The translations under genes and the position numbers were made by a program. The notes under the pieces were generated by a model that was not told where the DNA came from, did no database searches, and was given only the letters and a program-made list of their open reading frames with translations. This document shows, one piece after another, positions 1-64,000 of a stretch of DNA of 64,000 nucleotides (positions are counted from its first letter, which is position 1; every line of letters starts with the position of its first letter). This DNA is from Oryzomonas sagensis (GTDB lineage Bacteria > Desulfobacterota > Desulfuromonadia > Geobacterales > Pseudopelobacteraceae). The stretch is taken from assembly GCF_008802355.1 (NCBI RefSeq), contig NZ_VZRA01000001.1:1110525-1174524 (forward strand). The letters run 5' to 3'.

Positions 1-1
1 T

Positions 2-1042
<1,041 letters not shown>

Positions 1043-1043
1043 A

Positions 1044-1241
1044 AGGTTGTTGAAAAACAGCCATCTCGCCGCCGTCCTCGAAAACCCCTCGTGCGGCGTA
1101 GCGCTGCGGTCCCTCACCCAATCCCTCTCCCGGAGGGAGAGGGCAAAGCATGCTCTCCCCCTCTGGGGGAGAGATAGAGAGAGGGCTGCCTCCGCGGGGC
1201 TTTTCTGCGGGTGCGACGATCTGGCTATTTTTGAACAACCT
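1044..1241 (+). repeat. MITE-like intergenic repeat, copy 1
   Basis: This 198-bp element begins AGGTTGTTGAAAAACAGCC and ends CTATTTTTGAACAACCT. The ends form imperfect terminal inverted repeats. It starts one base after the mutase stop codon. The outer shells (left about 50 bp, right about 45 bp) are nearly identical to those of the copies at 2732 and 48024. The core differs and holds a hairpin with perfect 9-bp arms (1123-1131 and 1135-1143, CCCTCTCCC/GGGAGAGGG) plus a second G/C-rich inverted repeat. No coding potential was recognised. Confidence 0.8.
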
Positions 1242-1260
1242 GTTAGAAAGAGAGGTTTCC

Positions 1261-1665
1261 ATGCTTACCAAGATCAATCATATCGGCATTGCCGTGCGGT
1301 CCCTCGATGAGACCCTGCCGTTCTACCGGGACAATCTGGGGATGGCCTTTGCGGGCATCGAAGAGGTTGCCGAGCAAAAGGTGCGGGTCGCCATGCTGCA
1401 GGTGGGCGAATCCAAGATCGAACTCCTGGAGCCGACCGGCGAGGACAGCCCGGTGGCGAAGTTCCTGGAAAAGAACGGTCCCGGCATTCACCATCTGGCG
1501 TACGAGGTGGAGGATATCGAGGCGGCCATAGCCCGGCTGCTGGCCGACGGGGCGCGGATGATCGACGAGCGGCCGAGAAGCGGCGCCCATGGGACGCGGA
1601 TCGCTTTCGTGCATCCCAAGAGCAGTAACGGCGTCCTGACGGAGCTGTGCCAGTCAGGGCACTGA
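1261..1665 (+). CDS. mce: Methylmalonyl-CoA epimerase
   Basis: The 134-residue protein belongs to the vicinal-oxygen-chelate (glyoxalase) fold and interconverts the (R) and (S) forms of methylmalonyl-CoA, feeding the mutase encoded just upstream. Features seen are the N-terminal KINHIGIAV with the metal-binding His, the FYRDNLGM segment, GPGIHHLAYEV with the second His pair, and the C-terminal VLTELCQ with the metal-binding Glu. Length is normal for the family. The ATG at 1261 is preceded by AGAGAGG at suitable distance; in-frame codons further upstream lie inside the repeat and are unlikely starts. A weak terminator and then the promoter of the L13 gene follow. Confidence 0.93.
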   Translation: MLTKINHIGIAVRSLDETLPFYRDNLGMAFAGIEEVAEQKVRVAMLQVGESKIELLEPTGEDSPVAKFLEKNGPGIHHLAYEVEDIEAAIARLLADGARMIDERPRSGAHGTRIAFVHPKSSNGVLTELCQSGH

Positions 1666-1693
1666 CGGGCCGCTGAAATCCCGAATAAATCGG

Positions 1694-1730
1694 AGACTCT
1701 GCCCAAATATTTAAAGAGTCTGATTTTTTT
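1694..1730 (+). terminator. Weak intrinsic terminator after mce
   Basis: Stem AGACTC (1694-1699) pairs with GAGTCT (1716-1721) around a 16-nt loop and is followed by a run of seven T. The stem is short, so termination may be partial. Confidence 0.45.
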
Positions 1731-1731
1731 G

Positions 1732-1760
1732 TTGACAGGCCGCCATTCTTTCAGTAAGTT
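1732..1760 (+). promoter_or_regulatory. Sigma-70 type promoter of rplM-rpsI
   Basis: TTGACA at 1732-1737 and TAAGTT at 1755-1760 are separated by 17 bp. Transcription would start near 1767, giving a leader of about 55 nt before rplM. Confidence 0.7.
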
Positions 1761-1820
1761 ACATCTCTTCGAAAAAACCATGGTCTGTCTCTAACAGATC
1801 GTGCAGCATGTGAGGAAGCT

Positions 1821-2249
1821 ATGAAAACCGAAGTTGCAAAAGCGGAAGACGTAAAACGTGATTGGTATATTGTGGACGCGCAGGATGTCGTGTTGGGACG
1901 TCTTGCCACCCAGGTCGCCAATGTGTTGCGCGGCAAGAACAAGGCCATTTTTACCCCCAGCGTGGACACCGGTGATTTCGTTATCGTGGTGAACGCCGAG
2001 AAGATCGCACTGACCGGCCGCAAGCTGGATGGCAAGGTCTACTACAACCATACCGGTTTTCCGGGTGGACTGAAAGAGATCACTGCCGGCAAGCTTCTGG
2101 AGAAAAAACCGGAAGACCTCATCCGCAAGGCTGTCAAGGGCATGCTCCCCAAGAACAAACTTGCCCGGCACATGCTCAAGAAGCTCAAGGTCTATGCAGG
2201 CGCCAGCCATCCCCACGACGCCCAGCAGCCCAAGAACCTGGCATTTTAA
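1821..2249 (+). CDS. rplM: 50S ribosomal protein L13
   Basis: The 142-residue protein has the L13 signature blocks: the W-Y-x-V-D-A start ([18 protein letters not shown]), [31 protein letters not shown] and the C-terminal [16 protein letters not shown]. It binds 23S rRNA and is an early assembly protein of the large subunit. It lies 21 bp ahead of rpsI in the conserved L13-S9 operon, and is preceded by a strong promoter. The ATG at 1821 sits 6 nt after the GAGGAAGCT-like Shine-Dalgarno region. Length and start agree with the family, and nothing unusual was seen. Confidence 0.98.
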
Positions 2250-2270
2250 TACTCTGAGGAGATACACGAT

Positions 2271-2663
2271 ATGGCAGCAGTCAGCTATTATGGTACAGGA
2301 AAACGCAAGAGCTCGATAGCCCGCGTATGGCTCAAGCCGGGCGCCGGCAAGATTACGGTCAACGACAAGACCCTTGACGAGTATTTCGGCCGCGAGACCT
2401 CCAAAATGGTCGTGCGTCAGCCGTTGGAACTGGTCGAGAAGGTCGGCGTGTACGATATCTACGTAACGGTTCAGGGGGGCGGCGACTCCGGTCAGGCCGG
2501 TGCCATCAAGCACGGCATCACCAAGGCCCTGCTGGAAACCGACGCCGAATTGCGCGGCGTGCTCAAGAAGGCGGGTTTCATTACCCGCGATTCCCGCGTG
2601 AAAGAACGTAAGAAATACGGTAGAGCCGCAGCCCGCGCACGGTTCCAGTTCTCCAAGCGTTAA
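2271..2663 (+). CDS. rpsI: 30S ribosomal protein S9
   Basis: The 130-residue protein shows the S9 hallmarks: [16 protein letters not shown] at the N-terminus, a central [16 protein letters not shown] segment, and the basic tail [12 protein letters not shown] that reaches the P-site tRNA in the ribosome. A GAGGAG Shine-Dalgarno sequence lies just upstream of the ATG. It is the second gene of the L13-S9 operon, and a strong terminator follows at 2694. Confidence 0.98.
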
Positions 2664-2693
2664 TCGCTGGATTACGCCGCACTGGTATGGTAG

Positions 2694-2726
2694 AAGGGGA
2701 AATCCGCAAGGGTTTCCCCTTTTTTG
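2694..2726 (+). terminator. Intrinsic terminator of rplM-rpsI
   Basis: AAGGGGAAA (2694-2702) pairs perfectly with TTTCCCCTT (2713-2721) around a 10-nt loop, followed by a T tract. Confidence 0.9.
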
Positions 2727-2731
2727 CTTGG

Positions 2732-2852
2732 AGGTTGTTGAAAAACAGCCATCTCGCCGCCATCCTCGAACGCCCTTTCGTGCGGCGTAGCGCTGCTACG
2801 CCTCCTCGGGGCATTCTGTGGGTGCGACGATCTGACTATTTTTGAACAACCT
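2732..2852 (+). repeat. MITE-like intergenic repeat, copy 2 (shortest)
   Basis: At 121 bp this is the minimal version of the element, with the same terminal sequences as copies at 1044 and 48024 but without the G/C-rich hairpin core. It lies directly after the rpsI terminator and just ahead of argC. Confidence 0.8.
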
Positions 2853-2880
2853 GAATTTTCAACCTTTCAGGAGGTTTGCC

Positions 2881-3921
2881 ATGTTGAACGTCGCCATTGT
2901 CGGAGCCAGCGGTTACACCGGCCTGGAGTTGATCCGCATCCTGCACTGTCACCCCGAGGTCGCGGTGACCTGCCTGACCTCCGAGCAGAGCGCCGGGAAG
3001 CGGGTCTCCGAGGTCTTCCCCACCCTGCGGGGGCGCTGCGATCTGGTGCTTGAAAATCTGGAGCCGGTACGGGTTGCGGAAAAAGCCGACGTCGTCTTCA
3101 CGGCCCTGCCCCACAAGGCGGCCATGGAGGTGGTGCCCACCTTCCTGAGGTTGGGGAAAACGGTGATCGACCTGTCGGCCGACTACCGGCTCTCCGACCC
3201 GGACGTCTATGGGGCCTGGTACGAAAAACACCTCAACCCGGCCAACCTGAAAAAGGCGGTCTACGGCCTGCCGGAGATCAGGCGGGTCAAGATCAAGGGG
3301 GCCCGGCTGGTGGCCAACCCCGGCTGTTACCCCACCAGCATCATCCTCGGCCTGGCGCCGCTCTTGAAAAGGGGGCTGATCGACCCGCACGGCATCATCG
3401 CCGATGCCGCCTCGGGCACAAGCGGCGCCGGCAGGTCGGCCAAGGTCGACGGCCTGTACTGCGAGGTCAATGAAGGCTTCAAGGCCTACGGCGTCGGCGG
3501 TGCTCACCGGCATACGCCGGAGATCGAGCAGGAGTTGTCGCTGTTGGCTGGGGCCGGCCTCAAAATCACCTTTACGCCGCATCTGGTCCCCATGGACCGG
3601 GGGATACTCTCCACCATCTACGCGACCCCGGCAAAAGAGACGACAACCGGGAAATTGGTCGCCCTCTACGAGGAGTTCTATAGCGGCGAGCCCTTCGTGC
3701 GCGTGCTCCCCCAGGGGAGCCTCCCTTCCACCGCTTTCGTGCGCGGGTCCAACTTCTGCGATATCGCACCCCTGGTTGACGGCCGTACCGGGCGGGTCAT
3801 CGTGGTTTCGGCCATCGACAATCTGGTCAAAGGGGCCTCGGGCCAGGCGGTGCAGAACATGAACCTCGCCTGCGGGTTCCCGGAGACCTTGAGCCTGGAC
3901 GGCCTGGCGCTCTTCCCGTGA
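2881..3921 (+). CDS. argC: N-acetyl-gamma-glutamyl-phosphate reductase
   Basis: The 346-residue protein catalyses the NADPH-dependent third step of arginine biosynthesis. The N-terminal [14 protein letters not shown] is the nucleotide-binding loop, and NPGCYPT places the catalytic Cys at residue 149. ASGTSGAGR and the [11 protein letters not shown] region are also characteristic. An AGGAGG site lies 7 nt upstream of the ATG at 2881; the frame stays open into the repeat upstream, but those codons have no ribosome site. The stop overlaps the GTG start of the next gene (GTGA), so the two are probably translationally coupled, though no metabolic link between them is evident. Confidence 0.95.
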
Positions 3922-5753
3922 CCGGGCACCTGCCCATACACCTCGCTGAAGCGAGGGCCAGGGGGTGGGACGAGCTGGACGTCGTCTTTGTCAGCGGCGA
4001 CGCCTACATCGACCACCCGGCCTTCGGGATTCCGCTCCTGGCCCGCTGGCTGGAGGCCCACGGTTTCCGGGTGGGAATCATCCCCCAGCCGGACTGGCGC
4101 TCAAAGGAACCCTTCATGGCGCTGGGGCGCCCGCGGCTGTTCTTTGCCGTATCGGCCGGGGCCATGGATTCCATGGTGGCCCACTATACGCCGGCGCGCA
4201 AGCTGCGCCACGATGATGCCTACACCCCGGGCAACCGCCACGGGGCCCGCCCCAACCGCGCCACCATCATCTATACCTCGCGTCTGAAAGAGGCCTACAA
4301 GGACGTGCCGGTGGTCATCGGCGGCATTGAGGCCTCCCTGCGCCGTTTTGCCCACTACGACTATTGGGAGAACAAGGTGCGCCGCTCGATTCTCCTGGAC
4401 GCCAAGGCCGACCTTTTGATCTACGGCATGGGGGAAGCGCCCCTGCTGGAGGTGGCCAGGCGCATGGCAGAGGGGGAGCCGTTTGCGGAGATACGCAACG
4501 TGCGGGGCACCTGCCGTGTCGGGCGGGGGGCTGAAGACGGCCCGACAGATCCCGAGGGCAAGGGGAGCGTGTCCATCCCCTCCTTCGACGATGTGGCCGT
4601 TGACAGGAAAAAGTTCGCCGAGGCGTTCCGCCTGGCCTACCGGGAGCAAAACCCCTTCTCCGCCCGGACGCTTGTCCAGCCCCACGGCGACCGCCTGCTG
4701 GTGTGCAATCCGCCGGCCCTCCCCCTGAACCAGGCGGAGATGGACAGGGTCTATGCGCTCCCCTATGAAAAGACGCCCCATCCCTCCTACCGGGAACAGA
4801 TACCGGCCTGGGAGCAGATCAAGACCTCCATCACCAGCCATCGGGGCTGTTTCGGCGGTTGCGCGTTCTGCGCCATCACCATGCACCAGGGCAAGGTGAT
4901 CCAGTCCCGCAGCGAGGCCTCCATTATCGCCGAGGTGGACGCCCTGTCCCGCCAGAGGTGGTTCCGGGGCAGCATCAGCGACGTGGGCGGGCCGACCGCC
5001 AATATGTACGGTCTGGCCTGCAAAAATCCCGAGGCCATGCGGGTCTGTCGCCGGGAGAGTTGTCTCTTCCCCGCCGTCTGCGCCCATCTGGATACGACCG
5101 ACAAGCGTGCCGTCGCCCTCTTGCAGCGGGTACGGAACCGGCAGGGGGTCAAACACGTGGCGGTCTCGTCGGGGGTGCGCTACGACCTCATGGAACGGCA
5201 ACCGGGCTATTTTAGCGAACTGGTGGGGCATCATGTGAGCGGCCTGCTCAAGATCGCCCCCGAGCATCTCGCGGAGCATGTCACGGCCCTGATGCGCAAA
5301 CCGGGGAGGAAGGCCTTCGAACGTTTTCTCACCCGTTTCCGCGAGGAGAGCATTCGCCTCGGCAAACGGCAGCATCTCATACCCTACCTGATCTCGGGCC
5401 ACCCCGGCTCTACCGTGGCGGATATGCTGGATCTGGCCCTGGCGCTCAAGAAGCTGGGGCTGACCGTCGAACAGGTTCAGGATTTCACCCCAACGCCGGG
5501 AACGCTCTCCACCTGCATGTACTACACCGGCATCGATCCGGCAAACGGCAAACGGGTGTATGTTCCGGTCAGCGACCGGGAGAAGGGGCAGCAGAAGGCG
5601 CTCTTGCTGTGGCACCAACCGGACGAGCGGAACAAGGTGCTGGAAGCGCTCAGGGAGATGGGACGTGAAGATGCGGCGGCGCTGCTGGGCGTGGCGGGCA
5701 AGATGGCGGTCCGGCCGCCGGTTGCGAAGCCAGGGACAAAAAAAACCCGCTGA
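3918..5753 (+). CDS. YgiQ family radical SAM protein (UPF0313)
   Basis: This is a 611-residue protein of unknown reaction. The N-terminal half has the YgiQ-specific [20 protein letters not shown] block, and the central radical SAM cluster motif C-x3-C-x2-C is at Cys311, Cys315 and Cys318 ([10 protein letters not shown]). Further conserved stretches are [12 protein letters not shown], the Cys-rich [12 protein letters not shown], and [18 protein letters not shown]. The C-terminus is basic and low in complexity. The GTG start overlaps the argC stop, and the [11 protein letters not shown] block follows it directly as in homologues. Family assignment is firm; no substrate can be inferred from the neighbours. 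Confidence 0.92.
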
Positions 5754-5770
5754 GGTGGCAGCGGGTTTTT
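5737..5770. terminator. Bidirectional terminator between ygiQ-like gene and cold-shock gene
   Basis: AACCCGCT (5744-5751) pairs with AGCGGGTT (5760-5767) around an 8-nt loop, with a T run on the right and an A run on the left. It can therefore serve both convergent genes. The ygiQ-like stop codon lies in the stem. Confidence 0.85.
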
Positions 5771-5791
5771 GGTGTTCATGGGTGGCTTGAA

Positions 5792-5995
5792 TTACTTGAT
5801 CTTGTTGACGTTGGAAGCCTGGAGGCCTTTGGGGCCCTGGGTAATGTCGAAGGTGACCGCGTCGCCTTCAGCGAGGGATTTGAAGCCGTCGCCTGCGATG
5901 GCGGAAAAATGTACGAATACGTCCTCGCCGCCTTCCTGCTCGATAAAGCCGAAACCCTTGGTGTCGTTAAACCATTTAACCTTGCCCTGTGCCAT
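5792..5995 (-). CDS. Cold-shock domain protein (CspA family)
   Basis: The 67-residue single-domain OB-fold protein carries both RNA-binding motifs: KGFGFI (RNP1) and DVFVHF (RNP2), after the standard start [14 protein letters not shown]. Such proteins bind single-stranded RNA or DNA and act as RNA chaperones. A GGAGG site precedes the ATG. A promoter-like sequence about 150 bp upstream implies a long untranslated leader, typical of cold-shock genes. Members of this family are usually multicopy, so the exact paralogue is not assigned. Confidence 0.95.
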
Positions 5996-6146
5996 TTTCC
6001 TACCTCCTTTTTTCTCCGGACCGTCGCCGGAACAGATGGGTTACCGCTTAAGTTTCCGGAGTCTTGATGCAGGAAAACCGCCAAGCTTGGTAAAACTTGA
6101 TACTGCAACGTTCTGCAAAAACTTCCGAAACTTGCTGCCCGTGTCG

Positions 6147-6174
6147 TTTATCATAGACATAAAGCACGTGTCAA
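6147..6174 (-). promoter_or_regulatory. Putative promoter of the cold-shock gene
   Basis: Read on the minus strand, TTGACA (6174-6169) and GATAAA (6152-6147) are 16 bp apart. The start would leave a leader of about 145 nt. Confidence 0.5.
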
Positions 6175-6211
6175 GAACTTTTAACGATAAAATTCGTGCC
6201 TTGTTACGCTG

Positions 6212-6802
6212 TTACGGGGCCTTCAGTTCATCGGTTTTCGTCTTGAGTTTCTTTACCAGTTCATTGTAGCCGTTGGTGGTGATGATCTTGTTGAACTGGG
6301 TGCGGTAGTTGGAGACCAGGCTGACCCCCTCGATGACCACGTCGTACACCATCCACTTGCCGTTCTCTTTGAGCAGGCGGTAGTCCAGCGAGTATTCGTC
6401 GCGTTTCGGGGTGATCACCTTGGACCTGACCTCGGCATGGTCCCCGTCGACGGTTTCCTTCAGGTACATGATCTTTTCGTTGTTGTAGGACTCGATCTTG
6501 CCGGCATAGGAGTTTTCCAGAAGCGAGGCGAAGAGGTCGGTAAACTGCCGGCGTTCCGCCTGACTACGCTGGCTCCAATGCTTGCCGAGGGAGCGTTTCG
6601 CCATCTCGGAATAGTCGAAGATAACGCTGATGGTCTTCTTGAGGGCCTGACGCCTCTGCTGGTCGTGTTTCTTCAGGTTTTTGTCGGAGACGACGTGGAC
6701 CACCTCGTCCACGGTCTTTTTCACATCGTCGGTCGCCCCGGCAAAGGCGTTGCTTGCCAGGAACAGCCCGGTGACGACAGCTACTGCGTAACGTCTCAAC
6801 AT
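6212..6802 (-). CDS. mlaC: MlaC/Ttg2D-family periplasmic phospholipid-binding protein
   Basis: The 196-residue protein has a signal peptide (LLRRYAVAV-type start, hydrophobic core to ASNAFA) and the MlaC/Ttg2D domain: FDYSEMAKRSLGKHW and the Q-F-T-x-L-F (RQFTDLFASLL) block. It would ferry phospholipid between the outer membrane and the inner-membrane MlaFED complex. The ATG at 6802 follows a GGAGG-like site; longer readings enter the preceding gene. It is the last gene of a five-gene operon, 13 bp after the TolC-like gene. Confidence 0.9.
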   Translation of the reverse strand: MLRRYAVAVVTGLFLASNAFAGATDDVKKTVDEVVHVVSDKNLKKHDQQRRQALKKTISVIFDYSEMAKRSLGKHWSQRSQAERRQFTDLFASLLENSYAGKIESYNNEKIMYLKETVDGDHAEVRSKVITPKRDEYSLDYRLLKENGKWMVYDVVIEGVSLVSNYRTQFNKIITTNGYNELVKKLKTKTDELKAP

Positions 6803-6815
6803 CGTTTCCTCCCGC

Positions 6816-8198
6816 TTATTTGGCGCCGTCCAGTGGTGCTTCGCCGACGGCATAATCCAGGTTGGCCCTGGCAATCTTGTAGTTGTAGATCGATTGGAAG
6901 TAGGCGGCGCGCATGCGGGCGTAGGCCTGCAGGGCATCGAATATCTCCTTGGCCGGGCCGACGCCGAAATCGAAGTTGGCCAGGGCCGCCACCGCCCATT
7001 TCTTCCCGTTGGAGTAGGCCGATTGGGTTGCCGTAACGCTCTGTTCGGCCTCCTTCAGGTCCAGGTAGAATTTTTTGATCTGCAACGGGATATTGGCGTC
7101 GGCAAACTCCTTGGTGCTGAGCAGCCGGTTATACTGGGCCTGCTCGCCGGCCACCTTGGCGCCGGTGATGCCGAAATCCAGCTTCCAGCGCAGCCCCAGG
7201 GCGGCTCCGCCGTAAAAATGCTTGTACTGGTCGGTAATATAGGGGTTGTTGATGCGGTCCCGGTCATCGGCGTAGGCCCAGGAGGCGAGGCCGCCCAGGA
7301 AGACATCGGGATAGTAGTTGGCCTTCGCCGCCTCGACCAGCGCTGCCCGGGCCTTGATGCCCTCCGCTATCTGGCGGAATTCGGGGCGCCGCAAACGCGC
7401 CCTGTCGACAAAGGCGTCATAGGAGGGAACAGTCTCCTCGTCCATGGTCAGCCGCTCGCTGCCGATGTCCAGCGGGGTAATGGCCGAAAGCCCGAGGCGC
7501 GTCTTGAGCGCCGCCAGGGCCAGCTTCTCGCCCTTTTGGGCCTCTTCCAGCAGTTTGGCGACCTCACCGGAGAAGGCGTCCAGTTTGTAAATATCAATCT
7601 GGTCGACCGATTCGGAACCGTCGTCCAGAAGTTTTTGCGCCTTTTTCCGCGCCGCAGCCAAGTCTTCCTGGACCTCGAGCACCACCTCTTTCAGCTCCCG
7701 GGCCAGCATCAGGCCGTAATAGTACTCCCGCACCTTGAGGGTTATCTCGTTGGCCCGCTGCTCCTTGCGGGAACGGTCCACTTCGATGCCGTGGGTGGCG
7801 GCCTTCATGTTCTCCGAGATCTTGCCGAAGGTGTAGAGCGGCTGAATAAGCGTGGCGTCGGCGCTGGTAAACCAGGTGAGCCTGTTGAGCCTGGTACTCC
7901 TGTCGGTGGCGATCGTGGGGGTAATGTCCTGCGCCCGGGCCTGGGGTGCAGGGCCGAACAGGCTCATGACCTCTAGCTGGGGATAACGGTAGGATTTGGC
8001 TTCATCCAGCTTGCTGGCGGTCTGCTCGATATCGGCCTGGGCCTCGCCCAGTTCCGGCGCGGCTTTCAGGGCCATGCGGATGCAGTCGTTCAGCCCCAGC
8101 ACCAGGTTGCCCTGGGCGGCATCTTCTGCGGCGTGGCTGCTGGAAGGGGGGCCAAAGAGCGCTCCGACGATCAGGAGCGATGTGAAGAGCGATTTCAT
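6816..8198 (-). CDS. TolC-family outer-membrane protein within the Mla operon
   Basis: The 460-residue protein starts with a signal peptide (MKSLFTSLLIVGALFG, cleavage near SSSHA). It has the two-fold repeated helical and beta pattern of TolC/OEP proteins, with a typical N-terminal segment (LGLNDCIRMALKAAPEL) and the C-terminal FDFGVGPAKEIFDAL. TolC relatives form outer-membrane trimers that work with transporters. Here the gene lies between mlaD and mlaC, 16 bp after mlaD. The protein may therefore provide an outer-membrane exit or entry for the lipid transporter in place of MlaA; this is inference from position. Confidence 0.87.
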   Translation of the reverse strand: MKSLFTSLLIVGALFGPPSSSHAAEDAAQGNLVLGLNDCIRMALKAAPELGEAQADIEQTASKLDEAKSYRYPQLEVMSLFGPAPQARAQDITPTIATDRSTRLNRLTWFTSADATLIQPLYTFGKISENMKAATHGIEVDRSRKEQRANEITLKVREYYYGLMLARELKEVVLEVQEDLAAARKKAQKLLDDGSESVDQIDIYKLDAFSGEVAKLLEEAQKGEKLALAALKTRLGLSAITPLDIGSERLTMDEETVPSYDAFVDRARLRRPEFRQIAEGIKARAALVEAAKANYYPDVFLGGLASWAYADDRDRINNPYITDQYKHFYGGAALGLRWKLDFGITGAKVAGEQAQYNRLLSTKEFADANIPLQIKKFYLDLKEAEQSVTATQSAYSNGKKWAVAALANFDFGVGPAKEIFDALQAYARMRAAYFQSIYNYKIARANLDYAVGEAPLDGAK

Positions 8199-8214
8199 GG
8201 TGCTTCCCCTTGGA

Positions 8215-8664
8215 TCAGACCTTTCCGTGGATGAACTTGCTGACCAGTTCTTCTATGTCGATGGCAGATTCGGTCTCGCGGATCGTGTCGTTGTTCTTGA
8301 GAAAGTGGTCGGAGCCGCCCGGTTTGAGCTTGATGAACTTGTCGCCGATGATGCCGCTGGTGCGGACGGAGGCGATGACGTCGTCGCCGATCCTGGTGCC
8401 GCTCTTGATCTTGAGGTAGGCCAGGGCCTGGTCCCAACCCTTGGGATCGAGCTCGATGCGGTCGACCTTGCCGACCTCCACGCCGGCGATCTCCACCCGC
8501 GCCCCCGGCTTCAACCCCGACACCGAGTCGAATTTGGCCGAAACCGTGTAGTAGTCGCCCCCCATCAATTCCATCTTGCCGAGCTTGATGGAGAGGTAGC
8601 CCAGGCAGAGTATGCCGACGATCATGAATGCGCCGACCATCATTTCCAATTTTGCCATGTTCAT
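8215..8664 (-). CDS. mlaD: MlaD-family MCE-domain lipid-transport protein
   Basis: The 149-residue protein has one N-terminal membrane helix (about residues 8-26) followed by one MCE domain, shown by the YYTVSAKFDSVSGLKPGARVE-type start and GVEVGKVDRIEL. MlaD forms hexameric rings that channel lipid across the periplasm and sit on the MlaE permease. The length fits single-MCE MlaD proteins. The gene follows mlaF by 24 bp. The C-terminal helix ends near IEELVSKFIHG, the region that closes the pore in homologues. Confidence 0.92.
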   Translation of the reverse strand: MNMAKLEMMVGAFMIVGILCLGYLSIKLGKMELMGGDYYTVSAKFDSVSGLKPGARVEIAGVEVGKVDRIELDPKGWDQALAYLKIKSGTRIGDDVIASVRTSGIIGDKFIKLKPGGSDHFLKNNDTIRETESAIDIEELVSKFIHGKV

Positions 8665-8688
8665 GGTTCCTGCTTCCTCACTATATTT

Positions 8689-9435
8689 TTACACCATATG
8701 AATGGGGCCGTCCAGACTTCCGCTGATAAACTGCCGGACGACCGGGTGGGTCGAGTTCTGGATCTCGTCCGGCGTCCCGTGCTGGAGGATCTTTCCCTGG
8801 TAGAGCATGGCCACGTTCTGGGCGATATCGAAGATCTCCGGGATTTCATGGGAAACGATCACCGCCGTAAAGCCGAATTTGGCATGGGTCTCGCGGATCA
8901 GGTGGTGAATGGCCCGTTTGATGACCGGATCGAGCCCTGTGGTCGGTTCGTCGAAGAGGATGATTTTGGGGTTGAGAACCACCGCCCGCGCCAGTCCGAC
9001 CCGTTTCTTCATCCCGCCCGAGAGTTCGTCCGGGAACTTGTTTTCGACGTTCTTGAGCCCCACATCCTCCAGGGCCGACAGCACCCGCCGGCGGATCTCG
9101 GCCCCGGACAGCTTCGTTTTCTCCTGGAGCGGGAAAGCCACATTCTCGAACACGCTCATGGAGTCGAACAGGGCCGCATTCTGGAACAGCATGCCGAACT
9201 TTTCCCGGATGCGGTTCAACTGGGAGCGCCGCAACCCCTGGATGTTCTCGCCGTCCACCTCGATGCTGCCGCTATCCGGCTGCAGGAGGCCGATGATATG
9301 CTTGAGCAGAACGCTCTTGCCCTCGCCGCTGGGGCCGATGATGGCCGTAATCATACCCTCGGGGATCTCGAGGTCGAGGCCGTTGAGAACCATCTGGGTG
9401 CCGAATGATTTATGTACGTCGGTCAGTTTGATCAT
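8689..9435 (-). CDS. mlaF: Phospholipid ABC transporter ATP-binding protein
   Basis: This is a 248-residue ABC ATPase with Walker A GPSGEGKS, signature LSGGMKKRVGLARA, Walker B IILFDEPTTGLDP and the switch His in VSHE. It energises the MlaE/MlaD lipid transporter. The ATG at 9435 overlaps the mlaE stop (ATGA), so translation is coupled. The frame is open much further upstream, but only as a shadow of mlaE. Walker A has Glu in place of the more usual Ser/Ala in the middle of the loop, a variant seen in this subfamily. Confidence 0.94.
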   Translation of the reverse strand: MIKLTDVHKSFGTQMVLNGLDLEIPEGMITAIIGPSGEGKSVLLKHIIGLLQPDSGSIEVDGENIQGLRRSQLNRIREKFGMLFQNAALFDSMSVFENVAFPLQEKTKLSGAEIRRRVLSALEDVGLKNVENKFPDELSGGMKKRVGLARAVVLNPKIILFDEPTTGLDPVIKRAIHHLIRETHAKFGFTAVIVSHEIPEIFDIAQNVAMLYQGKILQHGTPDEIQNSTHPVVRQFISGSLDGPIHMV

Positions 9436-10241
9436 AAGAGTATTGAGGTCAGGAAGTAGTCCCACACCAGGATGATGACGGAGGTAAGCACGACCGATTC
9501 CGTCGTGGCCCGGGAGACGCCCTCGGCGCCATGGCCGCTGAAATAGCCCTTGTAGCAGCCGATCCAGGCAATGATAATTCCGAACGAGAATGATTTGACG
9601 ATGCCTGAGTAGACATCGCGCCATTCCACCGATTTCTCCATCTCGTAAAAATAGGCGCCGGGATTGACACCCAGCAATTTGACCCCCACCAGCCAGCCGC
9701 CGTAGATGCCGACGACATCGAAGAGCGCGCACAACAGCGGCAGCGAGATCATGGCGGCGATGAACTTCGGGGTGATCAGGTACTTGAAGGGGTCCAGCGC
9801 CATGGTTTCCATGGCGTCGATCTGCTCGCTGATGCGCATGATGCCGATTTCGGCGGTAATGGCGCTGCCCGCCCGGCCGGTCACCATCAGGGCCGACAAC
9901 ACCGGACCCAGTTCGCGGATCAGGGAGAGGGCCACGGCGGTCCCCAACATCCCCTCGGAACCGAATTTTGCCAGGGTGTAATAGCCCTGCAGACCCAGGA
10001 CCATCCCGGTGAAGGCGGCGGTCAGCACGATGACGAACAGCGACTTGGTGCCGATGAAGCGCATCTGTTTGAGTATGTAACGGGGACGGCCCGGCCGGCG
10101 GGCAATCATATAGAGGGAATACAGGATAAACCATCCCATTCTCCCCAGGCCCCGCACATGTTTTATTGTTATCTGGCCTAAGGCCTGAACCGGACTGAAC
10201 ACGCCACACATCCTCTGAAATAATGAAAGATTATTCTCCAC
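9432..10241 (-). CDS. mlaE: Phospholipid ABC transporter permease
   Basis: The 269-residue membrane protein of the MlaE (DUF140) family has an amphipathic N-terminal helix followed by about five membrane segments. The conserved blocks are FTGMVLGLQGYYTLAKFG, RELGPVLSALMVTGRAG and EIGIMRISEQIDAMETM. It forms the inner-membrane dimer of the lipid transporter. It is the first gene of the operon, directly behind a promoter that carries a TetR-type operator. Confidence 0.95.
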   Translation of the reverse strand: MENNLSLFQRMCGVFSPVQALGQITIKHVRGLGRMGWFILYSLYMIARRPGRPRYILKQMRFIGTKSLFVIVLTAAFTGMVLGLQGYYTLAKFGSEGMLGTAVALSLIRELGPVLSALMVTGRAGSAITAEIGIMRISEQIDAMETMALDPFKYLITPKFIAAMISLPLLCALFDVVGIYGGWLVGVKLLGVNPGAYFYEMEKSVEWRDVYSGIVKSFSFGIIIAWIGCYKGYFSGHGAEGVSRATTESVVLTSVIILVWDYFLTSILL

Positions 10242-10278
10242 GGCACGTTATTGGCAAATGTAAAGCATGAACTGGTGT

Positions 10279-10327
10279 TGAATGAATAGTCATTCATATT
10301 TATAATGTTCGCACAGCCATTTGTCAA
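10279..10327 (-). promoter_or_regulatory. Promoter of the mla operon with TetR-type operator
   Basis: On the minus strand TTGACA (10327-10322) and TATAAA (10304-10299) are 17 bp apart. Immediately downstream, at 10279-10296, lies a perfect inverted repeat TGAATGA-N4-TCATTCA that would cover the transcription start. This arrangement and sequence resemble operators of TetR-family repressors. No tetR gene is in the window. Confidence 0.75.
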
Positions 10328-10471
10328 GCACTTCATGGAATTTTTCCAATCGGGAAAATTGATGCCGGAGAAAGCGGCGGTAAGCGGGCCGCTGTCCTGC
10401 GGCCTGGGGAAGTTGCCTGCTCGCCTCGCCTCGCGGGTGTCCTTGATGTGCCGGGGGGGAGGGCGAAATAG

Positions 10472-11611
10472 TCAGGCGAGCTCCTCGATCTTGCCCCCCG
10501 GCCTGAGCCGGAAGCGGCTGCCGCGCCATTCGACGCGATTGCCCAGGAAGGAGAGCGCCCAGGTGAAGAAGGCCAGCATGTCCCGGAGCGGGATCAGCCA
10601 GAGCCAGACGGGGAGAAGGTTGTCGCGGACGAAGCGGCGGCTGAAGGCGGTGGTGACGGCCAGGCGCACGCAATAGAGCAGGGCAATTGCGGCCAATGCC
10701 AGGGGGAACGACGGGGCGACGAATGCCGCCAGGAGCGCTTCGGGGAAAGGGAGCGTCATGCCGGACGCCAGGTAGCCTCCCGGCCTGCTGGCCCGCATGG
10801 TGCGGGCCCAGCGCAGTTGCCGCGCGAGTACCGTCACCACATCTTCCGCCTTGAGCATGCTTTCCACGAAGGTGCCGTCCAGGGCGATGCGCCAGCCGGC
10901 ACGGTGCACCTTGTTCCCCAGTTGGTAGTCGTCGGCCAGGTAGTCGGCCAGGGCCTCAAAACCGCCGATGGAGGCCAGGGCTTCCCGGCGTACGGCCATG
11001 GAGGCGCCCAGGGCGAAGGACAGCCCCTCCAGGTGGAGCGCCACCAGGACGTTGGGGATCATCTCGGCGGTAAAGCCGGTCGCCTCGATGGCCGCGGCGA
11101 TGGTGGGAACGCTGGAGGTGCGGTAGAGCGAGGTGACCAGGCCCACCCGTGGATCGCTGAAACGGGCGGTCACGCTTTTCAGGTAGTCCGGGGGAACGCG
11201 GATATCGCTGTCGCAGACGATGATGATGTCGTGCCGCGCTTGGGGAAAGGCGTTGATCAGGTTGGAAACCTTGTAGTTCGGCCCGTGGATGGCCGGGTTG
11301 ACCACCAGGGCGACGCGGTCGCCGCCGAACTCCTCCCTGAGCCGGTGAATGACCGGAATGACCGGATCATCCGCCGATGCCGCGGCAAACAGCAGTTGCA
11401 CCGGGCCTGCGTATTCCTGCCGGCAGAAGGAGGCAAAGTTCTCATAACTCCCGGCATCCATCCCCTTGACCGGCTTCAGGATGGTCACGGCCGGGGCCTC
11501 CGGCGAGCGGGGGGGCGGTACGGAGAAGAAGCGCCGGGCACAGGCAAGCGCAATCAGGCTGTAGGCCACAGAGGGCAGGATGACGACGAAAGGGAGCAGG
11601 GAGCGCAGCAT
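10472..11611 (-). CDS. hpnI: Hopanoid-type glycosyltransferase HpnI (GT21-like)
   Basis: The 379-residue membrane glycosyltransferase has an N-terminal helix, a GT-A domain with TILKPVKGMD, the DSDIRVPPDYL metal-binding motif, DDYQLGNKV, and the QLRWART motif equivalent to (Q/R)xxRW. Two or three membrane helices form the C-terminal end. The closest families are ceramide glucosyltransferases and HpnI, which adds N-acetylglucosamine to bacteriohopanetetrol. The ATG at 11611 is one base after the preceding gene's stop. Other hopanoid genes are not in the window, so HpnI is the best guess rather than certain. Confidence 0.75.
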   Translation of the reverse strand: MLRSLLPFVVILPSVAYSLIALACARRFFSVPPPRSPEAPAVTILKPVKGMDAGSYENFASFCRQEYAGPVQLLFAAASADDPVIPVIHRLREEFGGDRVALVVNPAIHGPNYKVSNLINAFPQARHDIIIVCDSDIRVPPDYLKSVTARFSDPRVGLVTSLYRTSSVPTIAAAIEATGFTAEMIPNVLVALHLEGLSFALGASMAVRREALASIGGFEALADYLADDYQLGNKVHRAGWRIALDGTFVESMLKAEDVVTVLARQLRWARTMRASRPGGYLASGMTLPFPEALLAAFVAPSFPLALAAIALLYCVRLAVTTAFSRRFVRDNLLPVWLWLIPLRDMLAFFTWALSFLGNRVEWRGSRFRLRPGGKIEELA

Positions 11612-11612
11612 G

Positions 11613-12203
11613 TCAGGCCCCCTTCTGGACGCAGATAACGTAGGGCGCGTCGGCCGTGACATTGGTCTGCCCCATGCGCCAGGCATGGAACAGCGGTGCC
11701 GGGAGTTGCCCCGCCCATTCTTCCACCAGGCGCCGCTCTGCGTCGCCCCCCCTGTGGCCGGGGTAGATGGTCAGCGCCACGATGCCGCCCGGCGCCAGGA
11801 GGCCCAAAGCCTGTTCCAGCGCCGCCCCGGTGGTTTCCGGCCGGGTGATGACGCTGCGGTCGCCCCCCGGCAGGTATCCCAGGTTGAAGACCACGGCGCT
11901 CAGACCGGCCTCGACCTGTCCGGCCATGGTCTCGTGACCCGCGGCCACCAGGGTCACCCGCTCCTCAAACCCTTGTGCCGCCAGCTTGCGGGCGGTGCCG
12001 TCCACGGCCTCCCGCTGGATGTCGAAACCCCAGACCTTGCCGGTCGGCCCCACCAGCTCCGCCAGCAGGAGCGTGTCGTTGCCGTTGCCGCAGGTGGCGT
12101 CCACGACCCGGTCGCCGGAGCGGACAAAGTGCCGCAGCAGCAGATGCGTCAACGGTACCGGGCCGCGCAGTAGCGGGATATGGTGAAGCGGTTCAAAACT
12201 CAT
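11613..12203 (-). CDS. YtqB/MnmM-like SAM-dependent methyltransferase (rRNA/tRNA methylase family)
   Basis: The protein of about 196 residues has the SAM-binding motif VVDATCGNGNDTLLLAELV and the family motif VVFNLGYLPGGDRSV, typical of PF06962. Bacillus YtqB of this family methylates the wobble uridine side chain of tRNA; the older label was putative rRNA methylase. The likely start is the ATG at 12203; an upstream TTG at 12221 would add six residues. It is followed after one base by the glycosyltransferase gene, but no functional link is evident. Confidence 0.8.
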   Translation of the reverse strand: MSFEPLHHIPLLRGPVPLTHLLLRHFVRSGDRVVDATCGNGNDTLLLAELVGPTGKVWGFDIQREAVDGTARKLAAQGFEERVTLVAAGHETMAGQVEAGLSAVVFNLGYLPGGDRSVITRPETTGAALEQALGLLAPGGIVALTIYPGHRGGDAERRLVEEWAGQLPAPLFHAWRMGQTNVTADAPYVICVQKGA

Positions 12204-12405
12204 GGTGGCAGAGGGTACCAAAGAAGAGCCTCATTTTCCACAGGGAATTTATTCTCTATAAAGCAGTTCACCACAAAGACACAAAGGGCACAAAGAATGA
12301 TTTCAGTTGGTTACATGACAATTTGCTGATTGACTGGTTTCACCTTCTGCTGTTTTTAGGTTTATTGATTGCATTGCAGCAGGGAATCGGGGTAGTAACG
12401 GGATC
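12204..12405. other. Intergenic spacer with CACAAAG tandem repeat
   Basis: This spacer lies between divergent genes and is AT-rich relative to its surroundings. It holds three CACAAAG units at 12272, 12280 and 12289, a short degenerate repeat of a kind I have seen scattered in other bacterial intergenic regions. No convincing promoter was identified. Confidence 0.4.
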
Positions 12406-13284
12406 ATGATATGTAAGAAAATTGTGGCAGAAAATCAGGGGGGGCGGCGGCTGGACGATGCCGTGGCGCTCTTGTTCGACGGCCTCAGCAAGTCCGAGGC
12501 ACGGCGAATCATCGACCGTGGCGGCTGCAGCGTCAACAGCGCCATGGTCCGGGTGGCGTCGCGCACCGTCAAGCAAGGGGATACGGTCGAGGTGGGCGTG
12601 ATGGAGCCGGGTCGGTTCCAGGAACTCGTCCTTCCGCCCGAGGCGCTGTTGTACGAGGACGACGAGCTGATTGCGGTCAACAAGCCGGCCGGGGCGAATA
12701 CCCAGCGAACCCCCTATCAGCTCAAGGGGACCATGGAGTTCTGGGTCGCCGAATACTTTCGTCAGCACGGGATCAACGAGCCGGCCCGGGTGATCCACCG
12801 CCTCGACCGGGGCACCTCGGGGGTGATGGTGTTCCCGAAGCATAGGAGGGCCGCTGCCTGGCTTTCGGCCCGCTTTCACGACGGGCTGGCGGACAAGCGG
12901 TATCTGGCCCTGGTCAGCGGGCAGCCGCCGCAGGAGGCCTGGCGGGTGGACGGCCCTATCGGCAAGTTGGGCACGTCGCGCTACGGCATCATGGCGGGAG
13001 GCAGGTCGGCCCTGACCGAGTTCCGCGTGGTGGCTGCCGCCGCCGGGGGCGCCCTGGTGGAGGCGCATCCCCTGACCGGACGCACCCACCAGATCCGCGT
13101 CCACCTGGATGCGTCGGGACTGCCCATCGTCGGCGACGCCACCTATGGCGGCGCACCGGCGGAGCGTATGATGTTGCACTGTGCGCAGCTCTCCTTCGAC
13201 AACGAAAAGGGTAGGGAGATCCGTCTCGAAGCTCCCCTGGACCGGGCATTCGAAGCCTGTCTGCGGCAGTGCGGGATCCCCTGA
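12406..13284 (+). CDS. RluA-family pseudouridine synthase with S4 domain
   Basis: The 292-residue protein has an N-terminal S4 RNA-binding domain (about residues 11-65, RRLDDAVALLFDGLSKSEARR) and the RluA catalytic core with HRLDRGTSGVMVFPK, whose Asp is the nucleophile, and LTGRTHQIRVHL. It isomerises a uridine in rRNA or tRNA. RluC/RluD-type enzymes share this layout, but the exact target cannot be read from sequence. The central loop YQLKGTMEFWVAEYF is unusual compared with textbook RluD. A second RluA-family gene lies at 39581. Confidence 0.88.
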   Translation: MICKKIVAENQGGRRLDDAVALLFDGLSKSEARRIIDRGGCSVNSAMVRVASRTVKQGDTVEVGVMEPGRFQELVLPPEALLYEDDELIAVNKPAGANTQRTPYQLKGTMEFWVAEYFRQHGINEPARVIHRLDRGTSGVMVFPKHRRAAAWLSARFHDGLADKRYLALVSGQPPQEAWRVDGPIGKLGTSRYGIMAGGRSALTEFRVVAAAAGGALVEAHPLTGRTHQIRVHLDASGLPIVGDATYGGAPAERMMLHCAQLSFDNEKGREIRLEAPLDRAFEACLRQCGIP

Positions 13285-13443
13285 CGCTGGGGGCGCTCTT
13301 CTGCCGCCTACCGGTTGCGCATGCCCCTTGCCGTCAGTGGCCGGACCGTAGCAACGCACTCTGCCCGGATCATGAAAAACTCGGCCTCGACGGGATGAAG
13401 GCCCTGGAGCGATACACCATCCGGAACAGGTAATCGTCCGCAT

Positions 13444-13710
13444 TCATTCCTTTTTGCCGTGGCACCGTACGCATTCCGCGGCGGCGACCCGGCGTTTCAG
13501 CAAGCTCTCCATGTCTTTCGGTTCCCTCTTGCCCATCAGTCTGTCTCCAACCTTGTGACAGCCGAAACAGTTCTGTCCCTGAAGGGCCGTGTGCATGGCA
13601 ACCATGCGGGGATTCTTGCTGTGGCAGACCTTGCATTCGAATGCCTCGGCACCCGTAGTCACGCAGAGGCCGATCGCCAGGGCGCAGAGTGGCATGAGCA
13701 ATTTTTGCAT
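13444..13710 (-). CDS. Small periplasmic cytochrome c with three CxxCH motifs
   Basis: The 88-residue protein has a signal peptide (MQKLLMPLCALAIGLCVTTG, cleavage after AEA) and three haem c sites, CKVCH, CFGCH and CVRCH, leaving about 65 mature residues. Small multihaem cytochromes are common in Geobacter, where they carry electrons in the periplasm. The ATG at 13710 gives a clean signal peptide and has GAGG upstream; an in-frame ATG at 13740 would add 10 charged residues. The third motif is near the C-terminus. The gene is convergent with the pseudouridine synthase gene and divergent from parA. Confidence 0.85.
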   Translation of the reverse strand: MQKLLMPLCALAIGLCVTTGAEAFECKVCHSKNPRMVAMHTALQGQNCFGCHKVGDRLMGKREPKDMESLLKRRVAAAECVRCHGKKE

Positions 13711-13823
13711 GTGACGTAACCTCGCTTCATACATGATCAATTCGACCTGATCTTAAGCCGCTCCCGACGAAAAACACTTGACCGTCGTCAATAAACCACG
13801 GATGGTCTCTGGAAAAATATGCT

Positions 13824-13851
13824 TTGCACCTTGGGAACTTTATGGTAATTT
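13824..13851 (+). promoter_or_regulatory. Putative parAB promoter
   Basis: TTGCAC (13824-13829) and TAATTT (13846-13851) have 16-bp spacing, 55 bp ahead of parA. Confidence 0.5.
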
Positions 13852-13906
13852 TTCGCCCTTCGGCGATTTATAATCGCAATTCGTATCAGGCAAGGCCCGT
13901 GCTGTC

Positions 13907-14680
13907 ATGTCCAAGATAATCTGCATCGCCAATCAGAAAGGTGGGGTCGGCAAGACCACCACCGCCGTCAATCTGGCCGCCTCGCTGGCGGCGGCCGAGA
14001 AGCCGACGCTTTTGGTTGACATCGACCCGCAGGGCAACGCGACCAGCGGTGTGGGAATCGACAAGTCCCGGCTGAAGCAGACCATCTACGACGCCCTCGT
14101 CGACGAGATCGATGCCCAGAGCCTGATCGTGGACATCGGGCAGCCCTTCCTGCACGTCATACCGGCCAACTCCGACCTTGCCGGCGCGGAACTGGAACTG
14201 GCTTCTGAAATCGGCCGGGAGTTGAAGCTCAAGTTCGCCCTTGCCTCCCTGGTGGAGCAGTACCGTTACATCATCATCGACTGCCCCCCGTCGCTCAATC
14301 TGTTGACCGTCAACGCCATGACCTGGGCCGATTCCGTGCTGATCCCGCTCCAATGCGAGTTCTACGCCATGGAGGGGCTTTCCCAGATACTGCACACCAT
14401 CCACCTGATCCAGAGGGGGCTTAACCCGTTGCTGAAGATAGAGGGCATCCTGCTGACCATGTTCGATTCCCGCGGCAACCTGGGCAAAGAGGTCATGGCG
14501 GAGATCAGGACCCACTTCCCCGATCAGGTCTTCGATGCGGTCATTCCGCGCAACGTTCGTCTGGCCGAGGCCCCCAGCCACGGCAAGCCGGTCATTCACT
14601 ACGACATATCGTCACGCGGTGCCGCCAGCTATCTGCAACTGGCCCGGGAAATAATCCAGAGGGAGACAGCCAATGGTTAA
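13907..14680 (+). CDS. parA: Chromosome-partitioning ATPase ParA (Soj)
   Basis: The 257-residue MinD/ParA-type ATPase has the deviant Walker A KGGVGKTTTAVNLAASLA at residues 11-28, DIDPQGNATSG, and IIIDCPPSLNLLTVNAM with Walker B. With ParB bound at parS sites it moves replication origins and regulates initiation. The short chromosomal form lacks an N-terminal helix-turn-helix. The ATG at 13907 directly begins the MSKIICIANQKGG start. It overlaps parB by 8 bp and precedes the ATP synthase operon, an order I recall from Geobacter. Confidence 0.96.
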   Translation: MSKIICIANQKGGVGKTTTAVNLAASLAAAEKPTLLVDIDPQGNATSGVGIDKSRLKQTIYDALVDEIDAQSLIVDIGQPFLHVIPANSDLAGAELELASEIGRELKLKFALASLVEQYRYIIIDCPPSLNLLTVNAMTWADSVLIPLQCEFYAMEGLSQILHTIHLIQRGLNPLLKIEGILLTMFDSRGNLGKEVMAEIRTHFPDQVFDAVIPRNVRLAEAPSHGKPVIHYDISSRGAASYLQLAREIIQRETANG

Positions 14681-15527
14681 GAAAGGCGGCCTCGGGAGAG
14701 GGATGGCGGCGTTGCTGCAGGTTGTGGATACGGCCGAGGGACGCTCCGATTATTTCATCTGCCCGATCGAGAAAATCCGGCCCAACCGTAATCAGCCCCG
14801 CAAGTTTTTTGCGGCGGACAAACTGGACGAGTTGGCCGCCTCCATACGTGAGCAGGGCATCATCCAACCGCTGGTGGTGACCAAAAAGGACGGCTTCTAC
14901 GAGATCGTCGCCGGTGAGCGCCGCTGGCGCGCCGCCCAGAAGGCGGGTGTCCGGGAAGTGCCGGTGGTTATCCGCGAGGCCAGCGAAGATGCGGTGCTGG
15001 AACTGGCTCTGATCGAGAATATCCAGCGCCAGGATTTGAACGCCATCGAGGAGGCCCAGGCCTATCGCTCCCTGGTGGAGCATTTCGGCATCTCCCATGA
15101 GGACGTGGCCAAGCGGGTCGGCAAGAACCGCACCAGTGTCACCAACTCCATGCGCCTGCTCAAGTTGCCCCCTGAGGTCCAGCAGGATATCGTGGAAGAG
15201 CGCATGAGCATGGGCCATGCCCGCACCCTCCTGGCCCTGGAAAGCCCCGAGTCGATCCTCAAGGCCCGTCATGAGATCGTGCAGCGCCAGTTGAGCGTCC
15301 GTGAGGCTGAGAACCTGGTGCGGCGGCTGAAGATGAACCCCCACCCGGTGCCGCACAAACGCCCGCAGCAACCCGATCTGCTCATGGGTGCCCTGGAGGA
15401 GCAGTTGCAGAAGCGATTCCAGGCGCGGGTCGCCATCCGCAGGGTCGGCACCAAGGGGGGGAGGCTGGAGATTCACTTCAGCGACCCCGATGAACTGACC
15501 CGCATCATCGACCTGCTCGAATTGTAA
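14673..15527 (+). CDS. parB: Chromosome-partitioning protein ParB (Spo0J)
   Basis: This 284-residue ParB has the N-terminal IRPNRNQPRKFF block, the CTP-binding GERRWRAAQKAG motif, a central helix-turn-helix (ISHEDVAKRVGKNRTSVTNS) for parS recognition, and a C-terminal dimerisation domain. The ATG at 14673 lies within the end of parA, indicating coupled translation. No parS (TGTTNCACGTGAAACA-like) site was found close by on reading, although parS sites often lie near parAB. Confidence 0.96.
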   Translation: MVKKGGLGRGMAALLQVVDTAEGRSDYFICPIEKIRPNRNQPRKFFAADKLDELAASIREQGIIQPLVVTKKDGFYEIVAGERRWRAAQKAGVREVPVVIREASEDAVLELALIENIQRQDLNAIEEAQAYRSLVEHFGISHEDVAKRVGKNRTSVTNSMRLLKLPPEVQQDIVEERMSMGHARTLLALESPESILKARHEIVQRQLSVREAENLVRRLKMNPHPVPHKRPQQPDLLMGALEEQLQKRFQARVAIRRVGTKGGRLEIHFSDPDELTRIIDLLEL

Positions 15528-15621
15528 GAATTGCGGGGGGAATGCCGCTTGTCCCCGTTCCGTTGCTCGGTGCCCGCCACCGCCGCCCGCTGAAATCCGA
15601 CGGTTTTCTTTGCAATACGTC

Positions 15622-15651
15622 TTGACAAAGTGTTGAAATATGTGGTAGCTA
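15622..15651 (+). promoter_or_regulatory. Putative promoter of the ATP synthase operon
   Basis: TTGACA (15622-15627) and TAGCTA (15646-15651) are 18 bp apart. This leaves a leader of about 60 nt before the first gene. Confidence 0.6.
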
Positions 15652-15716
15652 GGTCCGATATCTGATGGATACAGTATACAGGTATACAATTTATGCATGC
15701 CTGCAAGGGGTAGGTC

Positions 15717-16142
15717 GTGATTGAATTAAATTTGGCATTCGTTGTCCAGGTCATTAACTTCGGCATCCTCGTCCTCATTCTCAACGTTTTCCTCTACAAG
15801 CCGATCCGCAAGGTTCTGGCCGACCGCCGCCAGGTGATCGACTCTGCCCGTGAAAAGGCCGCCTCCGTCGACCTGGAGGTTCAGGAAAAGATGACCCGCT
15901 ACGAGGCCCGCCTGCGGGACGCCAAAACCGAAGCCGCCGGCCGCAGGGCCGAGGCCCTCAAGGAAGCGCAGGCTGAGGAGACGGCGGTGCTGGAGAAGGC
16001 ACGCAAGGAGGCAACCGCCTCTTTGGAGGCCATTCGCGGTAAAGTGGCCAAGGAGGCCGCCGATGCCCGCGCGTTGCTGAAACAGCAGGCCGAGGCCCTG
16101 TCCGGCGACATCTGCGAGAAAATCCTGGGGAGGAGCCTGTAA
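15717..16142 (+). CDS. F0F1 ATP synthase subunit b'
   Basis: The 141-residue protein has one N-terminal membrane helix (about residues 5-25, FVVQVINFGILVLILNVFL) followed by a long charged coiled coil. This is the b' form of the peripheral stalk, which pairs with the b subunit encoded next. The GTG start at 15717 has AAGGGG upstream. The protein ends one base before the next ATG. The a and c subunits of F0 are absent from this operon and must be encoded elsewhere. Confidence 0.9.
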   Translation: MIELNLAFVVQVINFGILVLILNVFLYKPIRKVLADRRQVIDSAREKAASVDLEVQEKMTRYEARLRDAKTEAAGRRAEALKEAQAEETAVLEKARKEATASLEAIRGKVAKEAADARALLKQQAEALSGDICEKILGRSL

Positions 16143-16143
16143 C

Positions 16144-16758
16144 ATGTTGATGGTATCCGATCGTACGAAAAAAATTGCCTTCTCCCTGGTCTACGTTGCC
16201 GTCATCGTTCTGGCCGCCTCGACCGGCTTTGCCAACGAGGGGGGCGAAGGCGCGCACCAGGCCGACCACGCCGCCGCCCAGATGAAGGATTTGGGGTGGC
16301 GGGTGCTCAACTTTGCCGTTCTGGTCGGCATCCTCGTGTGGGCCCTGAAAAAGGCCAATGTCAAGGGTACGCTGGCCGCCCGGCAGAGCCAGATCGAAAA
16401 GGATTTGAAGGACGCCCAGGAGGGGAAGGCCGCCGCCGAAGCCAAGCTGGCCGAGTACAGCACCAAGCTCGATCAGGCATCCCGGGAAATCGACGAGCTC
16501 CATGCCGCCATCATCCGTGAAGGGGAGCAGGAAAAAGAGCGCATTATCGCCGAGGCTCAGGTTGCCGCTCAGAAAATCGCCCTCCAGGCGACCCAGTCGG
16601 CCGAGCAGGAAACCCTCAAGGCCCGCGCCGAACTGCGTGCCGAGGCCGCACGCCTGGCGGTGGAGATTGCCACCGGCAAGTTGACCGGTGCCATCCAGAA
16701 GGCCGACCACGACCGATTTGTCGGCGAATATCTTGACAAGGTGGTACAGATCCAGTGA
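16144..16758 (+). CDS. atpF: F0F1 ATP synthase subunit b
   Basis: This 204-residue stalk subunit is longer at its N-terminus than the usual b subunit: a hydrophobic stretch (residues 12-29) that looks like a signal peptide ending in STGFANE precedes the true membrane segment (about residues 52-68, VLNFAVLVGILVWALKK). The rest is a long Ala/Glu/Lys-rich coiled coil ending in the delta-binding segment. It connects F0 to F1 as a dimer with b'. Its stop overlaps the GTG start of atpH (GTGA). Confidence 0.92.
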   Translation: MLMVSDRTKKIAFSLVYVAVIVLAASTGFANEGGEGAHQADHAAAQMKDLGWRVLNFAVLVGILVWALKKANVKGTLAARQSQIEKDLKDAQEGKAAAEAKLAEYSTKLDQASREIDELHAAIIREGEQEKERIIAEAQVAAQKIALQATQSAEQETLKARAELRAEAARLAVEIATGKLTGAIQKADHDRFVGEYLDKVVQIQ

Positions 16759-17297
16759 TCAACAATACGATTGCGAGACGATACGCCAAGGCTTTGGTGC
16801 AGCTTGGCTCGGAGGCCGACCTGATCGACCGCTTCAGCGAGGAATTGGCTGCGATTGATCGCCTCTTCGCCGGCAACGGGGAATTGCGGGCCGCATTTGG
16901 GAATCCGGCCTTCACCGCCGAGCAGAAGAAAGAGATCATGAAGGAACTGGTGGCAAAGGCCAACTGTTCCGAACTGGTCGGCAACTTCCTGCTCCTTCTG
17001 GTGGACAAGAACCGGGTGTCCTTCCTCGACCAGATCGTTCAAACCTATAAAAAACTGGCCGATGAACATTCCGGCGTCATCCGCCCCTTCATCAGGACCG
17101 CCTTCCCGCTGGACGACGCCCAGGTGGCCTCCATCCAGGGCGCCCTGGAGAAGAAGACCGGCAAGAAGGTGGTGCCGCAGGTGACGGTGGACAAAGCCCT
17201 TCTTGGCGGCGTCGTGACCCAGATCGGCGATACGGCCTTTGACAGCAGCGTAAAAACTCAGCTTAAACGGATTCAAGATATACTACAGAAGGGGTAA
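16755..17297 (+). CDS. atpH: F0F1 ATP synthase subunit delta
   Basis: This 180-residue delta/OSCP subunit joins the peripheral stalk to the top of F1. It shows the N-terminal [13 protein letters not shown], a six-helix N-domain, the conserved [13 protein letters not shown], and the C-terminal block [22 protein letters not shown]. The GTG start at 16755 overlaps atpF, so the frame is fixed by the upstream gene. It ends 8 bp before atpA. Confidence 0.95.
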
Positions 17298-17305
17298 ATG
17301 CTTCC

Positions 17306-18814
<1,509 letters not shown>

Positions 18815-18832
18815 ACAAGGACGGTTTGAGAC

Positions 18833-19699
<867 letters not shown>

Positions 19700-19723
19700 C
19701 AAGAGAACCGAATCACTATATGA

Positions 19724-21169
<1,446 letters not shown>

Positions 21170-21208
21170 ATTAACCTTACGGGGGACACCCCTTTCAAGG
21201 ACTGATAT

Positions 21209-21625
21209 ATGGCTGAAAAGATGAAGCTGGAGATCGTCACCCCTTACAAGAAGGTGGTTGACATAGAAGTGGATGAGGTCACCGCCACCGGCAAACTGGG
21301 CGAGTTTGGCGTCCTGCCGGGTCATGCCCCGTTTCTGACCTCGCTCAAGATCGGCGAGTTGGCCTACAAGTATGATGGCAAGGCCGAGCACATGGCCCTC
21401 AACTGGGGCTACTTCGAGATCAAGGACGACCGGATCATCGTCCTGGTTGAGACCGCCGAACTGGCCGAAGAGATCGACGTCGAGCGGGCCAAGGCTGCCC
21501 AGGGGCGCGCCGAGGAAAAGCTCAAGCACCTGACCACGGAAGACAAGCAGTTCAAGGTCTACGAAGCAGCCTTGGAACGCGCCCTGATCCGCATGCAGGT
21601 CGCGGGCAAGGCGGTTCGCAAGTAG
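21209..21625 (+). CDS. atpC: F0F1 ATP synthase subunit epsilon
   Basis: This 138-residue subunit has an N-terminal beta sandwich (KLEIVTPYKKVVDIEVDEV; LGEFGVLPGHAPFLTSLKIG) and two C-terminal helices rich in Ala and Glu. It sits on the rotor and can inhibit ATP hydrolysis. It is the last gene of the operon, and a strong terminator follows 23 bp after the stop. Confidence 0.96.
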   Translation: MAEKMKLEIVTPYKKVVDIEVDEVTATGKLGEFGVLPGHAPFLTSLKIGELAYKYDGKAEHMALNWGYFEIKDDRIIVLVETAELAEEIDVERAKAAQGRAEEKLKHLTTEDKQFKVYEAALERALIRMQVAGKAVRK

Positions 21626-21647
21626 CTTTATTGAATTATCCGTATGC

Positions 21648-21675
21648 AAAGAGCGGCAGCAATGCCGCTCTTTTT
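21648..21675 (+). terminator. Intrinsic terminator of the ATP synthase operon
   Basis: AAAGAGCGGC (21648-21657) pairs perfectly with GCCGCTCTTT (21664-21673) around a 6-nt loop, continuing into a T run. Confidence 0.92.
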
Positions 21676-21827
21676 GTTTGTACTCTGCCGATCCTGACTG
21701 TCGAGCCACTGCAATCACTCGTCGGCACGGCAAGCAATTCAAAGCCCCGGTCGATGGGGATGAATAATTGGGGTCTCAGCTTTTCTAATAGTTGTCCATT
21801 ACTTCCAAGCGGTGTAAAATTCACCCC

Positions 21828-23294
21828 ATGATATTGGAGATGGATAACAGTCTTGCTGCCGGCACGAACGGCAAAAAACAACGGGTACCGGAAATGTACG
21901 ATGCACGGGTGATCATCTGCGACGATGAAGTCGAAATAGTGCGCTATCTGAACAAGATCCTGACCACCCGGGGACTTGAGGTGGAGATTTTCACTTCCGG
22001 CGAGGCCCTGCTGCGCACCCTGGAGCATCGCGCACTGGAGGAAAGCGATCTGCTGCTGCTGGATGTGAAGATGCCCGATGTGGACGGCATCGAGATCCTC
22101 CGGCGGGTCAAGGAACTCAAGCTGGAAATACCGGTGGTCATGATGACCGCCTTCGCCTCCATCAGTTCGGCCATTGAGGCCATGAAGCTGGGGGCGTACG
22201 ACTATGTCACCAAGCCGTTCCCCAAGGAGAAGATCTTCGGGATACTGGACAAGGTGCTGGAACGCAAGGAACTGCTTAAGGAAAACTCCGCCCTGAAGGA
22301 CGAGTTGGGCAAGTCCGCCCCGTCGGGCTACCTGGTCTATACCAGCGATGCGTTCCGCCGGGTCCACGAGATGGCCGTCCAGGTGGCCCAAAGCGATGCC
22401 AACGTGGTCATACTGGGGGAGTCGGGAACCGGCAAGGAATTGATCGCCGGTCTGATCCACAGCGTGAGTCCTCGCAAGGAGCAACGTTTTCTCTCCATCA
22501 ACTGCGCCACCCTCTCGGATACGCTCCTGGAAAGCCAGCTCTTCGGCCATGTGCGCGGGGCCTTCACCGGCGCGGTAACCCACCAGAAGGGGCTTCTGGA
22601 GGAGGCCCACAACGGGACCCTCTTCCTGGATGAGGTGGGAGACATGAGCCCCGCCATCCAGGCAAAGCTGCTGCGGGTCCTGCAGGAGGGCGACTACATC
22701 CCCGTGGGTGAAACCAAGGCCCGGTCCGTGGACATACGCTTTTTGGCGGCCACCAACAAGGATCTTGAGGAGGAGGTGCGCCAGAAGCGGTTTCGGGAAG
22801 ACCTGTTCTTCCGGCTGAACGTCATCTCCATCCACCTCCCGCCTTTGCGCGAACGCGCCGAGGACATCGAGCCCCTGGCCAGGTACTTTTTACACCGGAT
22901 CTCCCAGCGGATGAAGAAGGAGTTCGTCAACTTCACCCCGGAGGCCCTGCTGCTCATGCAATCCTACTCCTGGCCGGGAAATATCAGGGAACTGGAGAAC
23001 GCCATCGAGCGAGCGGCTATCCTGGCACGGGGCACGGTGATCTCCGCCGAAAACCTGCCGGTCTGGAAAAGCGCCCCGCTTGCTGCTGCCGCCGAACAGC
23101 GGGGGGACGGCGAGCGGCTTCTCCCCCTAGAGGCCGTGGAGCGCGAGCATATCCTCCATGTGCTCCAGAAAACCGGCTGCAACAAGAGCCGGACGGCCAA
23201 GATCCTCAACATCGCCCGCCGGACCCTGGACCGGAAACTGGAAGAATACGGCATGCAGGACAAGGCCGCTCCGGCGGATGCGGACGATCCCTGA
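21828..23294 (+). CDS. Sigma-54-dependent response regulator (NtrC/AtoC type)
   Basis: The protein of about 488 residues has a receiver domain with the acidic pocket CDDE and phospho-acceptor Asp79 (LLLLDVKMPD). An AAA+ domain follows with Walker A GESGTGKE (197-204), the sigma-54 contact loop GAFTGA (244-249) and DEVGDM. The C-terminal Fis-type helix-turn-helix is at KTGCNKSRTAKILNIARRTL. It would activate sigma-54 promoters when phosphorylated by the kinase encoded next. The start is uncertain: ATGs at 21828, 21840 and 21894 are possible, and none has a good ribosome site. Its stop overlaps the kinase start by one base. The target genes are not evident from the neighbours. Confidence 0.93.
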   Translation: MILEMDNSLAAGTNGKKQRVPEMYDARVIICDDEVEIVRYLNKILTTRGLEVEIFTSGEALLRTLEHRALEESDLLLLDVKMPDVDGIEILRRVKELKLEIPVVMMTAFASISSAIEAMKLGAYDYVTKPFPKEKIFGILDKVLERKELLKENSALKDELGKSAPSGYLVYTSDAFRRVHEMAVQVAQSDANVVILGESGTGKELIAGLIHSVSPRKEQRFLSINCATLSDTLLESQLFGHVRGAFTGAVTHQKGLLEEAHNGTLFLDEVGDMSPAIQAKLLRVLQEGDYIPVGETKARSVDIRFLAATNKDLEEEVRQKRFREDLFFRLNVISIHLPPLRERAEDIEPLARYFLHRISQRMKKEFVNFTPEALLLMQSYSWPGNIRELENAIERAAILARGTVISAENLPVWKSAPLAAAAEQRGDGERLLPLEAVEREHILHVLQKTGCNKSRTAKILNIARRTLDRKLEEYGMQDKAAPADADDP

Positions 23295-25267
23295 TGCCGC
23301 GGCGCTTTCCCATCCGTGCCAAACTGACCGTCGGGGCGCTGGCGCCGTTGTTTGTCGCCTTTTTCATCTGTTCGCTCACCGGTCTCTATATCATCGACGC
23401 CAAAATCACCAGCCAGGCCCAGGAAAAGGTCAGAACCGACCTGAACTCGGCCCGTGAGGCGTACCGCAACGAGTTGCACCATATCGATGAACTGCTGGAA
23501 CTGACCGCCGACAACCCCTTTGCCGCCCTATCCATCAGTTCCCGCAACCGTCCGGCCATCTCCTCGCTCCTCACCCCCCTCCTGCATAAGAAACATCTGG
23601 ATATCCTGACCGCCGTGGACAAGAAGGGGCGGGTCCTGTTTCGGGCCCACAATCCGGCCCGGTTCGGCGACACACCGGTCGATACCTATTTTATCGACCA
23701 GGCGTTGAGGGGGAAAACGGTCACCGGCACTACGGTCCTCTCCCCCGAGCAACTGGCCGCCGAAAAAGACGAACTGACGGCCCAGGCGCGTATCGACGTG
23801 GTGACGACACCCCACTCCCGGCCCCGCCAGAGTTCGGTGGAGCGGGCGGGGATGGTTATGGTCTCGGCGGCGCCGGTGCTCGATAGCGCCGGCCGGGTTG
23901 CCGGCGCGCTGTATTGCGCGGAACTGCTTAACAACAATAACGACCTGGTGGACAAGATCAAGGACACCGTCTACGAGGGGGTGAAGTTCAAGGGGCAGGA
24001 TGTGGGCACCGCCACCCTGTTCCTCGGCGATACCCGCATCGCCACCAACGTGCACGCGTCAGACGGCAGGAGGGCCATCGGCACGCAACTCTCCGCAGAG
24101 GTCTACAACAGGGTCATCCTGGAAAACAGGAAGTGGGTGGGACGGGCGTTCGTGGTGAACGATTGGTACCTGACCGCCTACGAACCGATTGTGGGCCTGC
24201 GGGGCGAGGTCATCGGCTCCCTGTATGTGGGGATGCTGGAAAAGCAGTACAGCGCCCTGAAGAACAACGTCAACACCATCCTGGGCGTCGTCCTGTTTAT
24301 CAGCTCTCTGATCGGGCTGGCGGTTTCCGGCGTTATCGGCACCCACCTGGCCACCCCCATCAAGGAGTTGGAGCAACTCACCCGCAGGGTGACGCTCGGC
24401 GAGCGGGATCTGCACATAGACGTTCGTTCGGCCGATGAACTGGGGGACCTCGCCGGAGGGTTCAACCAGATGACCCGCGCCCTGGCCCACCGCGAGTCCG
24501 AGATTACCATGCTGAATCGCAGCCTGGAGCAGAAGGTGCTGAGGCGGACGGCGCAGCTCGAAGAAAAAAATGCGCTTCTGCTGGAAACCCAGGCGGATCT
24601 CGCCAAGGCGGAAAAACTCGCGGACTTGGGCGTTATTGCCGCCGGCGTGGCCCATGAGATCAACAACCCCCTGGCCGTCATCCGGGGCAACATCGAGTTC
24701 CTGGAGATGTGCCTGCCGCCCGATCACGCCAATCGGGAGGAGGTGGGGATCATCAGCCAGCAGGTGGAGCGGATCGCCAAGATCGTGGGCAATCTGCAGG
24801 TATTCGCCCGGCAGAAAGCGCTGCGCCAGGGGCAGGTCGACATCCACGAGCTTCTGGACGGCATCCTTGGGCAGATCGGCCACCAGGTTCCCATGGACGC
24901 CATCACCGTGGTGAGGGAGTACGCGTCTGATCTGGCCATGATCCGGGGGGATGGGGACCAACTCCGGCAGGTTTTCACCAACCTGATTCTCAATGCGGTT
25001 CAGGCCATGGGGAGCAAGGGGGTACTGACCCTGACGACCAAAGGGGTGGCCCCCTTGGATGGTTGCGAGGTCAGCGTCTCGGATACCGGCCCGGGGATCG
25101 GGCCCGGGCACCTGAAGAAGATCTTCACCCCTTTTTTCACCACCAAGGATACGGGCAGCGGCCTGGGGCTCTCCATCTCCTACGGCATTATCAAGGATCA
25201 CGGCGGGGACATCAAGGTGTCGAGTGTGGAGGGGAAAGGGACGACCTTCAAGGTTACTATTCCCTAG
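23294..25267 (+). CDS. Membrane-bound sensor histidine kinase
   Basis: The 657-residue kinase has a first membrane helix at about residues 12-35, a periplasmic Cache-like sensing domain to about 325 (including VSAAPVLDSAGRVAGALYCAE), a second helix about 330-350, and a HAMP domain (LATPIKELEQLTRRVTLGER). A coiled coil leads to HisKA with His454 (GVAHEINNPLAVIRG), and the HATPase domain has N box NLILNAVQAM and DTGPGIG plus GSGLGLSISYGIIKDHGG. It is the partner of the sigma-54 regulator with overlapping stop and start codons. Cache domains bind small molecules; the ligand is unknown. Confidence 0.93.
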   Translation: MPRRFPIRAKLTVGALAPLFVAFFICSLTGLYIIDAKITSQAQEKVRTDLNSAREAYRNELHHIDELLELTADNPFAALSISSRNRPAISSLLTPLLHKKHLDILTAVDKKGRVLFRAHNPARFGDTPVDTYFIDQALRGKTVTGTTVLSPEQLAAEKDELTAQARIDVVTTPHSRPRQSSVERAGMVMVSAAPVLDSAGRVAGALYCAELLNNNNDLVDKIKDTVYEGVKFKGQDVGTATLFLGDTRIATNVHASDGRRAIGTQLSAEVYNRVILENRKWVGRAFVVNDWYLTAYEPIVGLRGEVIGSLYVGMLEKQYSALKNNVNTILGVVLFISSLIGLAVSGVIGTHLATPIKELEQLTRRVTLGERDLHIDVRSADELGDLAGGFNQMTRALAHRESEITMLNRSLEQKVLRRTAQLEEKNALLLETQADLAKAEKLADLGVIAAGVAHEINNPLAVIRGNIEFLEMCLPPDHANREEVGIISQQVERIAKIVGNLQVFARQKALRQGQVDIHELLDGILGQIGHQVPMDAITVVREYASDLAMIRGDGDQLRQVFTNLILNAVQAMGSKGVLTLTTKGVAPLDGCEVSVSDTGPGIGPGHLKKIFTPFFTTKDTGSGLGLSISYGIIKDHGGDIKVSSVEGKGTTFKVTIP

Positions 25268-25284
25268 AAAGGGTGCAAGGCTGT

Positions 25285-25336
25285 GACTTATGGGGCCTAT
25301 GGGACTATAGGTCCTATAAGCCTTATACGTCCTATG
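25285..25336. repeat. Low-complexity CCTAT/ATAGG repeat with hairpin potential
   Basis: Several overlapping units of CCTATA/CCTATG and their complements lie between the convergent kinase and MOSC genes. CTTAT near 25287 can pair with ATAAG near 25316, enclosing GGGAC/GGTCC. It may act as a hairpin terminator for both strands, but no T run is present. Confidence 0.4.
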
Positions 25337-25772
25337 AGGCGGGGCCGATAATCTGCACCTGGTCCCCCGACCGGATCTTCCCTCCGGTGATGACCTTGGC
25401 GAAGATGCCCTCCTTGGGCATGACGCAGTCGCCGGCCTGATAGTAAATGGCGCAGCGGGTGTGGCACTCCTTGCCGATCTGGGTTACCTCCAGCAGGGTT
25501 TCCCCCACCTGCAGGCGGGTGCCGATGGGCAACGTCACCAGTTCGATGCCGCGGGTGGTGATATTCTCGGCAAAGGCGCCGGCGGTCACGTTCAACCCCA
25601 GAGCCCGCATCTTGTCGATGCTCTCCTCGGCCAAAAGGCTTATCTGGCGATGCCAGTCGCCCGCGTGGGCGTCCCCCACGATGCCGTGGTTCTCCTGCAC
25701 GGTGACCTCTGCCACCGGTGTTTTGCGCTCGCCCTTTTTCTCGCTGATGCAGACGGCGACGACGTGAGCCAT
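25332..25772 (-). CDS. MOSC domain-containing protein
   Basis: The 146-residue protein is a stand-alone MOSC domain, with GIVGDAHAG, RQISLLAEE, FAENITTRGIEL and the conserved Cys region GKECHTRCAIYY. MOSC domains bind molybdenum cofactor or carry sulfur for it. The ATG at 25772 has a GGGG site upstream and is 2 bp from the moaA stop, making it the last gene of the cofactor operon. The exact role (cofactor carrier or sulfur transfer) is not known. Confidence 0.87.
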   Translation of the reverse strand: MAHVVAVCISEKKGERKTPVAEVTVQENHGIVGDAHAGDWHRQISLLAEESIDKMRALGLNVTAGAFAENITTRGIELVTLPIGTRLQVGETLLEVTQIGKECHTRCAIYYQAGDCVMPKEGIFAKVITGGKIRSGDQVQIIGPAS

Positions 25773-25773
25773 C

Positions 25774-26754
25774 CTATCCCCCAATCTGTGCCATCGTAAA
25801 ATTCCGGTGTTCATACCCGTTGCTGGTGATGTGGTGGCCCTTCGGCTTCGCCATGACGATCCCCTTCATGGCCTCCGTCAGGGCTGCGGGGTCCGGCGGC
25901 CGGAGATACGGCACCAAATCGGTTGTCTCGTCGGAGAACAGGCACCCCTTGGCCTGGCCGGTGGAGGTCACCCGGATGCGGTTGCACTCCCCGCAGAAGT
26001 GGCCCGAGACGGCGGTGATGATGCCGAGGGTCCCCTGGGCGCCCCGAATGCGGAAGTCGCGGGAGGGACCGGCAAAGGCCCCCTTGCACACATGCTCCAG
26101 GGTGTGGTGGGCTGCGATGCGTTGCAGGATCTCCTCGCCGGAGATGCAGTACCGTTGCCAGGCATCTTCCTTGATCACCGGCATGTATTCGATGAAGCGC
26201 ACCGAGTTGCCCCGGCTCCGGGTCAGTTCGGCGAAATCCAGGATCTCCGCCTCGTTGACCCCGCGCATGACGACCATGTTGATCTTGGGGGGCGGGAAAC
26301 CAGCCCGTTCGGCCGCATCCAGCCCGGCCAGCACTCTCTCCAGGTCGCCGCCCCGGGTGATGGCGGCAAAGGTCTCAGGGCGGAGGGAATCCAGGCTGAC
26401 GTTCAGGCGCTGCACACCCGCTTTATACAGGTCTACGGCCATCTTGTCCAGCAGGAGGCCGTTGGTGGTGAGCGCCAGGTGGCACAGGCCGTCGATGCTC
26501 GCGAGGCGGGAGAGGAATTCGACGATGCCGGCACGCACCAGCGGCTCGCCGCCGGTGATGCGGATCTTCTCGATCCCCAGGCTGATCGCGGTTTCGGCGA
26601 TCAGCTGCAGTTCCTCGTAGCGCAGGACGTCTGCATGGCGTTTCCGGGCGACGCCCTCGGCGGGCATGCAGTAGGAACAACGCATGTTGCAGCGATCGGT
26701 CACCGAAAGACGCAAATAGTTGATGGTTCTGCCCTGAGAGTCAGTCAGTTGCAT
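25774..26754 (-). CDS. moaA: GTP 3',8-cyclase MoaA
   Basis: The 326-residue radical SAM enzyme makes 3',8-cyclo-GTP, the first intermediate of molybdopterin. The N-terminal cluster ligands are Cys22, Cys26 and Cys29 (CNMRCSYC). The second cluster near the C-terminus is shown by FCGECNRIRV followed by GC 13 residues later. The protein ends in the conserved Gly-Gly that reaches into the active site. The ATG at 26754 lies inside the end of mobB. It is part of the tup-mob-moa operon under the riboswitch. Confidence 0.96.
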   Translation of the reverse strand: MQLTDSQGRTINYLRLSVTDRCNMRCSYCMPAEGVARKRHADVLRYEELQLIAETAISLGIEKIRITGGEPLVRAGIVEFLSRLASIDGLCHLALTTNGLLLDKMAVDLYKAGVQRLNVSLDSLRPETFAAITRGGDLERVLAGLDAAERAGFPPPKINMVVMRGVNEAEILDFAELTRSRGNSVRFIEYMPVIKEDAWQRYCISGEEILQRIAAHHTLEHVCKGAFAGPSRDFRIRGAQGTLGIITAVSGHFCGECNRIRVTSTGQAKGCLFSDETTDLVPYLRPPDPAALTEAMKGIVMAKPKGHHITSNGYEHRNFTMAQIGG

Positions 26755-27253
26755 GGATGATCCGTTCTTCAACGAAATCGGCTACCTGTGACGGGCTATT
26801 GAGATCCAGTACCGGCACATCCAGCTGCAATGGTTCATCACTGGCCACCGCCAGCAGGCTGGGGTCATGCGCCTCACCCCGGCAGAGCAGGGTGCCGCTC
26901 CGTTCCCGGCGATGGACCTCGATCTTGGGGAGGCCGCTCTTCTTGAAACCTTCGGTCAGGACCAGGTCAACATCGCCAAAGTAGACGGCGATCAACTCCT
27001 CGATAGGGGGCGATTCCGCGTGTTTCTTGATCACGGCCAGCTTCTCCGGCGAGGAGATCAACATGGTGTCGGCGCCCGCCTGGGTCAGGCGGTGGCTGTC
27101 CTTGCCCGGATGGTCGATGTCGAAGTGGTGGGCGTCGTGCTTGATGACCCCCACCCGGTAGCCCCGGCTCTTGAGCTCGGCAATCACCTTCTCCAGCAGG
27201 GTGGTCTTGCCGGTGCCCGATTTGGCGACGAATGAAACGGCGTGGGAGAGCAT
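26741..27253 (-). CDS. mobB: Molybdopterin-guanine dinucleotide biosynthesis adapter protein MobB
   Basis: The 170-residue GTP-binding protein has P-loop AKSGTGKTTLLEKVI, the KHDAHHFDIDHPGKDS motif and LVLTEGFKKSGLPKIEV. MobB supports MobA in forming the guanine dinucleotide form of the cofactor used by bacterial formate dehydrogenases. It overlaps moaA by 14 bp and follows tupC after 27 bp, so it is co-transcribed. The partner MobA domain is the C-terminal half of the protein encoded at 29808. Confidence 0.94.
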   Translation of the reverse strand: MLSHAVSFVAKSGTGKTTLLEKVIAELKSRGYRVGVIKHDAHHFDIDHPGKDSHRLTQAGADTMLISSPEKLAVIKKHAESPPIEELIAVYFGDVDLVLTEGFKKSGLPKIEVHRRERSGTLLCRGEAHDPSLLAVASDEPLQLDVPVLDLNSPSQVADFVEERIIHATD

Positions 27254-27280
27254 AGAGTACCTCCAGACAGGCTTTGGGGT

Positions 27281-28015
27281 TTACAACGTCGCGGCCGACG
27301 CCGCGATCTGGTGAACGGGAACACCGATGCCTGCCGGGATGGGGCGCTCGGCGATGAGATCCGCCTGCCCGATACCCCCGGCAACCAGGTGAATGGTCTT
27401 GCCGCCGAGACGGTCCGCATGGTTCGGTTCGTGGGTCGTCATGATGGTGCATACCCCTTGCCGGGGAAGGGAGATGATAAGGGATTCCAGCAACCGGGCG
27501 GTTTCGTGGTCCACGTTGGCGAGCGGCTCGTCCAGCAGAAGCACCCGCGGCTTGAGGGCCAGCGCCCGCGCCATGGCCACCCGGCGAATCTCGCCGCCGG
27601 AGAGCTGCAGCGCATTGCGCCGCGCGAAACTACCCAGATTGGTCTGGGCCAGGGCCGCGTCAACCCGCTGCCGCTGCTCCGCCGTACCCATCCCCCGCAC
27701 CCCGAGGCCGTAGGCGACATTCTCGAAGACGCTGCCGGAGAAGAGGTAGGGAAACTGCTGCATGAGGGTGACGTTGCGCCGCAGCCTGAAGAGGGAGGGG
27801 CTCCCCCAGGGCACCGGGGCGCCGGCAAAGGTGACCTGGCCCGACGTGGGTGGGGTCAGAAATGCCAGGACATTGAGGAGGGTGCTCTTGCCCGCCCCGT
27901 TGGCGCCGGTCAGGATATGGAGACGGTTTCCCCCGATGGCCAGACGGTGCACGTCAAGCACCCGCTGGCCGTCGAAAACCATGGTGAGCTCATGTATGCT
28001 GTAGATGTCGTCCAC
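27281..28015 (-). CDS. tupC: Tungstate/molybdate ABC transporter ATP-binding protein
   Basis: The 244-residue ABC ATPase has Walker A GANGAGKST, signature LSGGEIRRVAMARAL, Walker B VLLLDEPLANVD and switch THEP. It lies 3 bp after the permease gene. The sequence ends with an Ala/Ile-rich tail beyond the usual domain. Assignment to tungstate rests on the TupA-type binding protein and TupB-type permease in the same operon; molybdate transport is also possible. Confidence 0.9.
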   Translation of the reverse strand: MDDIYSIHELTMVFDGQRVLDVHRLAIGGNRLHILTGANGAGKSTLLNVLAFLTPPTSGQVTFAGAPVPWGSPSLFRLRRNVTLMQQFPYLFSGSVFENVAYGLGVRGMGTAEQRQRVDAALAQTNLGSFARRNALQLSGGEIRRVAMARALALKPRVLLLDEPLANVDHETARLLESLIISLPRQGVCTIMTTHEPNHADRLGGKTIHLVAGGIGQADLIAERPIPAGIGVPVHQIAASAATL

Positions 28016-28018
28016 GGA

Positions 28019-28705
28019 CTACCTTTGCTGGAGTGTATTGAGAAACAGGTTGATCACCAGGGCCACGGTCATCAGGATCATGCCCAGGGCGAGACCGAAG
28101 GCGAACTCCCCCTTGCTCGTTTCCAGGGCGATGGCGGTGGTCATGGTCCGGGTATAGCCGCGGATGTTGCCGCCGAGCATCATGGCCACCCCGACCTCGG
28201 CAATGATCCGTCCGAAGCCGGCGATCAGGGCGGCGATGATGCCGAAACGCACCTGGCGCATCAACTGAAACACCGCCTGGAGCGGGCTGGCCCCCAGGGT
28301 CAGGGCCGTGGGCAGGATGCGCGGGTCGGCCCCCTGGATGACGCTGACCGTATAGTTGGCCACGATCGGCACCGCCAGGAGGGTCTGGCCGATGACCATG
28401 GCCGACGGCGTGAACAGGAGCCCCATGGCCCCCAACGGCCCCTGGCGGCTCAGTATCCCGTAGAGCACGAGACCCACCACGACGGTCGGCATGGCCATGA
28501 GCGTATTCAGCAGCGTAATGACGGCCCGTTTCAGGGGAAATTCGTGCAGCCCCACCGCAACCCCGGCCGGGATTCCGACCGCCGCCGCCAGGACGATGGC
28601 ACCGCCGGAAACCGCCAGTGACGTCGTCACCGTCGCAAAGACCTCCGGGTCAAACGAGGCGATCAGCGCGACCGAGGTATGCAGGGATTCGGTGATAAAA
28701 CCCAC
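28019..28705 (-). CDS. tupB: Tungstate/molybdate ABC transporter permease
   Basis: The 228-residue inner-membrane permease has about five hydrophobic segments and the ABC permease loop EVGVAMMLGGNIRGYTRT, typical of TupB. VVVGLVLYGILSRQGPLG is another conserved piece. It starts with GTG directly abutting the tupA stop. It would form a dimer driven by TupC. Confidence 0.92.
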   Translation of the reverse strand: MGFITESLHTSVALIASFDPEVFATVTTSLAVSGGAIVLAAAVGIPAGVAVGLHEFPLKRAVITLLNTLMAMPTVVVGLVLYGILSRQGPLGAMGLLFTPSAMVIGQTLLAVPIVANYTVSVIQGADPRILPTALTLGASPLQAVFQLMRQVRFGIIAALIAGFGRIIAEVGVAMMLGGNIRGYTRTMTTAIALETSKGEFAFGLALGMILMTVALVINLFLNTLQQR

Positions 28706-29524
28706 TTAACGACCCTTTTTCCCGTAAGTGAAGAAGACCGGATCACCGTGGACCCGGAAGGTGGCAATGACCTTCTGCCCCTCGGGACCGGTGATGTAGT
28801 CGATGAACTTCATGGCCAGGGCGTTCTTGACATGGGGGAAGCGCTTGGGATTGACGGCGATGACGCCGTAGGGGTTGAACAGCCCCTTCTCACCCTCGAA
28901 GACGGTCTTGAGGTCGGTCTTGCCGGAGCGGTAGGCGTTGTAGGTGCCCCGGTCGGCCAGGGTATAGGCCCGCCGTTCGGTGGCCATGGTGATCACCTCA
29001 CCCATGCCCTGGCCCGATTCCACGTACCAGGAGCCGCCGGGCTTCATGCCCGCAGCCTTCCAGATCTCCTTCTCCTTCTGGTGGGTGCCGGACTCGTCGC
29101 CGCGGGAGACGAAGGGGGAGCGGGCGGCGGCGATGCGCTTGAACGCCTCTGCCGCGGTCTTGGCGCTCTTGACCCGCGCCGGGTCGCCGGCCGGTCCGAT
29201 GATGATGAAGTCGTTGTACATGACGTCCCTGCGGTTGACCCCGAAACCGGCGGCCACAAAGGCGTCTTCAAGGGCGCGGGCGTGCACCAGCACCACATCC
29301 ACATCGCCGGTCTCCCCCAGTTTCAGGGCCTTGCCGGTGCCGACGGAGATGACATCCACCGTGCAGTTGTACTTCTTCTCAAACGGAGGCAGGAGCACCT
29401 TGAGCAACCCCGAGTTTTCGGTGGAGGTGGTGGTGGACATGCGCAGGCGCTCGCCGGCTGCGGCCACGCTGCACAGGCCCAGCACAAGGGCAAGGGTCAT
29501 CCCGAATTTCAAAAGCGTTTTCAT
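28706..29524 (-). CDS. tupA: Tungstate/molybdate-binding periplasmic protein
   Basis: The 272-residue solute-binding protein has a signal peptide (MKTLLKFGMTLALVLGLCSV, cleavage after AAA) and the TupA ligand motif MSTTTSTENSGLL. Conserved FVSRGDESGTHQKEKEIW and MGEVITMATERRAYTLADRGT are also TupA-like. TupA proteins prefer tungstate strongly over molybdate. A GGAGGA site precedes the ATG. The long 5' leader holds a probable cofactor riboswitch and terminator. Confidence 0.94.
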   Translation of the reverse strand: MKTLLKFGMTLALVLGLCSVAAAGERLRMSTTTSTENSGLLKVLLPPFEKKYNCTVDVISVGTGKALKLGETGDVDVVLVHARALEDAFVAAGFGVNRRDVMYNDFIIIGPAGDPARVKSAKTAAEAFKRIAAARSPFVSRGDESGTHQKEKEIWKAAGMKPGGSWYVESGQGMGEVITMATERRAYTLADRGTYNAYRSGKTDLKTVFEGEKGLFNPYGVIAVNPKRFPHVKNALAMKFIDYITGPEGQKVIATFRVHGDPVFFTYGKKGR

Positions 29525-29583
29525 TGCGTTCCTCCGCCTGGATAGGTGTGATGCATTCTGGAATACCATTGAAACCTCGATAC

Positions 29584-29618
29584 AAAAAAGGGCTCCTTCC
29601 TTATGGAAAGAGCCCTTT
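29584..29618 (-). terminator. Intrinsic terminator between riboswitch and tupA (attenuator)
   Basis: Read on the minus strand, AAAGGGCTC-TTTCC pairs with GGAAGGAGCCCTTT (14-bp stem with one mismatch, 4-nt loop). Six T follow. It lies within the 5' leader, about 60 nt ahead of tupA, where it can control entry into the operon. Confidence 0.85.
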
Positions 29619-29621
29619 GAG

Positions 29622-29745
29622 CGTGCAAGACAGCAGCATATCGCCATCGGGTCTCCTTTCCAAAAGGGAGGCGCAGCCGTTTCCCGCCGTGCCCATTGAC
29701 CGGCCGCCACGGGGTAACCCGACAGGCGGAACGGCTCGGAGATTT
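29622..29745 (-). ncRNA. Molybdenum/tungsten cofactor (Moco/Tuco) riboswitch
   Basis: On the minus strand the leader contains a strong helix of AGCCGTT-CCGCC with GGCGG-GA-AACGGCT, enclosing a CGGG-TTAC-CCCG hairpin and a GCC/GGC stem. After it comes GCGCCTCCC followed by TGGAAAGGAG. The last part closely matches the conserved 3' region of the E. coli moaA Moco leader as I remember it (GCCTCCC, then TGGAAAGG). An intrinsic terminator follows at once. The downstream operon encodes oxyanion uptake (tupABC) and cofactor synthesis (mobB, moaA, MOSC), exactly the genes such RNAs control. High cofactor would switch the operon off. Whether it senses the molybdenum or tungsten form is open. Confidence 0.8.
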
Positions 29746-29758
29746 GTCTGTTTTTGAT

Positions 29759-29787
29759 ATAATACCTGCTCAGTATACCTGAGTCAA
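29759..29787 (-). promoter_or_regulatory. Promoter of the tupABC-mobB-moaA-MOSC operon
   Basis: TTGACT (29787-29782) and TATTAT (29764-29759) on the minus strand are 17 bp apart. The spacer contains a short inverted repeat CTCAG-GTATA-CTGAG, a possible second operator. Confidence 0.75.
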
Positions 29788-29807
29788 TTCCCTTGGCAAT
29801 GGCCTTT

Positions 29808-31223
29808 CTAACTGCCTTGGGCGGCAAGGGAGGGGTCGGGGCGGTTCCTTACCCGTTCGCCGTCGCGCAACTCGAAGTAGTCGGCCGGAGTATTGATGTT
29901 CCTGAAGGAGTCGAGCGAGGGGTCGAAGGTCGTGACCTCGTCCCGGGAAAAGACGCTGACCCTGGCCTCGGGAAAGAAGGAGACGATCCTCCTGCTGCCC
30001 GATTGGAGCGCCTTTTCCATGGCGTCGCGGCATTGCCTGCCGTAAAAGGCGTGCAGCGGTTCCAGCCCTTTTTCCCCTTCGGGAATGATCACGTCGGCCT
30101 TGGTTCTCAGCGCGGCCAGCCGCTTGATCAGGGAGCTGTTCAGGTAGGGCATGTCGCAGGCCACGGCAAAGATATGGGGGGTGTCGCTGTGATACAGGCC
30201 CGAGTGCAACCCGGCCAGCGCTCCCATGCCGGGATGCAGGTCGGGCACTTTGCGGCAGGGGAGAAAGGCATATTCGTCCGGGGTGTTGGTGACGATGATG
30301 ACCTCGTCGAATAGTTCCGACATCTGCCGGTAGATGGCCTCGATGAAGCGGCCTCCCTTGTAGGGGAGGAGCGCCTTGTTGCTCCGCATGCGGCTTGATT
30401 TGCCCCCGGCCAGGATGACGCCCGTGACGCCCGGGATCGTCCTGCCCGTGGGGGAGGCGTGCCGTCCCGGTTCGGCGGCAATGGTCCCGGGGTGGCTGTA
30501 CACGGTGAACTTGCCGCCGCGCACGTAACCGATGAGGGTAATGCCGGCCTGCTCGCACATGGTGATGGCCATATCGGTGGGGGAGGTGCGGGAAGCGATG
30601 AGGGTGATGCCCAGCAAGGCGGCCTTGGCCGCCATCTCGGTGGAGATTCGGCCCGACGTGACCAGCAGCTTGCCGGCCAGGTCGATGCCCTTCAAGAGCG
30701 CCTCGCCGGCGATGCGGTCCAGGGTGTTGTGCCTGCCGATATCCTCGGCGGCGAGGATGATGCCCTGCTCGTCGCCCACCGCTGCCGAATGGATGCCGCC
30801 GTGGCTCTTGTACTGTTCCGACCGGCGGTTCAACTCGTCCATCAGGCGGAATATCGTATCCGCCGCCACCCGTGCGGGCGGTGCCGGGACGGTGCGCGCC
30901 TCGGCGCTGGGGAGGCTGAAGGTGATGCCGGTCCCGCAGCCGGAGGTGAGGACCGGTTTGAGCCGTTCCGGCAGTTCGCCCTTGATGCGGACATTGGCGG
31001 TGCCGAAATCTTCGCACACCGCCAGCATGTGGAAATCACTGATGCAGGTCACGAAACCCTGCAGGCGGAGAAAGCCGGCCACCAGGAAGCGGAGATCGTG
31101 GGGCGAGGCGATGAGGGTGGCTATCTCCCGGCCGTTGACATGGAGAACGACCGGAAACTCGCGGACGGTATCGCCCTGCTGTTCTTCAAGCCTCCCCTGG
31201 TGGTACACATGGGTTGTTTTCAT
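29808..31223 (-). CDS. fdhD-mobA: Fusion of FdhD (formate dehydrogenase sulfur carrier) and MobA (molybdopterin guanylyltransferase)
   Basis: In this 471-residue fusion, residues 1-260 are FdhD, which passes sulfur from a desulfurase to the formate dehydrogenase cofactor; EDIGRHNTLDRIAGEALL and LLVTSGRISTEM are characteristic. Residues 265-465 are MobA, with the GTP-binding VILAGGKSSRMRSNKALL and ACDMPYL. The active loop reads SGCGTG: Cys96 is present, but the second Cys of the E. coli CxxC pair is replaced by Gly99. The fusion supplies the last two steps for the formate dehydrogenase encoded upstream in the same direction. An alternative ATG at 31304 would add 27 residues. Confidence 0.92.
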   Translation of the reverse strand: MKTTHVYHQGRLEEQQGDTVREFPVVLHVNGREIATLIASPHDLRFLVAGFLRLQGFVTCISDFHMLAVCEDFGTANVRIKGELPERLKPVLTSGCGTGITFSLPSAEARTVPAPPARVAADTIFRLMDELNRRSEQYKSHGGIHSAAVGDEQGIILAAEDIGRHNTLDRIAGEALLKGIDLAGKLLVTSGRISTEMAAKAALLGITLIASRTSPTDMAITMCEQAGITLIGYVRGGKFTVYSHPGTIAAEPGRHASPTGRTIPGVTGVILAGGKSSRMRSNKALLPYKGGRFIEAIYRQMSELFDEVIIVTNTPDEYAFLPCRKVPDLHPGMGALAGLHSGLYHSDTPHIFAVACDMPYLNSSLIKRLAALRTKADVIIPEGEKGLEPLHAFYGRQCRDAMEKALQSGSRRIVSFFPEARVSVFSRDEVTTFDPSLDSFRNINTPADYFELRDGERVRNRPDPSLAAQGS

Positions 31224-31314
31224 ACGTGCATAACCTATTCCGGGTTGTTGAAGGGGGCGCGGAAGCTGCACCGCGAACGGTATGACTTCCGTGCCCCCGG
31301 ACAAGATGCTTGAT

Positions 31315-32526
31315 CTATGCTTCGTGTGCCGCCTTGAGTCCCTCGGGGCCCTTTTCCAATTTGCGGAAATGGTCCGGGATGGTGTAGTCGGTGGCCTCGG
31401 GATGGTGTTCGAAGATCGGGAAATACTTGGCGATCAGCACGAAGAAGAGGATATGGGCGGAGATGATGCCCATGGTCACCAGAGACTCGATGACGGACGG
31501 GACGTAGATCTGCTGTCCCGGTTGTTCCATGCCGAACATGGAGACGTTGAAGCGGTTCAGGACCAGCCCGAACAACACAAAGCTGGCGGCCCGCAACTGC
31601 ATTTTTTTGTCGGTGCGGATTCGGTTGCTCAGGTACATGCAAAAGGGCACAAACACCCCGACGACCATTTCAACCAGAAACAGGGCCAGGAGCACCGGCC
31701 GGTCGAAGAGCGGGCCGTGGGAGAGGAATGCCAGGGCGTAGGCCTTGACCGCGATATAGATCCCCATGACCCAGGGGATGATCTTGGTCAGGGTGGCCAA
31801 CAGGTCCGACTCGTCCGGCTGCCCCATGTATTTATGCACCAGGCTGGCCTCGAAGATGACGATGGAGAGGCCGGTAAAGATGGAGGAAAGCCAGAACTGG
31901 AGCGGCAGAAGCGGGTTGTACCAGAGGTTGTGCAGCTTATCCACGGCGATCAGGAAGAACGTGCCCAGGGTTGACTGGTGCAGGGTCGAGATCATGGCCG
32001 CCAGGATGGCAAAGGGAATCTCCAGGGTGCGCAGCAGGCGCAGCGGCAGGTGCCAGCCGAAGCGCTCGGCCACCGGGTGGAGGAATTCCAGCGTCAGGAC
32101 CGTGGTATAGGCCATGATGCACATGGAAACTTCGAACATGGGGGAGTGAACGTTCCAGTACAAGAGGACGTTGATGCCGCGCTGGGGCTGCCCCAGGTCG
32201 AGCAGCAGGCCGATGCAGACCAGGGAGTAGCCCAGGAAGCCGGTGATGATGGCCGGCCTGACCAGGGGCTCCAGCTTTTTGATGTGGAACACGTGGGCCA
32301 CGACGCCGATGGTGAACGCCCCGGCCGCCAGGGGCACCGAGGTGACGACGTCGAAGGAGATCCACAGGCCCCAGGGATAGGTGTCGTTCAGGTTGGTGGT
32401 GACTCCCAGGCCGAAGATAAAGCGAGCCAGGGCGGCCAGGGCGCCGACTCCGGTCAGGACGATCATCAGTTGGATGAAACGGTGATAACCTTTGATTTCA
32501 TTGATAACCAGCTTGGCCGCGGTCAT
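31315..32526 (-). CDS. NrfD/HybB-type quinone-interacting membrane subunit of formate dehydrogenase
   Basis: The 403-residue integral membrane protein has about ten hydrophobic segments and belongs to the NrfD/PsrC/HybB family (TYPWGLWISFDVVTSVPLAAG; NVHSPMFEVSMCIMAYT). It has no haem ligand pattern of FdnI-type cytochrome b. It would exchange electrons between the iron-sulfur subunit and the quinone pool. Its ATG overlaps the fdnH stop (ATGA). HybB-like rather than FdnI-like anchoring is a noteworthy variant of the complex. Confidence 0.9.
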   Translation of the reverse strand: MTAAKLVINEIKGYHRFIQLMIVLTGVGALAALARFIFGLGVTTNLNDTYPWGLWISFDVVTSVPLAAGAFTIGVVAHVFHIKKLEPLVRPAIITGFLGYSLVCIGLLLDLGQPQRGINVLLYWNVHSPMFEVSMCIMAYTTVLTLEFLHPVAERFGWHLPLRLLRTLEIPFAILAAMISTLHQSTLGTFFLIAVDKLHNLWYNPLLPLQFWLSSIFTGLSIVIFEASLVHKYMGQPDESDLLATLTKIIPWVMGIYIAVKAYALAFLSHGPLFDRPVLLALFLVEMVVGVFVPFCMYLSNRIRTDKKMQLRAASFVLFGLVLNRFNVSMFGMEQPGQQIYVPSVIESLVTMGIISAHILFFVLIAKYFPIFEHHPEATDYTIPDHFRKLEKGPEGLKAAHEA

Positions 32527-33371
32527 TGATCCTCCTCCTTCTGCTCCGGGTTGACGCGGGAATTTTTGAACTCCTCCTCACGACGTATGCGCTCCTTGCG
32601 GTGCTGGAACCACGTAATGGCCGAGAGGGTGCCGCCGACCCCCAGGAAGATGCCCGGCACCAGGCGCAGGGCCTGCCAGGTGTAGGAGGGGAGGGGCCGC
32701 TTGGTCACCTGTTTGAAGCCCAATTCGTCCAGGGGCTGGTGGGTCAGGTAGAGGACGCTGGTGCCGCCGGCCTCTTCCTTGCCGTAGATGGCCTGGAAAT
32801 AACGATCAGGCCGGCTTTTGAGGCGCCGCTCCGCTTCTTGCAGCATGTCCGCCCGGTCACCGTAGGTGATGGCCGTGGGGCAGGCGGTGGCGCAGGCCGG
32901 TTGCAGCCCTTCCTTGACCCGGCTGTAGCAGCCGGTGCACTTGCGCACCAGGGGGAAGGCCTTGCTCCATTCATACTTGGGTATGCCGAAGGGGCAGGCC
33001 ACCATGCAGAAACGGCAGCCGATGCAGCGCTTTTCGTCGTAGACCACCGGGCCTTCCGCGGTTTTCTTGAAGGCACCCACCGGGCAGACCGAGGCGCAGG
33101 CCGGCTCGTTGCAGTGCATGCACATCTCTTTGTAAAAGGCGAACTCGTTCTGCCCGTGTTTCTGGTAATCCCGGAACTTGATCCGGGTAAAGGTGTACTC
33201 GGACATGGCGGGGGGGTTCTGGTACCCTTCGCCGCTGAAAAACACGGTCTTCTCCGCCTTGAGTTGGTTCCACTGCTTACAGGCCACCTGGCAGCCGCGG
33301 CAGCCGGTGCATTTGGTCGTATCGATCAGGAACGTCTTGGTTTTGTTGAAATCAATGTGTCCGCCACTCAT
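32523..33371 (-). CDS. fdnH: Formate dehydrogenase iron-sulfur subunit
   Basis: The 282-residue ferredoxin-like subunit has four cysteine clusters: CTGCRGCQVACKQWN, CMHCNEPACASVCPVG, CIGCRFCMVACPFG and CTGCY with CATACPT. These imply four [4Fe-4S] clusters that carry electrons from the catalytic subunit. A C-terminal hydrophobic helix (about residues 235-255, LVPGIFLGVGGTLSAI) can anchor it in the membrane. Start and stop overlap its neighbours by ATGA on both sides, so all three subunits are translationally coupled. Confidence 0.94.
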   Translation of the reverse strand: MSGGHIDFNKTKTFLIDTTKCTGCRGCQVACKQWNQLKAEKTVFFSGEGYQNPPAMSEYTFTRIKFRDYQKHGQNEFAFYKEMCMHCNEPACASVCPVGAFKKTAEGPVVYDEKRCIGCRFCMVACPFGIPKYEWSKAFPLVRKCTGCYSRVKEGLQPACATACPTAITYGDRADMLQEAERRLKSRPDRYFQAIYGKEEAGGTSVLYLTHQPLDELGFKQVTKRPLPSYTWQALRLVPGIFLGVGGTLSAITWFQHRKERIRREEEFKNSRVNPEQKEEDQ

Positions 33372-36300
33372 GCTTTCGTACCCCCTTTCTCGATATTGCA
33401 GAGAAACGCTTTGAACTCGGGGATATTAGTGTTGGCGCATCCCACGGTCGGGGTCAGCAGGTTGGCGCTGTCCCCCTTGGCCAGGCCGGAGTAGCCGAAG
33501 TGCCACGGCATGCCGACCTGCTCCACCGGCTTGCCGTTCACGTTGAGGGGCTTCAGGCGGGAGGTGACCAGGGCCACCGCCTCGATGGCGCCACGCTCGG
33601 TGGTTACCTTGACCTTGTCCCCTTTTTTGATCCCCTTCTGTTTTGCCAGGGATTCGCTGATCTCCACGAACATGTCCGGCACCAGTTCCACCAGCCAGGG
33701 GAGGCTGCGGGTCATGCCGCCGGTCTGCCAGTGCTCGGTCATGCGGTAGGTTGTGCCGATGAGCGGGAACTTGGCGAGGTCGCTGCTGATGTTGGCCGGA
33801 ATCTTCACCAGCGGGTTGTTCTGCACCTTGGAGAGTTGATTCCGGGCCGGGCTCTCCATGGGCTCGTAATGCTCGGGGAAGGGGCCGTCCTTCATATCCA
33901 GGGCGTACAGCCGGCCATGCCCCTCGGCCAGCATGATGAAGGGGTACTTGCCCTCCTTTGCGTCCTTCATGGGGGGCCAGGGGCCGTCCGGCACATCGCC
34001 CTTCCATTTTTTCTCAACGGCGTCCCAGGCGATGATCGGCCGCTTGGGGTTGAACGGCGCGCCGTCCGGCGTGACCGATGCCCGGTTGTAGATGATGCGG
34101 CGGTTGAGCGGCCAGCACCAGGACCATTTGGGGAACAGCCCCAGGCCCGTGGGGTCGGACGCGTCGCGCCGTGCCATCTGGTTTCCTTCCTTGGTATAGG
34201 AGCCGCAGTAGATCCAGCAGCCGCTGGTGGTGGAACCGTCGGCCTGCAGGTACTTGAACATCGGGACCTGGTCCCCCTTCTTGAATTCCAGGGTTTTGTC
34301 CTTGTCCACGATGGTCGTGTCCTTGGTGAAGGAGCCGTTGATCTCCTTGGCCACCAGGTGGACGTCGGGCTCGTGCCCCTCGCCGTAGTTCCAGGCAAGT
34401 TTGGTGATCGGCTCGGGGAATACCCCCTTGTCTTTGATGTAGAGAGCTTGCACGCGTTTGAAAAACTGGTTGATGATCCAGAGATCGCTCTTGGATTCGC
34501 CCACCGGTTCCACCGCCTTGTAGCGCCACTGGGCCCAGCGCCCCGAGTTGGAGATGGAACCTTCCTTCTCCACGGAAGAGGCGGCCGGCAGCATGAATAC
34601 CTCGGTATGGATATCCTTCGGGTTGACGCCGGGGCGTTTCCAGAAGATGGAGGTCTCGGTCTGCCACAGGTCCACCGTCACCAGCCACTTCAGTTTATCC
34701 AGGGCACCCCGGGCGCTGTTTGAGTCGGGACCGCCCATGGCCGGGTTCATGCCCATGCAGACCAGTCCTTCCACCTCGCCTTTGCCCATCCGCTCGATGA
34801 TCTTGGAGTAGGAATAGTTGCTGCTCCACTTGGGCAGGTAGTTGTAGCAGAAGTCGTTTTCCGGCGTGGCGTTGTCGCCGTACCACGCCTTGAGCAGGCT
34901 GGTGATGTATTTGGGGGTGTTGCCCCACCAGTTGGCGCTTTTGGCGTCCTTGGTCTTGGGGGTGTACTTCTCGATGTAGGCCTTGAAGTCCGTGTTGGCG
35001 AACTCGGGCAGCTTGAGGTAGCCGGGTAAGCTGTTGAAGAGCAGGCCGTAGTCGGTGGAACCCTGGACGTTGGACTCGCCGCGCAGGGCGTTGACCCCGC
35101 CGCCGGCGATGCCGATGTTGCCCAGCAGCATCTGGAGCAAGGCAACGGCCCGCACGTTCTGGGTACCGTGGGTCGATTGGGTGATGCCCATGGCATAGAG
35201 GATCGTACCGGCTTTGTCGGCGCGGCCCGTGGCGCAGAAGGTCTTGGCCACCTTGAGGAAATCCTCTTTCTTGGTGCCGGTGATGGAGCAGACCATGTCT
35301 GCGTCGTAACGGCTATAGTGCTTTTTGAGCAACTGGTAGACGCAGCGCGGGTCCTTCATGGACATGTCCCGCTTGGGGTTGCCGGCCGCGTCGTTCTCGT
35401 AGGCCCAGGATTTCAGGTCGTAGCTCTTCTCCTGATCGTCGAAGGAACAGAACAGGCCGTCCTGGAAACTGAACTTCTCGTTGATGATGAAGGCGGCGTT
35501 CGTGTACTCCCGAACGTACTCCTCGTGGATCATGTTGTTTTGCAGGGCATAGTTGATCATGCCGCCCAAAAAGGCGATATCGGTCCCCGGACGGAGCTGG
35601 GCGTAGATATCCGCCTTGGAGGCGCTCCTGGTGTAGCGGGGATCGGCGACGATCAGCTTTCCGCCGTCGTCCATGGCCTTCTCGATCCACTTGAAGGAGA
35701 TCGGGTGATTCTCGGCCGGGTTGCAGCCGATGATGAAGATGGCATCACTGTTTTTCAGGTCAATCCAATGGTTGGTCATGGCACCACGACCGAATGAAGC
35801 CGCCAGACCGGCGACTGTAGCGGAGTGTCAAAGTCGGGCCTGGTGTTCCAGCATCCCGACGCCCATGGCGCGGGAGAACTTGGACCAGAGGTAACATTCC
35901 TCGTTGTCCAGTCCGGCCCCGCCGAAGAACGCCATGCCTTCGGTGCGGTTCACCACGTATTCCTTGTTGTCCTTCTTATTGATCTCTTTCGCCTTGAAGT
36001 TCTTGTCGCGGGTCTCCTTCATGCGCAGGGCGATGCGGTCCATGGCCCAGTCCCACGATTTCTCCTCGAACTTGTCCGAACCCGGTGCCCGGTACATGAC
36101 CTTCTGCAACCGGTTTTCGTTGACCGCCACCTGGAAGAGCGAACTCCCCTTGGAACAGAGCGAGCCATGGTTGATCGGATGCTGGGGGTCACCCTCGATG
36201 TTGACGATCTTGCCGTCCTTGGTGTGGACGATCAGGCCGCAGCCGACCGCGCAATAAGGGCAGATGGTGGTGGAACTCTTCAGTCCCTTGATCCTCATCT

Positions 36301-36400
36301 GCGGGGCATCGGCGCTCGCCTCGCCCGGCCTGCCGGTAAGGGCCACGCCGGCTGCCGCCAGCGCTCCTCCCCGCAGGAAGTCTCTTCGTGACATTCCCAT
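33368..36400 (-). CDS. fdnG: Selenocysteine-containing formate dehydrogenase catalytic subunit (in-frame UGA)
   Basis: This is one gene of 1010 residues read through a TGA at 35828-35830 as selenocysteine 191. Frames on both sides are the same, and the flanks fit the FdnG active site: HQARL, then Sec, then HSATVAG and FGRGAMTNHW, where E. coli FdnG has its Sec. A SECIS-like hairpin follows. The N-terminus has a Tat signal (SRRDFLRGG) and an iron-sulfur motif CPYCAVGCG with a later CSKGS. The enzyme oxidises formate in the periplasm with a bis-molybdopterin Mo or W cofactor. The ATG at 36400 has a GGGAG site 8 nt upstream. A sigma-54-type promoter lies ahead. A naive gene call would split it in two. 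Confidence 0.95.
35790..35830 (-). promoter_or_regulatory. Bacterial SECIS element of fdnG
   Basis: Directly downstream of the UGA codon, CGCC-GGTCT-GGCG (35813-35801 on the minus strand) forms a stem with loop GGUCU. This is the apical loop known from E. coli fdhF and fdnG SECIS elements that bind SelB. The UGA-to-loop distance is also about right. Confidence 0.85.
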
Positions 36401-36484
36401 ACAGCTAACTCCCTTCACTATGAATAATTGTCCGGGCAGCAGAGGAAATGTTGGCTGCCCGGCGCCTTTGAGGTCACGCGTATA

Positions 36485-36502
36485 CAGCAAATGGTATGCC
36501 TA
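36485..36502 (-). promoter_or_regulatory. Sigma-54-type (-24/-12) promoter of the formate dehydrogenase operon
   Basis: On the minus strand AGGCAT-N5-TTTGCT holds GG (36500-36499) and GC (36488-36487) exactly 10 bp apart, with TTGC at the -12 element. Transcription would begin about 75 nt before fdnG. Activation by an enhancer-binding protein is expected. Confidence 0.6.
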
Positions 36503-36848
36503 ACGGGGAAAATGACGGACGCATTTGATAAGTACCAGTAATTATTTTATATTTGTCGTGAGGAGGCTTTGGGGTGACCTTGGGAAAGGTATAGTGAGGT
36601 GATCCCTTTTGACCAGGTGGTGCACCCTTTTGTCAATTGGATAAAGGGGGTCTTAAATGGTGGTTGGGGGTCTGGTGGGGGTGTTTGAAATGCTGTCGTA
36701 GGGGGGCGATGTGGTCATGCGGGGCCAGGGGGGGCTGGAAGGGAGCGTGGAGTCAGGAGGAGACACCGTGCCGGCCGGTTCTTAAACATTACGCGCCGAT
36801 ACCGCGGCCCGTCCCGTTTCCGCTCCCAATTCAGGCGCCGAGTGCGGG
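36503..36848. other. Intergenic region upstream of fdnG, possible enhancer, G-rich
   Basis: No gene is recognised here. Two CCCTTTTG units lie about 26 bp apart near 36604-36637, a possible activator site. A purine- and G-rich stretch with several GG and GGGGG runs follows from about 36655 to 36740. Open frames across it have no codon bias or ribosome site. Confidence 0.35.
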
Positions 36849-37478
36849 TCAATCCAGGTATCTTACCTTCATCTCGAACGGCTCTTTCTTGGGCCCGCTC
36901 CCCCCCTCCCTGGAAGCATACCCCACGGGGACCACCGCCATGAACTCTCCCGCAGGTTCCCCCAGGAAGGCCAGGACCTCGTCCTTCATCAGGAACATGA
37001 TGCCGAGCCAGACCGACGCCAGTCCCAGGGAGGTCGCCGCGAGCAGCATATTCTCAACGGCCGCCGCGGAGCTCTGGATCTCCATGGTCCTGAAGAAGTC
37101 GTAGGCCATCTCCTTCTCCACCTTGAAGAGCTCCGTGCCGTGATCGATCAGGTCTCCCGTGTTCGCAACGGCGATCACGACCGCCGCACTGGCGATGCTC
37201 CGTGCCGACATGCGCAGGAGTGCCTGGGCCGGTTTGGAGAAACGGGAAGCGCCTTCGGAGACCAGCTCGGCAAGCTCGTGTTTCTTTTGCCCCTTGAGGA
37301 CGATAAACCGCCATGACTGTTGATTGTGGGCGGAAGGGGCCTCGTTTGCCGCTCGAAGGAGTATATGGATTTGTTCGTCGGAGACCGCCTCCTCCCTGGC
37401 AAAGGCCCTGATGCTCCGCCGCGCCTTTATGGTTTTCAGGGTTTCGTTTGTGGAAAAGATGGTTTCTTCTGGTAGCAT
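36849..37478 (-). CDS. Nitroreductase-family flavoprotein
   Basis: The 209-residue protein has the nitroreductase fold start TIKARRSIRAFAREEAVSDE, the FMN-binding ANEAPSAHNQQSWRFIVLKG and the C-terminal VVPVGYASREGG. Such enzymes use NAD(P)H to reduce nitro compounds, quinones or enones through FMN. The ATG at 37478 has GAGG upstream. It is transcribed toward the formate dehydrogenase operon but appears to be a separate unit. A different nitroreductase-like gene lies at 44184. Confidence 0.88.
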   Translation of the reverse strand: MLPEETIFSTNETLKTIKARRSIRAFAREEAVSDEQIHILLRAANEAPSAHNQQSWRFIVLKGQKKHELAELVSEGASRFSKPAQALLRMSARSIASAAVVIAVANTGDLIDHGTELFKVEKEMAYDFFRTMEIQSSAAAVENMLLAATSLGLASVWLGIMFLMKDEVLAFLGEPAGEFMAVVPVGYASREGGSGPKKEPFEMKVRYLD

Positions 37479-37753
37479 GATTACCTCGATTGAAAGATGG
37501 GGAGGGCAACGGCGGCGGATTGCCACAAATGTGCCGGTCAAAGGTGAGGGCGGGGACCGGCACCGCAGATGCCCGATGCGTCATTCCCTCATTAGCACAA
37601 TTTGCCGCCTCTTGAAAGTGATTTCCCCTGGATCTGTCCTGCAAGGCAGGGAGCCCGTTTCCTTGCCGCACCGCCGGCCGTCTTGTCTGTCGGGGCCGGG
37701 TGACGTATCTGTTTTATGACTGCATGGCAGCGGTTTTGATTGAAACTACCAAT

Positions 37754-37782
37754 TTGACCTGGCCGGGGCGTCACGCTATAAG
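37754..37782 (+). promoter_or_regulatory. Promoter of the transglutaminase-like gene
   Basis: TTGACC (37754-37759) and TATAAG (37777-37782) have 17-bp spacing, 40 bp ahead of the start codon. The rest of the gap from 37479 shows no gene. Confidence 0.7.
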
Positions 37783-37821
37783 TGTGGCCGCATTTTCGAT
37801 TGAACCCCAAAGGAGAAGTAC

Positions 37822-38850
37822 ATGAAAATCAGCAGATTCTTGGCCGCTGCTACGGCGCTGCTCGCGGCCCTTGCCCTGGCCCCGGCCTCGTGGGCGGCCC
37901 CTAAAAAACATTCCGGCACCATCACCACCACCGTGGACCTGTCCGCCTACGACCCGGCCGGGGAAGCGGAGCTGTGGCTCCCCTATCCGGTCTCGGACCG
38001 GGACCAGAAGATCACCGACGTCACGGTCAAAGGCGACTTCGTCGCCTCGGCCGTGTATGCCGATGCCGCCTTCAGCACCCCCATGCTGTACGCCCGCTGG
38101 AACAAGGGGGCCACGAGCCGCAAGCTGACCTTCTCGTTCAAGGCCGAGCGCAGCGAGGTCGTCCGCCGGGACTTCCCCGCCGTGGAGGGGACCTGGAACC
38201 GGGCCGATTTCGCTCAATATCTGGCCGCCACCAGCCTGGGCCCCCTGGATGGCGAGGTGGGCAAGCTGGCCACGACCATCACCGCCGGCAAGACCACGGT
38301 GCTTGAGAAGGCCAAGGCGATCTACGACTGGACCTGCGAGAACACCTACCGCGATCCCAAGACCCGGGGCTGCGGCGCCGGTGATGTGTGCGCCCTGCTC
38401 AAACAGCCGGGGGGCAAGTGCGCCGACATCCATTCCGTGTTCGTCGCCCTGGCCCGGGCGGCCGGCGTCCCCGCACGGGAGGCGTTCGGCATCCGCATGG
38501 GGAAAAAAGATGTGGAGGACGTGTCCACCTGGCAGCATTGCTGGGCCGAATTCTACCTCCCGGGCTACGGCTGGGTGCCGGTTGACCCGGCCGATGTGCG
38601 CAAGGCCATGCTGGTGGAGAACCTCAAGCTGGAGGACGCCAAGACCAGGGAATACCGTACTTACTTCTGGGGCGCCATCGACCCCTACCGGGTCAAGCTC
38701 TCCGCCGGCCGGGATCTGATCCTCAATCCGCCCCAGCCGGGCGGCCCGGTCAACTACCTCATGTACCCCTTTGCCCGGGTGGGGGACAAGATCATCGACT
38801 CCCTCGACCCGGCAACCTTCAAGTATTCCATCATCTACACGGCGCGCTAG
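37822..38850 (+). CDS. Secreted transglutaminase-like cysteine protease domain protein
   Basis: The 342-residue protein has a signal peptide (MKISRFLAAATALLAALALA, cleavage near SWA). A transglutaminase-like domain follows with all three catalytic residues: Cys200 in GKCADIHSVFVALARAAG, His239 in QHCWAEFYL and Asp255 in WVPVDPAD. An N-terminal beta domain (about residues 35-115) resembles those that precede this fold. Bacterial members are usually proteases or peptidoglycan-linked enzymes rather than crosslinkers. A ribosome site AGGAG precedes the ATG. It stands alone with its own promoter. Confidence 0.87.
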   Translation: MKISRFLAAATALLAALALAPASWAAPKKHSGTITTTVDLSAYDPAGEAELWLPYPVSDRDQKITDVTVKGDFVASAVYADAAFSTPMLYARWNKGATSRKLTFSFKAERSEVVRRDFPAVEGTWNRADFAQYLAATSLGPLDGEVGKLATTITAGKTTVLEKAKAIYDWTCENTYRDPKTRGCGAGDVCALLKQPGGKCADIHSVFVALARAAGVPAREAFGIRMGKKDVEDVSTWQHCWAEFYLPGYGWVPVDPADVRKAMLVENLKLEDAKTREYRTYFWGAIDPYRVKLSAGRDLILNPPQPGGPVNYLMYPFARVGDKIIDSLDPATFKYSIIYTAR

Positions 38851-38874
38851 GGCGTGTAATTCACTAAGTATAAC

Positions 38875-38925
38875 GCAATCATGTTCCCTCTCCCCGCGGC
38901 AAGGGAGGGGGAACATGATCGTTGC
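38875..38925. terminator. Long hairpin between convergent genes
   Basis: ATCATGTTCCC with CTCTCCC pairs with GGGAG and GGGAACATGAT across a short loop, and the flanks GCAA/TTGC extend it. It lies between the transglutaminase-like and thioesterase genes. There is no T run, so termination is inferred from position. Confidence 0.55.
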
Positions 38926-38937
38926 ATATCCACCGGG

Positions 38938-39360
38938 CTACTTGGCGATATTGGCCACGGTCAGCCGGGAGATGCAGACCAGCTTGTCCCGCTCGTCATG
39001 GATTCTGATCTCCCAGATCTGGGTCGTCTTGCCCACGTGGATCGGTCTCGTGATACCGGTCACCCACCCCTCCGTCACCGGGCGGATGTGGTTCGCATTG
39101 ATCTCCAGCCCCACGATCCGCTGCCGTTCCCGGTCCACGCACAACCCGGCCGCGATGCTCCCCAGGGTCTCGGCCAGGGCCGCCGAAGCCCCGCCGTGGA
39201 GGATGCCGGCCGTCTGCCGGGTCCGCTCGTCCACCGGCATCCGCGCCTTCAGGTAATCGTCGCCGATCTCCAGGTACTCGATCCCCAGGTGCTCCATCAG
39301 GGTGTTTCTCGATCTCTCCGTGATCTGCTCCAGGGTTGCCGGGGATTTCCAGATGGGCAT
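38938..39360 (-). CDS. Hotdog-fold acyl-CoA thioesterase (MenI/YdiI-like)
   Basis: The 140-residue protein matches PaaI/YdiI thioesterases, with the LHGGASAALAETLGSIAAG segment that holds the catalytic Glu64 on the central helix, and the strand IVGLEINANHIRPVTEG. YdiI (MenI) hydrolyses 1,4-dihydroxy-2-naphthoyl-CoA in menaquinone synthesis, and Geobacter makes menaquinone, so that role is plausible. There are no other men genes nearby. A ribosome site AGGAAA precedes the ATG. Confidence 0.85.
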   Translation of the reverse strand: MPIWKSPATLEQITERSRNTLMEHLGIEYLEIGDDYLKARMPVDERTRQTAGILHGGASAALAETLGSIAAGLCVDRERQRIVGLEINANHIRPVTEGWVTGITRPIHVGKTTQIWEIRIHDERDKLVCISRLTVANIAK

Positions 39361-39580
39361 GGCGGTTTCCTTTCTCTGCCGTCGCACGGGCACTTCTTGT
39401 CTTGTAGGGAGGGTAGCAGAAGGGCCTGGCGTGTCAAGCTCGCCGGGAACCGGGTCGGCATAATGCTGTTCCCGCGCTTCCATATGTGATAGCCTCGCCG
39501 GGAGCCAAGGGATTGTCCGTCTCTTGCGTCTCGAACACCGCGGCCTCGCGTGTGACCCTTCTTTTTGTGCGAAAGATGCC

Positions 39581-40291
39581 ATGGCTCCCGCCAAACGCCC
39601 CTCGGGGAAATACCAGCCCAAAGGCCTCCCGGTCCTGTACGAGGATCATGCAATCATCGTGGTGGAGAAACCGTGCGGCCTCCTGACCATGGGGACCGAC
39701 CGGGACAAGTCGCGGACGGCCCATACCATCCTCAACGACTACGTGCGCAAGGGCGACCCCCGCTCCCGGAACCGGGTCTACATCGTCCACCGCCTGGACC
39801 GGGACACCTCCGGCATCCTCATCTTCGCCAAGAGCGAAGCGGCCAAGATCTTCCTCCAGGGGCACTGGGAGGAGACCGACAAACGCTACCTCACCATCGT
39901 CCATGGCACGCTCACCCCAAAGAACGGGACGATCACCAGCCATCTGGCCGAGAACAGCGCCCTGAACGTCTATTCCACCCCGGACCCGGCGCTGGGCAAG
40001 CTGGCCCACACCGAGTACACGGTCCTGAAGGAGGCCAAAGGGCTCAGCCTGCTGGAGATCCACCTGCTCACCGGCCGCAAGCACCAGATCCGGGTACACC
40101 TCTCGGAGCAAGGGCACCCGGTGGCGGGGGACCGGAAATACGGCAGAAACGACGGCTACGCCACCTTGGCGCTCCATGCCCGCTCCATCTCCTTCACCCA
40201 CCCGGTGAACGGCAGGAGGCTCTCTTTCGAAACCGGCATCCCTGACTTTTTTACCCGCCTGATGGGGCGGATAGACATACCGTCGGCCTGA
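39581..40291 (+). CDS. RluA-family pseudouridine synthase without S4 domain
   Basis: The 236-residue protein is the catalytic domain only: YEDHAIIVVEKPCGLLTM, VHRLDRDTSGILIFAKS with the nucleophilic Asp, and LLTGRKHQIRVHLSEQGHPV. The absence of an S4 domain resembles RluA/TruC-type enzymes acting on 23S rRNA or tRNA. The ATG at 39581 follows a weak GAAAG site; the frame extends upstream only with TTG. The nearest relative in the window (12406) is clearly a different subfamily. Confidence 0.85.
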   Translation: MAPAKRPSGKYQPKGLPVLYEDHAIIVVEKPCGLLTMGTDRDKSRTAHTILNDYVRKGDPRSRNRVYIVHRLDRDTSGILIFAKSEAAKIFLQGHWEETDKRYLTIVHGTLTPKNGTITSHLAENSALNVYSTPDPALGKLAHTEYTVLKEAKGLSLLEIHLLTGRKHQIRVHLSEQGHPVAGDRKYGRNDGYATLALHARSISFTHPVNGRRLSFETGIPDFFTRLMGRIDIPSA

Positions 40292-40631
40292 CGGCTGACG
40301 GTGCCGTCACGTACGATGGTTCTGCGCTGCAGGGTAGGATATACGGGGGGCAGGAAAGGCCGTTGAGCAGGGCGGGGCGACGATGACGATTTATCCACAA
40401 TGAACGAGTATACCCGGAAGATATTTTTTTTAACAGACTGTAAATTATCCGATCCGGTGGTATAGTCGAATCAGCAACAAAGAGGTACAAACTGTAGCGA
40501 GGAGGTTTTACTCTTTATGGAAGACACTCCACCCGACCGGATCGCGAAGTCATAGCTGAAAAACATAGTCCGATGGCAGGATGAATCGGATACATCCTTG
40601 CAAAAGGAACAAAGAAACGAAAAAATTACAG
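40292..40631 (+). other. Possible short transcript or leader with a 12-codon ORF
   Basis: This region lacks a conventional gene. A good ribosome site GAGGAGG at about 40500 is followed 10 nt later by ATG at 40518 and a 12-codon ORF (MEDTPPDRIAKS). About 110 bp downstream is a strong intrinsic terminator. A TATAGT element near 40461 could serve as -10, but no clear -35 is seen. It could be a small RNA or a leader-peptide remnant; neither is proven. Confidence 0.35.
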
Positions 40632-40660
40632 AAGCCCACCGAATCTCTTGGTGGGCTTTT
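40632..40660 (+). terminator. Intrinsic terminator in the 40.3-40.8 kb gap
   Basis: AAGCCCACC (40632-40640) pairs with GGTGGGCTT (40650-40658) around a 9-nt loop and runs into four T. It follows no annotated gene closely, which suggests a short transcript upstream. Confidence 0.75.
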
Positions 40661-40810
40661 CCTTTGCCGGAAGGGGGGAGATGCCGGGTTTGGACGAGGG
40701 CGGATTTCGGCGGAGGGGTGGGGGCTTTTTGAGCCAGGGGAGGATGCGCTGTAGCGTTGACAGGTAGGGGGCTGGCGGGATAATGTAAAATTTTCCATGA
40801 AGGTGCCAGC

Positions 40811-40978
40811 GTGACAGAACTCATCTGCGACTTCTACTGCGACAAGATTCTGAAAAGCCTCATCGACGTGCCGGTGTACCTCGAGAACGAACACATCTTT
40901 GCCTTTCACCACACCAACCCCCTCTGGGAAAACCATGTGGTCCTGCAACAGACTTTTTCGGGTGGAGCGGCTTCATGA
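40811..40978 (+). pseudogene. Truncated 5' fragment of a HIT-family gene, overlapping fic
   Basis: This GTG-started 55-codon frame repeats the first 45 or so residues of the intact HIT protein at 41839: CDFYCDKILKSLIDVPVYLE here, with the same sequence there apart from one residue. It then diverges into TFSGGAAS and stops. The shared part (40826-about 40946) is about 94% identical in DNA. The catalytic histidines are missing, so it cannot be an active hydrolase. Its TGA overlaps the fic ATG (ATGA), so it may still serve to deliver ribosomes to fic. Confidence 0.8.
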
Positions 40979-41625
40979 AAAAGGCAGATCGCTACGACAC
41001 ATCGAACCTGATCGAGGACCAGTACGAACCCGGTTCCAGTGGTAGCGTGCTGCGTAACCTGCTTGGCATCACGAGCAAGGAAAAGATGGAGCGTGTCGAA
41101 GAAGCCCGGTTTGAGCGCTTGATGGACGAAGCAACAGCGCGCTTCGACAACGATCATCGTTTTACCGCAGGAGATATCCTCTGGCTCCACAAATGCTGGC
41201 TTGGCGGTATTTTTTCCTGGGCTGGCATCTACCGTACCGTCAACATCGGCAAGGGTGGCTTCATGTTCGCGGCTGCCACCCATGTGCCGGGATTGATGCG
41301 GCAGTTCGAGAACGATCAACTTGCGCGTCTGACACCGTGCCGGTTCGAGCGCACAGAAGATGTTGCAGCGGCCCTGGCCGAGGTGCATGTGGAGTTGATT
41401 CTCATTCATCCCTTCCGGGAGGGTAACGGCAGAGTTGCGCGGCTGTTGATGGTGTTGATGGCGTTGCAGGCCGGACTGCCGCCGTTGGATTTTTCCGAAC
41501 TACAGGGGGCGAAGCGGGAGGAGTATTTCGCTGCCGTCCAGGCCGGGATGGACCGGGATTACCAGCCAATGGAAAGAATCGTCAATAGAGTTATCGAGCG
41601 AACGTTGAGCGCTTGCGGGCAGTAA
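40975..41625 (+). CDS. fic: Fic/DOC family protein (AMP-transferase type toxin)
   Basis: The 216-residue Fic protein has the full active motif HPFREGNGRVAR beginning at His145. An upstream FSWAGIYRTVNIGKGGFMFA forms the flap that positions the target. Fic enzymes transfer AMP or other phosphate groups from nucleotides to proteins; many are toxins. No inhibitory helix motif (S/T-xxx-E-G/N) is visible in the protein itself; such a motif occurs in the small protein encoded on the opposite strand at its 3' end. The start overlaps the stop of the HIT fragment. The gene sits in a duplicated HIT context, indicating acquisition. Confidence 0.93.
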   Translation: MKKADRYDTSNLIEDQYEPGSSGSVLRNLLGITSKEKMERVEEARFERLMDEATARFDNDHRFTAGDILWLHKCWLGGIFSWAGIYRTVNIGKGGFMFAAATHVPGLMRQFENDQLARLTPCRFERTEDVAAALAEVHVELILIHPFREGNGRVARLLMVLMALQAGLPPLDFSELQGAKREEYFAAVQAGMDRDYQPMERIVNRVIERTLSACGQ

Positions 41626-41779
41626 AGACAGGTGTATCTTCCTTCACTGCGTTGCTGGTTTCTTCTTGCAGGTAGATTCCCTCGACGGCAAACGACGACA
41701 CCAGCGAACGCCGCAGCAAACGCTTGCGCTGTTCGGGATTTTTCAGGTAGGGATTTGTTTCAAGCAGTGACTTTTTCAT
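41591..41779 (-). CDS. Small Fic antitoxin-like protein with inhibitory helix motif
   Basis: The 62-residue protein contains SSFAVEGI, which fits the Fic-inhibitory motif (S/T)-x3-E-(G/N) with Ser29, Glu33 and Gly34. In class I antitoxins such as VbhA this Glu blocks ATP binding in the Fic active site. The preceding NPYLKNPEQRKRLLRRS resembles the N-terminal segment that in other Fic proteins carries the built-in inhibitor. The gene is convergent with fic, overlapping it tail to tail by 35 bp, unlike the usual antitoxin-first operon. TATAGT lies about 10 bp upstream of the ATG region as a possible -10. Confidence 0.65.
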   Translation of the reverse strand: MKKSLLETNPYLKNPEQRKRLLRRSLVSSFAVEGIYLQEETSNAVKEDTPVFTARKRSTFAR

Positions 41780-41838
41780 GCTGTTACTATACCGTAAAAC
41801 GAACTGAAACGTGAGCAAAAAAGAGACAGCGAGCCACC

Positions 41839-42183
41839 ATGACCACACCCGCCTGCGACTTCTACTGCGACAAGATCCTGAAAGGCCTCATCGACGTGCC
41901 GGTGTACCTGGAGAACGAACACGTCTTTGCCTTTCACCACACCAACCCGCTCTGGGAACATCATGTGGTGCTGCTCCCCAAGCGCCACATCGAATCCCTC
42001 ATCACCCTGGAAGAGGCGGACAACGACCTGCTCCTGGAACTGCTGCGCACGGCCAAGGCGATCTCCCGCGACTTCATGGAGCGCTTCGGGGCCTGCCGGG
42101 TGTACACCAACCTGGGCGACTACCAGTCCTCCAAGCATCTCCACTGGCATATCGGCTGCGGCGCGCAGTTGCGTCCTTATTGA
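41839..42183 (+). CDS. HIT-family nucleotide-binding protein
   Basis: The 114-residue histidine-triad protein has HLHWHIGCG, with His100, His102 and His104 as the triad, plus an N-terminal FYCDKIL block. HIT proteins hydrolyse nucleotide phosphoramidates and AMP conjugates. The 5' end is present a second time upstream of fic as a diverged fragment, so this gene appears to have been rebuilt during insertion of the Fic module. Because some HIT proteins remove AMP from amino groups, a link to Fic chemistry is tempting but unproven. Confidence 0.9.
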   Translation: MTTPACDFYCDKILKGLIDVPVYLENEHVFAFHHTNPLWEHHVVLLPKRHIESLITLEEADNDLLLELLRTAKAISRDFMERFGACRVYTNLGDYQSSKHLHWHIGCGAQLRPY

Positions 42184-42253
42184 TAAAACCGATGAGCCTT
42201 CGCGTATTCGGTAATGTCTCTGGTTTTTTACCCCTCCCGCTAAGGAGTGAACC

Positions 42254-42589
42254 ATGCCCATCTTCACCTACTTCCCCACCCCGGATTTCGCCGCCAAGCT
42301 GGCAAAGATCGAGAAACACGACCCGCCGGGCCATACCCGCATCCTGGACGTGATCGACCGCATCCTCAACAACCCCGGCGACGCCGACGGCTGGATGCAC
42401 GGCGAACACCACGGCCGCCTCAAGAAGTATGTGGGCCGGAGCGAGTACCGCCTCATCTACAACTGGTGCGAGGCTTGCCGCAAACAGGCCAAGAGCCTGG
42501 AAGAGAAGTGCGGTTTCTGCCGCCAGGTGGGGGACAACAGCGTGATCTTCTTCAACGTCTACCACAAGAACGAGGCGAGCAGGGTTTAA
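42254..42589 (+). CDS. Conserved hypothetical protein, RelE-like fold with two CxxC pairs
   Basis: The 111-residue protein is not firmly recognised. The middle part, GRLKKYVGRSEYRLIYNWC, resembles the core strands of RelE/ParE-type toxins (K-x-x-G-x-Y-R-x-x-Y). An insert with CEAC and CGFC 15 residues apart suggests a zinc knuckle, which is not typical of RelE. No antitoxin gene is adjacent, so a toxin role is doubtful. An AAGGAG site precedes the ATG. A long hairpin begins at the stop codon. Confidence 0.7.
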   Translation: MPIFTYFPTPDFAAKLAKIEKHDPPGHTRILDVIDRILNNPGDADGWMHGEHHGRLKKYVGRSEYRLIYNWCEACRKQAKSLEEKCGFCRQVGDNSVIFFNVYHKNEASRV

Positions 42590-42637
42590 GCACAAGCCCC
42601 CTCCGAGCACTCCCCCGCTGGGGGAGGGGACTTGTGC
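42590..42637. terminator. Long G/C-rich hairpin
   Basis: GCACAAG-CCCCCTCC pairs with GGGGAGGGGA-CTTGTGC across the centre CCCC-cgct-GGGG. It lies immediately after the hypothetical gene. A T run is missing, so it may be a repeat-type hairpin as well as a terminator. Confidence 0.55.
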
Positions 42638-42665
42638 ATACCGGGAACCACGAAAGTAGAGAACC

Positions 42666-43322
42666 ATGGATCGCTCCTCGCGCAATAGACTTACGGAAAA
42701 GCTTCTCCCCCACTTCGGCGGCGACACCCTGTTCGACGCCGTGGGCCGGGCGGTGTGCGCTGCCGGCTGCCTGCCGCGCAAGGAGCTGTACGAGGCGTGG
42801 GAGGTGGCCCGCCGGGTGCGTCGCCGTTTCCGGGGGGGACGGATCGTGGACCTGGCCTGCGGCCACGGGCTGTTGGCCCAGGTTCTGCTCCTGCTGGACG
42901 ACAGCTCGCCCCTGGCCCTGGCCGTGGATCGCCGGATACCCAAGAGCGCCGCGACCCTGGCGGCGGCCATGGACGCGGCCTGGCCGCGCCTGCACGGACG
43001 CACCCGGTTTGTGGAGGCCGACCTGGAAACGGTGGCGTTGCACCGGGACGATGTGGTGGTGTCGGCCCACGCCTGCGGAGGGCTGACGGACCTGGTCCTG
43101 GACCGGGCGGTGGAGGCGCGGGCCAGGGTGGCGGTATTGCCCTGTTGCCACGACCTGAAGGGGGCCGACCTGGGCGGCCTGGAGGGATGGCTGGACGGCC
43201 CGCTGGCCATGGACGCGGCCCGGGTGGCCCGGCTCCGCTCCCAGGGATACCGGGTGGTTACCCAGCGGATTCCGGGGGATATCACCCCCAAGAACCGGCT
43301 GCTTCTGGCGGAGCCGGAATAG
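42666..43322 (+). CDS. SAM-dependent methyltransferase (Methyltransf_32-like)
   Basis: The 218-residue protein has the SAM motif RIVDLACGHGLLAQVLLL, and further on VVVSAHACGGLTDLVLD and VAVLPCCHDLK. The ACGG and LPCCH motifs are typical of a methyltransferase family with RNA-modifying members. A ribosome site is not strong. The target is unknown. The gene is followed after 21 bp by a YheU-like gene and may be co-transcribed. Confidence 0.75.
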   Translation: MDRSSRNRLTEKLLPHFGGDTLFDAVGRAVCAAGCLPRKELYEAWEVARRVRRRFRGGRIVDLACGHGLLAQVLLLLDDSSPLALAVDRRIPKSAATLAAAMDAAWPRLHGRTRFVEADLETVALHRDDVVVSAHACGGLTDLVLDRAVEARARVAVLPCCHDLKGADLGGLEGWLDGPLAMDAARVARLRSQGYRVVTQRIPGDITPKNRLLLAEPE

Positions 43323-43343
43323 GGGAGAGGGATGGGGGGAAGC

Positions 43344-43595
43344 ATGTCCACCACAGAGCAGACCGATCACCATGAAGAGGGGGTGGAGATCCCCTATGAA
43401 CTCATCAACCCGGATACCCTGCGCAACCTGATCGGCGAGTTTGTGACCCGAGAGTGGGAGGAGTCGGGGGAGGCCAGCTATACCTATACCCTGGACCAGA
43501 AGATCGAGCAGGTCCTCCGGCAGTTGCGGGAGGGGAAGGCCAGGATCGTGTTCGACGCCACGTCGGAGAGTTGCAACATCGTTCCGTACCGTTAG
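43344..43595 (+). CDS. yheU: YheU family protein (UPF0270)
   Basis: The protein of about 83 residues matches the YheU family: IPYELINPDTLRNLIGEFV, then TLDQKIEQVLRQLREGKARI and a C-terminal CNIVPYR. The function is unknown in any organism to my knowledge. The ATG at 43344 has GGGGGAA just upstream; an ATG at 43332 would add four residues but lacks proper spacing. Confidence 0.85.
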   Translation: MSTTEQTDHHEEGVEIPYELINPDTLRNLIGEFVTREWEESGEASYTYTLDQKIEQVLRQLREGKARIVFDATSESCNIVPYR

Positions 43596-43741
43596 GCCCA
43601 CCTCCCGCCCCTCTTGACAGCAAGGGTATTCCCGTGGTTCACTACGCCATGATATCCGCCACGCGACAACCCCACCTCGTCATGCATCCCATAGACACCG
43701 TATCTGGCCGCGCCAACCGTGAGCCGGGCAGGATGTGACCC

Positions 43742-44134
43742 ATGCTCCTGCGCCTCTTCCTGATATGTACCATTGTCCCGATCATCGAGGTCTGGCTGTT
43801 GATCCTGATCGGCCGGGTTATCGGCGTGCTTCCGACCGTGGCGACCCTGCTGGCCGTCTCCCTGGCCGGGGCCTGGCTGGCCAGGTCCCAGGGGTTCCGG
43901 GTCGTCGTCGCCATCCGCGACGAACTGGCGGCGGGGCGTCTGCCGGGAGCCCCTATCCTGGACGGCGCCCTCATCCTGGCGGGGGGGATTCTCCTTCTGA
44001 TCCCCGGCTTCTTCACCGACTTCATCGGCCTGTTTTTTCTCATCCCCGCCACCCGCACGCTCCTGAAACGCTGGCTGGGGATCTGGTTGGAGCGGCGGCT
44101 GCGCCAGGGCAGTTTTGTGGTCCGCCGTTTCTGA
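43742..44134 (+). CDS. fxsA: FxsA family membrane protein
   Basis: The 130-residue protein has three to four hydrophobic helices and the FxsA blocks PIIEVWLLILIGRVIG and GGILLLIPGFFTDFIGLFFL. FxsA was named for suppressing phage F exclusion by PifA in E. coli, but its molecular role is unknown. The C-terminus is basic and cytoplasmic. It stands before a nitroreductase gene, 49 bp away. Confidence 0.88.
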   Translation: MLLRLFLICTIVPIIEVWLLILIGRVIGVLPTVATLLAVSLAGAWLARSQGFRVVVAIRDELAAGRLPGAPILDGALILAGGILLLIPGFFTDFIGLFFLIPATRTLLKRWLGIWLERRLRQGSFVVRRF

Positions 44135-44183
44135 AAGACTCGGTAAAAATTGAAAGACAATCATTGAACCAGAAGGAGACCCT

Positions 44184-44711
44184 ATGAGCGACATGATGGA
44201 ACTGTTGAGGAAGCGCCGCAGCATCCGCGCCTTCACGCCGGAACCGGTGGCCCCGGAAACCGTGGACCTGCTGGTGGAGGCGCTGCTCCGGGCCCCCTCG
44301 TCCCGTGGCAAGAATCCGTGGGAATTCGTGGTGGTGGATGACAAGGAGTTGCTGGAACAACTCTCCCGCGCCAAGGAGCATGGTTCCCAATTCATCAAAA
44401 AAGCGCCGCTGGCCATCGTGGTCTGCGCCGACACGACCGTATCGGACGTGTGGGTCGAGGATTGCTCCATCGCAGCCATCCTTGTGCAGATGGCCGCCCT
44501 CTCCCTGGGGCTGGGGAGCTGCTGGGCCCAGATGCGCAAGCGCCAGCACGACGCCGACAGCTCGGCGGAGGAGTATATCCGCAAGCTCCTCGGCCTGCCG
44601 GAACGGCTTGGGGTGGTGTGCATCATCGGTATCGGCCATCCGGCGGAGGACAAAAAGCCGGTCCCGGCCGATGCTCTACAGTACGACAAGGTGAAGCGCA
44701 ACCGCTATTGA
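44184..44711 (+). CDS. Nitroreductase-family protein (short form)
   Basis: The 175-residue flavoprotein has the N-terminal LLRKRRSIRAFTPEPVAPE, the FMN-binding LLRAPSSRGKNPWEFVVVDD, and the C-terminal LGVVCIIGIGHPAEDKKP. It is shorter than NfsB-type enzymes and resembles the BluB/NadR-like small nitroreductases of anaerobes. An AAGGAG site precedes the ATG. It ends 12 bp before the yjbQ-like gene. Confidence 0.88.
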   Translation: MSDMMELLRKRRSIRAFTPEPVAPETVDLLVEALLRAPSSRGKNPWEFVVVDDKELLEQLSRAKEHGSQFIKKAPLAIVVCADTTVSDVWVEDCSIAAILVQMAALSLGLGSCWAQMRKRQHDADSSAEEYIRKLLGLPERLGVVCIIGIGHPAEDKKPVPADALQYDKVKRNRY

Positions 44712-44723
44712 CAGGTGGCCCCC

Positions 44724-45140
44724 ATGAAGAGCTATCGCAAGGAGTTATGGTTCGAGACAAAAAGCCGCCGGGAGCTGATCAACATCACCTCCCGGGTGGC
44801 GGAGTGCCTCCGGGAGAGCGGCATCCGGGAGGGGCTTCTGTTGTGCAACGCCATGCACATCACCGCCAGCGTGTTCATCAACGACGACGAGTCCGGTCTG
44901 CACCAGGATTTCGAGGAGTGGCTGGAGGGGCTGGCGCCGGAAAAACCCTATTCTCGCTACCGTCACAACGGTTACGAGGACAACGCCGACGCCCACCTCA
45001 AACGGACCATCATGGGGCGGGAGGTGGTGGTGGCGGTGACCGACGGCAAGCTGGACCTGGGGCCGTGGGAGCAGATCTTTTACGGCGAATTCGATGGGAT
45101 GCGTAGAAAGCGGGTCCTTGTCAAGATAATTGGAGAATAG
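44724..45140 (+). CDS. yjbQ: YjbQ family protein (UPF0047), intact copy
   Basis: The 138-residue protein has the UPF0047 core: [54 protein letters not shown] and [15 protein letters not shown]. coli YjbQ can complement thiamine-phosphate synthase weakly, but the real function is unknown. The last 294 bp (44847-45140) are present again at 47175-47468 in diverged form, on the far side of a 2-kb AT-rich insert. The present 3' end may derive from the insert, since the differences between the two copies cluster at the stop-codon end. Confidence 0.9.
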
Positions 45141-45169
45141 CATATTCAAGGCACTTGGAGACAAAGGTT

Positions 45170-46036
45170 ATGAAATTTTTTAGTGACCCAAACAACCTTT
45201 ATTACGCTGGAGTTGTATTAACCATGGTTGGGCTACTTTTTACAGGTGTCGCTACTGTTCGTTCTTCTAACCTCCAAGCTAAAGCCGCAAAAGAAATAGC
45301 AGATTCTCAAAAGCAATTAACAATCAAGAGTGACCAGTTAACAAAGAAGAGTGAGGAAATATCGAAACTGAACCGTGAAATTGCCGATAATCAAAGTTTA
45401 TTACGTGAGGATACCGAGAAACAATTAGAAATGCAGAAGAAACTTGCAGAAAAAAGTGAAGAAAACGCCCTACTAAATAGTCAATTAGCTAATATTAATA
45501 AAGATTTACGACTGAAGTCTGAAGCACAAATAGAGTCGCAAAGCATGCTTAAAGATAAAATTGAAAATAGTTTGGCATTAAATAAAGAGATAGTAGAGCT
45601 TGAATATGGACAAAACCAAATCATCGGAGATATTAAAGCAACAATTTTAGATCTTGAAAATTCTTTGGTGGCTAAAGGCATTATACAGACCCCAGAGAAG
45701 CACAATGCTATAGTTCAAGTACACGGAGCTAGCTCCACGTCTAGCATCAGTACCGTAAAGTTATCTCTGGCATCAACCAGCGTAACTGTTGCAAACGGTG
45801 GTACTCAGCATCTATTCGATAATAACCTATCAATTTCAGCCGATATTACCACTGCAAAGAAAAATCACCACTTATTACATGCTATTTTAGTCTCCTTGGG
45901 TAAAAAACCGTTCCGAGTAAACACAGATAAAGTCGGATATAAATTTGATTATGAAGAATATTCTGTAAGAGTTGATAATATATCACATGATTCAGTTGTA
46001 TTTTTTATATCTATTAATGTCCCACATAACAAATAA
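45170..46036 (+). CDS. Membrane-anchored coiled-coil protein of unknown function (accessory island)
   Basis: This 288-residue protein is not a recognised family member. It has one N-terminal membrane helix (about residues 11-30, YYAGVVLTMVGLLFTGVATV), then a long coiled coil (about 35-165) rich in Lys, Glu, Gln and Ser, and a C-terminal beta-rich domain of about 110 residues. The coil would lie in the cytoplasm if the short N-terminus is outside. Base composition is about 37% GC, far below the neighbours. It is followed after 45 bp by a PIN-domain gene in the same direction, so the two likely form an operon. A sensor or scaffold for the nuclease is a guess. Confidence 0.75.
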   Translation: MKFFSDPNNLYYAGVVLTMVGLLFTGVATVRSSNLQAKAAKEIADSQKQLTIKSDQLTKKSEEISKLNREIADNQSLLREDTEKQLEMQKKLAEKSEENALLNSQLANINKDLRLKSEAQIESQSMLKDKIENSLALNKEIVELEYGQNQIIGDIKATILDLENSLVAKGIIQTPEKHNAIVQVHGASSTSSISTVKLSLASTSVTVANGGTQHLFDNNLSISADITTAKKNHHLLHAILVSLGKKPFRVNTDKVGYKFDYEEYSVRVDNISHDSVVFFISINVPHNK

Positions 46037-46081
46037 AAGGCAAGATAGCCAGCATGTCAATATCAAATACTGGAGAATAAG

Positions 46082-47095
46082 ATGACTATAGTGGCTCTTG
46101 ATGCAAATGTATGGTTAAAAGAGCGTCTACTAAGGTCTGGAATGGGTGCTGCCTTACTCTGGGCAATAAAAAATACCGATAGTGTCCTTCTTCTTTCCGA
46201 CGTAACCCAATGCGAAATCATGAATGGGGTAGTGAAAGAAATCCAAGAGGCTGCCGAAGAAATAGAAGCCGGTCTTTCGACCATACGTGCATTCATTGGA
46301 AAAAGCCAGGAAGTGACGATTCCATCGCCGGAAGAAGTTTATAAAAGTGTTAATGGGCGATTGGTTGATATTGGCACTATTTTAAAAGTGGACAACCACA
46401 AGAGCGAACACCTAGAGTCAGCTCTCCAAAGAGTTCTCAACCATCTTCCTCCCGCCCATAAGAAAGAAGAATTTAGAGACTGCATGATTTGGGAAATGTG
46501 TTTGGACATAGCACGCAGAACTCGCGAAGACTTAATCCTAATAACTGCTGATGCAGCTTTCTACCATAAAGATAAGTTCGAGAATGGTATGGCTTACCCC
46601 CTGCGCGAAGATCTCAAGCGATTTGAAGCAAATATCCAACTCTACCACAACATAGGGGCATATCTCGAAACAATACAGGAAAAAATACCTAAACCAGATG
46701 TAAAGTTAGTGACTTCTGCTATTGATGAACAAGTAATCAATACAGTCAAAGCTTCTGTTCAGGACAGTTCTTATTCAGAAATTGAGATATGCGACTCAAA
46801 AATTGATGTATTTTTAACAGAAGCTTTTGAAATACTAGCAATAAGTTTTAAACTAAAGTACAAAATATCCGACCTTGAATTAAAGGAGGGTATTGTTTTG
46901 TCAGAGGCATATGGAATAGCCGAAGGTAGCGCAACCCTTAACACTAAAAGTAACATCATCAAGAATCTTCAAATGACGGCTTACAGAATCGAAAGTGCGG
47001 ACGGACAGATTCTTCGTCAGAGTGGTTACGTATATGGGTCGGGCGGGATTGTGGGCACGCGTTACATTCCATACACTCTTAGGAGAGCAATCTAA
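46082..47095 (+). CDS. PIN-like domain ribonuclease candidate (accessory island)
   Basis: The 337-residue protein has a PIN-type N-terminal domain with a complete acidic set: Asp7 (VALDANVWLKE), Glu45 (TQCEIMNG), Asp133 (FRDCMIWEM) and Asp157 (LITADAAFYH). PIN domains are metal-dependent RNases. The domain is longer than VapC toxins and fits the DUF4935/PIN_12-like group. The C-terminal part (about residues 200-337) is a separate, unrecognised, beta-rich domain. A GGAG site precedes the ATG. The AT-rich operon and missing VapB-type antitoxin suggest a defence or stress role rather than a classical toxin-antitoxin pair. Confidence 0.75.
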   Translation: MTIVALDANVWLKERLLRSGMGAALLWAIKNTDSVLLLSDVTQCEIMNGVVKEIQEAAEEIEAGLSTIRAFIGKSQEVTIPSPEEVYKSVNGRLVDIGTILKVDNHKSEHLESALQRVLNHLPPAHKKEEFRDCMIWEMCLDIARRTREDLILITADAAFYHKDKFENGMAYPLREDLKRFEANIQLYHNIGAYLETIQEKIPKPDVKLVTSAIDEQVINTVKASVQDSSYSEIEICDSKIDVFLTEAFEILAISFKLKYKISDLELKEGIVLSEAYGIAEGSATLNTKSNIIKNLQMTAYRIESADGQILRQSGYVYGSGGIVGTRYIPYTLRRAI

Positions 47096-47174
47096 CTCAG
47101 AACGTATTTTTACCACGTTCATATTATCCCGCTCGATTGAAACGGCATCCCGGCGTAACTAAATTTGCTATAGA

Positions 47175-47468
47175 AACGCCATGCACATCACCGTCAGCGT
47201 GTTCATCAACGACGACGAGTCCGGCCTGCACCAGGATTTCGAGGAGTGGCTGGAGGGGCTGGCGCCGGAAAAACCCTATTCCCGCTACCGTCACAACGGT
47301 TACGAGGACAACGCCGACGCCCACCTCAAGCGGACCATCATGGGGCGGGAAGTGGTGGTGGCGGTGACCGACGGCAAGCTGGACCTGGGGCCGTGGGAGC
47401 AGATTTTCTACGGCGAGTTCGACGGCATGCGGAAAAAGCGGGTACTGGTGAAGATCATCGGGGCGTAG
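47175..47468 (+). pseudogene. Diverged 3' fragment of yjbQ
   Basis: This 294-bp segment corresponds to the last two-thirds of yjbQ (44847-45140) at about 94% DNA identity and the same length. It keeps the reading frame to a stop (ending [12 protein letters not shown]) but lacks the first 41 codons and a ribosome site. It marks the right border of the AT-rich insert and probably is the original chromosomal 3' end. Confidence 0.85.
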
Positions 47469-47514
47469 GGCAGCCCCTTGCAGGCACAATTCCGAATCCG
47501 AAAAGGAGGATGTC

Positions 47515-48021
47515 ATGCCACAGACCGACGACCTGAAGCGGTACCGCTGCTCCGAGATCTTTTCCCAAGCCACCGGCGTGGAAATCCGCGAGGCGTTCAA
47601 GGCCCACGAGGAGGGAGGACAGGTCACGGAGCGCGCCGGCAGGGTGCAGTTGCGCTTCTTCAAGCTGACCCCCAAGACCAAGCCGGACGAGGTGACCCAG
47701 ATCCGCTTCATCTGCGAACCGGACGAGGCCTTTGCCCTGGGGGTGATGATCGCCCAGGTGGCGGCCTCCTCGGCCCCGTGCAAGGAAAAGCTCGCCCCCC
47801 ACAAGTTCCCGGGCAGCGAGCAGGCGGCGGAGACGGTGACCACCCTGGCCGTGGAAAAATGGGAACGGGGCGGAAAGAGCGGCTATGCGCTCACGGTGGG
47901 GCGCGGCAAGGATTTCATCAGCGTGCCGGTGCCCCTGGGCAAGTTCCTCTTCGCCGGAGAGTTCCTCAAGTCCCTGGCCGTGGAACAGTGCTGGGTGGAG
48001 CGGCCGGAGAAGAAGCACTAA
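47515..48021 (+). CDS. Conserved hypothetical protein
   Basis: The 168-residue soluble protein is not recognised. It has no signal peptide or membrane helix, is rich in Lys and Glu, and has one region, RFICEPDEAFALGVMIAQVA, that looks like a helix after a beta strand. An AAGGAGG site 6 nt before the ATG and normal high-GC codon use support a real gene native to this genome. It ends 2 bp before MITE-like repeat copy 3. Confidence 0.7.
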   Translation: MPQTDDLKRYRCSEIFSQATGVEIREAFKAHEEGGQVTERAGRVQLRFFKLTPKTKPDEVTQIRFICEPDEAFALGVMIAQVAASSAPCKEKLAPHKFPGSEQAAETVTTLAVEKWERGGKSGYALTVGRGKDFISVPVPLGKFLFAGEFLKSLAVEQCWVERPEKKH

Positions 48022-48023
48022 CG

Positions 48024-48286
48024 GGTTGTTGAAAAACAGCCATCGGACCTTCGTCCTCGAAAGCCCTTTTGTAACTGAGGCCTTTGGCCTCACCCTTCGG
48101 GCGCCTTCGCGGTCCAATTTGGCAAGCTGAATTGTGCGGCGTAGCGCCCCTCATCCTATCCTTCTCCCAAAGGGAGAAGGAATACCGTTACCCTCTCCCC
48201 CTGGGAGAGGGTGGCCAAAGGCCGGGTGAGGGCGCCTCCGCGGTGCTTCCTGCGGGTGCGACGATCTGACTATTTTTGAACAACCT
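48024..48286 (+). repeat. MITE-like intergenic repeat, copy 3 (longest)
   Basis: The 263-bp copy has the same terminal sequences as those at 1044 and 2732. The core is expanded and contains two perfect hairpins, CCTTCTCCC-AAA-GGGAGAAGG and CCCTCTCCC-CCT-GGGAGAGGG, and an extra left segment. It starts 2 bp after a stop codon, as copy 1 starts 1 bp after one. Confidence 0.8.
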
Positions 48287-48306
48287 GAGTTTTCAGAGAC
48301 CTACAA

Positions 48307-49233
48307 GTGTCCCAACCCAAACGGTATAATACCTTTTCCGACGAGTTGAAGCGCATCTTCGGCTGCAAGGTGCAACGCATCTCCGTGGATGCCGGCTTTA
48401 CCTGTCCCAACCGGGACGGGACCCTGGACCGGGCGGGGTGCATCTTCTGCGGCGGGTCCGGCTCCGGGGCCTACAGCATCCGTCCCGAACTCTCCGTGGC
48501 CGCCCAGGTGGAGGACGGCAAGGAGGTCATGCGCCGCAAGTACCGGGCGGAAAAATTCATCGCCTATTTCCAGGCCTATTCCAATACCTACGCGCCGGTG
48601 GAACATCTGCAGGCGCTGTTCGACGAGGCGCTCTCGGTCCCCGGCGTGGTCGGCATCATCGCCGCCACCCGACCCGACTGTCTGCCCGACCCGGTGCTGG
48701 ATTTCCTGGCCCGCCTGGGGGAGCAGACCTATTTCTGGCTGGAGCTGGGGCTGCAATCCATCCACGACAAGAGCCTGGCGCTCATTAACCGCCGCCACGA
48801 CTACGCCTGTTTCGTGGATGCCCTCGAACGGGCCAAGGCCCGCGGGATACGGGTCTGCGCCCATGTGATCCTGGGGCTGCCGGGGGAATCGCGGGAGGAG
48901 ATGCTGGCCATGGCGGGCGAACTGAACCGCCGCGGCGTGGACGGCGTCAAGCTGCATCTGCTGCATGTGATGAAGGGAACCCGCCTGGCGGAGATGTACG
49001 GGCGGGGCGAGGTGGCACTGCTGGACCGGGACGGCTACGCCGGACTGGTGTGCGATTTCCTGGAACTGCTCGATCCGACGGTCCTGATCCATCGCCTGAC
49101 CGGCGACGGGGGGCGGGACAACCTGGTGGCGCCCCTCTGGTCGCTGAACAAGTTCGAGGTGCTCAATCTGATCGATGCCGAACTGGAGCGGCGCGACAGC
49201 CGGCAGGGGATGAGGTTTTCCCTGAACCCGTGA
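48307..49233 (+). CDS. Radical SAM protein of the TIGR01212/YhcC family
   Basis: The 308-residue protein has the N-terminal RYNTFSDELKRIFGCKVQRI block and a variant radical SAM cluster motif, CPNRDGTLDRAGCIFC, with a long spacing between the first two cysteines. WLELGLQSIHDKSLALINRRH and HVILGLPGESREEMLAMA are typical of the family. The reaction is unknown. The GTG start at 48307 lacks a strong ribosome site; it comes 20 bp after the repeat element, which could influence expression. Confidence 0.9.
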   Translation: MSQPKRYNTFSDELKRIFGCKVQRISVDAGFTCPNRDGTLDRAGCIFCGGSGSGAYSIRPELSVAAQVEDGKEVMRRKYRAEKFIAYFQAYSNTYAPVEHLQALFDEALSVPGVVGIIAATRPDCLPDPVLDFLARLGEQTYFWLELGLQSIHDKSLALINRRHDYACFVDALERAKARGIRVCAHVILGLPGESREEMLAMAGELNRRGVDGVKLHLLHVMKGTRLAEMYGRGEVALLDRDGYAGLVCDFLELLDPTVLIHRLTGDGGRDNLVAPLWSLNKFEVLNLIDAELERRDSRQGMRFSLNP

Positions 49234-49390
49234 CGCCTCCATGCCTCCGCTGGTCCGGAAGGCCTCTGCCTTTGTGTTTGAATGATGTGCAACAGACAGT
49301 CGGGGGGCGTCCGGGGGCGTGGGATGTTACGGCATGGCGGCGTGCGGGCCCCGGCTCTTCCGGGCGCTGCGGCATTCCGGCGTCCCGGAT

Positions 49391-50401
49391 TCAGCCTCTC
49401 CCCAGCACGACAAAGCCGATGAACGCCAGGTAGAAAATCCCCCCCGCCAACAACGTCCCCGGCGTCAGGTGCCGTTTCCAGCGGATCTGGCAGTAGGCCA
49501 TCCCCACCGAAGCGAAGGTGATGCCCACGGTGGTCAGGGCCGTGGCCTCCAGCCGCCATTCGGTCATCAGGATGCCGATGGCCGTGATGACCGCCCCCTG
49601 AAAGACCATGGCGCCGGTGATGTTGCCGATCGCCAGGGTATCCTTCCCCTTGCTGATCCAGATGACGCTGTTGAACTTCTCCGGCAGTTCGGTTGCGATC
49701 GGGGCGATGATCATGGCCAGCACGAAGGCTGAAATCCCCATCTGGGCCGAGATGACCTGGACCTTTTCCACAAAGATATACGAACCCCATACGATCAGGA
49801 GCAGTGACCCGAGCACTTGGAACGTGATGATGCTCATGTGGGGGTCATGGGATTTTGGCGCAAAATAGCACGGGTCCAGGTCGGCCTCCTCGACCTCGTG
49901 ATTGCCGTTGCCCCCCCGCAGGGTCCTGAGCACGTAACCGCCGTAGGTCAGGAGCAGCGCCAGGGCGATGAAGGTCTTGATCACCGGGTGCCCCCCCAGG
50001 AACGAGGCGGCGATGGCCAGGGCGTAGAGTGCCATGAAGTATTCCATATCGCGGCGCATGACGATGGTGTCCACCCGCATGACCGGGTAGTCGTCCCTCT
50101 TGCCGCGGTTGACCATGACCGCGATCCCGCTGATGCAGAAGGCCAGGGTGCCCAGCATGAAGGGGGCGCCGATGATGGCCCCCACGCCGATCTCGTGGCC
50201 GGCGGCTTTGGAACCGAACAGGATGGCGATGATCGGCACCAGGGTCTCGGGCAGGGCCGTGCCGATGGCGGCAAAGATACTCCCCACGGCGCCGTCCGAC
50301 AGGTTCATCTTCTTGCCGAACCACTCCAGGCCGTTCGTAAAAACGGTCGCCCCCAGCAGGATGATGCCCAGGGCGACCACCAGCAATAACCAGTTGATCA
50401 T
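49391..50401 (-). CDS. Sodium/calcium exchanger (CaCA) family membrane protein
   Basis: The 336-residue antiporter has about ten membrane helices and the two alpha repeats of the CaCA superfamily: SIFAAIGTALPETLVPIIAI in the first half and MIIAPIATELPEKFNSVIWI in the second. Acidic residues in both repeats bind cations. It would exchange Ca2+ or another cation against Na+ or H+. It lies beside the potassium genes in the same direction, 53 bp after the kup stop, and may belong to the same ion-homeostasis cluster. Confidence 0.87.
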   Translation of the reverse strand: MINWLLLVVALGIILLGATVFTNGLEWFGKKMNLSDGAVGSIFAAIGTALPETLVPIIAILFGSKAAGHEIGVGAIIGAPFMLGTLAFCISGIAVMVNRGKRDDYPVMRVDTIVMRRDMEYFMALYALAIAASFLGGHPVIKTFIALALLLTYGGYVLRTLRGGNGNHEVEEADLDPCYFAPKSHDPHMSIITFQVLGSLLLIVWGSYIFVEKVQVISAQMGISAFVLAMIIAPIATELPEKFNSVIWISKGKDTLAIGNITGAMVFQGAVITAIGILMTEWRLEATALTTVGITFASVGMAYCQIRWKRHLTPGTLLAGGIFYLAFIGFVVLGRG

Positions 50402-50454
50402 GATTGGATGACGTTCTTTCTGCGTTGAAATGGGGCAGCTAAATTTTCACGCAT

Positions 50455-52275
50455 CTACATCTCAACACGGGTAATGACCCCTTGCAGCTTGGCTGCGGGG
50501 AGTTTGTTGAACTGCACGAAGTTGGGGGTCAGTTTCTTGATGGCGGAGAAGACCTTCCAGACCGGGTTGGCGGTGGCGATGTCCTCGATGCCGTAGAAGA
50601 TGACCTTTTCCAGGATGCCCTTATCCTTGAGCAACTGTTCGATGTCGAACATCTCCATGTAGCCGGCGATGACTTCAAAGGCGTCCAGGCCGGTTCCCAG
50701 GCCGGTGGTCAGGTTGCTTTTCAGGCCATAGGGCTCGTCCGTGCGGATGATGGAGATCAGCACATTGCGCTCGTAGATGATGTTGCTGCGGATGGTGCAG
50801 TGCACGAGGTACGGCGGGATGGTGTCGTACTCCTTGACGAAGAACAGGCCGGTTCCGGCTATGTGCCCCTTGTGGTAGATCTGCTCGTAACTCATCAGGT
50901 AGGTTTCCAGGTCCAGCGGCTTCAGGGCGCGGTACAGGGCCCGCTGTCCCTTGGTCCAGATGAGGATGGCCCCCAGGGGGATGGATGCCAGAATCAGCGA
51001 CCAGTAGCCGCCGGCAGGGAGTTTGTGAAGATTCGACGTCAGGAAGGCGGCGTCGATCAGGGTCACGAACAGGGCCACCGGCACCTTCCACTTCTTCTTG
51101 GTGCGGGAGAAGATCATGACCATCATGATGCCGGTGATGGTCATGGTGCCGGTCACCGCCAGGCCGTAAGCCGCCGCCAGGTTGTCGGACTTCTTGAAGA
51201 TCAGCATGATCATGATCACCAGGGCCAGCAAGAGCCAGTTGACGGCGCCGATGTAGATCTGCGATTTGAGGTAATGGGAGGTGTAGTCCACCTTCAAGAG
51301 CGGCAGGATACGGGTGGTGATACCCTGGTAGACGATGGAAAACACGCCGCTGATCAAGGCCTGGGAGGCGATCACCGTGGCCATGATGGTCAGTACCAGA
51401 AAGGGGACATACAGCAGCGCCGACTGGGACTGGACCATGCCGAACAGGATGTTCTTGGCGTCGGGATGGGTGATGATGAAGGCGCCCTGCCCCAGGTAAT
51501 TGATCACCAGGGCGACAAAGACCAGATACCAGGCCCGCTTGACCGGCTTGCGCCCCAGGTGCCCCATGTCGGCATAGAGCGCCTCGCCGCCGGTGGCGCA
51601 GAGGATGACCTCCGACAGGACAAAGAAACCGGCCAGGCCGTTTTTGGCCAGGAACGCGATGGCGTAGTGGGGGCTCATGGCGGCGATGATGCCGGGAAAG
51701 GAGGTCAGGGAGAGGGTGCCTGAAAGGGTCAGGGAGGCGAACCAGACCAGCATGATCGGCCCGAAGGCCTTGGCCACCTTGTCGGTTCCCTTGAACTGGA
51801 AGATGAACAGGATTATGGCGATGACGGCGGCGCCCAGTATGATGGCGCCTTGGGAGAGGCCGCTCAGGGACGGGATCAGCAGAGCCCCTTCCACGGCCGA
51901 GAGGATACTGATGGCCGGCGTGATGACACCGTCCCCCAAGAGCAGGGCGACACCCAGGTAGGAGAGAAAGGTCACGAAGACCATCTGGCGTCCCGGCTTG
52001 ATCATGCGCACCAGGATCTCGCGCAGCACGATGGTCCCCCCCTCGCCCTTGCGGGAGAGGCTCATGGCCAGGAGGGCGTACTCGATGTTGACCAGGATCA
52101 TCAGGGTCCAGACGATCAGGGAGATGATGCCGAAGACATTCTCCTGGGTCGGCTTGGTCAAGGCGATGATGACGGTCAGGGTATAAATGGGGCTGGTACC
52201 GATGTCGCCGAACACCAGTCCCATTGATTTGATGATGCCGCCCCAGTAGGAGTCGGCTTCCACATGTTTTACCAC
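50455..52275 (-). CDS. kup: Low-affinity potassium transporter Kup
   Basis: The 606-residue K+:H+ symporter has the Kup start KSMGLVFGDIGTSPIYTLTV, 12 membrane helices, LLGDGVITPAISILSAVEG and EALYADMGHLGRKPV. The cytoplasmic tail (from about residue 455) is as long as usual. The start is a GTG with GGAGG 6 nt upstream; TTGAGC and TATAAG with 17-bp spacing form its own promoter. It lies downstream of kdpE in a potassium gene cluster. Confidence 0.96.
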   Translation of the reverse strand: MVKHVEADSYWGGIIKSMGLVFGDIGTSPIYTLTVIIALTKPTQENVFGIISLIVWTLMILVNIEYALLAMSLSRKGEGGTIVLREILVRMIKPGRQMVFVTFLSYLGVALLLGDGVITPAISILSAVEGALLIPSLSGLSQGAIILGAAVIAIILFIFQFKGTDKVAKAFGPIMLVWFASLTLSGTLSLTSFPGIIAAMSPHYAIAFLAKNGLAGFFVLSEVILCATGGEALYADMGHLGRKPVKRAWYLVFVALVINYLGQGAFIITHPDAKNILFGMVQSQSALLYVPFLVLTIMATVIASQALISGVFSIVYQGITTRILPLLKVDYTSHYLKSQIYIGAVNWLLLALVIMIMLIFKKSDNLAAAYGLAVTGTMTITGIMMVMIFSRTKKKWKVPVALFVTLIDAAFLTSNLHKLPAGGYWSLILASIPLGAILIWTKGQRALYRALKPLDLETYLMSYEQIYHKGHIAGTGLFFVKEYDTIPPYLVHCTIRSNIIYERNVLISIIRTDEPYGLKSNLTTGLGTGLDAFEVIAGYMEMFDIEQLLKDKGILEKVIFYGIEDIATANPVWKVFSAIKKLTPNFVQFNKLPAAKLQGVITRVEM

Positions 52276-52298
52276 GCAATGCCTCCGAAAAATTACAA

Positions 52299-52327
52299 CT
52301 TATACCACCGGAGGCGTATGCGCTCAA
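52299..52327 (-). promoter_or_regulatory. Putative kup promoter
   Basis: TTGAGC (52327-52322) and TATAAG (52304-52299) on the minus strand are 17 bp apart, about 25 bp ahead of the GTG start. Confidence 0.65.
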
Positions 52328-52469
52328 TGTTTTTTCTGGAGGGGCTTCCGGCGCAGCCCCCATTCCATGGTCTGCCGGTTCGCCACGGCCGCCTGCTCGG
52401 GGGCGCCTCCGGGATAGGGGCCGGGTCCCGCGTCACAGAGGTCAATCTTCATGGCCGCGTCTCGCCGCG

Positions 52470-53174
52470 TTATTCGATAATCTTGAGCCGATATCCCACG
52501 CCCGGTTCGGTGACGATGTAGCGCGGACGTGAAGGGTCCGCCTCGATCTTGCGGCGCAGGTTGCTGACGTTCACCCGCAGCACGTGGGGCTGTTCCTGGT
52601 AGGCGATGCCCCAGATCTGCTTGAGTATCTGGCTGTGGGTCAGCACCTTGCCGGCATGGGTGACCAGCAGCCTGAGCAGGTCGTACTCGGTGGGGGTCAA
52701 GGGGACCTCGACGCCGTTGACGGTTGCCCGGCGGAGGTTCAGGTCGAGGGTGAGGCCGCCGCTGGTAAAAACCGGTTCCGCGGCCTGCTGGAGCGTGCGG
52801 CGCAGCGAGGCCCGGATGCGGGCCAGCAGTTCGCCCACGCCGAACGGCTTGGTGAGGTAGTCGTCGGCGCCGGCGTCCAGGGCGGCGACCTTGTCGTCCT
52901 CCCGCTCCCGCACCGAGAGCACGATGATCGGGACCTGGGACCATTCGCGGATGCGCCTGATGACCTCGATCCCGTCCAGGTCCGGCAGCCCCAGGTCGAG
53001 CAGGATCACATCCGGCCGGAATGCGGCTGCCGCCGCCAGCCCGCTGTGGCCGCCTTCCGCCTCGTGCAGGGAAAACTCCTCGTTGGACAGAATGGTATGG
53101 AGAAAGCGGCGTATCGCCAGTTCGTCGTCGATTACCAGGATGCGGGGCAGGAGGGAACTCTTTTCATCGGCCAT
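52470..53174 (-). CDS. kdpE: Response regulator KdpE (OmpR family)
   Basis: The 234-residue regulator has a receiver domain with Asp60 as phospho-acceptor (DVILLDLGLPDLDG), LSVREREDDKVAALDAGADDYLTKPF, and a winged-helix DNA-binding domain (LTPTEYDLLRLLVTHAGKVL; VLRVNVSNLRRKIE). It closely fits KdpE, the partner of KdpD encoded 109 bp upstream. OmpR-family proteins bind tandem repeats about 11 bp apart, and such repeats stand ahead of this operon and the KimA-like gene. The usual target kdpFABC is not in the window. Confidence 0.93.
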   Translation of the reverse strand: MADEKSSLLPRILVIDDELAIRRFLHTILSNEEFSLHEAEGGHSGLAAAAAFRPDVILLDLGLPDLDGIEVIRRIREWSQVPIIVLSVREREDDKVAALDAGADDYLTKPFGVGELLARIRASLRRTLQQAAEPVFTSGGLTLDLNLRRATVNGVEVPLTPTEYDLLRLLVTHAGKVLTHSQILKQIWGIAYQEQPHVLRVNVSNLRRKIEADPSRPRYIVTEPGVGYRLKIIE

Positions 53175-53283
53175 GTCGCGCGCCCTTTCCGTCAGTCGTG
53201 TTCTCTCTTGAAGGTCTCACAGGGGATGTCCTCCCGGAGGATGCGGCCGGGAAACCCGTCCCGGATACTACTCTGTTCATGCC

Positions 53284-55980
53284 CTACAAGCCCGGCAGGC
53301 TGCCCGGATCGAGCGGCAGGTGCAGCACGATCCCGAGCCCTCCCCCCGGACGGTTCTCCGCCCTGATCGTGCCGCCGTGCGCCTCCACGATCCCCTTGCA
53401 GATGGAGAGCCCCAGGCCGGTCCCCCCGGCGCCCTCGGGGACCGGGATGCGGTAGAACTTGTCGAAAACGCGCTGGAGATCCTTTTCGGGAACGCCGGGG
53501 CCGTGGTCGGTTATCTCGATGATGAGCCGGGTGGCGGAGGTCTTGGCGGCAATCTCGATCGGTGTGGCGGGGGGCGAGTATTTCACGCTGTTCTCCAGGA
53601 GATTGACCAGAACCTGGGTCATCAGAACCAGGTCCATGGGCACCAGCGGCATGACCGGGAGCATCCTGAACGAGATCTCCCGGTTTTCGATGCGCGGCTC
53701 CAGTACCGCCAGGGCGCATCCCACCAGGTCCTGCACGTCGCACGGTTCCAGGTTGAGCCTGACCGCGCCGGCCTCGATGCGGGTCATGTCCAGCAGGTTG
53801 CCGACAAAACGGTTCAGACGCTCGGCCTCGCCGCAGGCGGTATCCAGAAGTTCGCGGCGCGCCGGGTCGCTCAGGTGCGCCCCCTCGTCCCTGAGGCTGG
53901 TGAGGACGCCGGTAACCGATGCCAAGGGGGTGCGCAGGTCGTGGGAGATGGAGTTGAGCAGGGCGCGCTCCAGGTTTTCCCGGGCCTGGAGTACCTGGGC
54001 CTGCTCGGCCTGCCGCGAGAACTGCACCCGTTCCATGGCCATGGCGGCCTGGGTGGCAAAGGCGTCCAGGAGCCGCCGGCTCTCGGTGGAGCGGTACTCC
54101 ACCTCGTTTTCCAGGCGCACCCCCATGACGGCCAGCGTGCTGGCCGGGGTCTGCAGGGGGAGGTAGAGCAGGTCGGCGGAGACGAGGGTGTCGGTCCCGC
54201 GCCCGGCCGGGTGACGGTTGCGGAAGGCCCAGTCGGCCACGGCCTGTTCCTTGGCGTCGATAGTCAGGCCGCTGCTTGCCGCCATGACGTCGAGCCGTTC
54301 CCCCTCGGGCAGGAACAGGGCCACGTGCGCGTTCAGGGCCTCCTCCACATTCCTGATCAGTGCCTTCATGACGGCGCCGATATCCACGGCGGCGGCCAGG
54401 TCCCGGCTCAGGTAGTAGAGGCTCGCGGTTTGCACCTCCCGGGTCCGCATCGCCTCGGCCCGCTCCTTTGATCGGGCCACCAGCGTACTGATGACCACCC
54501 CAACGGTGAACAGGGCGATGAAGGTGATCAGGTATTGGGCGTCGGCCACGGCAAAGGTGAGGCGGGGGGGGACGAAGAAGAAATCGAAGGCCAACACCCC
54601 CAAAAAGGAGGTAACCACGGCCTGTTTCCGGCTGAGGCGCACCGCGGCGACCACCACCGCCAGGAGGTAGAACATGACCATGTTGGTGGGGTCCAGGAGG
54701 GGCCGGAAAAATTCGCACACCACCGAAACCGCAGCGACGAGCAGGAGGCTCGCCCCGTAGCCCCGGAAATCCGGCGCCCCCGGCACGGCCCGCTTCGGCC
54801 GCCGGGCCGCTTCTCCGGGCGATGCGAAGCTGACCACCACCACGTCTATGGCGCCGCTGTGGCGGATGACCCGGTCCACCACGGGGGGGGCAACCAGTTC
54901 GCGCCAGCGCGGCCGGGTCGGTTTACCCATGACGATCTTGGTGACGTTATGCCGCGCGGCATAGTCCAGGATCGCGTCGGTCACCGTGGGGGCGGTGACG
55001 GAGGCGACCTGGGAGCCCAGACTCTCGGCCAGGCGCAGGTCGCGCCACACATGCTCCCGATTCTCCCTGGCGTGTTTGCCGCTGCCCGGGGTCTCGATAT
55101 AGACGGTGTACCATTGGGCCTTCAGCTCTTCCGCCAGGCGGCAGGTGGCCCGGATCAGCTTTTCGCTGTAGGGGCTGCCGCTGACGCAGACCAGGAGCCG
55201 CTCCGTGGCGGCCCAGGGGCCGGTGATGGCCTGAGTCTCCATATAGGCCCGCATCTGGTCGTCCACCCGGGCGGCGGTGCGGCGCAGGGACAACTCCCGC
55301 AGGGCCATCAGGTTGCCCGGCCTGAAAAACTTCTCCATGGCCTTGGCCGCCTGGTTGGCGATGTAGACCTTCCCCTCGTGGAGGCGTTGCAGCAGGTCTT
55401 CGGGGGGGATGTCCACCAGCCTGATCTCGAAGGCGGTGTCCAGCAGGTGATCGGGGAGGGTTTCCCGTACGACCACGCCGGTGATCCGGGCGACCACGTC
55501 GTTCAGGCTTTCGAAATGCTGGATGTTGACCGTGGTGAAGACATCGATGCCGGCGGCCAGGAGTTCCTCCACGTCCTGCCAGCGCTTGTCGTGGCGTGCT
55601 CCGGGGGCGTTGCTGTGGGCCAGCTCGTCCACCAGGGCGATCTGTGGCTTGCGGGCCAGCAATGCGTCCAGGTCCATCTCGGGGAGTCGCACCCCCTGGT
55701 GGATGAACTCCTTCCGGGGGAGGACTTCCAGGCCCTCCAGCAGGGCGTCGGTCTCGGAGCGGCCGTGGGACTCCACGTACCCCGCCACCACGTCGCGTCC
55801 CTCGCTGCGGCGCTGCCGGGCGGCCTCCAGCATGGCATAGGTCTTCCCGACCCCGGCGGCATAGCCGAGGAAGATCTTCAGTTTTCCCCGGTGTGCCTGA
55901 TCCGCCTCGGCTTCCTCGGCCTGGGCGCGTTTCAGGAGGGTTTCGGGGGAGGGGCGGTTGTCGTCGCCGTTAGCGGGCAT
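53284..55980 (-). CDS. kdpD: Osmosensitive K+ sensor histidine kinase KdpD
   Basis: The 898-residue kinase has the KdpD N-terminal domain with Walker A GYAAGVGKT (residues 39-47), a USP-like domain (VSGSPYSEKLIRATCRLAEE), four membrane helices about residues 400-495, a GAF domain, HisKA with His680 (SISHDLRTPLASVTG) and HATPase with DHGPGVP and GGTGLGLSICKGIV. It senses potassium limitation or turgor. The ATG at 55980 is preceded by GAGG; an open extension upstream has no support. No kdpFABC genes are adjacent; Kup and a KimA-like transporter take their place. Confidence 0.94.
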   Translation of the reverse strand: MPANGDDNRPSPETLLKRAQAEEAEADQAHRGKLKIFLGYAAGVGKTYAMLEAARQRRSEGRDVVAGYVESHGRSETDALLEGLEVLPRKEFIHQGVRLPEMDLDALLARKPQIALVDELAHSNAPGARHDKRWQDVEELLAAGIDVFTTVNIQHFESLNDVVARITGVVVRETLPDHLLDTAFEIRLVDIPPEDLLQRLHEGKVYIANQAAKAMEKFFRPGNLMALRELSLRRTAARVDDQMRAYMETQAITGPWAATERLLVCVSGSPYSEKLIRATCRLAEELKAQWYTVYIETPGSGKHARENREHVWRDLRLAESLGSQVASVTAPTVTDAILDYAARHNVTKIVMGKPTRPRWRELVAPPVVDRVIRHSGAIDVVVVSFASPGEAARRPKRAVPGAPDFRGYGASLLLVAAVSVVCEFFRPLLDPTNMVMFYLLAVVVAAVRLSRKQAVVTSFLGVLAFDFFFVPPRLTFAVADAQYLITFIALFTVGVVISTLVARSKERAEAMRTREVQTASLYYLSRDLAAAVDIGAVMKALIRNVEEALNAHVALFLPEGERLDVMAASSGLTIDAKEQAVADWAFRNRHPAGRGTDTLVSADLLYLPLQTPASTLAVMGVRLENEVEYRSTESRRLLDAFATQAAMAMERVQFSRQAEQAQVLQARENLERALLNSISHDLRTPLASVTGVLTSLRDEGAHLSDPARRELLDTACGEAERLNRFVGNLLDMTRIEAGAVRLNLEPCDVQDLVGCALAVLEPRIENREISFRMLPVMPLVPMDLVLMTQVLVNLLENSVKYSPPATPIEIAAKTSATRLIIEITDHGPGVPEKDLQRVFDKFYRIPVPEGAGGTGLGLSICKGIVEAHGGTIRAENRPGGGLGIVLHLPLDPGSLPGL

Positions 55981-56052
55981 GGGGCAAGCCTCGTTGGGGG
56001 GGTGGCATGGTTCCATTATAGCCCATTGCCCCGGTGTGTCCATATCGGAATT

Positions 56053-56262
56053 CTAATGAACAGAAGGGGGATTCCGGTGGAGCGGCGCGGCGGGCATGGT
56101 ATCCCAGGCCTGCTTGTCCGGGTCGAAGACCGGAACCTGGCCCGGCCCATAGGGGGGCGGGGCGATGGTGGTGACTCCTGCCACGTATTTCAGCGTCTCA
56201 TCATTTTCGAACAGCTCGCCGGCATAGATGCCGTTATCCGGGTTGAACTGGTAGACTTTCAT
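56053..56262 (-). CDS. Small conserved hypothetical protein preceding kdpD
   Basis: The 69-residue protein begins KVYQFNPDNGIYAGELF and has a Pro/Gly-rich second half (TIAPPPYGPGQVPVFDPD). This pattern is similar to small domains found next to phage tail-fibre genes, where it is also of unknown function. A strong AGGAGG site precedes the ATG. It stands between the KdpE-like box and kdpD, 72 bp ahead of kdpD, and so is probably the first gene of the kdpDE transcript. Confidence 0.65.
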   Translation of the reverse strand: MKVYQFNPDNGIYAGELFENDETLKYVAGVTTIAPPPYGPGQVPVFDPDKQAWDTMPAAPLHRNPPSVH

Positions 56263-56346
56263 GGCCCGCCTCCTGTGCGCGTTCCTGCTACGATTACAGG
56301 ATATCAGGGGTCTCATAAGGTGTGTGTCAAAATGGGGTGCAGGCCC

Positions 56347-56364
56347 GTCAAGAAGGTATCAAGA
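56347..56364 (-). promoter_or_regulatory. Direct-repeat box ahead of the kdpDE operon (KdpE-type site)
   Basis: On the minus strand TCTTGAT-ACCT-TCTTGAC gives two heptamers with an 11-bp period. The same heptamer occurs four times ahead of the KimA-like gene. Autoregulation by KdpE is the likely meaning. Confidence 0.6.
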
Positions 56365-56366
56365 CT

Positions 56367-58349
56367 TCAACTCCGCACCCGTATGGGGAGGATGACCGTT
56401 GTGAGGCCGTCCCACTGAAGGCGGCGCTGGATGGCGAAGGCGGTCTCGTTGTGCAGCATCCGGTGGTAGAACTTTTCCAGCCTGAAGGTGAGCTGGCCGG
56501 TGAAGACCACTGACCGTGGGTACTCTTCGTGTACCTGCTTGCAGATACCGGTGACGGTTTCCACCACGTCGGTGGCCACCTCCATGCGGTAGTCCGCGGC
56601 GAAGCCGAGCCGCCGCGCCAGATTAACGTATTTCTCCAGTCCCGCCTTGGCCGAGGCCTCCAGGGCCTCCACCTCTTCGGCCCCCTTGAAGGAGCCGGAG
56701 TCGACCACCGCCACGGAGACGAACACCACGTTCTTGTAGGTCTGGGGGAAGATGGTCAGGATCGAGAGCAGGGTATGCACGCCAAAGCCGCTGTAGCCGG
56801 AGACCAGTTGGATGGCGGTGGTATCGTTGCGGTTCAGGGGCGCGTCGTTATAGGGACGGGTGATGGGAAAGTCCAGCAGGGCTTCGTCCAGTTGGGCGAT
56901 CCCCCGGCGCACCCTGGTGTAATGCCCCTTGATCTGGTAGCAAAGGGCGATGACCACCGAAGTGATCAGCAGGGTCAGCCATCCCCCCTCGGCGAACTTC
57001 TCCACCGTGGTGATGACCAGGATGGTAGCGCAGATCACGAGACCTACGAGGTGCACGCTCAGGTGTTGGAGCCACTTCGGGTCTTCCGTGCGGCGCTGGA
57101 TGAAAAAGCGCGACATGCCCAGTTGGGAAAGGGAGAAGGTGACGAAGACATTGATGGAGTACATGACGATGAGCGCATCGACCGATCCTCCGGTATAGAG
57201 CAGCAGTGCAATGGCCGCCGTGCCCATGAGCATGATGCCGTTGCGCATGGTCAGCCTGACGGAGAGGGCGGCAAAGCGGTGGGGGAACCAGGAATCCACC
57301 GCCATGTTGGCCATGACCCGCGGCCCGTCCACGAAACCGGTCTGGGCGGCCACCAGGAGCAGGGCGCCCTCCGAGAAGATGGTGATGAAGGCTACCGCGT
57401 GCCCCATGGGCCAGTCGCTGAACAGGCCGTCGGCCAGGACGGCGTTGAGGGTCTTCCCCTCCACCGGTCTGACGCCGATGAGGGAGTAGCAGAGGAAGAG
57501 CACCCCGGCGGTGAAGGCCAGGGAGGCGGCCATGTAGACCATGGTCCGCTTGCCGGTCTGCACCCGCGGTTCGCGCATGATCTGCAGGCCGTTGGACACC
57601 GCCTCGATGCCGGTATAGGTGCCGCCGCCCAGGGAATAGGCCCGCATGAACAAGAGCAGGATGCCGAAGAAGCCGATGGTGGAGAGGTCCTGGTGGAGTC
57701 CGCTGCTGAAATCCCGGGTGATCGGTGCGAAGCGGTCGGTATGGGTGAAGATGCCGTCCAGCAGCATCAGGATGTGGGTAACCACAAAGGTGGCGAAGAT
57801 CGGCGCCAGGACCGAAATGGACTCCTTGACCCCGCGGATATTGAGAATTATGAGGACCACCGCCAGGAAACAGGCGAAAGGGACCTTATAGTGGTGGAAC
57901 TGGTGGGGGACATAGCTGAACATGGCATCCACGCAGGCCGCGATGGACACGGTGATGGTCAGCACGTAGTCCACCAAAAGGGCGCTGCCCGAGACCACCC
58001 CCGCCTTTTCCCCCAGCATGTGGGTCGCCACGATGTAGCCCCCGCCGCCGTGGGGGAAGTGCTCTATGATCCGCGAGTAGGCGTAGGAGATGATGAAAAC
58101 GGTGACGGCCGTGGCCAGGCCCAGAAGGATGGCCAGGTAGGTGTGCTGCCCCAGGGCGCGGAAGGCCTCCTCGGGCCCGTAGGCCGAGGAGGAGAGGCCG
58201 TCGGCCCCCAGGCCGACCCAGGCCAGTATGGGGATGAGGGACATCTTGTGGAAGAGATGCGGGTCCTTGATGAGTTTCGGGCTTCCGAATACGGCGCGGG
58301 CGATCTTCTTGAAGATGCTGCTGTCGGCGGGATCGTTTTCCGGTTCCAT
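56367..58349 (-). CDS. kimA: KimA-like APC-family potassium transporter
   Basis: The 660-residue transporter has about 12 membrane helices and a cytoplasmic C-terminal domain (from about residue 465). The motifs WVGLGADGLSSSAYGPEEAF, HFPHGGGGYIVATHMLGEKA and GGGTYTGIEAVSNGLQIM are as in the KimA group of the APC superfamily, high-affinity K+/H+ symporters. The ATG at 58349 has GGAG upstream; a TTG further up is less likely. The gene is in the same direction as kdpDE and kup. Repeats that look like response-regulator boxes precede it. Amino-acid transport is less likely in this context. Confidence 0.85.
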   Translation of the reverse strand: MEPENDPADSSIFKKIARAVFGSPKLIKDPHLFHKMSLIPILAWVGLGADGLSSSAYGPEEAFRALGQHTYLAILLGLATAVTVFIISYAYSRIIEHFPHGGGGYIVATHMLGEKAGVVSGSALLVDYVLTITVSIAACVDAMFSYVPHQFHHYKVPFACFLAVVLIILNIRGVKESISVLAPIFATFVVTHILMLLDGIFTHTDRFAPITRDFSSGLHQDLSTIGFFGILLLFMRAYSLGGGTYTGIEAVSNGLQIMREPRVQTGKRTMVYMAASLAFTAGVLFLCYSLIGVRPVEGKTLNAVLADGLFSDWPMGHAVAFITIFSEGALLLVAAQTGFVDGPRVMANMAVDSWFPHRFAALSVRLTMRNGIMLMGTAAIALLLYTGGSVDALIVMYSINVFVTFSLSQLGMSRFFIQRRTEDPKWLQHLSVHLVGLVICATILVITTVEKFAEGGWLTLLITSVVIALCYQIKGHYTRVRRGIAQLDEALLDFPITRPYNDAPLNRNDTTAIQLVSGYSGFGVHTLLSILTIFPQTYKNVVFVSVAVVDSGSFKGAEEVEALEASAKAGLEKYVNLARRLGFAADYRMEVATDVVETVTGICKQVHEEYPRSVVFTGQLTFRLEKFYHRMLHNETAFAIQRRLQWDGLTTVILPIRVRS

Positions 58350-58448
58350 CTGTTTCTCCGCGAGCGGTGGCCTGTGCCATGGCTGCAATGCGATAGTTTA
58401 AGACGAGTGTAGCTTATGATGTAATCATTTCAATCTACCATCACAGCC

Positions 58449-58498
58449 ATTAAGAAAGTATCAAGATGCCCCGCGGCAATATCAAGAAAACATCAAGA
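58449..58498 (-). promoter_or_regulatory. Four direct-repeat boxes ahead of the KimA-like gene (KdpE-type sites)
   Basis: On the plus strand, ATTAAGA (58449), ATCAAGA (58460), ATCAAGA (58481) and ATCAAGA (58492) form two pairs with an 11-bp period, 21 bp apart, so all lie on one helix face. Reading toward the gene they are TCTTGAT repeats. The arrangement is typical of OmpR/PhoB-family activators. Confidence 0.65.
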
Positions 58499-58601
58499 CG
58501 ACCGCTGTCGCGGCGGAATAACCATATTTGGGTTGTACACGGCGGCCAAACCTTGCTAGACTGCGCCCCTATGGCACACATGGGCAGGAGAGCGGCGTTT
58601 C

Positions 58602-59504
58602 ATGGCTGACAAGATCGTTGCACTGAAGGTGGATGTGGATACCTATGCCGGGACGCGCGACGGCGTACCGGCGCTTTTGGAGGATATGGCCCGCTTCGGG
58701 GTTTCGGCCACCTTCTATTTTTCCCTGGGGCCGGACAATTCGGGCAAGGCCATCCGGCGTATCTTCACCCGCAAGGGCTTCCTCAAGAAGATGCTGCGCA
58801 CCAAGGCGCCGGCGGCCTACGGCATCAAAACCATGCTCTACGGCACGCTGTTGCCGGCGCCCATGATCGGGGCGGCCTTTCCCGGCGTGCTGCGGGCCAC
58901 GGAACAGCGCGGCCACGAGGTCGGCATCCACTGCTGGGACCATGTCAAATGGCACGATTACCTCCCCTGGTTTCCCAAGCGCGTGACCGCCATGGAGTTG
59001 GGCCTGGCCAGCGCCCAGTTCGAGGAGATCCTGGGCCATCGCGCCGTAACCACGGCAGCCCCCGGCTGGACCGTGTCGCCCGATTCCCTGGAGGTGCAGG
59101 ACGCCATGGGATTGAGCTATTGCAGCGACGGGCGCGGCACCCACCCCTTCTACCCGGTCATGGACGGCCGCCGTTTCCGCACCCTCCAGATCCCGACCAC
59201 CCTGCCGACCGCCGACGAGATCCTGGGCGAGAACGGCGTCACCCCCGACAACATCCACGACTACTACCTGGCCCAGTTGCATGACGGGCTCAATGTGCTG
59301 ACCATCCACGCCGAACTGGAGGGGGGCGCCATCCGCGCCTCGTTTGTCCGCCTGCTGGAGCGTTTCGCGGCAGAGGGCATCCGCTGCATCACCCTGGGCG
59401 AGGCGGCGCGCCAGGTTGCCAACGTGCCGGCATGCCGGCTCTTCATGGGCGAGATCCCCGGACGGGCGGGCCGGGTGGCCATCCAGGGGGAAGAGGCCCC
59501 GTGA
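58602..59504 (+). CDS. arnD: ArnD-like polysaccharide deacetylase family protein
   Basis: The 300-residue protein resembles ArnD, which deformylates undecaprenyl-phosphate-4-formamido-arabinose during lipid A modification. The NodB fold is shown by LKVDVDTYAGTRDGVPALLE at the start (catalytic Asp and metal-binding Asp), HEVGIHCWDHVKWH (metal-binding His) and the C-terminal GLNVLTIHAELEG. Other arn genes are not nearby, so the substrate could be another lipid-linked sugar. The gene overlaps the DUF4911 gene by one base. Confidence 0.82.
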   Translation: MADKIVALKVDVDTYAGTRDGVPALLEDMARFGVSATFYFSLGPDNSGKAIRRIFTRKGFLKKMLRTKAPAAYGIKTMLYGTLLPAPMIGAAFPGVLRATEQRGHEVGIHCWDHVKWHDYLPWFPKRVTAMELGLASAQFEEILGHRAVTTAAPGWTVSPDSLEVQDAMGLSYCSDGRGTHPFYPVMDGRRFRTLQIPTTLPTADEILGENGVTPDNIHDYYLAQLHDGLNVLTIHAELEGGAIRASFVRLLERFAAEGIRCITLGEAARQVANVPACRLFMGEIPGRAGRVAIQGEEAP

Positions 59505-59788
59505 TGCGTTTTCAACCTCCTCGCCCCAGCCCGTTTTCCCCCGAAGTCCCCCTGTCCGATGCCGTCTGCCGTTATTTCCGGGTCAAGCACCGGGATATGG
59601 TCTACCTCAAGTTCATCCTGGAGGCCTATGAGGGGATGAACACCATGAGCACGGTGGATAATGTGGCCGGCATCATCCGCATTGCCATCATGCCCGGCTT
59701 CGTGGCGGAGATGGATGAACTGCTGGCCGAACTGGGCACCAGGGTGACCATGGAACCGGTCGCCTGGGAGGATCAGGGGGGTGAGTGA
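59504..59788 (+). CDS. DUF4911 domain-containing protein
   Basis: This 94-residue protein of unknown function carries the DUF4911 pattern: YLKFILEAYEGMNTMSTVD and GIIRIAIMPGFVAEMDELL, suggesting an alpha/beta fold like ACT domains. Its ATG overlaps the stop of the ArnD-like gene (TGATG). The NamZ-like gene begins one or two bases after its end, so the three form an operon probably concerned with the cell envelope. Confidence 0.8.
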   Translation: MRFQPPRPSPFSPEVPLSDAVCRYFRVKHRDMVYLKFILEAYEGMNTMSTVDNVAGIIRIAIMPGFVAEMDELLAELGTRVTMEPVAWEDQGGE

Positions 59789-59789
59789 C

Positions 59790-61034
59790 ATGACCGGCCG
59801 CGTGGCCGTCATCCGAGTACTCCTGTTCCTCCTGTTTATCCCGTGCCTCCCTGCGCAGCTCTTTGCCGCCGCCGGCCCGGTCCTGCCCGGCATCGACGTG
59901 CTGGAACAACGCGGTTTCGACCTCCTGCAAGGGAAGCGGGTCGGCCTGATCACCAACCACACCGGCCGTTCCCGGGACGGCCGCAGCACCATCGACATCA
60001 TCAACCGGGCCCCCGGCTGCCGCCTGACCGCCCTGTTCAGCCCCGAGCACGGCATCCGGGGCGAGGCGGACGACAAGGTCGCGTCGGCCACGGACCGGGC
60101 CAGCGGCCTGCCGGTGCACAGCCTCTACGGCGCCACCTGCCGCCCCACGCCGGACATGCTGCACGGGGTGGATATCCTGGTCTTCGACATCCAGGATATC
60201 GGCACCCGCTTCTACACCTACATCGGCACCCTCTCCCTCGCCATGCGCGCGGCCCGTGACGCCCACATCCCCTTCGTGGTCCTGGACCGCCCCAACCCCC
60301 TGGGGGGAGAGCGGGTCGAGGGGGCCATCCCCACCACGCCCCTGCCCGAGCGGGCGAGCGGCTGCGGCGCCATCACCAGCATCCATCCCATCCCCACCCG
60401 CCACGGCATGACCATGGGCGAACTGGCGCGGCTCTTCAACGCGGAGTTCGGCATCGGCTGCCGCCTGACCGTTGTCCCCATGCAGGGGTGGCGGCGCGCC
60501 ATGTACTTCGACGCCACCGGCCTCGCCTGGATCAACCCCTCGCCCAACATGAAGAACCTCTCGGCCGCCATCCTCTACCCCGGCCTGGGGACGCTGGAAA
60601 CGGCCGACCTCTCGGTGGGACGGGGCACGGAGCGAGCCTTCCTGGCCTACGGCGCCCCCTGGGTGGATGGCGCGGCCATGGCGCGCAACCTGGCGACACG
60701 TTCTATCCCCGGCATAAGCTTTACCCCGTGCAGCTTTGTGCCGACCGCGGCCGGGCACCCCTATCGGGGCAAACGCTGCTCCGGCGTCTGCGTCGCCAGC
60801 CTGGACCGGGACCGGCTCGATCCAATCCTGGCCGGGCTGCACCTGGCCCAGGCCTTCTACGAGACCCATCCCCGGCGGTTCAAGGTATCTGATGGGTTCG
60901 GCACCGAGGTGGGGGATCGGGAGGCGTGGCGATTGTTGAGGCAGAAGGGGGTGAGCCCCCTGGATGTGGAGCGACGGTGGGATAGGGAGCTTGAACGGTT
61001 CAGGATGGTGCGGGGGAGGTATTTGTTGTATTGA
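59790..61034 (+). CDS. namZ: NamZ-like exo-beta-N-acetylmuramidase (DUF1343)
   Basis: The 414-residue protein has a signal peptide (RVLLFLLFIPCLPAQLFAA) and the DUF1343 core: GKRVGLITNHTGRSRDGRST, FSPEHGIRGEADDKV, DIQDIGTRFYTYIGTLSLAM and VLDRPNPLGGERVEG. NamZ of Bacillus removes MurNAc from peptidoglycan fragments during recycling. The Glu-His pair in SPEHG belongs to the active site. The ATG at 59790 has a G-rich site upstream; the GTG at 59781 is an alternative. It is the last native high-GC gene before the AT-rich right end. Confidence 0.9.
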   Translation: MTGRVAVIRVLLFLLFIPCLPAQLFAAAGPVLPGIDVLEQRGFDLLQGKRVGLITNHTGRSRDGRSTIDIINRAPGCRLTALFSPEHGIRGEADDKVASATDRASGLPVHSLYGATCRPTPDMLHGVDILVFDIQDIGTRFYTYIGTLSLAMRAARDAHIPFVVLDRPNPLGGERVEGAIPTTPLPERASGCGAITSIHPIPTRHGMTMGELARLFNAEFGIGCRLTVVPMQGWRRAMYFDATGLAWINPSPNMKNLSAAILYPGLGTLETADLSVGRGTERAFLAYGAPWVDGAAMARNLATRSIPGISFTPCSFVPTAAGHPYRGKRCSGVCVASLDRDRLDPILAGLHLAQAFYETHPRRFKVSDGFGTEVGDREAWRLLRQKGVSPLDVERRWDRELERFRMVRGRYLLY

Positions 61035-61324
61035 GCGTGCGTGGCAGGCTTTCAATAAACTTTGTGGACAGGCTTGCATTAAGGTTGAATCAGCCGATAA
61101 AGGCTCAGAAAATGGGGCAACCTCAATTAAAATAGGGATGTCCCGATTTAAGCCCAGATGTTATCAGATTCCCAACACTATCAACGGGTGTGTAGGAGTG
61201 TGCCGCTCTCGAAAATTCCCACGCCATAATTCCAATATATCCACCATCTTTGATTGCAATTAATTTTAAATAATCGTAGTGTCCCTGACTGTCGTTAATG
61301 CTTAAAGCACGAGTGAATAGCCCT
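61035..61324. other. AT-rich junction at the start of the right-hand island
   Basis: GC content drops sharply after the NamZ-like stop. No tRNA gene, integrase gene or clear attachment repeat is visible here. The spacer may hold the methyltransferase promoter, but no strong -35/-10 pair was found. Confidence 0.5.
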
Positions 61325-62320
61325 ATGACTAATGAATTATTGATAAAAAGTGCTATTGCACATAAAACCTCAACTGGCTTATATTTCAACGGCAAATCTG
61401 AGGATATTCTCCAATCTGAGGCCATGCAAGGATACAAAGGTAAAATACAGCTTATTTTAACCTCTCCGCCATTTCCCCTGAACAACAAGAAAAAATATGG
61501 AAACCTCAAAGAAGAAGCCTATCTTGAGTGGTTCACAAATCTGGCACCAATTTTCTCCCAGATGCTGACAGATAATGGGTCCATAGTTATCGAAATTGGG
61601 AATAGTTGGGAAGATAGTCGCCCTGTACAGTCTTTGCTGCCTTTGCAGTCACTGATGGGATTTGTGAGTCATGCCAATGCTGGTTTAAGGCTAATTCAAG
61701 AGTTTATCAGTTATAATCCTTCGAGACTTCCTTCCCCAGCCCAATGGGTCACGGTAAACCGAATAAGAACCGTTGACAGCTATACTCGTGTCTGGTGGAT
61801 TGCAAAACAAGATTTTCCAAAGGCTGACAATAGCAAAGTATTACGGCCTTATAGCAAATCAATGCAAAAACTCCTAGAACGAGGAAGCTACAATTCTGGT
61901 AAACGGCCTTCGGAACATAACATAAGCAAAAATTCTTTTTTGAAAGACCACGGCGGTTCAATTGCCCATAATTTTTTCGAGATTGACGGACTTGATTTAG
62001 ATCGTGAACCACGCTTACCCAATGCCTTTAGTTTTTCCAATACATCCTCAAATGACTTTTTCTCTCGCCAATGCAAAGAACGAGGCATAATTCCGCATCC
62101 AGCAAGAATGCCAATGGGGTTGGCAGAATTTTTTATTCAGTATTTAACTGACCCTGATGATGTTGTCCTCGACCCGTTCGCTGGAAGCAACACAACGGGT
62201 TATACTGCTGCCAGACTTGGCCGTAAATGGCTTTCAATTGACGCCAAAGAAGATTACGCCATTCAATCAAGGATTCGCTTTGAAGACCCCATACTATCAG
62301 ATGGGCTACAGGAGGATTGA
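61325..62320 (+). CDS. DNA methyltransferase, beta class, similar to PvuII-type N4-cytosine methylase
   Basis: The protein of about 331 residues has motif IV TSPPF (residues 46-50) before motif I DPFAGSNTTGYTAARLGRKW (from Asp283), the order of the beta class. LTSPPFPLNNKKKYGNLKEE, PSRLPSPAQWVTVNRIR and HPARMPMGLAEFFIQYLTDP match my memory of M.PvuII, an N4-cytosine methylase for CAGCTG. The target site here is unproven. The ATG at 61325 follows a GAGTGA site; 61298 is an alternative start. No restriction endonuclease gene is next to it; a HerA-type ATPase follows one base later with an AGGAGG site. Confidence 0.88.
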   Translation: MTNELLIKSAIAHKTSTGLYFNGKSEDILQSEAMQGYKGKIQLILTSPPFPLNNKKKYGNLKEEAYLEWFTNLAPIFSQMLTDNGSIVIEIGNSWEDSRPVQSLLPLQSLMGFVSHANAGLRLIQEFISYNPSRLPSPAQWVTVNRIRTVDSYTRVWWIAKQDFPKADNSKVLRPYSKSMQKLLERGSYNSGKRPSEHNISKNSFLKDHGGSIAHNFFEIDGLDLDREPRLPNAFSFSNTSSNDFFSRQCKERGIIPHPARMPMGLAEFFIQYLTDPDDVVLDPFAGSNTTGYTAARLGRKWLSIDAKEDYAIQSRIRFEDPILSDGLQED

Positions 62321-62321
62321 A

Positions 62322-64000
62322 ATGCCCGAAAGCATTATTAGTCTTTTAACCCAAGTTGATTTATTCAAGCGCAGACAAGAGAGTGAAGACCTTGTTTGGG
62401 ATACAGGCTTGTTTGTGGGACGCCCCTTCAAGCTCAGTTATGGAAAGGCTGAAATTTTGGTCGCTGATGCGTGGAAGCAGCGAGCGGGGGGGATTCCGCA
62501 GGGTTGTTTTCTTTTGGCATATTACGACAACGAGCCTTCCGACTCTTCTGCTTTTGAAGCGATTCTACTGCGGGTTATACAACCTACTAGCCTTCCGACA
62601 GACTCAACAGTTATTAGCAGCATGGTTGAATACTATAAGGATAATATCCGTACCGGCACTAACGCTCGTTCACAACTTGACACATTTACCCGGTACGAAT
62701 TTTCCTTTAGTGCTCTGGAATGCTCCGTATTGGGGTCCTTTTACAAGGATGAGAATGGTAATGGGAAAATAAGGTTTGGGGCAGACCTGGAAAACTTTTT
62801 TAGTGCCCATAACTATTCAATTATCAAGCCGTCTCCTGAAATCCTCAAATCAATCGTGAATTATCGTGAAAGTGGCGCTCCGGGTGGAACTGGCGATATT
62901 CGCATCGGCAAGGTCAGGTATAGTTCCAGCCGGCGACGCCAACAATCAGAGGAGGTTGTGCCAGTATATGTTCAGGCCCCTGATTTTGCGGGAAAACGAA
63001 CAGCCCTGTTTGGCATGACCAGAACAGGAAAATCCAATACAGTCAAAAAGATTATACAGGCGTGCGTTGAAATGAGTGAAAGCGCCCCGCTGGTCCTCGA
63101 CCAAAGCCAAGAATCAACAGCAGAAGTCCTCAAACCGCTTACTGAAAACAATACCCCCAAGTATCCAATTGGCCAGATAATTTTTGACATAAATGGAGAA
63201 TATGCTAATCCAAATTTGCAGGACCAAGGCACCGCCATTTTTGACATGTATCGTAACAAAACAGTACGATATTCAACCGTTGAAAAAGGTGACGACTTCA
63301 AGGTGATGAAGGTCAATTTTTATAATGAAGCAGGCACAGGGTTTGAGCTTGTAAAATCCTATCCAACAATTGCCGATGATACAACTCGCTTTGTAACAAA
63401 CTTTAAAAATGTAATTTTGGAAAAGCCTGAAGATTATGATTCCAATAGATCTGCAAAAGAAAGGCATGACAGAAGGGTAGCGGCCTATTTTTGCTGTCTC
63501 TATCGTGCTGAATTTCCGGCTCCAAGAAATTTTAAGGTGAAATTCACTGCAAATGAAAAAGTTAGAGAAGCCGTAAATCCAAATATTGACCCGGCTAATG
63601 GGTTGTCACTGGAGGATGCCTCAAACTGGTGGGATAAGCTGTGGGAAGTCTATCCAAGCGCTCCATGCTTCGAGGAATATAAGCGTACCAAACAAAAAGA
63701 ATGGGCAGATGACGATTTAAAAGCGGTTTTAACAATTTTGACTAGAAAGCGTGACCCAGGAACTGGGAGATCTGATTGCGCTGGTTTCCGAATCCTTAAA
63801 AATGTTAAAGATCAGCACACTTCTCAGACACAGGAACCGTTCGACCAAGACATTCTTAAGCAATTGCGGGCAGGTAAAATTGTTATTGTTGATTTGTCTT
63901 TAGGGGAAGAAAGTGTTCAGAGAATGTTTTCTGAGCGTATAACCAGAAAAATATTCCAAGACAGCATGAGTCGATTTACAAGTACAAAGCCAAACAATTT
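62322..64000 (+). CDS. HerA-like ATPase (3' end outside window)
   Basis: The frame is open from an ATG at 62322 (AGGAGG site 7 nt upstream) to the window end, at least 559 residues. Walker A is GMTRTGKS (residues 231-238), and Walker B with catalytic Glu is FDINGEY (Asp289, Glu293), the form typical of HerA/FtsK-family DNA translocases. The 220 N-terminal residues before it look like a HAS-barrel-type domain but were not recognised. Codon use is AT-rich like the methyltransferase. HerA ATPases occur in many phage-defence systems with nuclease, SIR2 or methylase partners. The rest of the operon lies beyond the window. Confidence 0.85.
   Translation, partial: MPESIISLLTQVDLFKRRQESEDLVWDTGLFVGRPFKLSYGKAEILVADAWKQRAGGIPQGCFLLAYYDNEPSDSSAFEAILLRVIQPTSLPTDSTVISSMVEYYKDNIRTGTNARSQLDTFTRYEFSFSALECSVLGSFYKDENGNGKIRFGADLENFFSAHNYSIIKPSPEILKSIVNYRESGAPGGTGDIRIGKVRYSSSRRRQQSEEVVPVYVQAPDFAGKRTALFGMTRTGKSNTVKKIIQACVEMSESAPLVLDQSQESTAEVLKPLTENNTPKYPIGQIIFDINGEYANPNLQDQGTAIFDMYRNKTVRYSTVEKGDDFKVMKVNFYNEAGTGFELVKSYPTIADDTTRFVTNFKNVILEKPEDYDSNRSAKERHDRRVAAYFCCLYRAEFPAPRNFKVKFTANEKVREAVNPNIDPANGLSLEDASNWWDKLWEVYPSAPCFEEYKRTKQKEWADDDLKAVLTILTRKRDPGTGRSDCAGFRILKNVKDQHTSQTQEPFDQDILKQLRAGKIVIVDLSLGEESVQRMFSERITRKIFQDSMSRFTSTKPNN

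Follow-up and report, generated by a model that had tools for sequence, protein, structure and literature searches.

The AT-rich insert at positions 45141..47174 of the window (the whole 64,000-nt stretch of Oryzomonas sagensis DNA analysed; all genes, domains and repeats given with coordinates below are on the + strand) was almost certainly acquired from a foreign source at the host gene yjbQ. This acquisition is well supported by direct sequence comparison, while the function of the insert is something that we infer from the two genes that it carries. Gene A (45170..46036) encodes a membrane-anchored coiled-coil protein of 288 aa, and gene B (46082..47095) encodes a member of the PIN_12 nuclease family of 337 aa. 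The best explanation for the locus, with a probability of roughly 0.47, is a recently acquired defence or stress nuclease cassette in which the membrane partner would restrain or place the PIN RNase.

The insert starts directly 3' of the yjbQ stop codon and ends at a second yjbQ piece. Its GC content is 38.4%, compared with 60.3% across the window, which agrees with the AT-rich foreign insert of about 37% GC described in an earlier note on this DNA; the two co-directional genes that the note had placed 45 bp apart within 45141-47174 were found at exactly these coordinates. Besides these two genes, separated by 45 nt, no further gene was found in the insert. The GC content is 34.9% for gene A and 41.0% for gene B, and at third codon positions it amounts to 28% and 37% respectively, compared with 83% in yjbQ. 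For gene A, the ATG at 45170 was preferred to an alternative TTG start at 45155. The longest stop-free run in the insert covers 348 codons, the maximum among 1000 shuffles of the insert being 213, and both reading frames are intact. No Rfam match at gathering score was obtained in the 44000-48500 region, and neither promoters (7 observed, 4.9 expected) nor terminators (2 observed, 2.6 expected) exceeded chance level. One promoter-like site of this chance-level scan, at 45118-45146, overlaps in part the probably imported end of yjbQ described below.

The full-length yjbQ copy (44724..45140; UPF0047) has 138 codons and is recognised by Pfam UPF0047 (126 bits) and by TIGR00149 (117.7 bits). It is considered as the host gene, and its 3' end as the target of the insertion. 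The last 294 nt of this gene (direct repeat copy 1, 44847..45140) are repeated with 93% identity on the other side of the insert (direct repeat copy 2, 47175..47468). While copy 1 is part of an intact yjbQ, copy 2 belongs to a yjbQ that lacks its 5' part and continues into native DNA, the sequence found 3' of yjbQ in sister genomes. The empty site, with one yjbQ and without the insert, was observed in all four same-genus genomes that gave a yjbQ match (G001-G004); in a fifth one, which is 83% complete (G005), the yjbQ search returned no match. The 294-nt flanking repeat and the empty sites did not figure in the earlier note.

The two copies differ at 20 positions, 17 of which are third codon positions, and these differences are not evenly spread. 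Only 5 are located in the first 230 nt and 15 in the last 64 nt, a clustering matched by 1 of 20000 random placements in a permutation scan, the test being post hoc. At the 15 tail sites, the sister genomes agree with copy 2 rather than with copy 1 by 13 to 0 (G002), 11 to 3 (G003), 10 to 3 (G004) and 7 to 5 (G001), the last one barely preferring copy 2. At the 5 sites of the first 230 nt no clear side is taken (copy 1 versus copy 2: 3-2 in G001, 2-3 in G002, 4-1 in G003 and 2-3 in G004). Since the sisters side with copy 2 at the tail sites, the end of copy 2 is most likely native and the end of copy 1 (45077..45140) most likely foreign, that is, a divergent and probably imported yjbQ tail. 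As the differences are concentrated in these 64 nt, where copy 1 looks foreign, the foreign DNA would have entered by recombination within yjbQ and the tail of the gene would have been swapped. The simplest account suggested by these comparisons would be that incoming DNA, perhaps a circle, bore a yjbQ tail beside the cassette and recombined with the resident yjbQ through a crossover within the gene.

Gene B matches the PIN_12 family (Pfam PF16289, which we take to be the family formerly named DUF4935) with 58.7 bits, the cut-off being 32, over residues 4-160 (46091..46561). PIN_12 proteins were also retrieved from 16 other loci, 10 of which come from 277 genomes of the class (E 1e-8, gene B not counted) and 6, above the family cut-off, from 395 genomes of the phylum. 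Gene B and the proteins of 14 of these loci were aligned over their first 270 residues, the truncated L117 and L118 being excluded and the N-terminal extensions of L113 and L124 trimmed. Asp7, Glu45 and Asp133 are kept in all 15 aligned proteins, and Asp157 in 13 of them, the other two having Asn. The PIN domain with four acidic residues, proposed from the sequence in the earlier note, is thus confirmed by both the family score and the alignment, and the conservation of these residues suggests that gene B is very probably an active nuclease. A literature search under the term PIN_12 returned unrelated papers only.

Downstream of the PIN domain, gene B has a C-terminal domain (residues 207-315, 46700..47026) predicted to consist of a helix and antiparallel strands in a cystatin/NTF2-like arrangement. 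The structural model is poor as a whole (mean pLDDT 48), with the PIN part mostly below 50 and residues 201-310 at 57-83 by block. A Foldseek comparison of this model to the PDB gave no match at E <0.001, and a viral structure match at 7e-5 was discarded as not meaningful (TM 0.15). Cystatin-like and NTF2-like rows were obtained for the C-terminal domain with VIA-align, with Z values up to 7.4 that are within the stated noise; in this comparison the PIN part of gene B is barely covered. Among the proteins tested, the domain is common only to the two relatives of gene B presented below (G148 and G116), and a profile of residues about 200-337 gave no convincing match in seven other PIN_12 proteins. 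The phage family phrog_9788, whose function is unassigned, was matched by gene B at E 0.002 and by its G148 relative at 5e-8. Gene B resembles the PIN_12 family in the acidic residues of the PIN core and in its setting as lower-GC cargo, but differs from it by a C-terminal domain that is matched in G148 and G116.

Gene A has a single hydrophobic stretch, residues 10-31 (45197..45262), predicted by hydropathy to be a transmembrane helix. In the model, one long helix spans residues 7-168; the part that follows the membrane segment forms a long rod (residues 32-168, 45263..45673, pLDDT 82-97 by block), and residues 175-288 have no confident structure (pLDDT <50). Hydropathy and model bear out the single-helix membrane anchor and the long coiled coil read from the sequence in the earlier note. 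The C-terminal part did not match any solved chain. Weak family matches were obtained with Rz-like spanins (PHROG, E 0.0007), SMC (E 0.0015) and UPF0242 (E 0.0014, below cut-off); they sit mainly on the coil, none of them reaches the curated cut-off where one exists, and the spanin match may reflect the coil only.

Gene A has no relative at E 0.001 among 141 genomes of the order. When its C-terminal part was searched in 395 genomes of the phylum, two weak matches besides itself were detected, in G475 and G299. The first (E 0.0045) was rejected as a chance match, its frame looking on inspection like that of an NAD-type oxidoreductase. The second (E 0.009) contains two internal stops. Gene A had no relative in plasmids, nor its tail in viral contigs. 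From these searches gene A appears to be without a credible relative.

Gene B has two relatives. The first, in G116, is 60% identical over residues 107-337 and is the sole match besides gene B itself in the 141 order genomes. Its PIN domain is truncated at the N-terminal side; it has no gene A alongside and is found near a phage-type integrase gene (PF00589, 52.5 bits) beside tRNA-Phe; this locus is read as a decayed island. In the C-terminal part, gene B and this relative differ at 64, 47 and 130 sites of codon positions 1, 2 and 3 respectively (231 codons), a pattern that looks as expected for a protein under selection. The second relative, in G148, is 28% identical over the full length and is the sole match besides gene B in the 395 phylum genomes. 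The gene upstream of it is a different one (234 aa, no Pfam family). A profile built from gene B and its relatives, searched against 22 genomes of the class of G148, retrieved only G148 itself, and scans of genome contigs gave a single record, with the match placed as in G116. No match to gene B was found in plasmids and phages, no relative in viral contigs, and no match to the G148 relative in phages; the G148 protein gave a distant match (23.7%) in three Rhodococcus plasmid records. Neither the gene A nor the gene B protein matched PADLOC-DB.

The earlier note had presented the pair as a candidate new two-gene system and had proposed its recurrence side by side in unrelated bacteria as a check. 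On this point the claim was not supported. Neither of the two relatives of gene B, the only ones available for the check, lies beside a relative of gene A, and in 15 of the 16 other PIN_12 loci (all but L117) no adjoining gene resembles gene A, as judged by hydropathy and by the first 120 residues. A recurring two-gene system is thus unsupported, the relatives of gene B being without gene A and gene A being without relatives. Since gene A has no credible relative and the pair does not recur, it is proximity alone that argues for a joint function, and the two genes should be regarded as a candidate system whose pairing is unproven. Two genes can form a striking operon without being a conserved system.

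The other PIN_12 genes also bear on this question. The DNA around the PIN_12 gene is lower in GC than the stretch in which it lies at all 16 other loci, the difference being 5 points or larger at 12 of them. The neighbours vary, with DUF3800 at L110, a SIR2-like gene at L111 and a trypsin-like gene at L113; at L120, a small downstream protein has a membrane helix at its C terminus and matches no Pfam family, and at L115 and L123 the PIN_12 gene is apparently a lone AT-rich gene. The genome of the window has a second PIN_12 gene, flanked by one gene for a DrmD-like helicase and another for a type III methyltransferase. The low-GC surroundings, the varied neighbours and this helicase/methyltransferase context suggest that PIN_12 genes behave as mobile, sometimes defence-linked cargo whose partner is not fixed.

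These observations feed the main alternative, in which gene A and gene B are two independent passengers, gene B acting alone as a one-gene PIN_12 cargo and gene A having been an unrelated AT-rich neighbour in the donor, for example an envelope or spanin-like protein. The absence of gene A beside both relatives of gene B speaks for this alternative, as do the varied or apparently missing neighbours of other PIN_12 genes; the GC contents of the two genes differ as well (34.9 vs 41.0%), gene A has its weak spanin-like match, perhaps due to its coil only, and a one-gene PIN defence system, DS-3, has been described (PMC13092281). However, the two genes are co-directional, separated by a 45-nt gap and without any other gene in the insert, and they arrived jointly. 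A lone nuclease is possible, with the odds against it, and comes close behind the best explanation.

The best explanation remains the acquired cassette in which the membrane protein acts on the nuclease. The sequence comparison shows that a small two-gene cassette almost certainly came from an AT-rich donor and entered the 3' part of yjbQ by recombination. The incoming DNA probably carried a yjbQ tail, so that the resident yjbQ remained intact but received a foreign 3' terminus, and a truncated copy of 294 nt was left on the far side of the cassette. A defence or stress role in which the rod controls the nuclease is a tentative proposal, to which we give slightly less than even odds; the cargo-like character of PIN_12 genes and the toxin-type modules in nearby sister slots, described below, are in keeping with it. 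According to this proposal, the rod protein, made just before the RNase, would sit in the inner membrane by its anchor and extend its coil into the cytoplasm, as the positive residues that follow the membrane helix suggest, and would hold the nuclease inactive or in place. The C-terminal domain of the PIN_12 RNase itself could have a sensing or binding function. Damage to the envelope or infection by a phage would then free or activate the nuclease, which would cut RNA and halt growth, and the population would be protected or the cassette stabilised. The proposed topology and sensing are derived from charge and gene order, and the nuclease activity, its control by the rod and the phage or stress trigger are likewise what we infer. 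If the rod does restrain the nuclease, this would be a way to wire envelope damage to RNA cutting, unlike VapBC.

The idea is reasonable, since PIN systems able to defend the cell in the absence of an antitoxin have been published. Two such systems of DefensePredictor, DS-3 and DS-5, are described in PMC13092281; DS-5 depends on a further protein, which carries DUF5830 and an AcrIF4-like domain and whose role is not that of an antitoxin. The partner is of another type here, gene A having no DUF5830 match (Pfam, E up to 1).

The clearer lesson of the locus concerns acquisition. A Fic gene (40975..41625; PADLOC candidate PDC-S04, 250 bits) lies about 4 kb from the yjbQ insert and is bracketed in the same manner by a duplicated piece of a housekeeping gene. 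It is located between the two copies of a 142-nt repeat with 89% identity. The first copy (40805..40946) is a truncated 5' fragment of a HIT-family gene, and the second (41833..41974) covers the start of the HIT gene that is intact (41839-42183). At the corresponding place G002 contains a single HIT gene without Fic, and in G004 an internal deletion has left only a remnant of the Fic gene. Two toxin- or defence-like cassettes are therefore found 4 kb apart, each between long duplicates of a housekeeping gene, and for each of them (yjbQ and HIT/Fic) at least one sister genome shows the empty site, which makes the integrase-free capture of defence genes testable.

We also considered whether cargo flanked by duplications is a habit of the whole genome or a rule for PIN_12 insertion, and neither view was retained. 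The 420 kb surrounding the window contain six repeat pairs of at least 60 nt and at least 78% identity, 0.4-12 kb apart. Both gene-fragment pairs that bracket cargo lie in the window, and they are the only ones in the 420 kb known to do so; the other four measure 62-108 nt. Likewise, only 1 of the 16 other PIN_12 loci lies between long repeats of a gene fragment, and the negative results at L111, L118 and L124 say little, the stretches being short and reaching contig ends. The positive locus (L114/L068, in G360) contains a PIN_12 protein of 1195 aa and is bracketed by 268 nt of umuD (Peptidase_S24) with 92% identity, as well as by two weaker repeats (86 and 128 nt, 76-78%). As G360 has three umuDC copies, the source of the umuD repeat may be a paralogue.

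Restriction-modification genes are the usual, perhaps not obligatory, cargo of insertions with long target duplication. Such insertions are described for restriction-modification genes of Helicobacter pylori (Nobusato et al. 2000, cited in PMC1643837 and PMC3031569). Compared with this pattern, the yjbQ locus shares the layout, with cargo between long direct copies of the target (294 nt, 93%), the empty site in close relatives (G001-G004) and the defence or addiction type of the genes, but its cargo is a PIN_12 nuclease and an orphan membrane protein instead of restriction-modification genes. Moreover, one of the two copies diverges strongly at one of its ends, so that at least part of the duplicate was probably imported and not copied from the recipient. 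We file gene B as a PIN_12 member and the insertion as a variant of the long-target-duplication pattern.

A bolder reading of these loci is a class of integrase-free mini-cassettes that would spread small nuclease and toxin genes on DNA that includes part of a conserved host gene. Recombination in this part would swap the tail or the head of the host gene, which would stay working; the cassette, held between two copies, could be lost or amplified again, and the cargo of the present insert would be a membrane-tethered PIN RNase defence unit of new design. We regard this generalisation as quite improbable.

It is also unlikely that the cassette was put into the 3' end of yjbQ as a site-specific island, by an integrase later lost or acting in trans. 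The gene restored intact with a foreign tail at its 3' end would fit such an event, and so would the phage-type integrase gene and the tRNA-Phe near the G116 relative. However, there is no integrase in the insert, neither of its two genes matching an integrase family (Pfam), and none was noticed by eye around yjbQ or the yjbQ fragment in 8 relatives (of 57 searched). In addition, the HIT/Fic case duplicates a 5' end and not a 3' end, and the 294-nt duplicate exceeds the usual attachment cores, which are shorter.

Finally, a VapBC-like toxin-antitoxin pair in which gene A would be an antitoxin neutralising gene B is very unlikely: the order (partner first, PIN nuclease second), the size of the gap, the PIN fold and the toxin-antitoxin type genes in nearby sister slots would suit it, but gene A is membrane-bound, larger than VapB proteins and has only sub-threshold matches in Pfam and NCBIfam, none of them to an antitoxin family, and gene B is much longer than VapC and belongs to a different PIN family with an extra C-terminal domain, the general VapC-type PIN model (PF01850) scoring 15.1 bits, below its cut-off of 23.6, in keeping with the view already taken from the sequence that the pair is not VapBC. 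The sister slots in question, in the tract from HIT to yjbQ or just upstream of it, are occupied by a HepT/MntA-type pair in G001 and by a zeta toxin with a CopG-type antitoxin in G003.

The window's own genome carries a second gene of the PIN_12 family (Pfam PF16289) at G000:C2:15841-16401 (fetched stretches L125 and L074). Its neighbours are genes for a DrmD-like helicase on one side and for a type III methyltransferase on the other; a further gene, judged helicase-like by eye, follows. Two other PIN_12 genes lie immediately downstream of different neighbours. In genome G069 (L113 8767-10789) the neighbour encodes a trypsin-like peptidase, with 33.6 bits to Pfam Trypsin_2; in genome G108 (L111 3968-6137) it is SIR2-like and scores 80.6 bits with Pfam SIR2_2.

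In genome G360, a PIN_12 gene is bracketed by copies of umuD (L114 8211-8478 and 12493-12759). The gene encodes a protein of 1195 aa and is flanked by a broken 268-nt umuD copy and by an intact umuD-umuC; three umuDC copies are present in this genome. Within the window, a Fic gene (PDC-S04-like) is bracketed by the 5' ends of a HIT gene, one truncated and one intact (40805-41974), which share 89% identity over 142 nt. A Fic remnant, deleted internally, is present in the same-genus genome G004.

On contig C28 of genome G009, about 190 nt from the 3' part of yjbQ stand as an orphan fragment (L030 5443-5653), and a PIN_3 gene of 45% GC adjoins it. The intact yjbQ of this genome is located on another contig.

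Another AT-rich module (42-43% GC) occupies window positions 61298-64000 and continues to about 65731. It encodes a type II-like DNA methyltransferase and a HerA-like ATPase, together with a protein of 449 aa that matches no family. No direct repeats of at least 20 nt (14-nt seed) were found around this module across an 18-kb stretch.

Finally, three places in the window (1188-1250, 2799-2861 and 48233-48295) carry copies of a dispersed repeat roughly 63 nt long, and one of these copies lies a short way downstream of the yjbQ tract.
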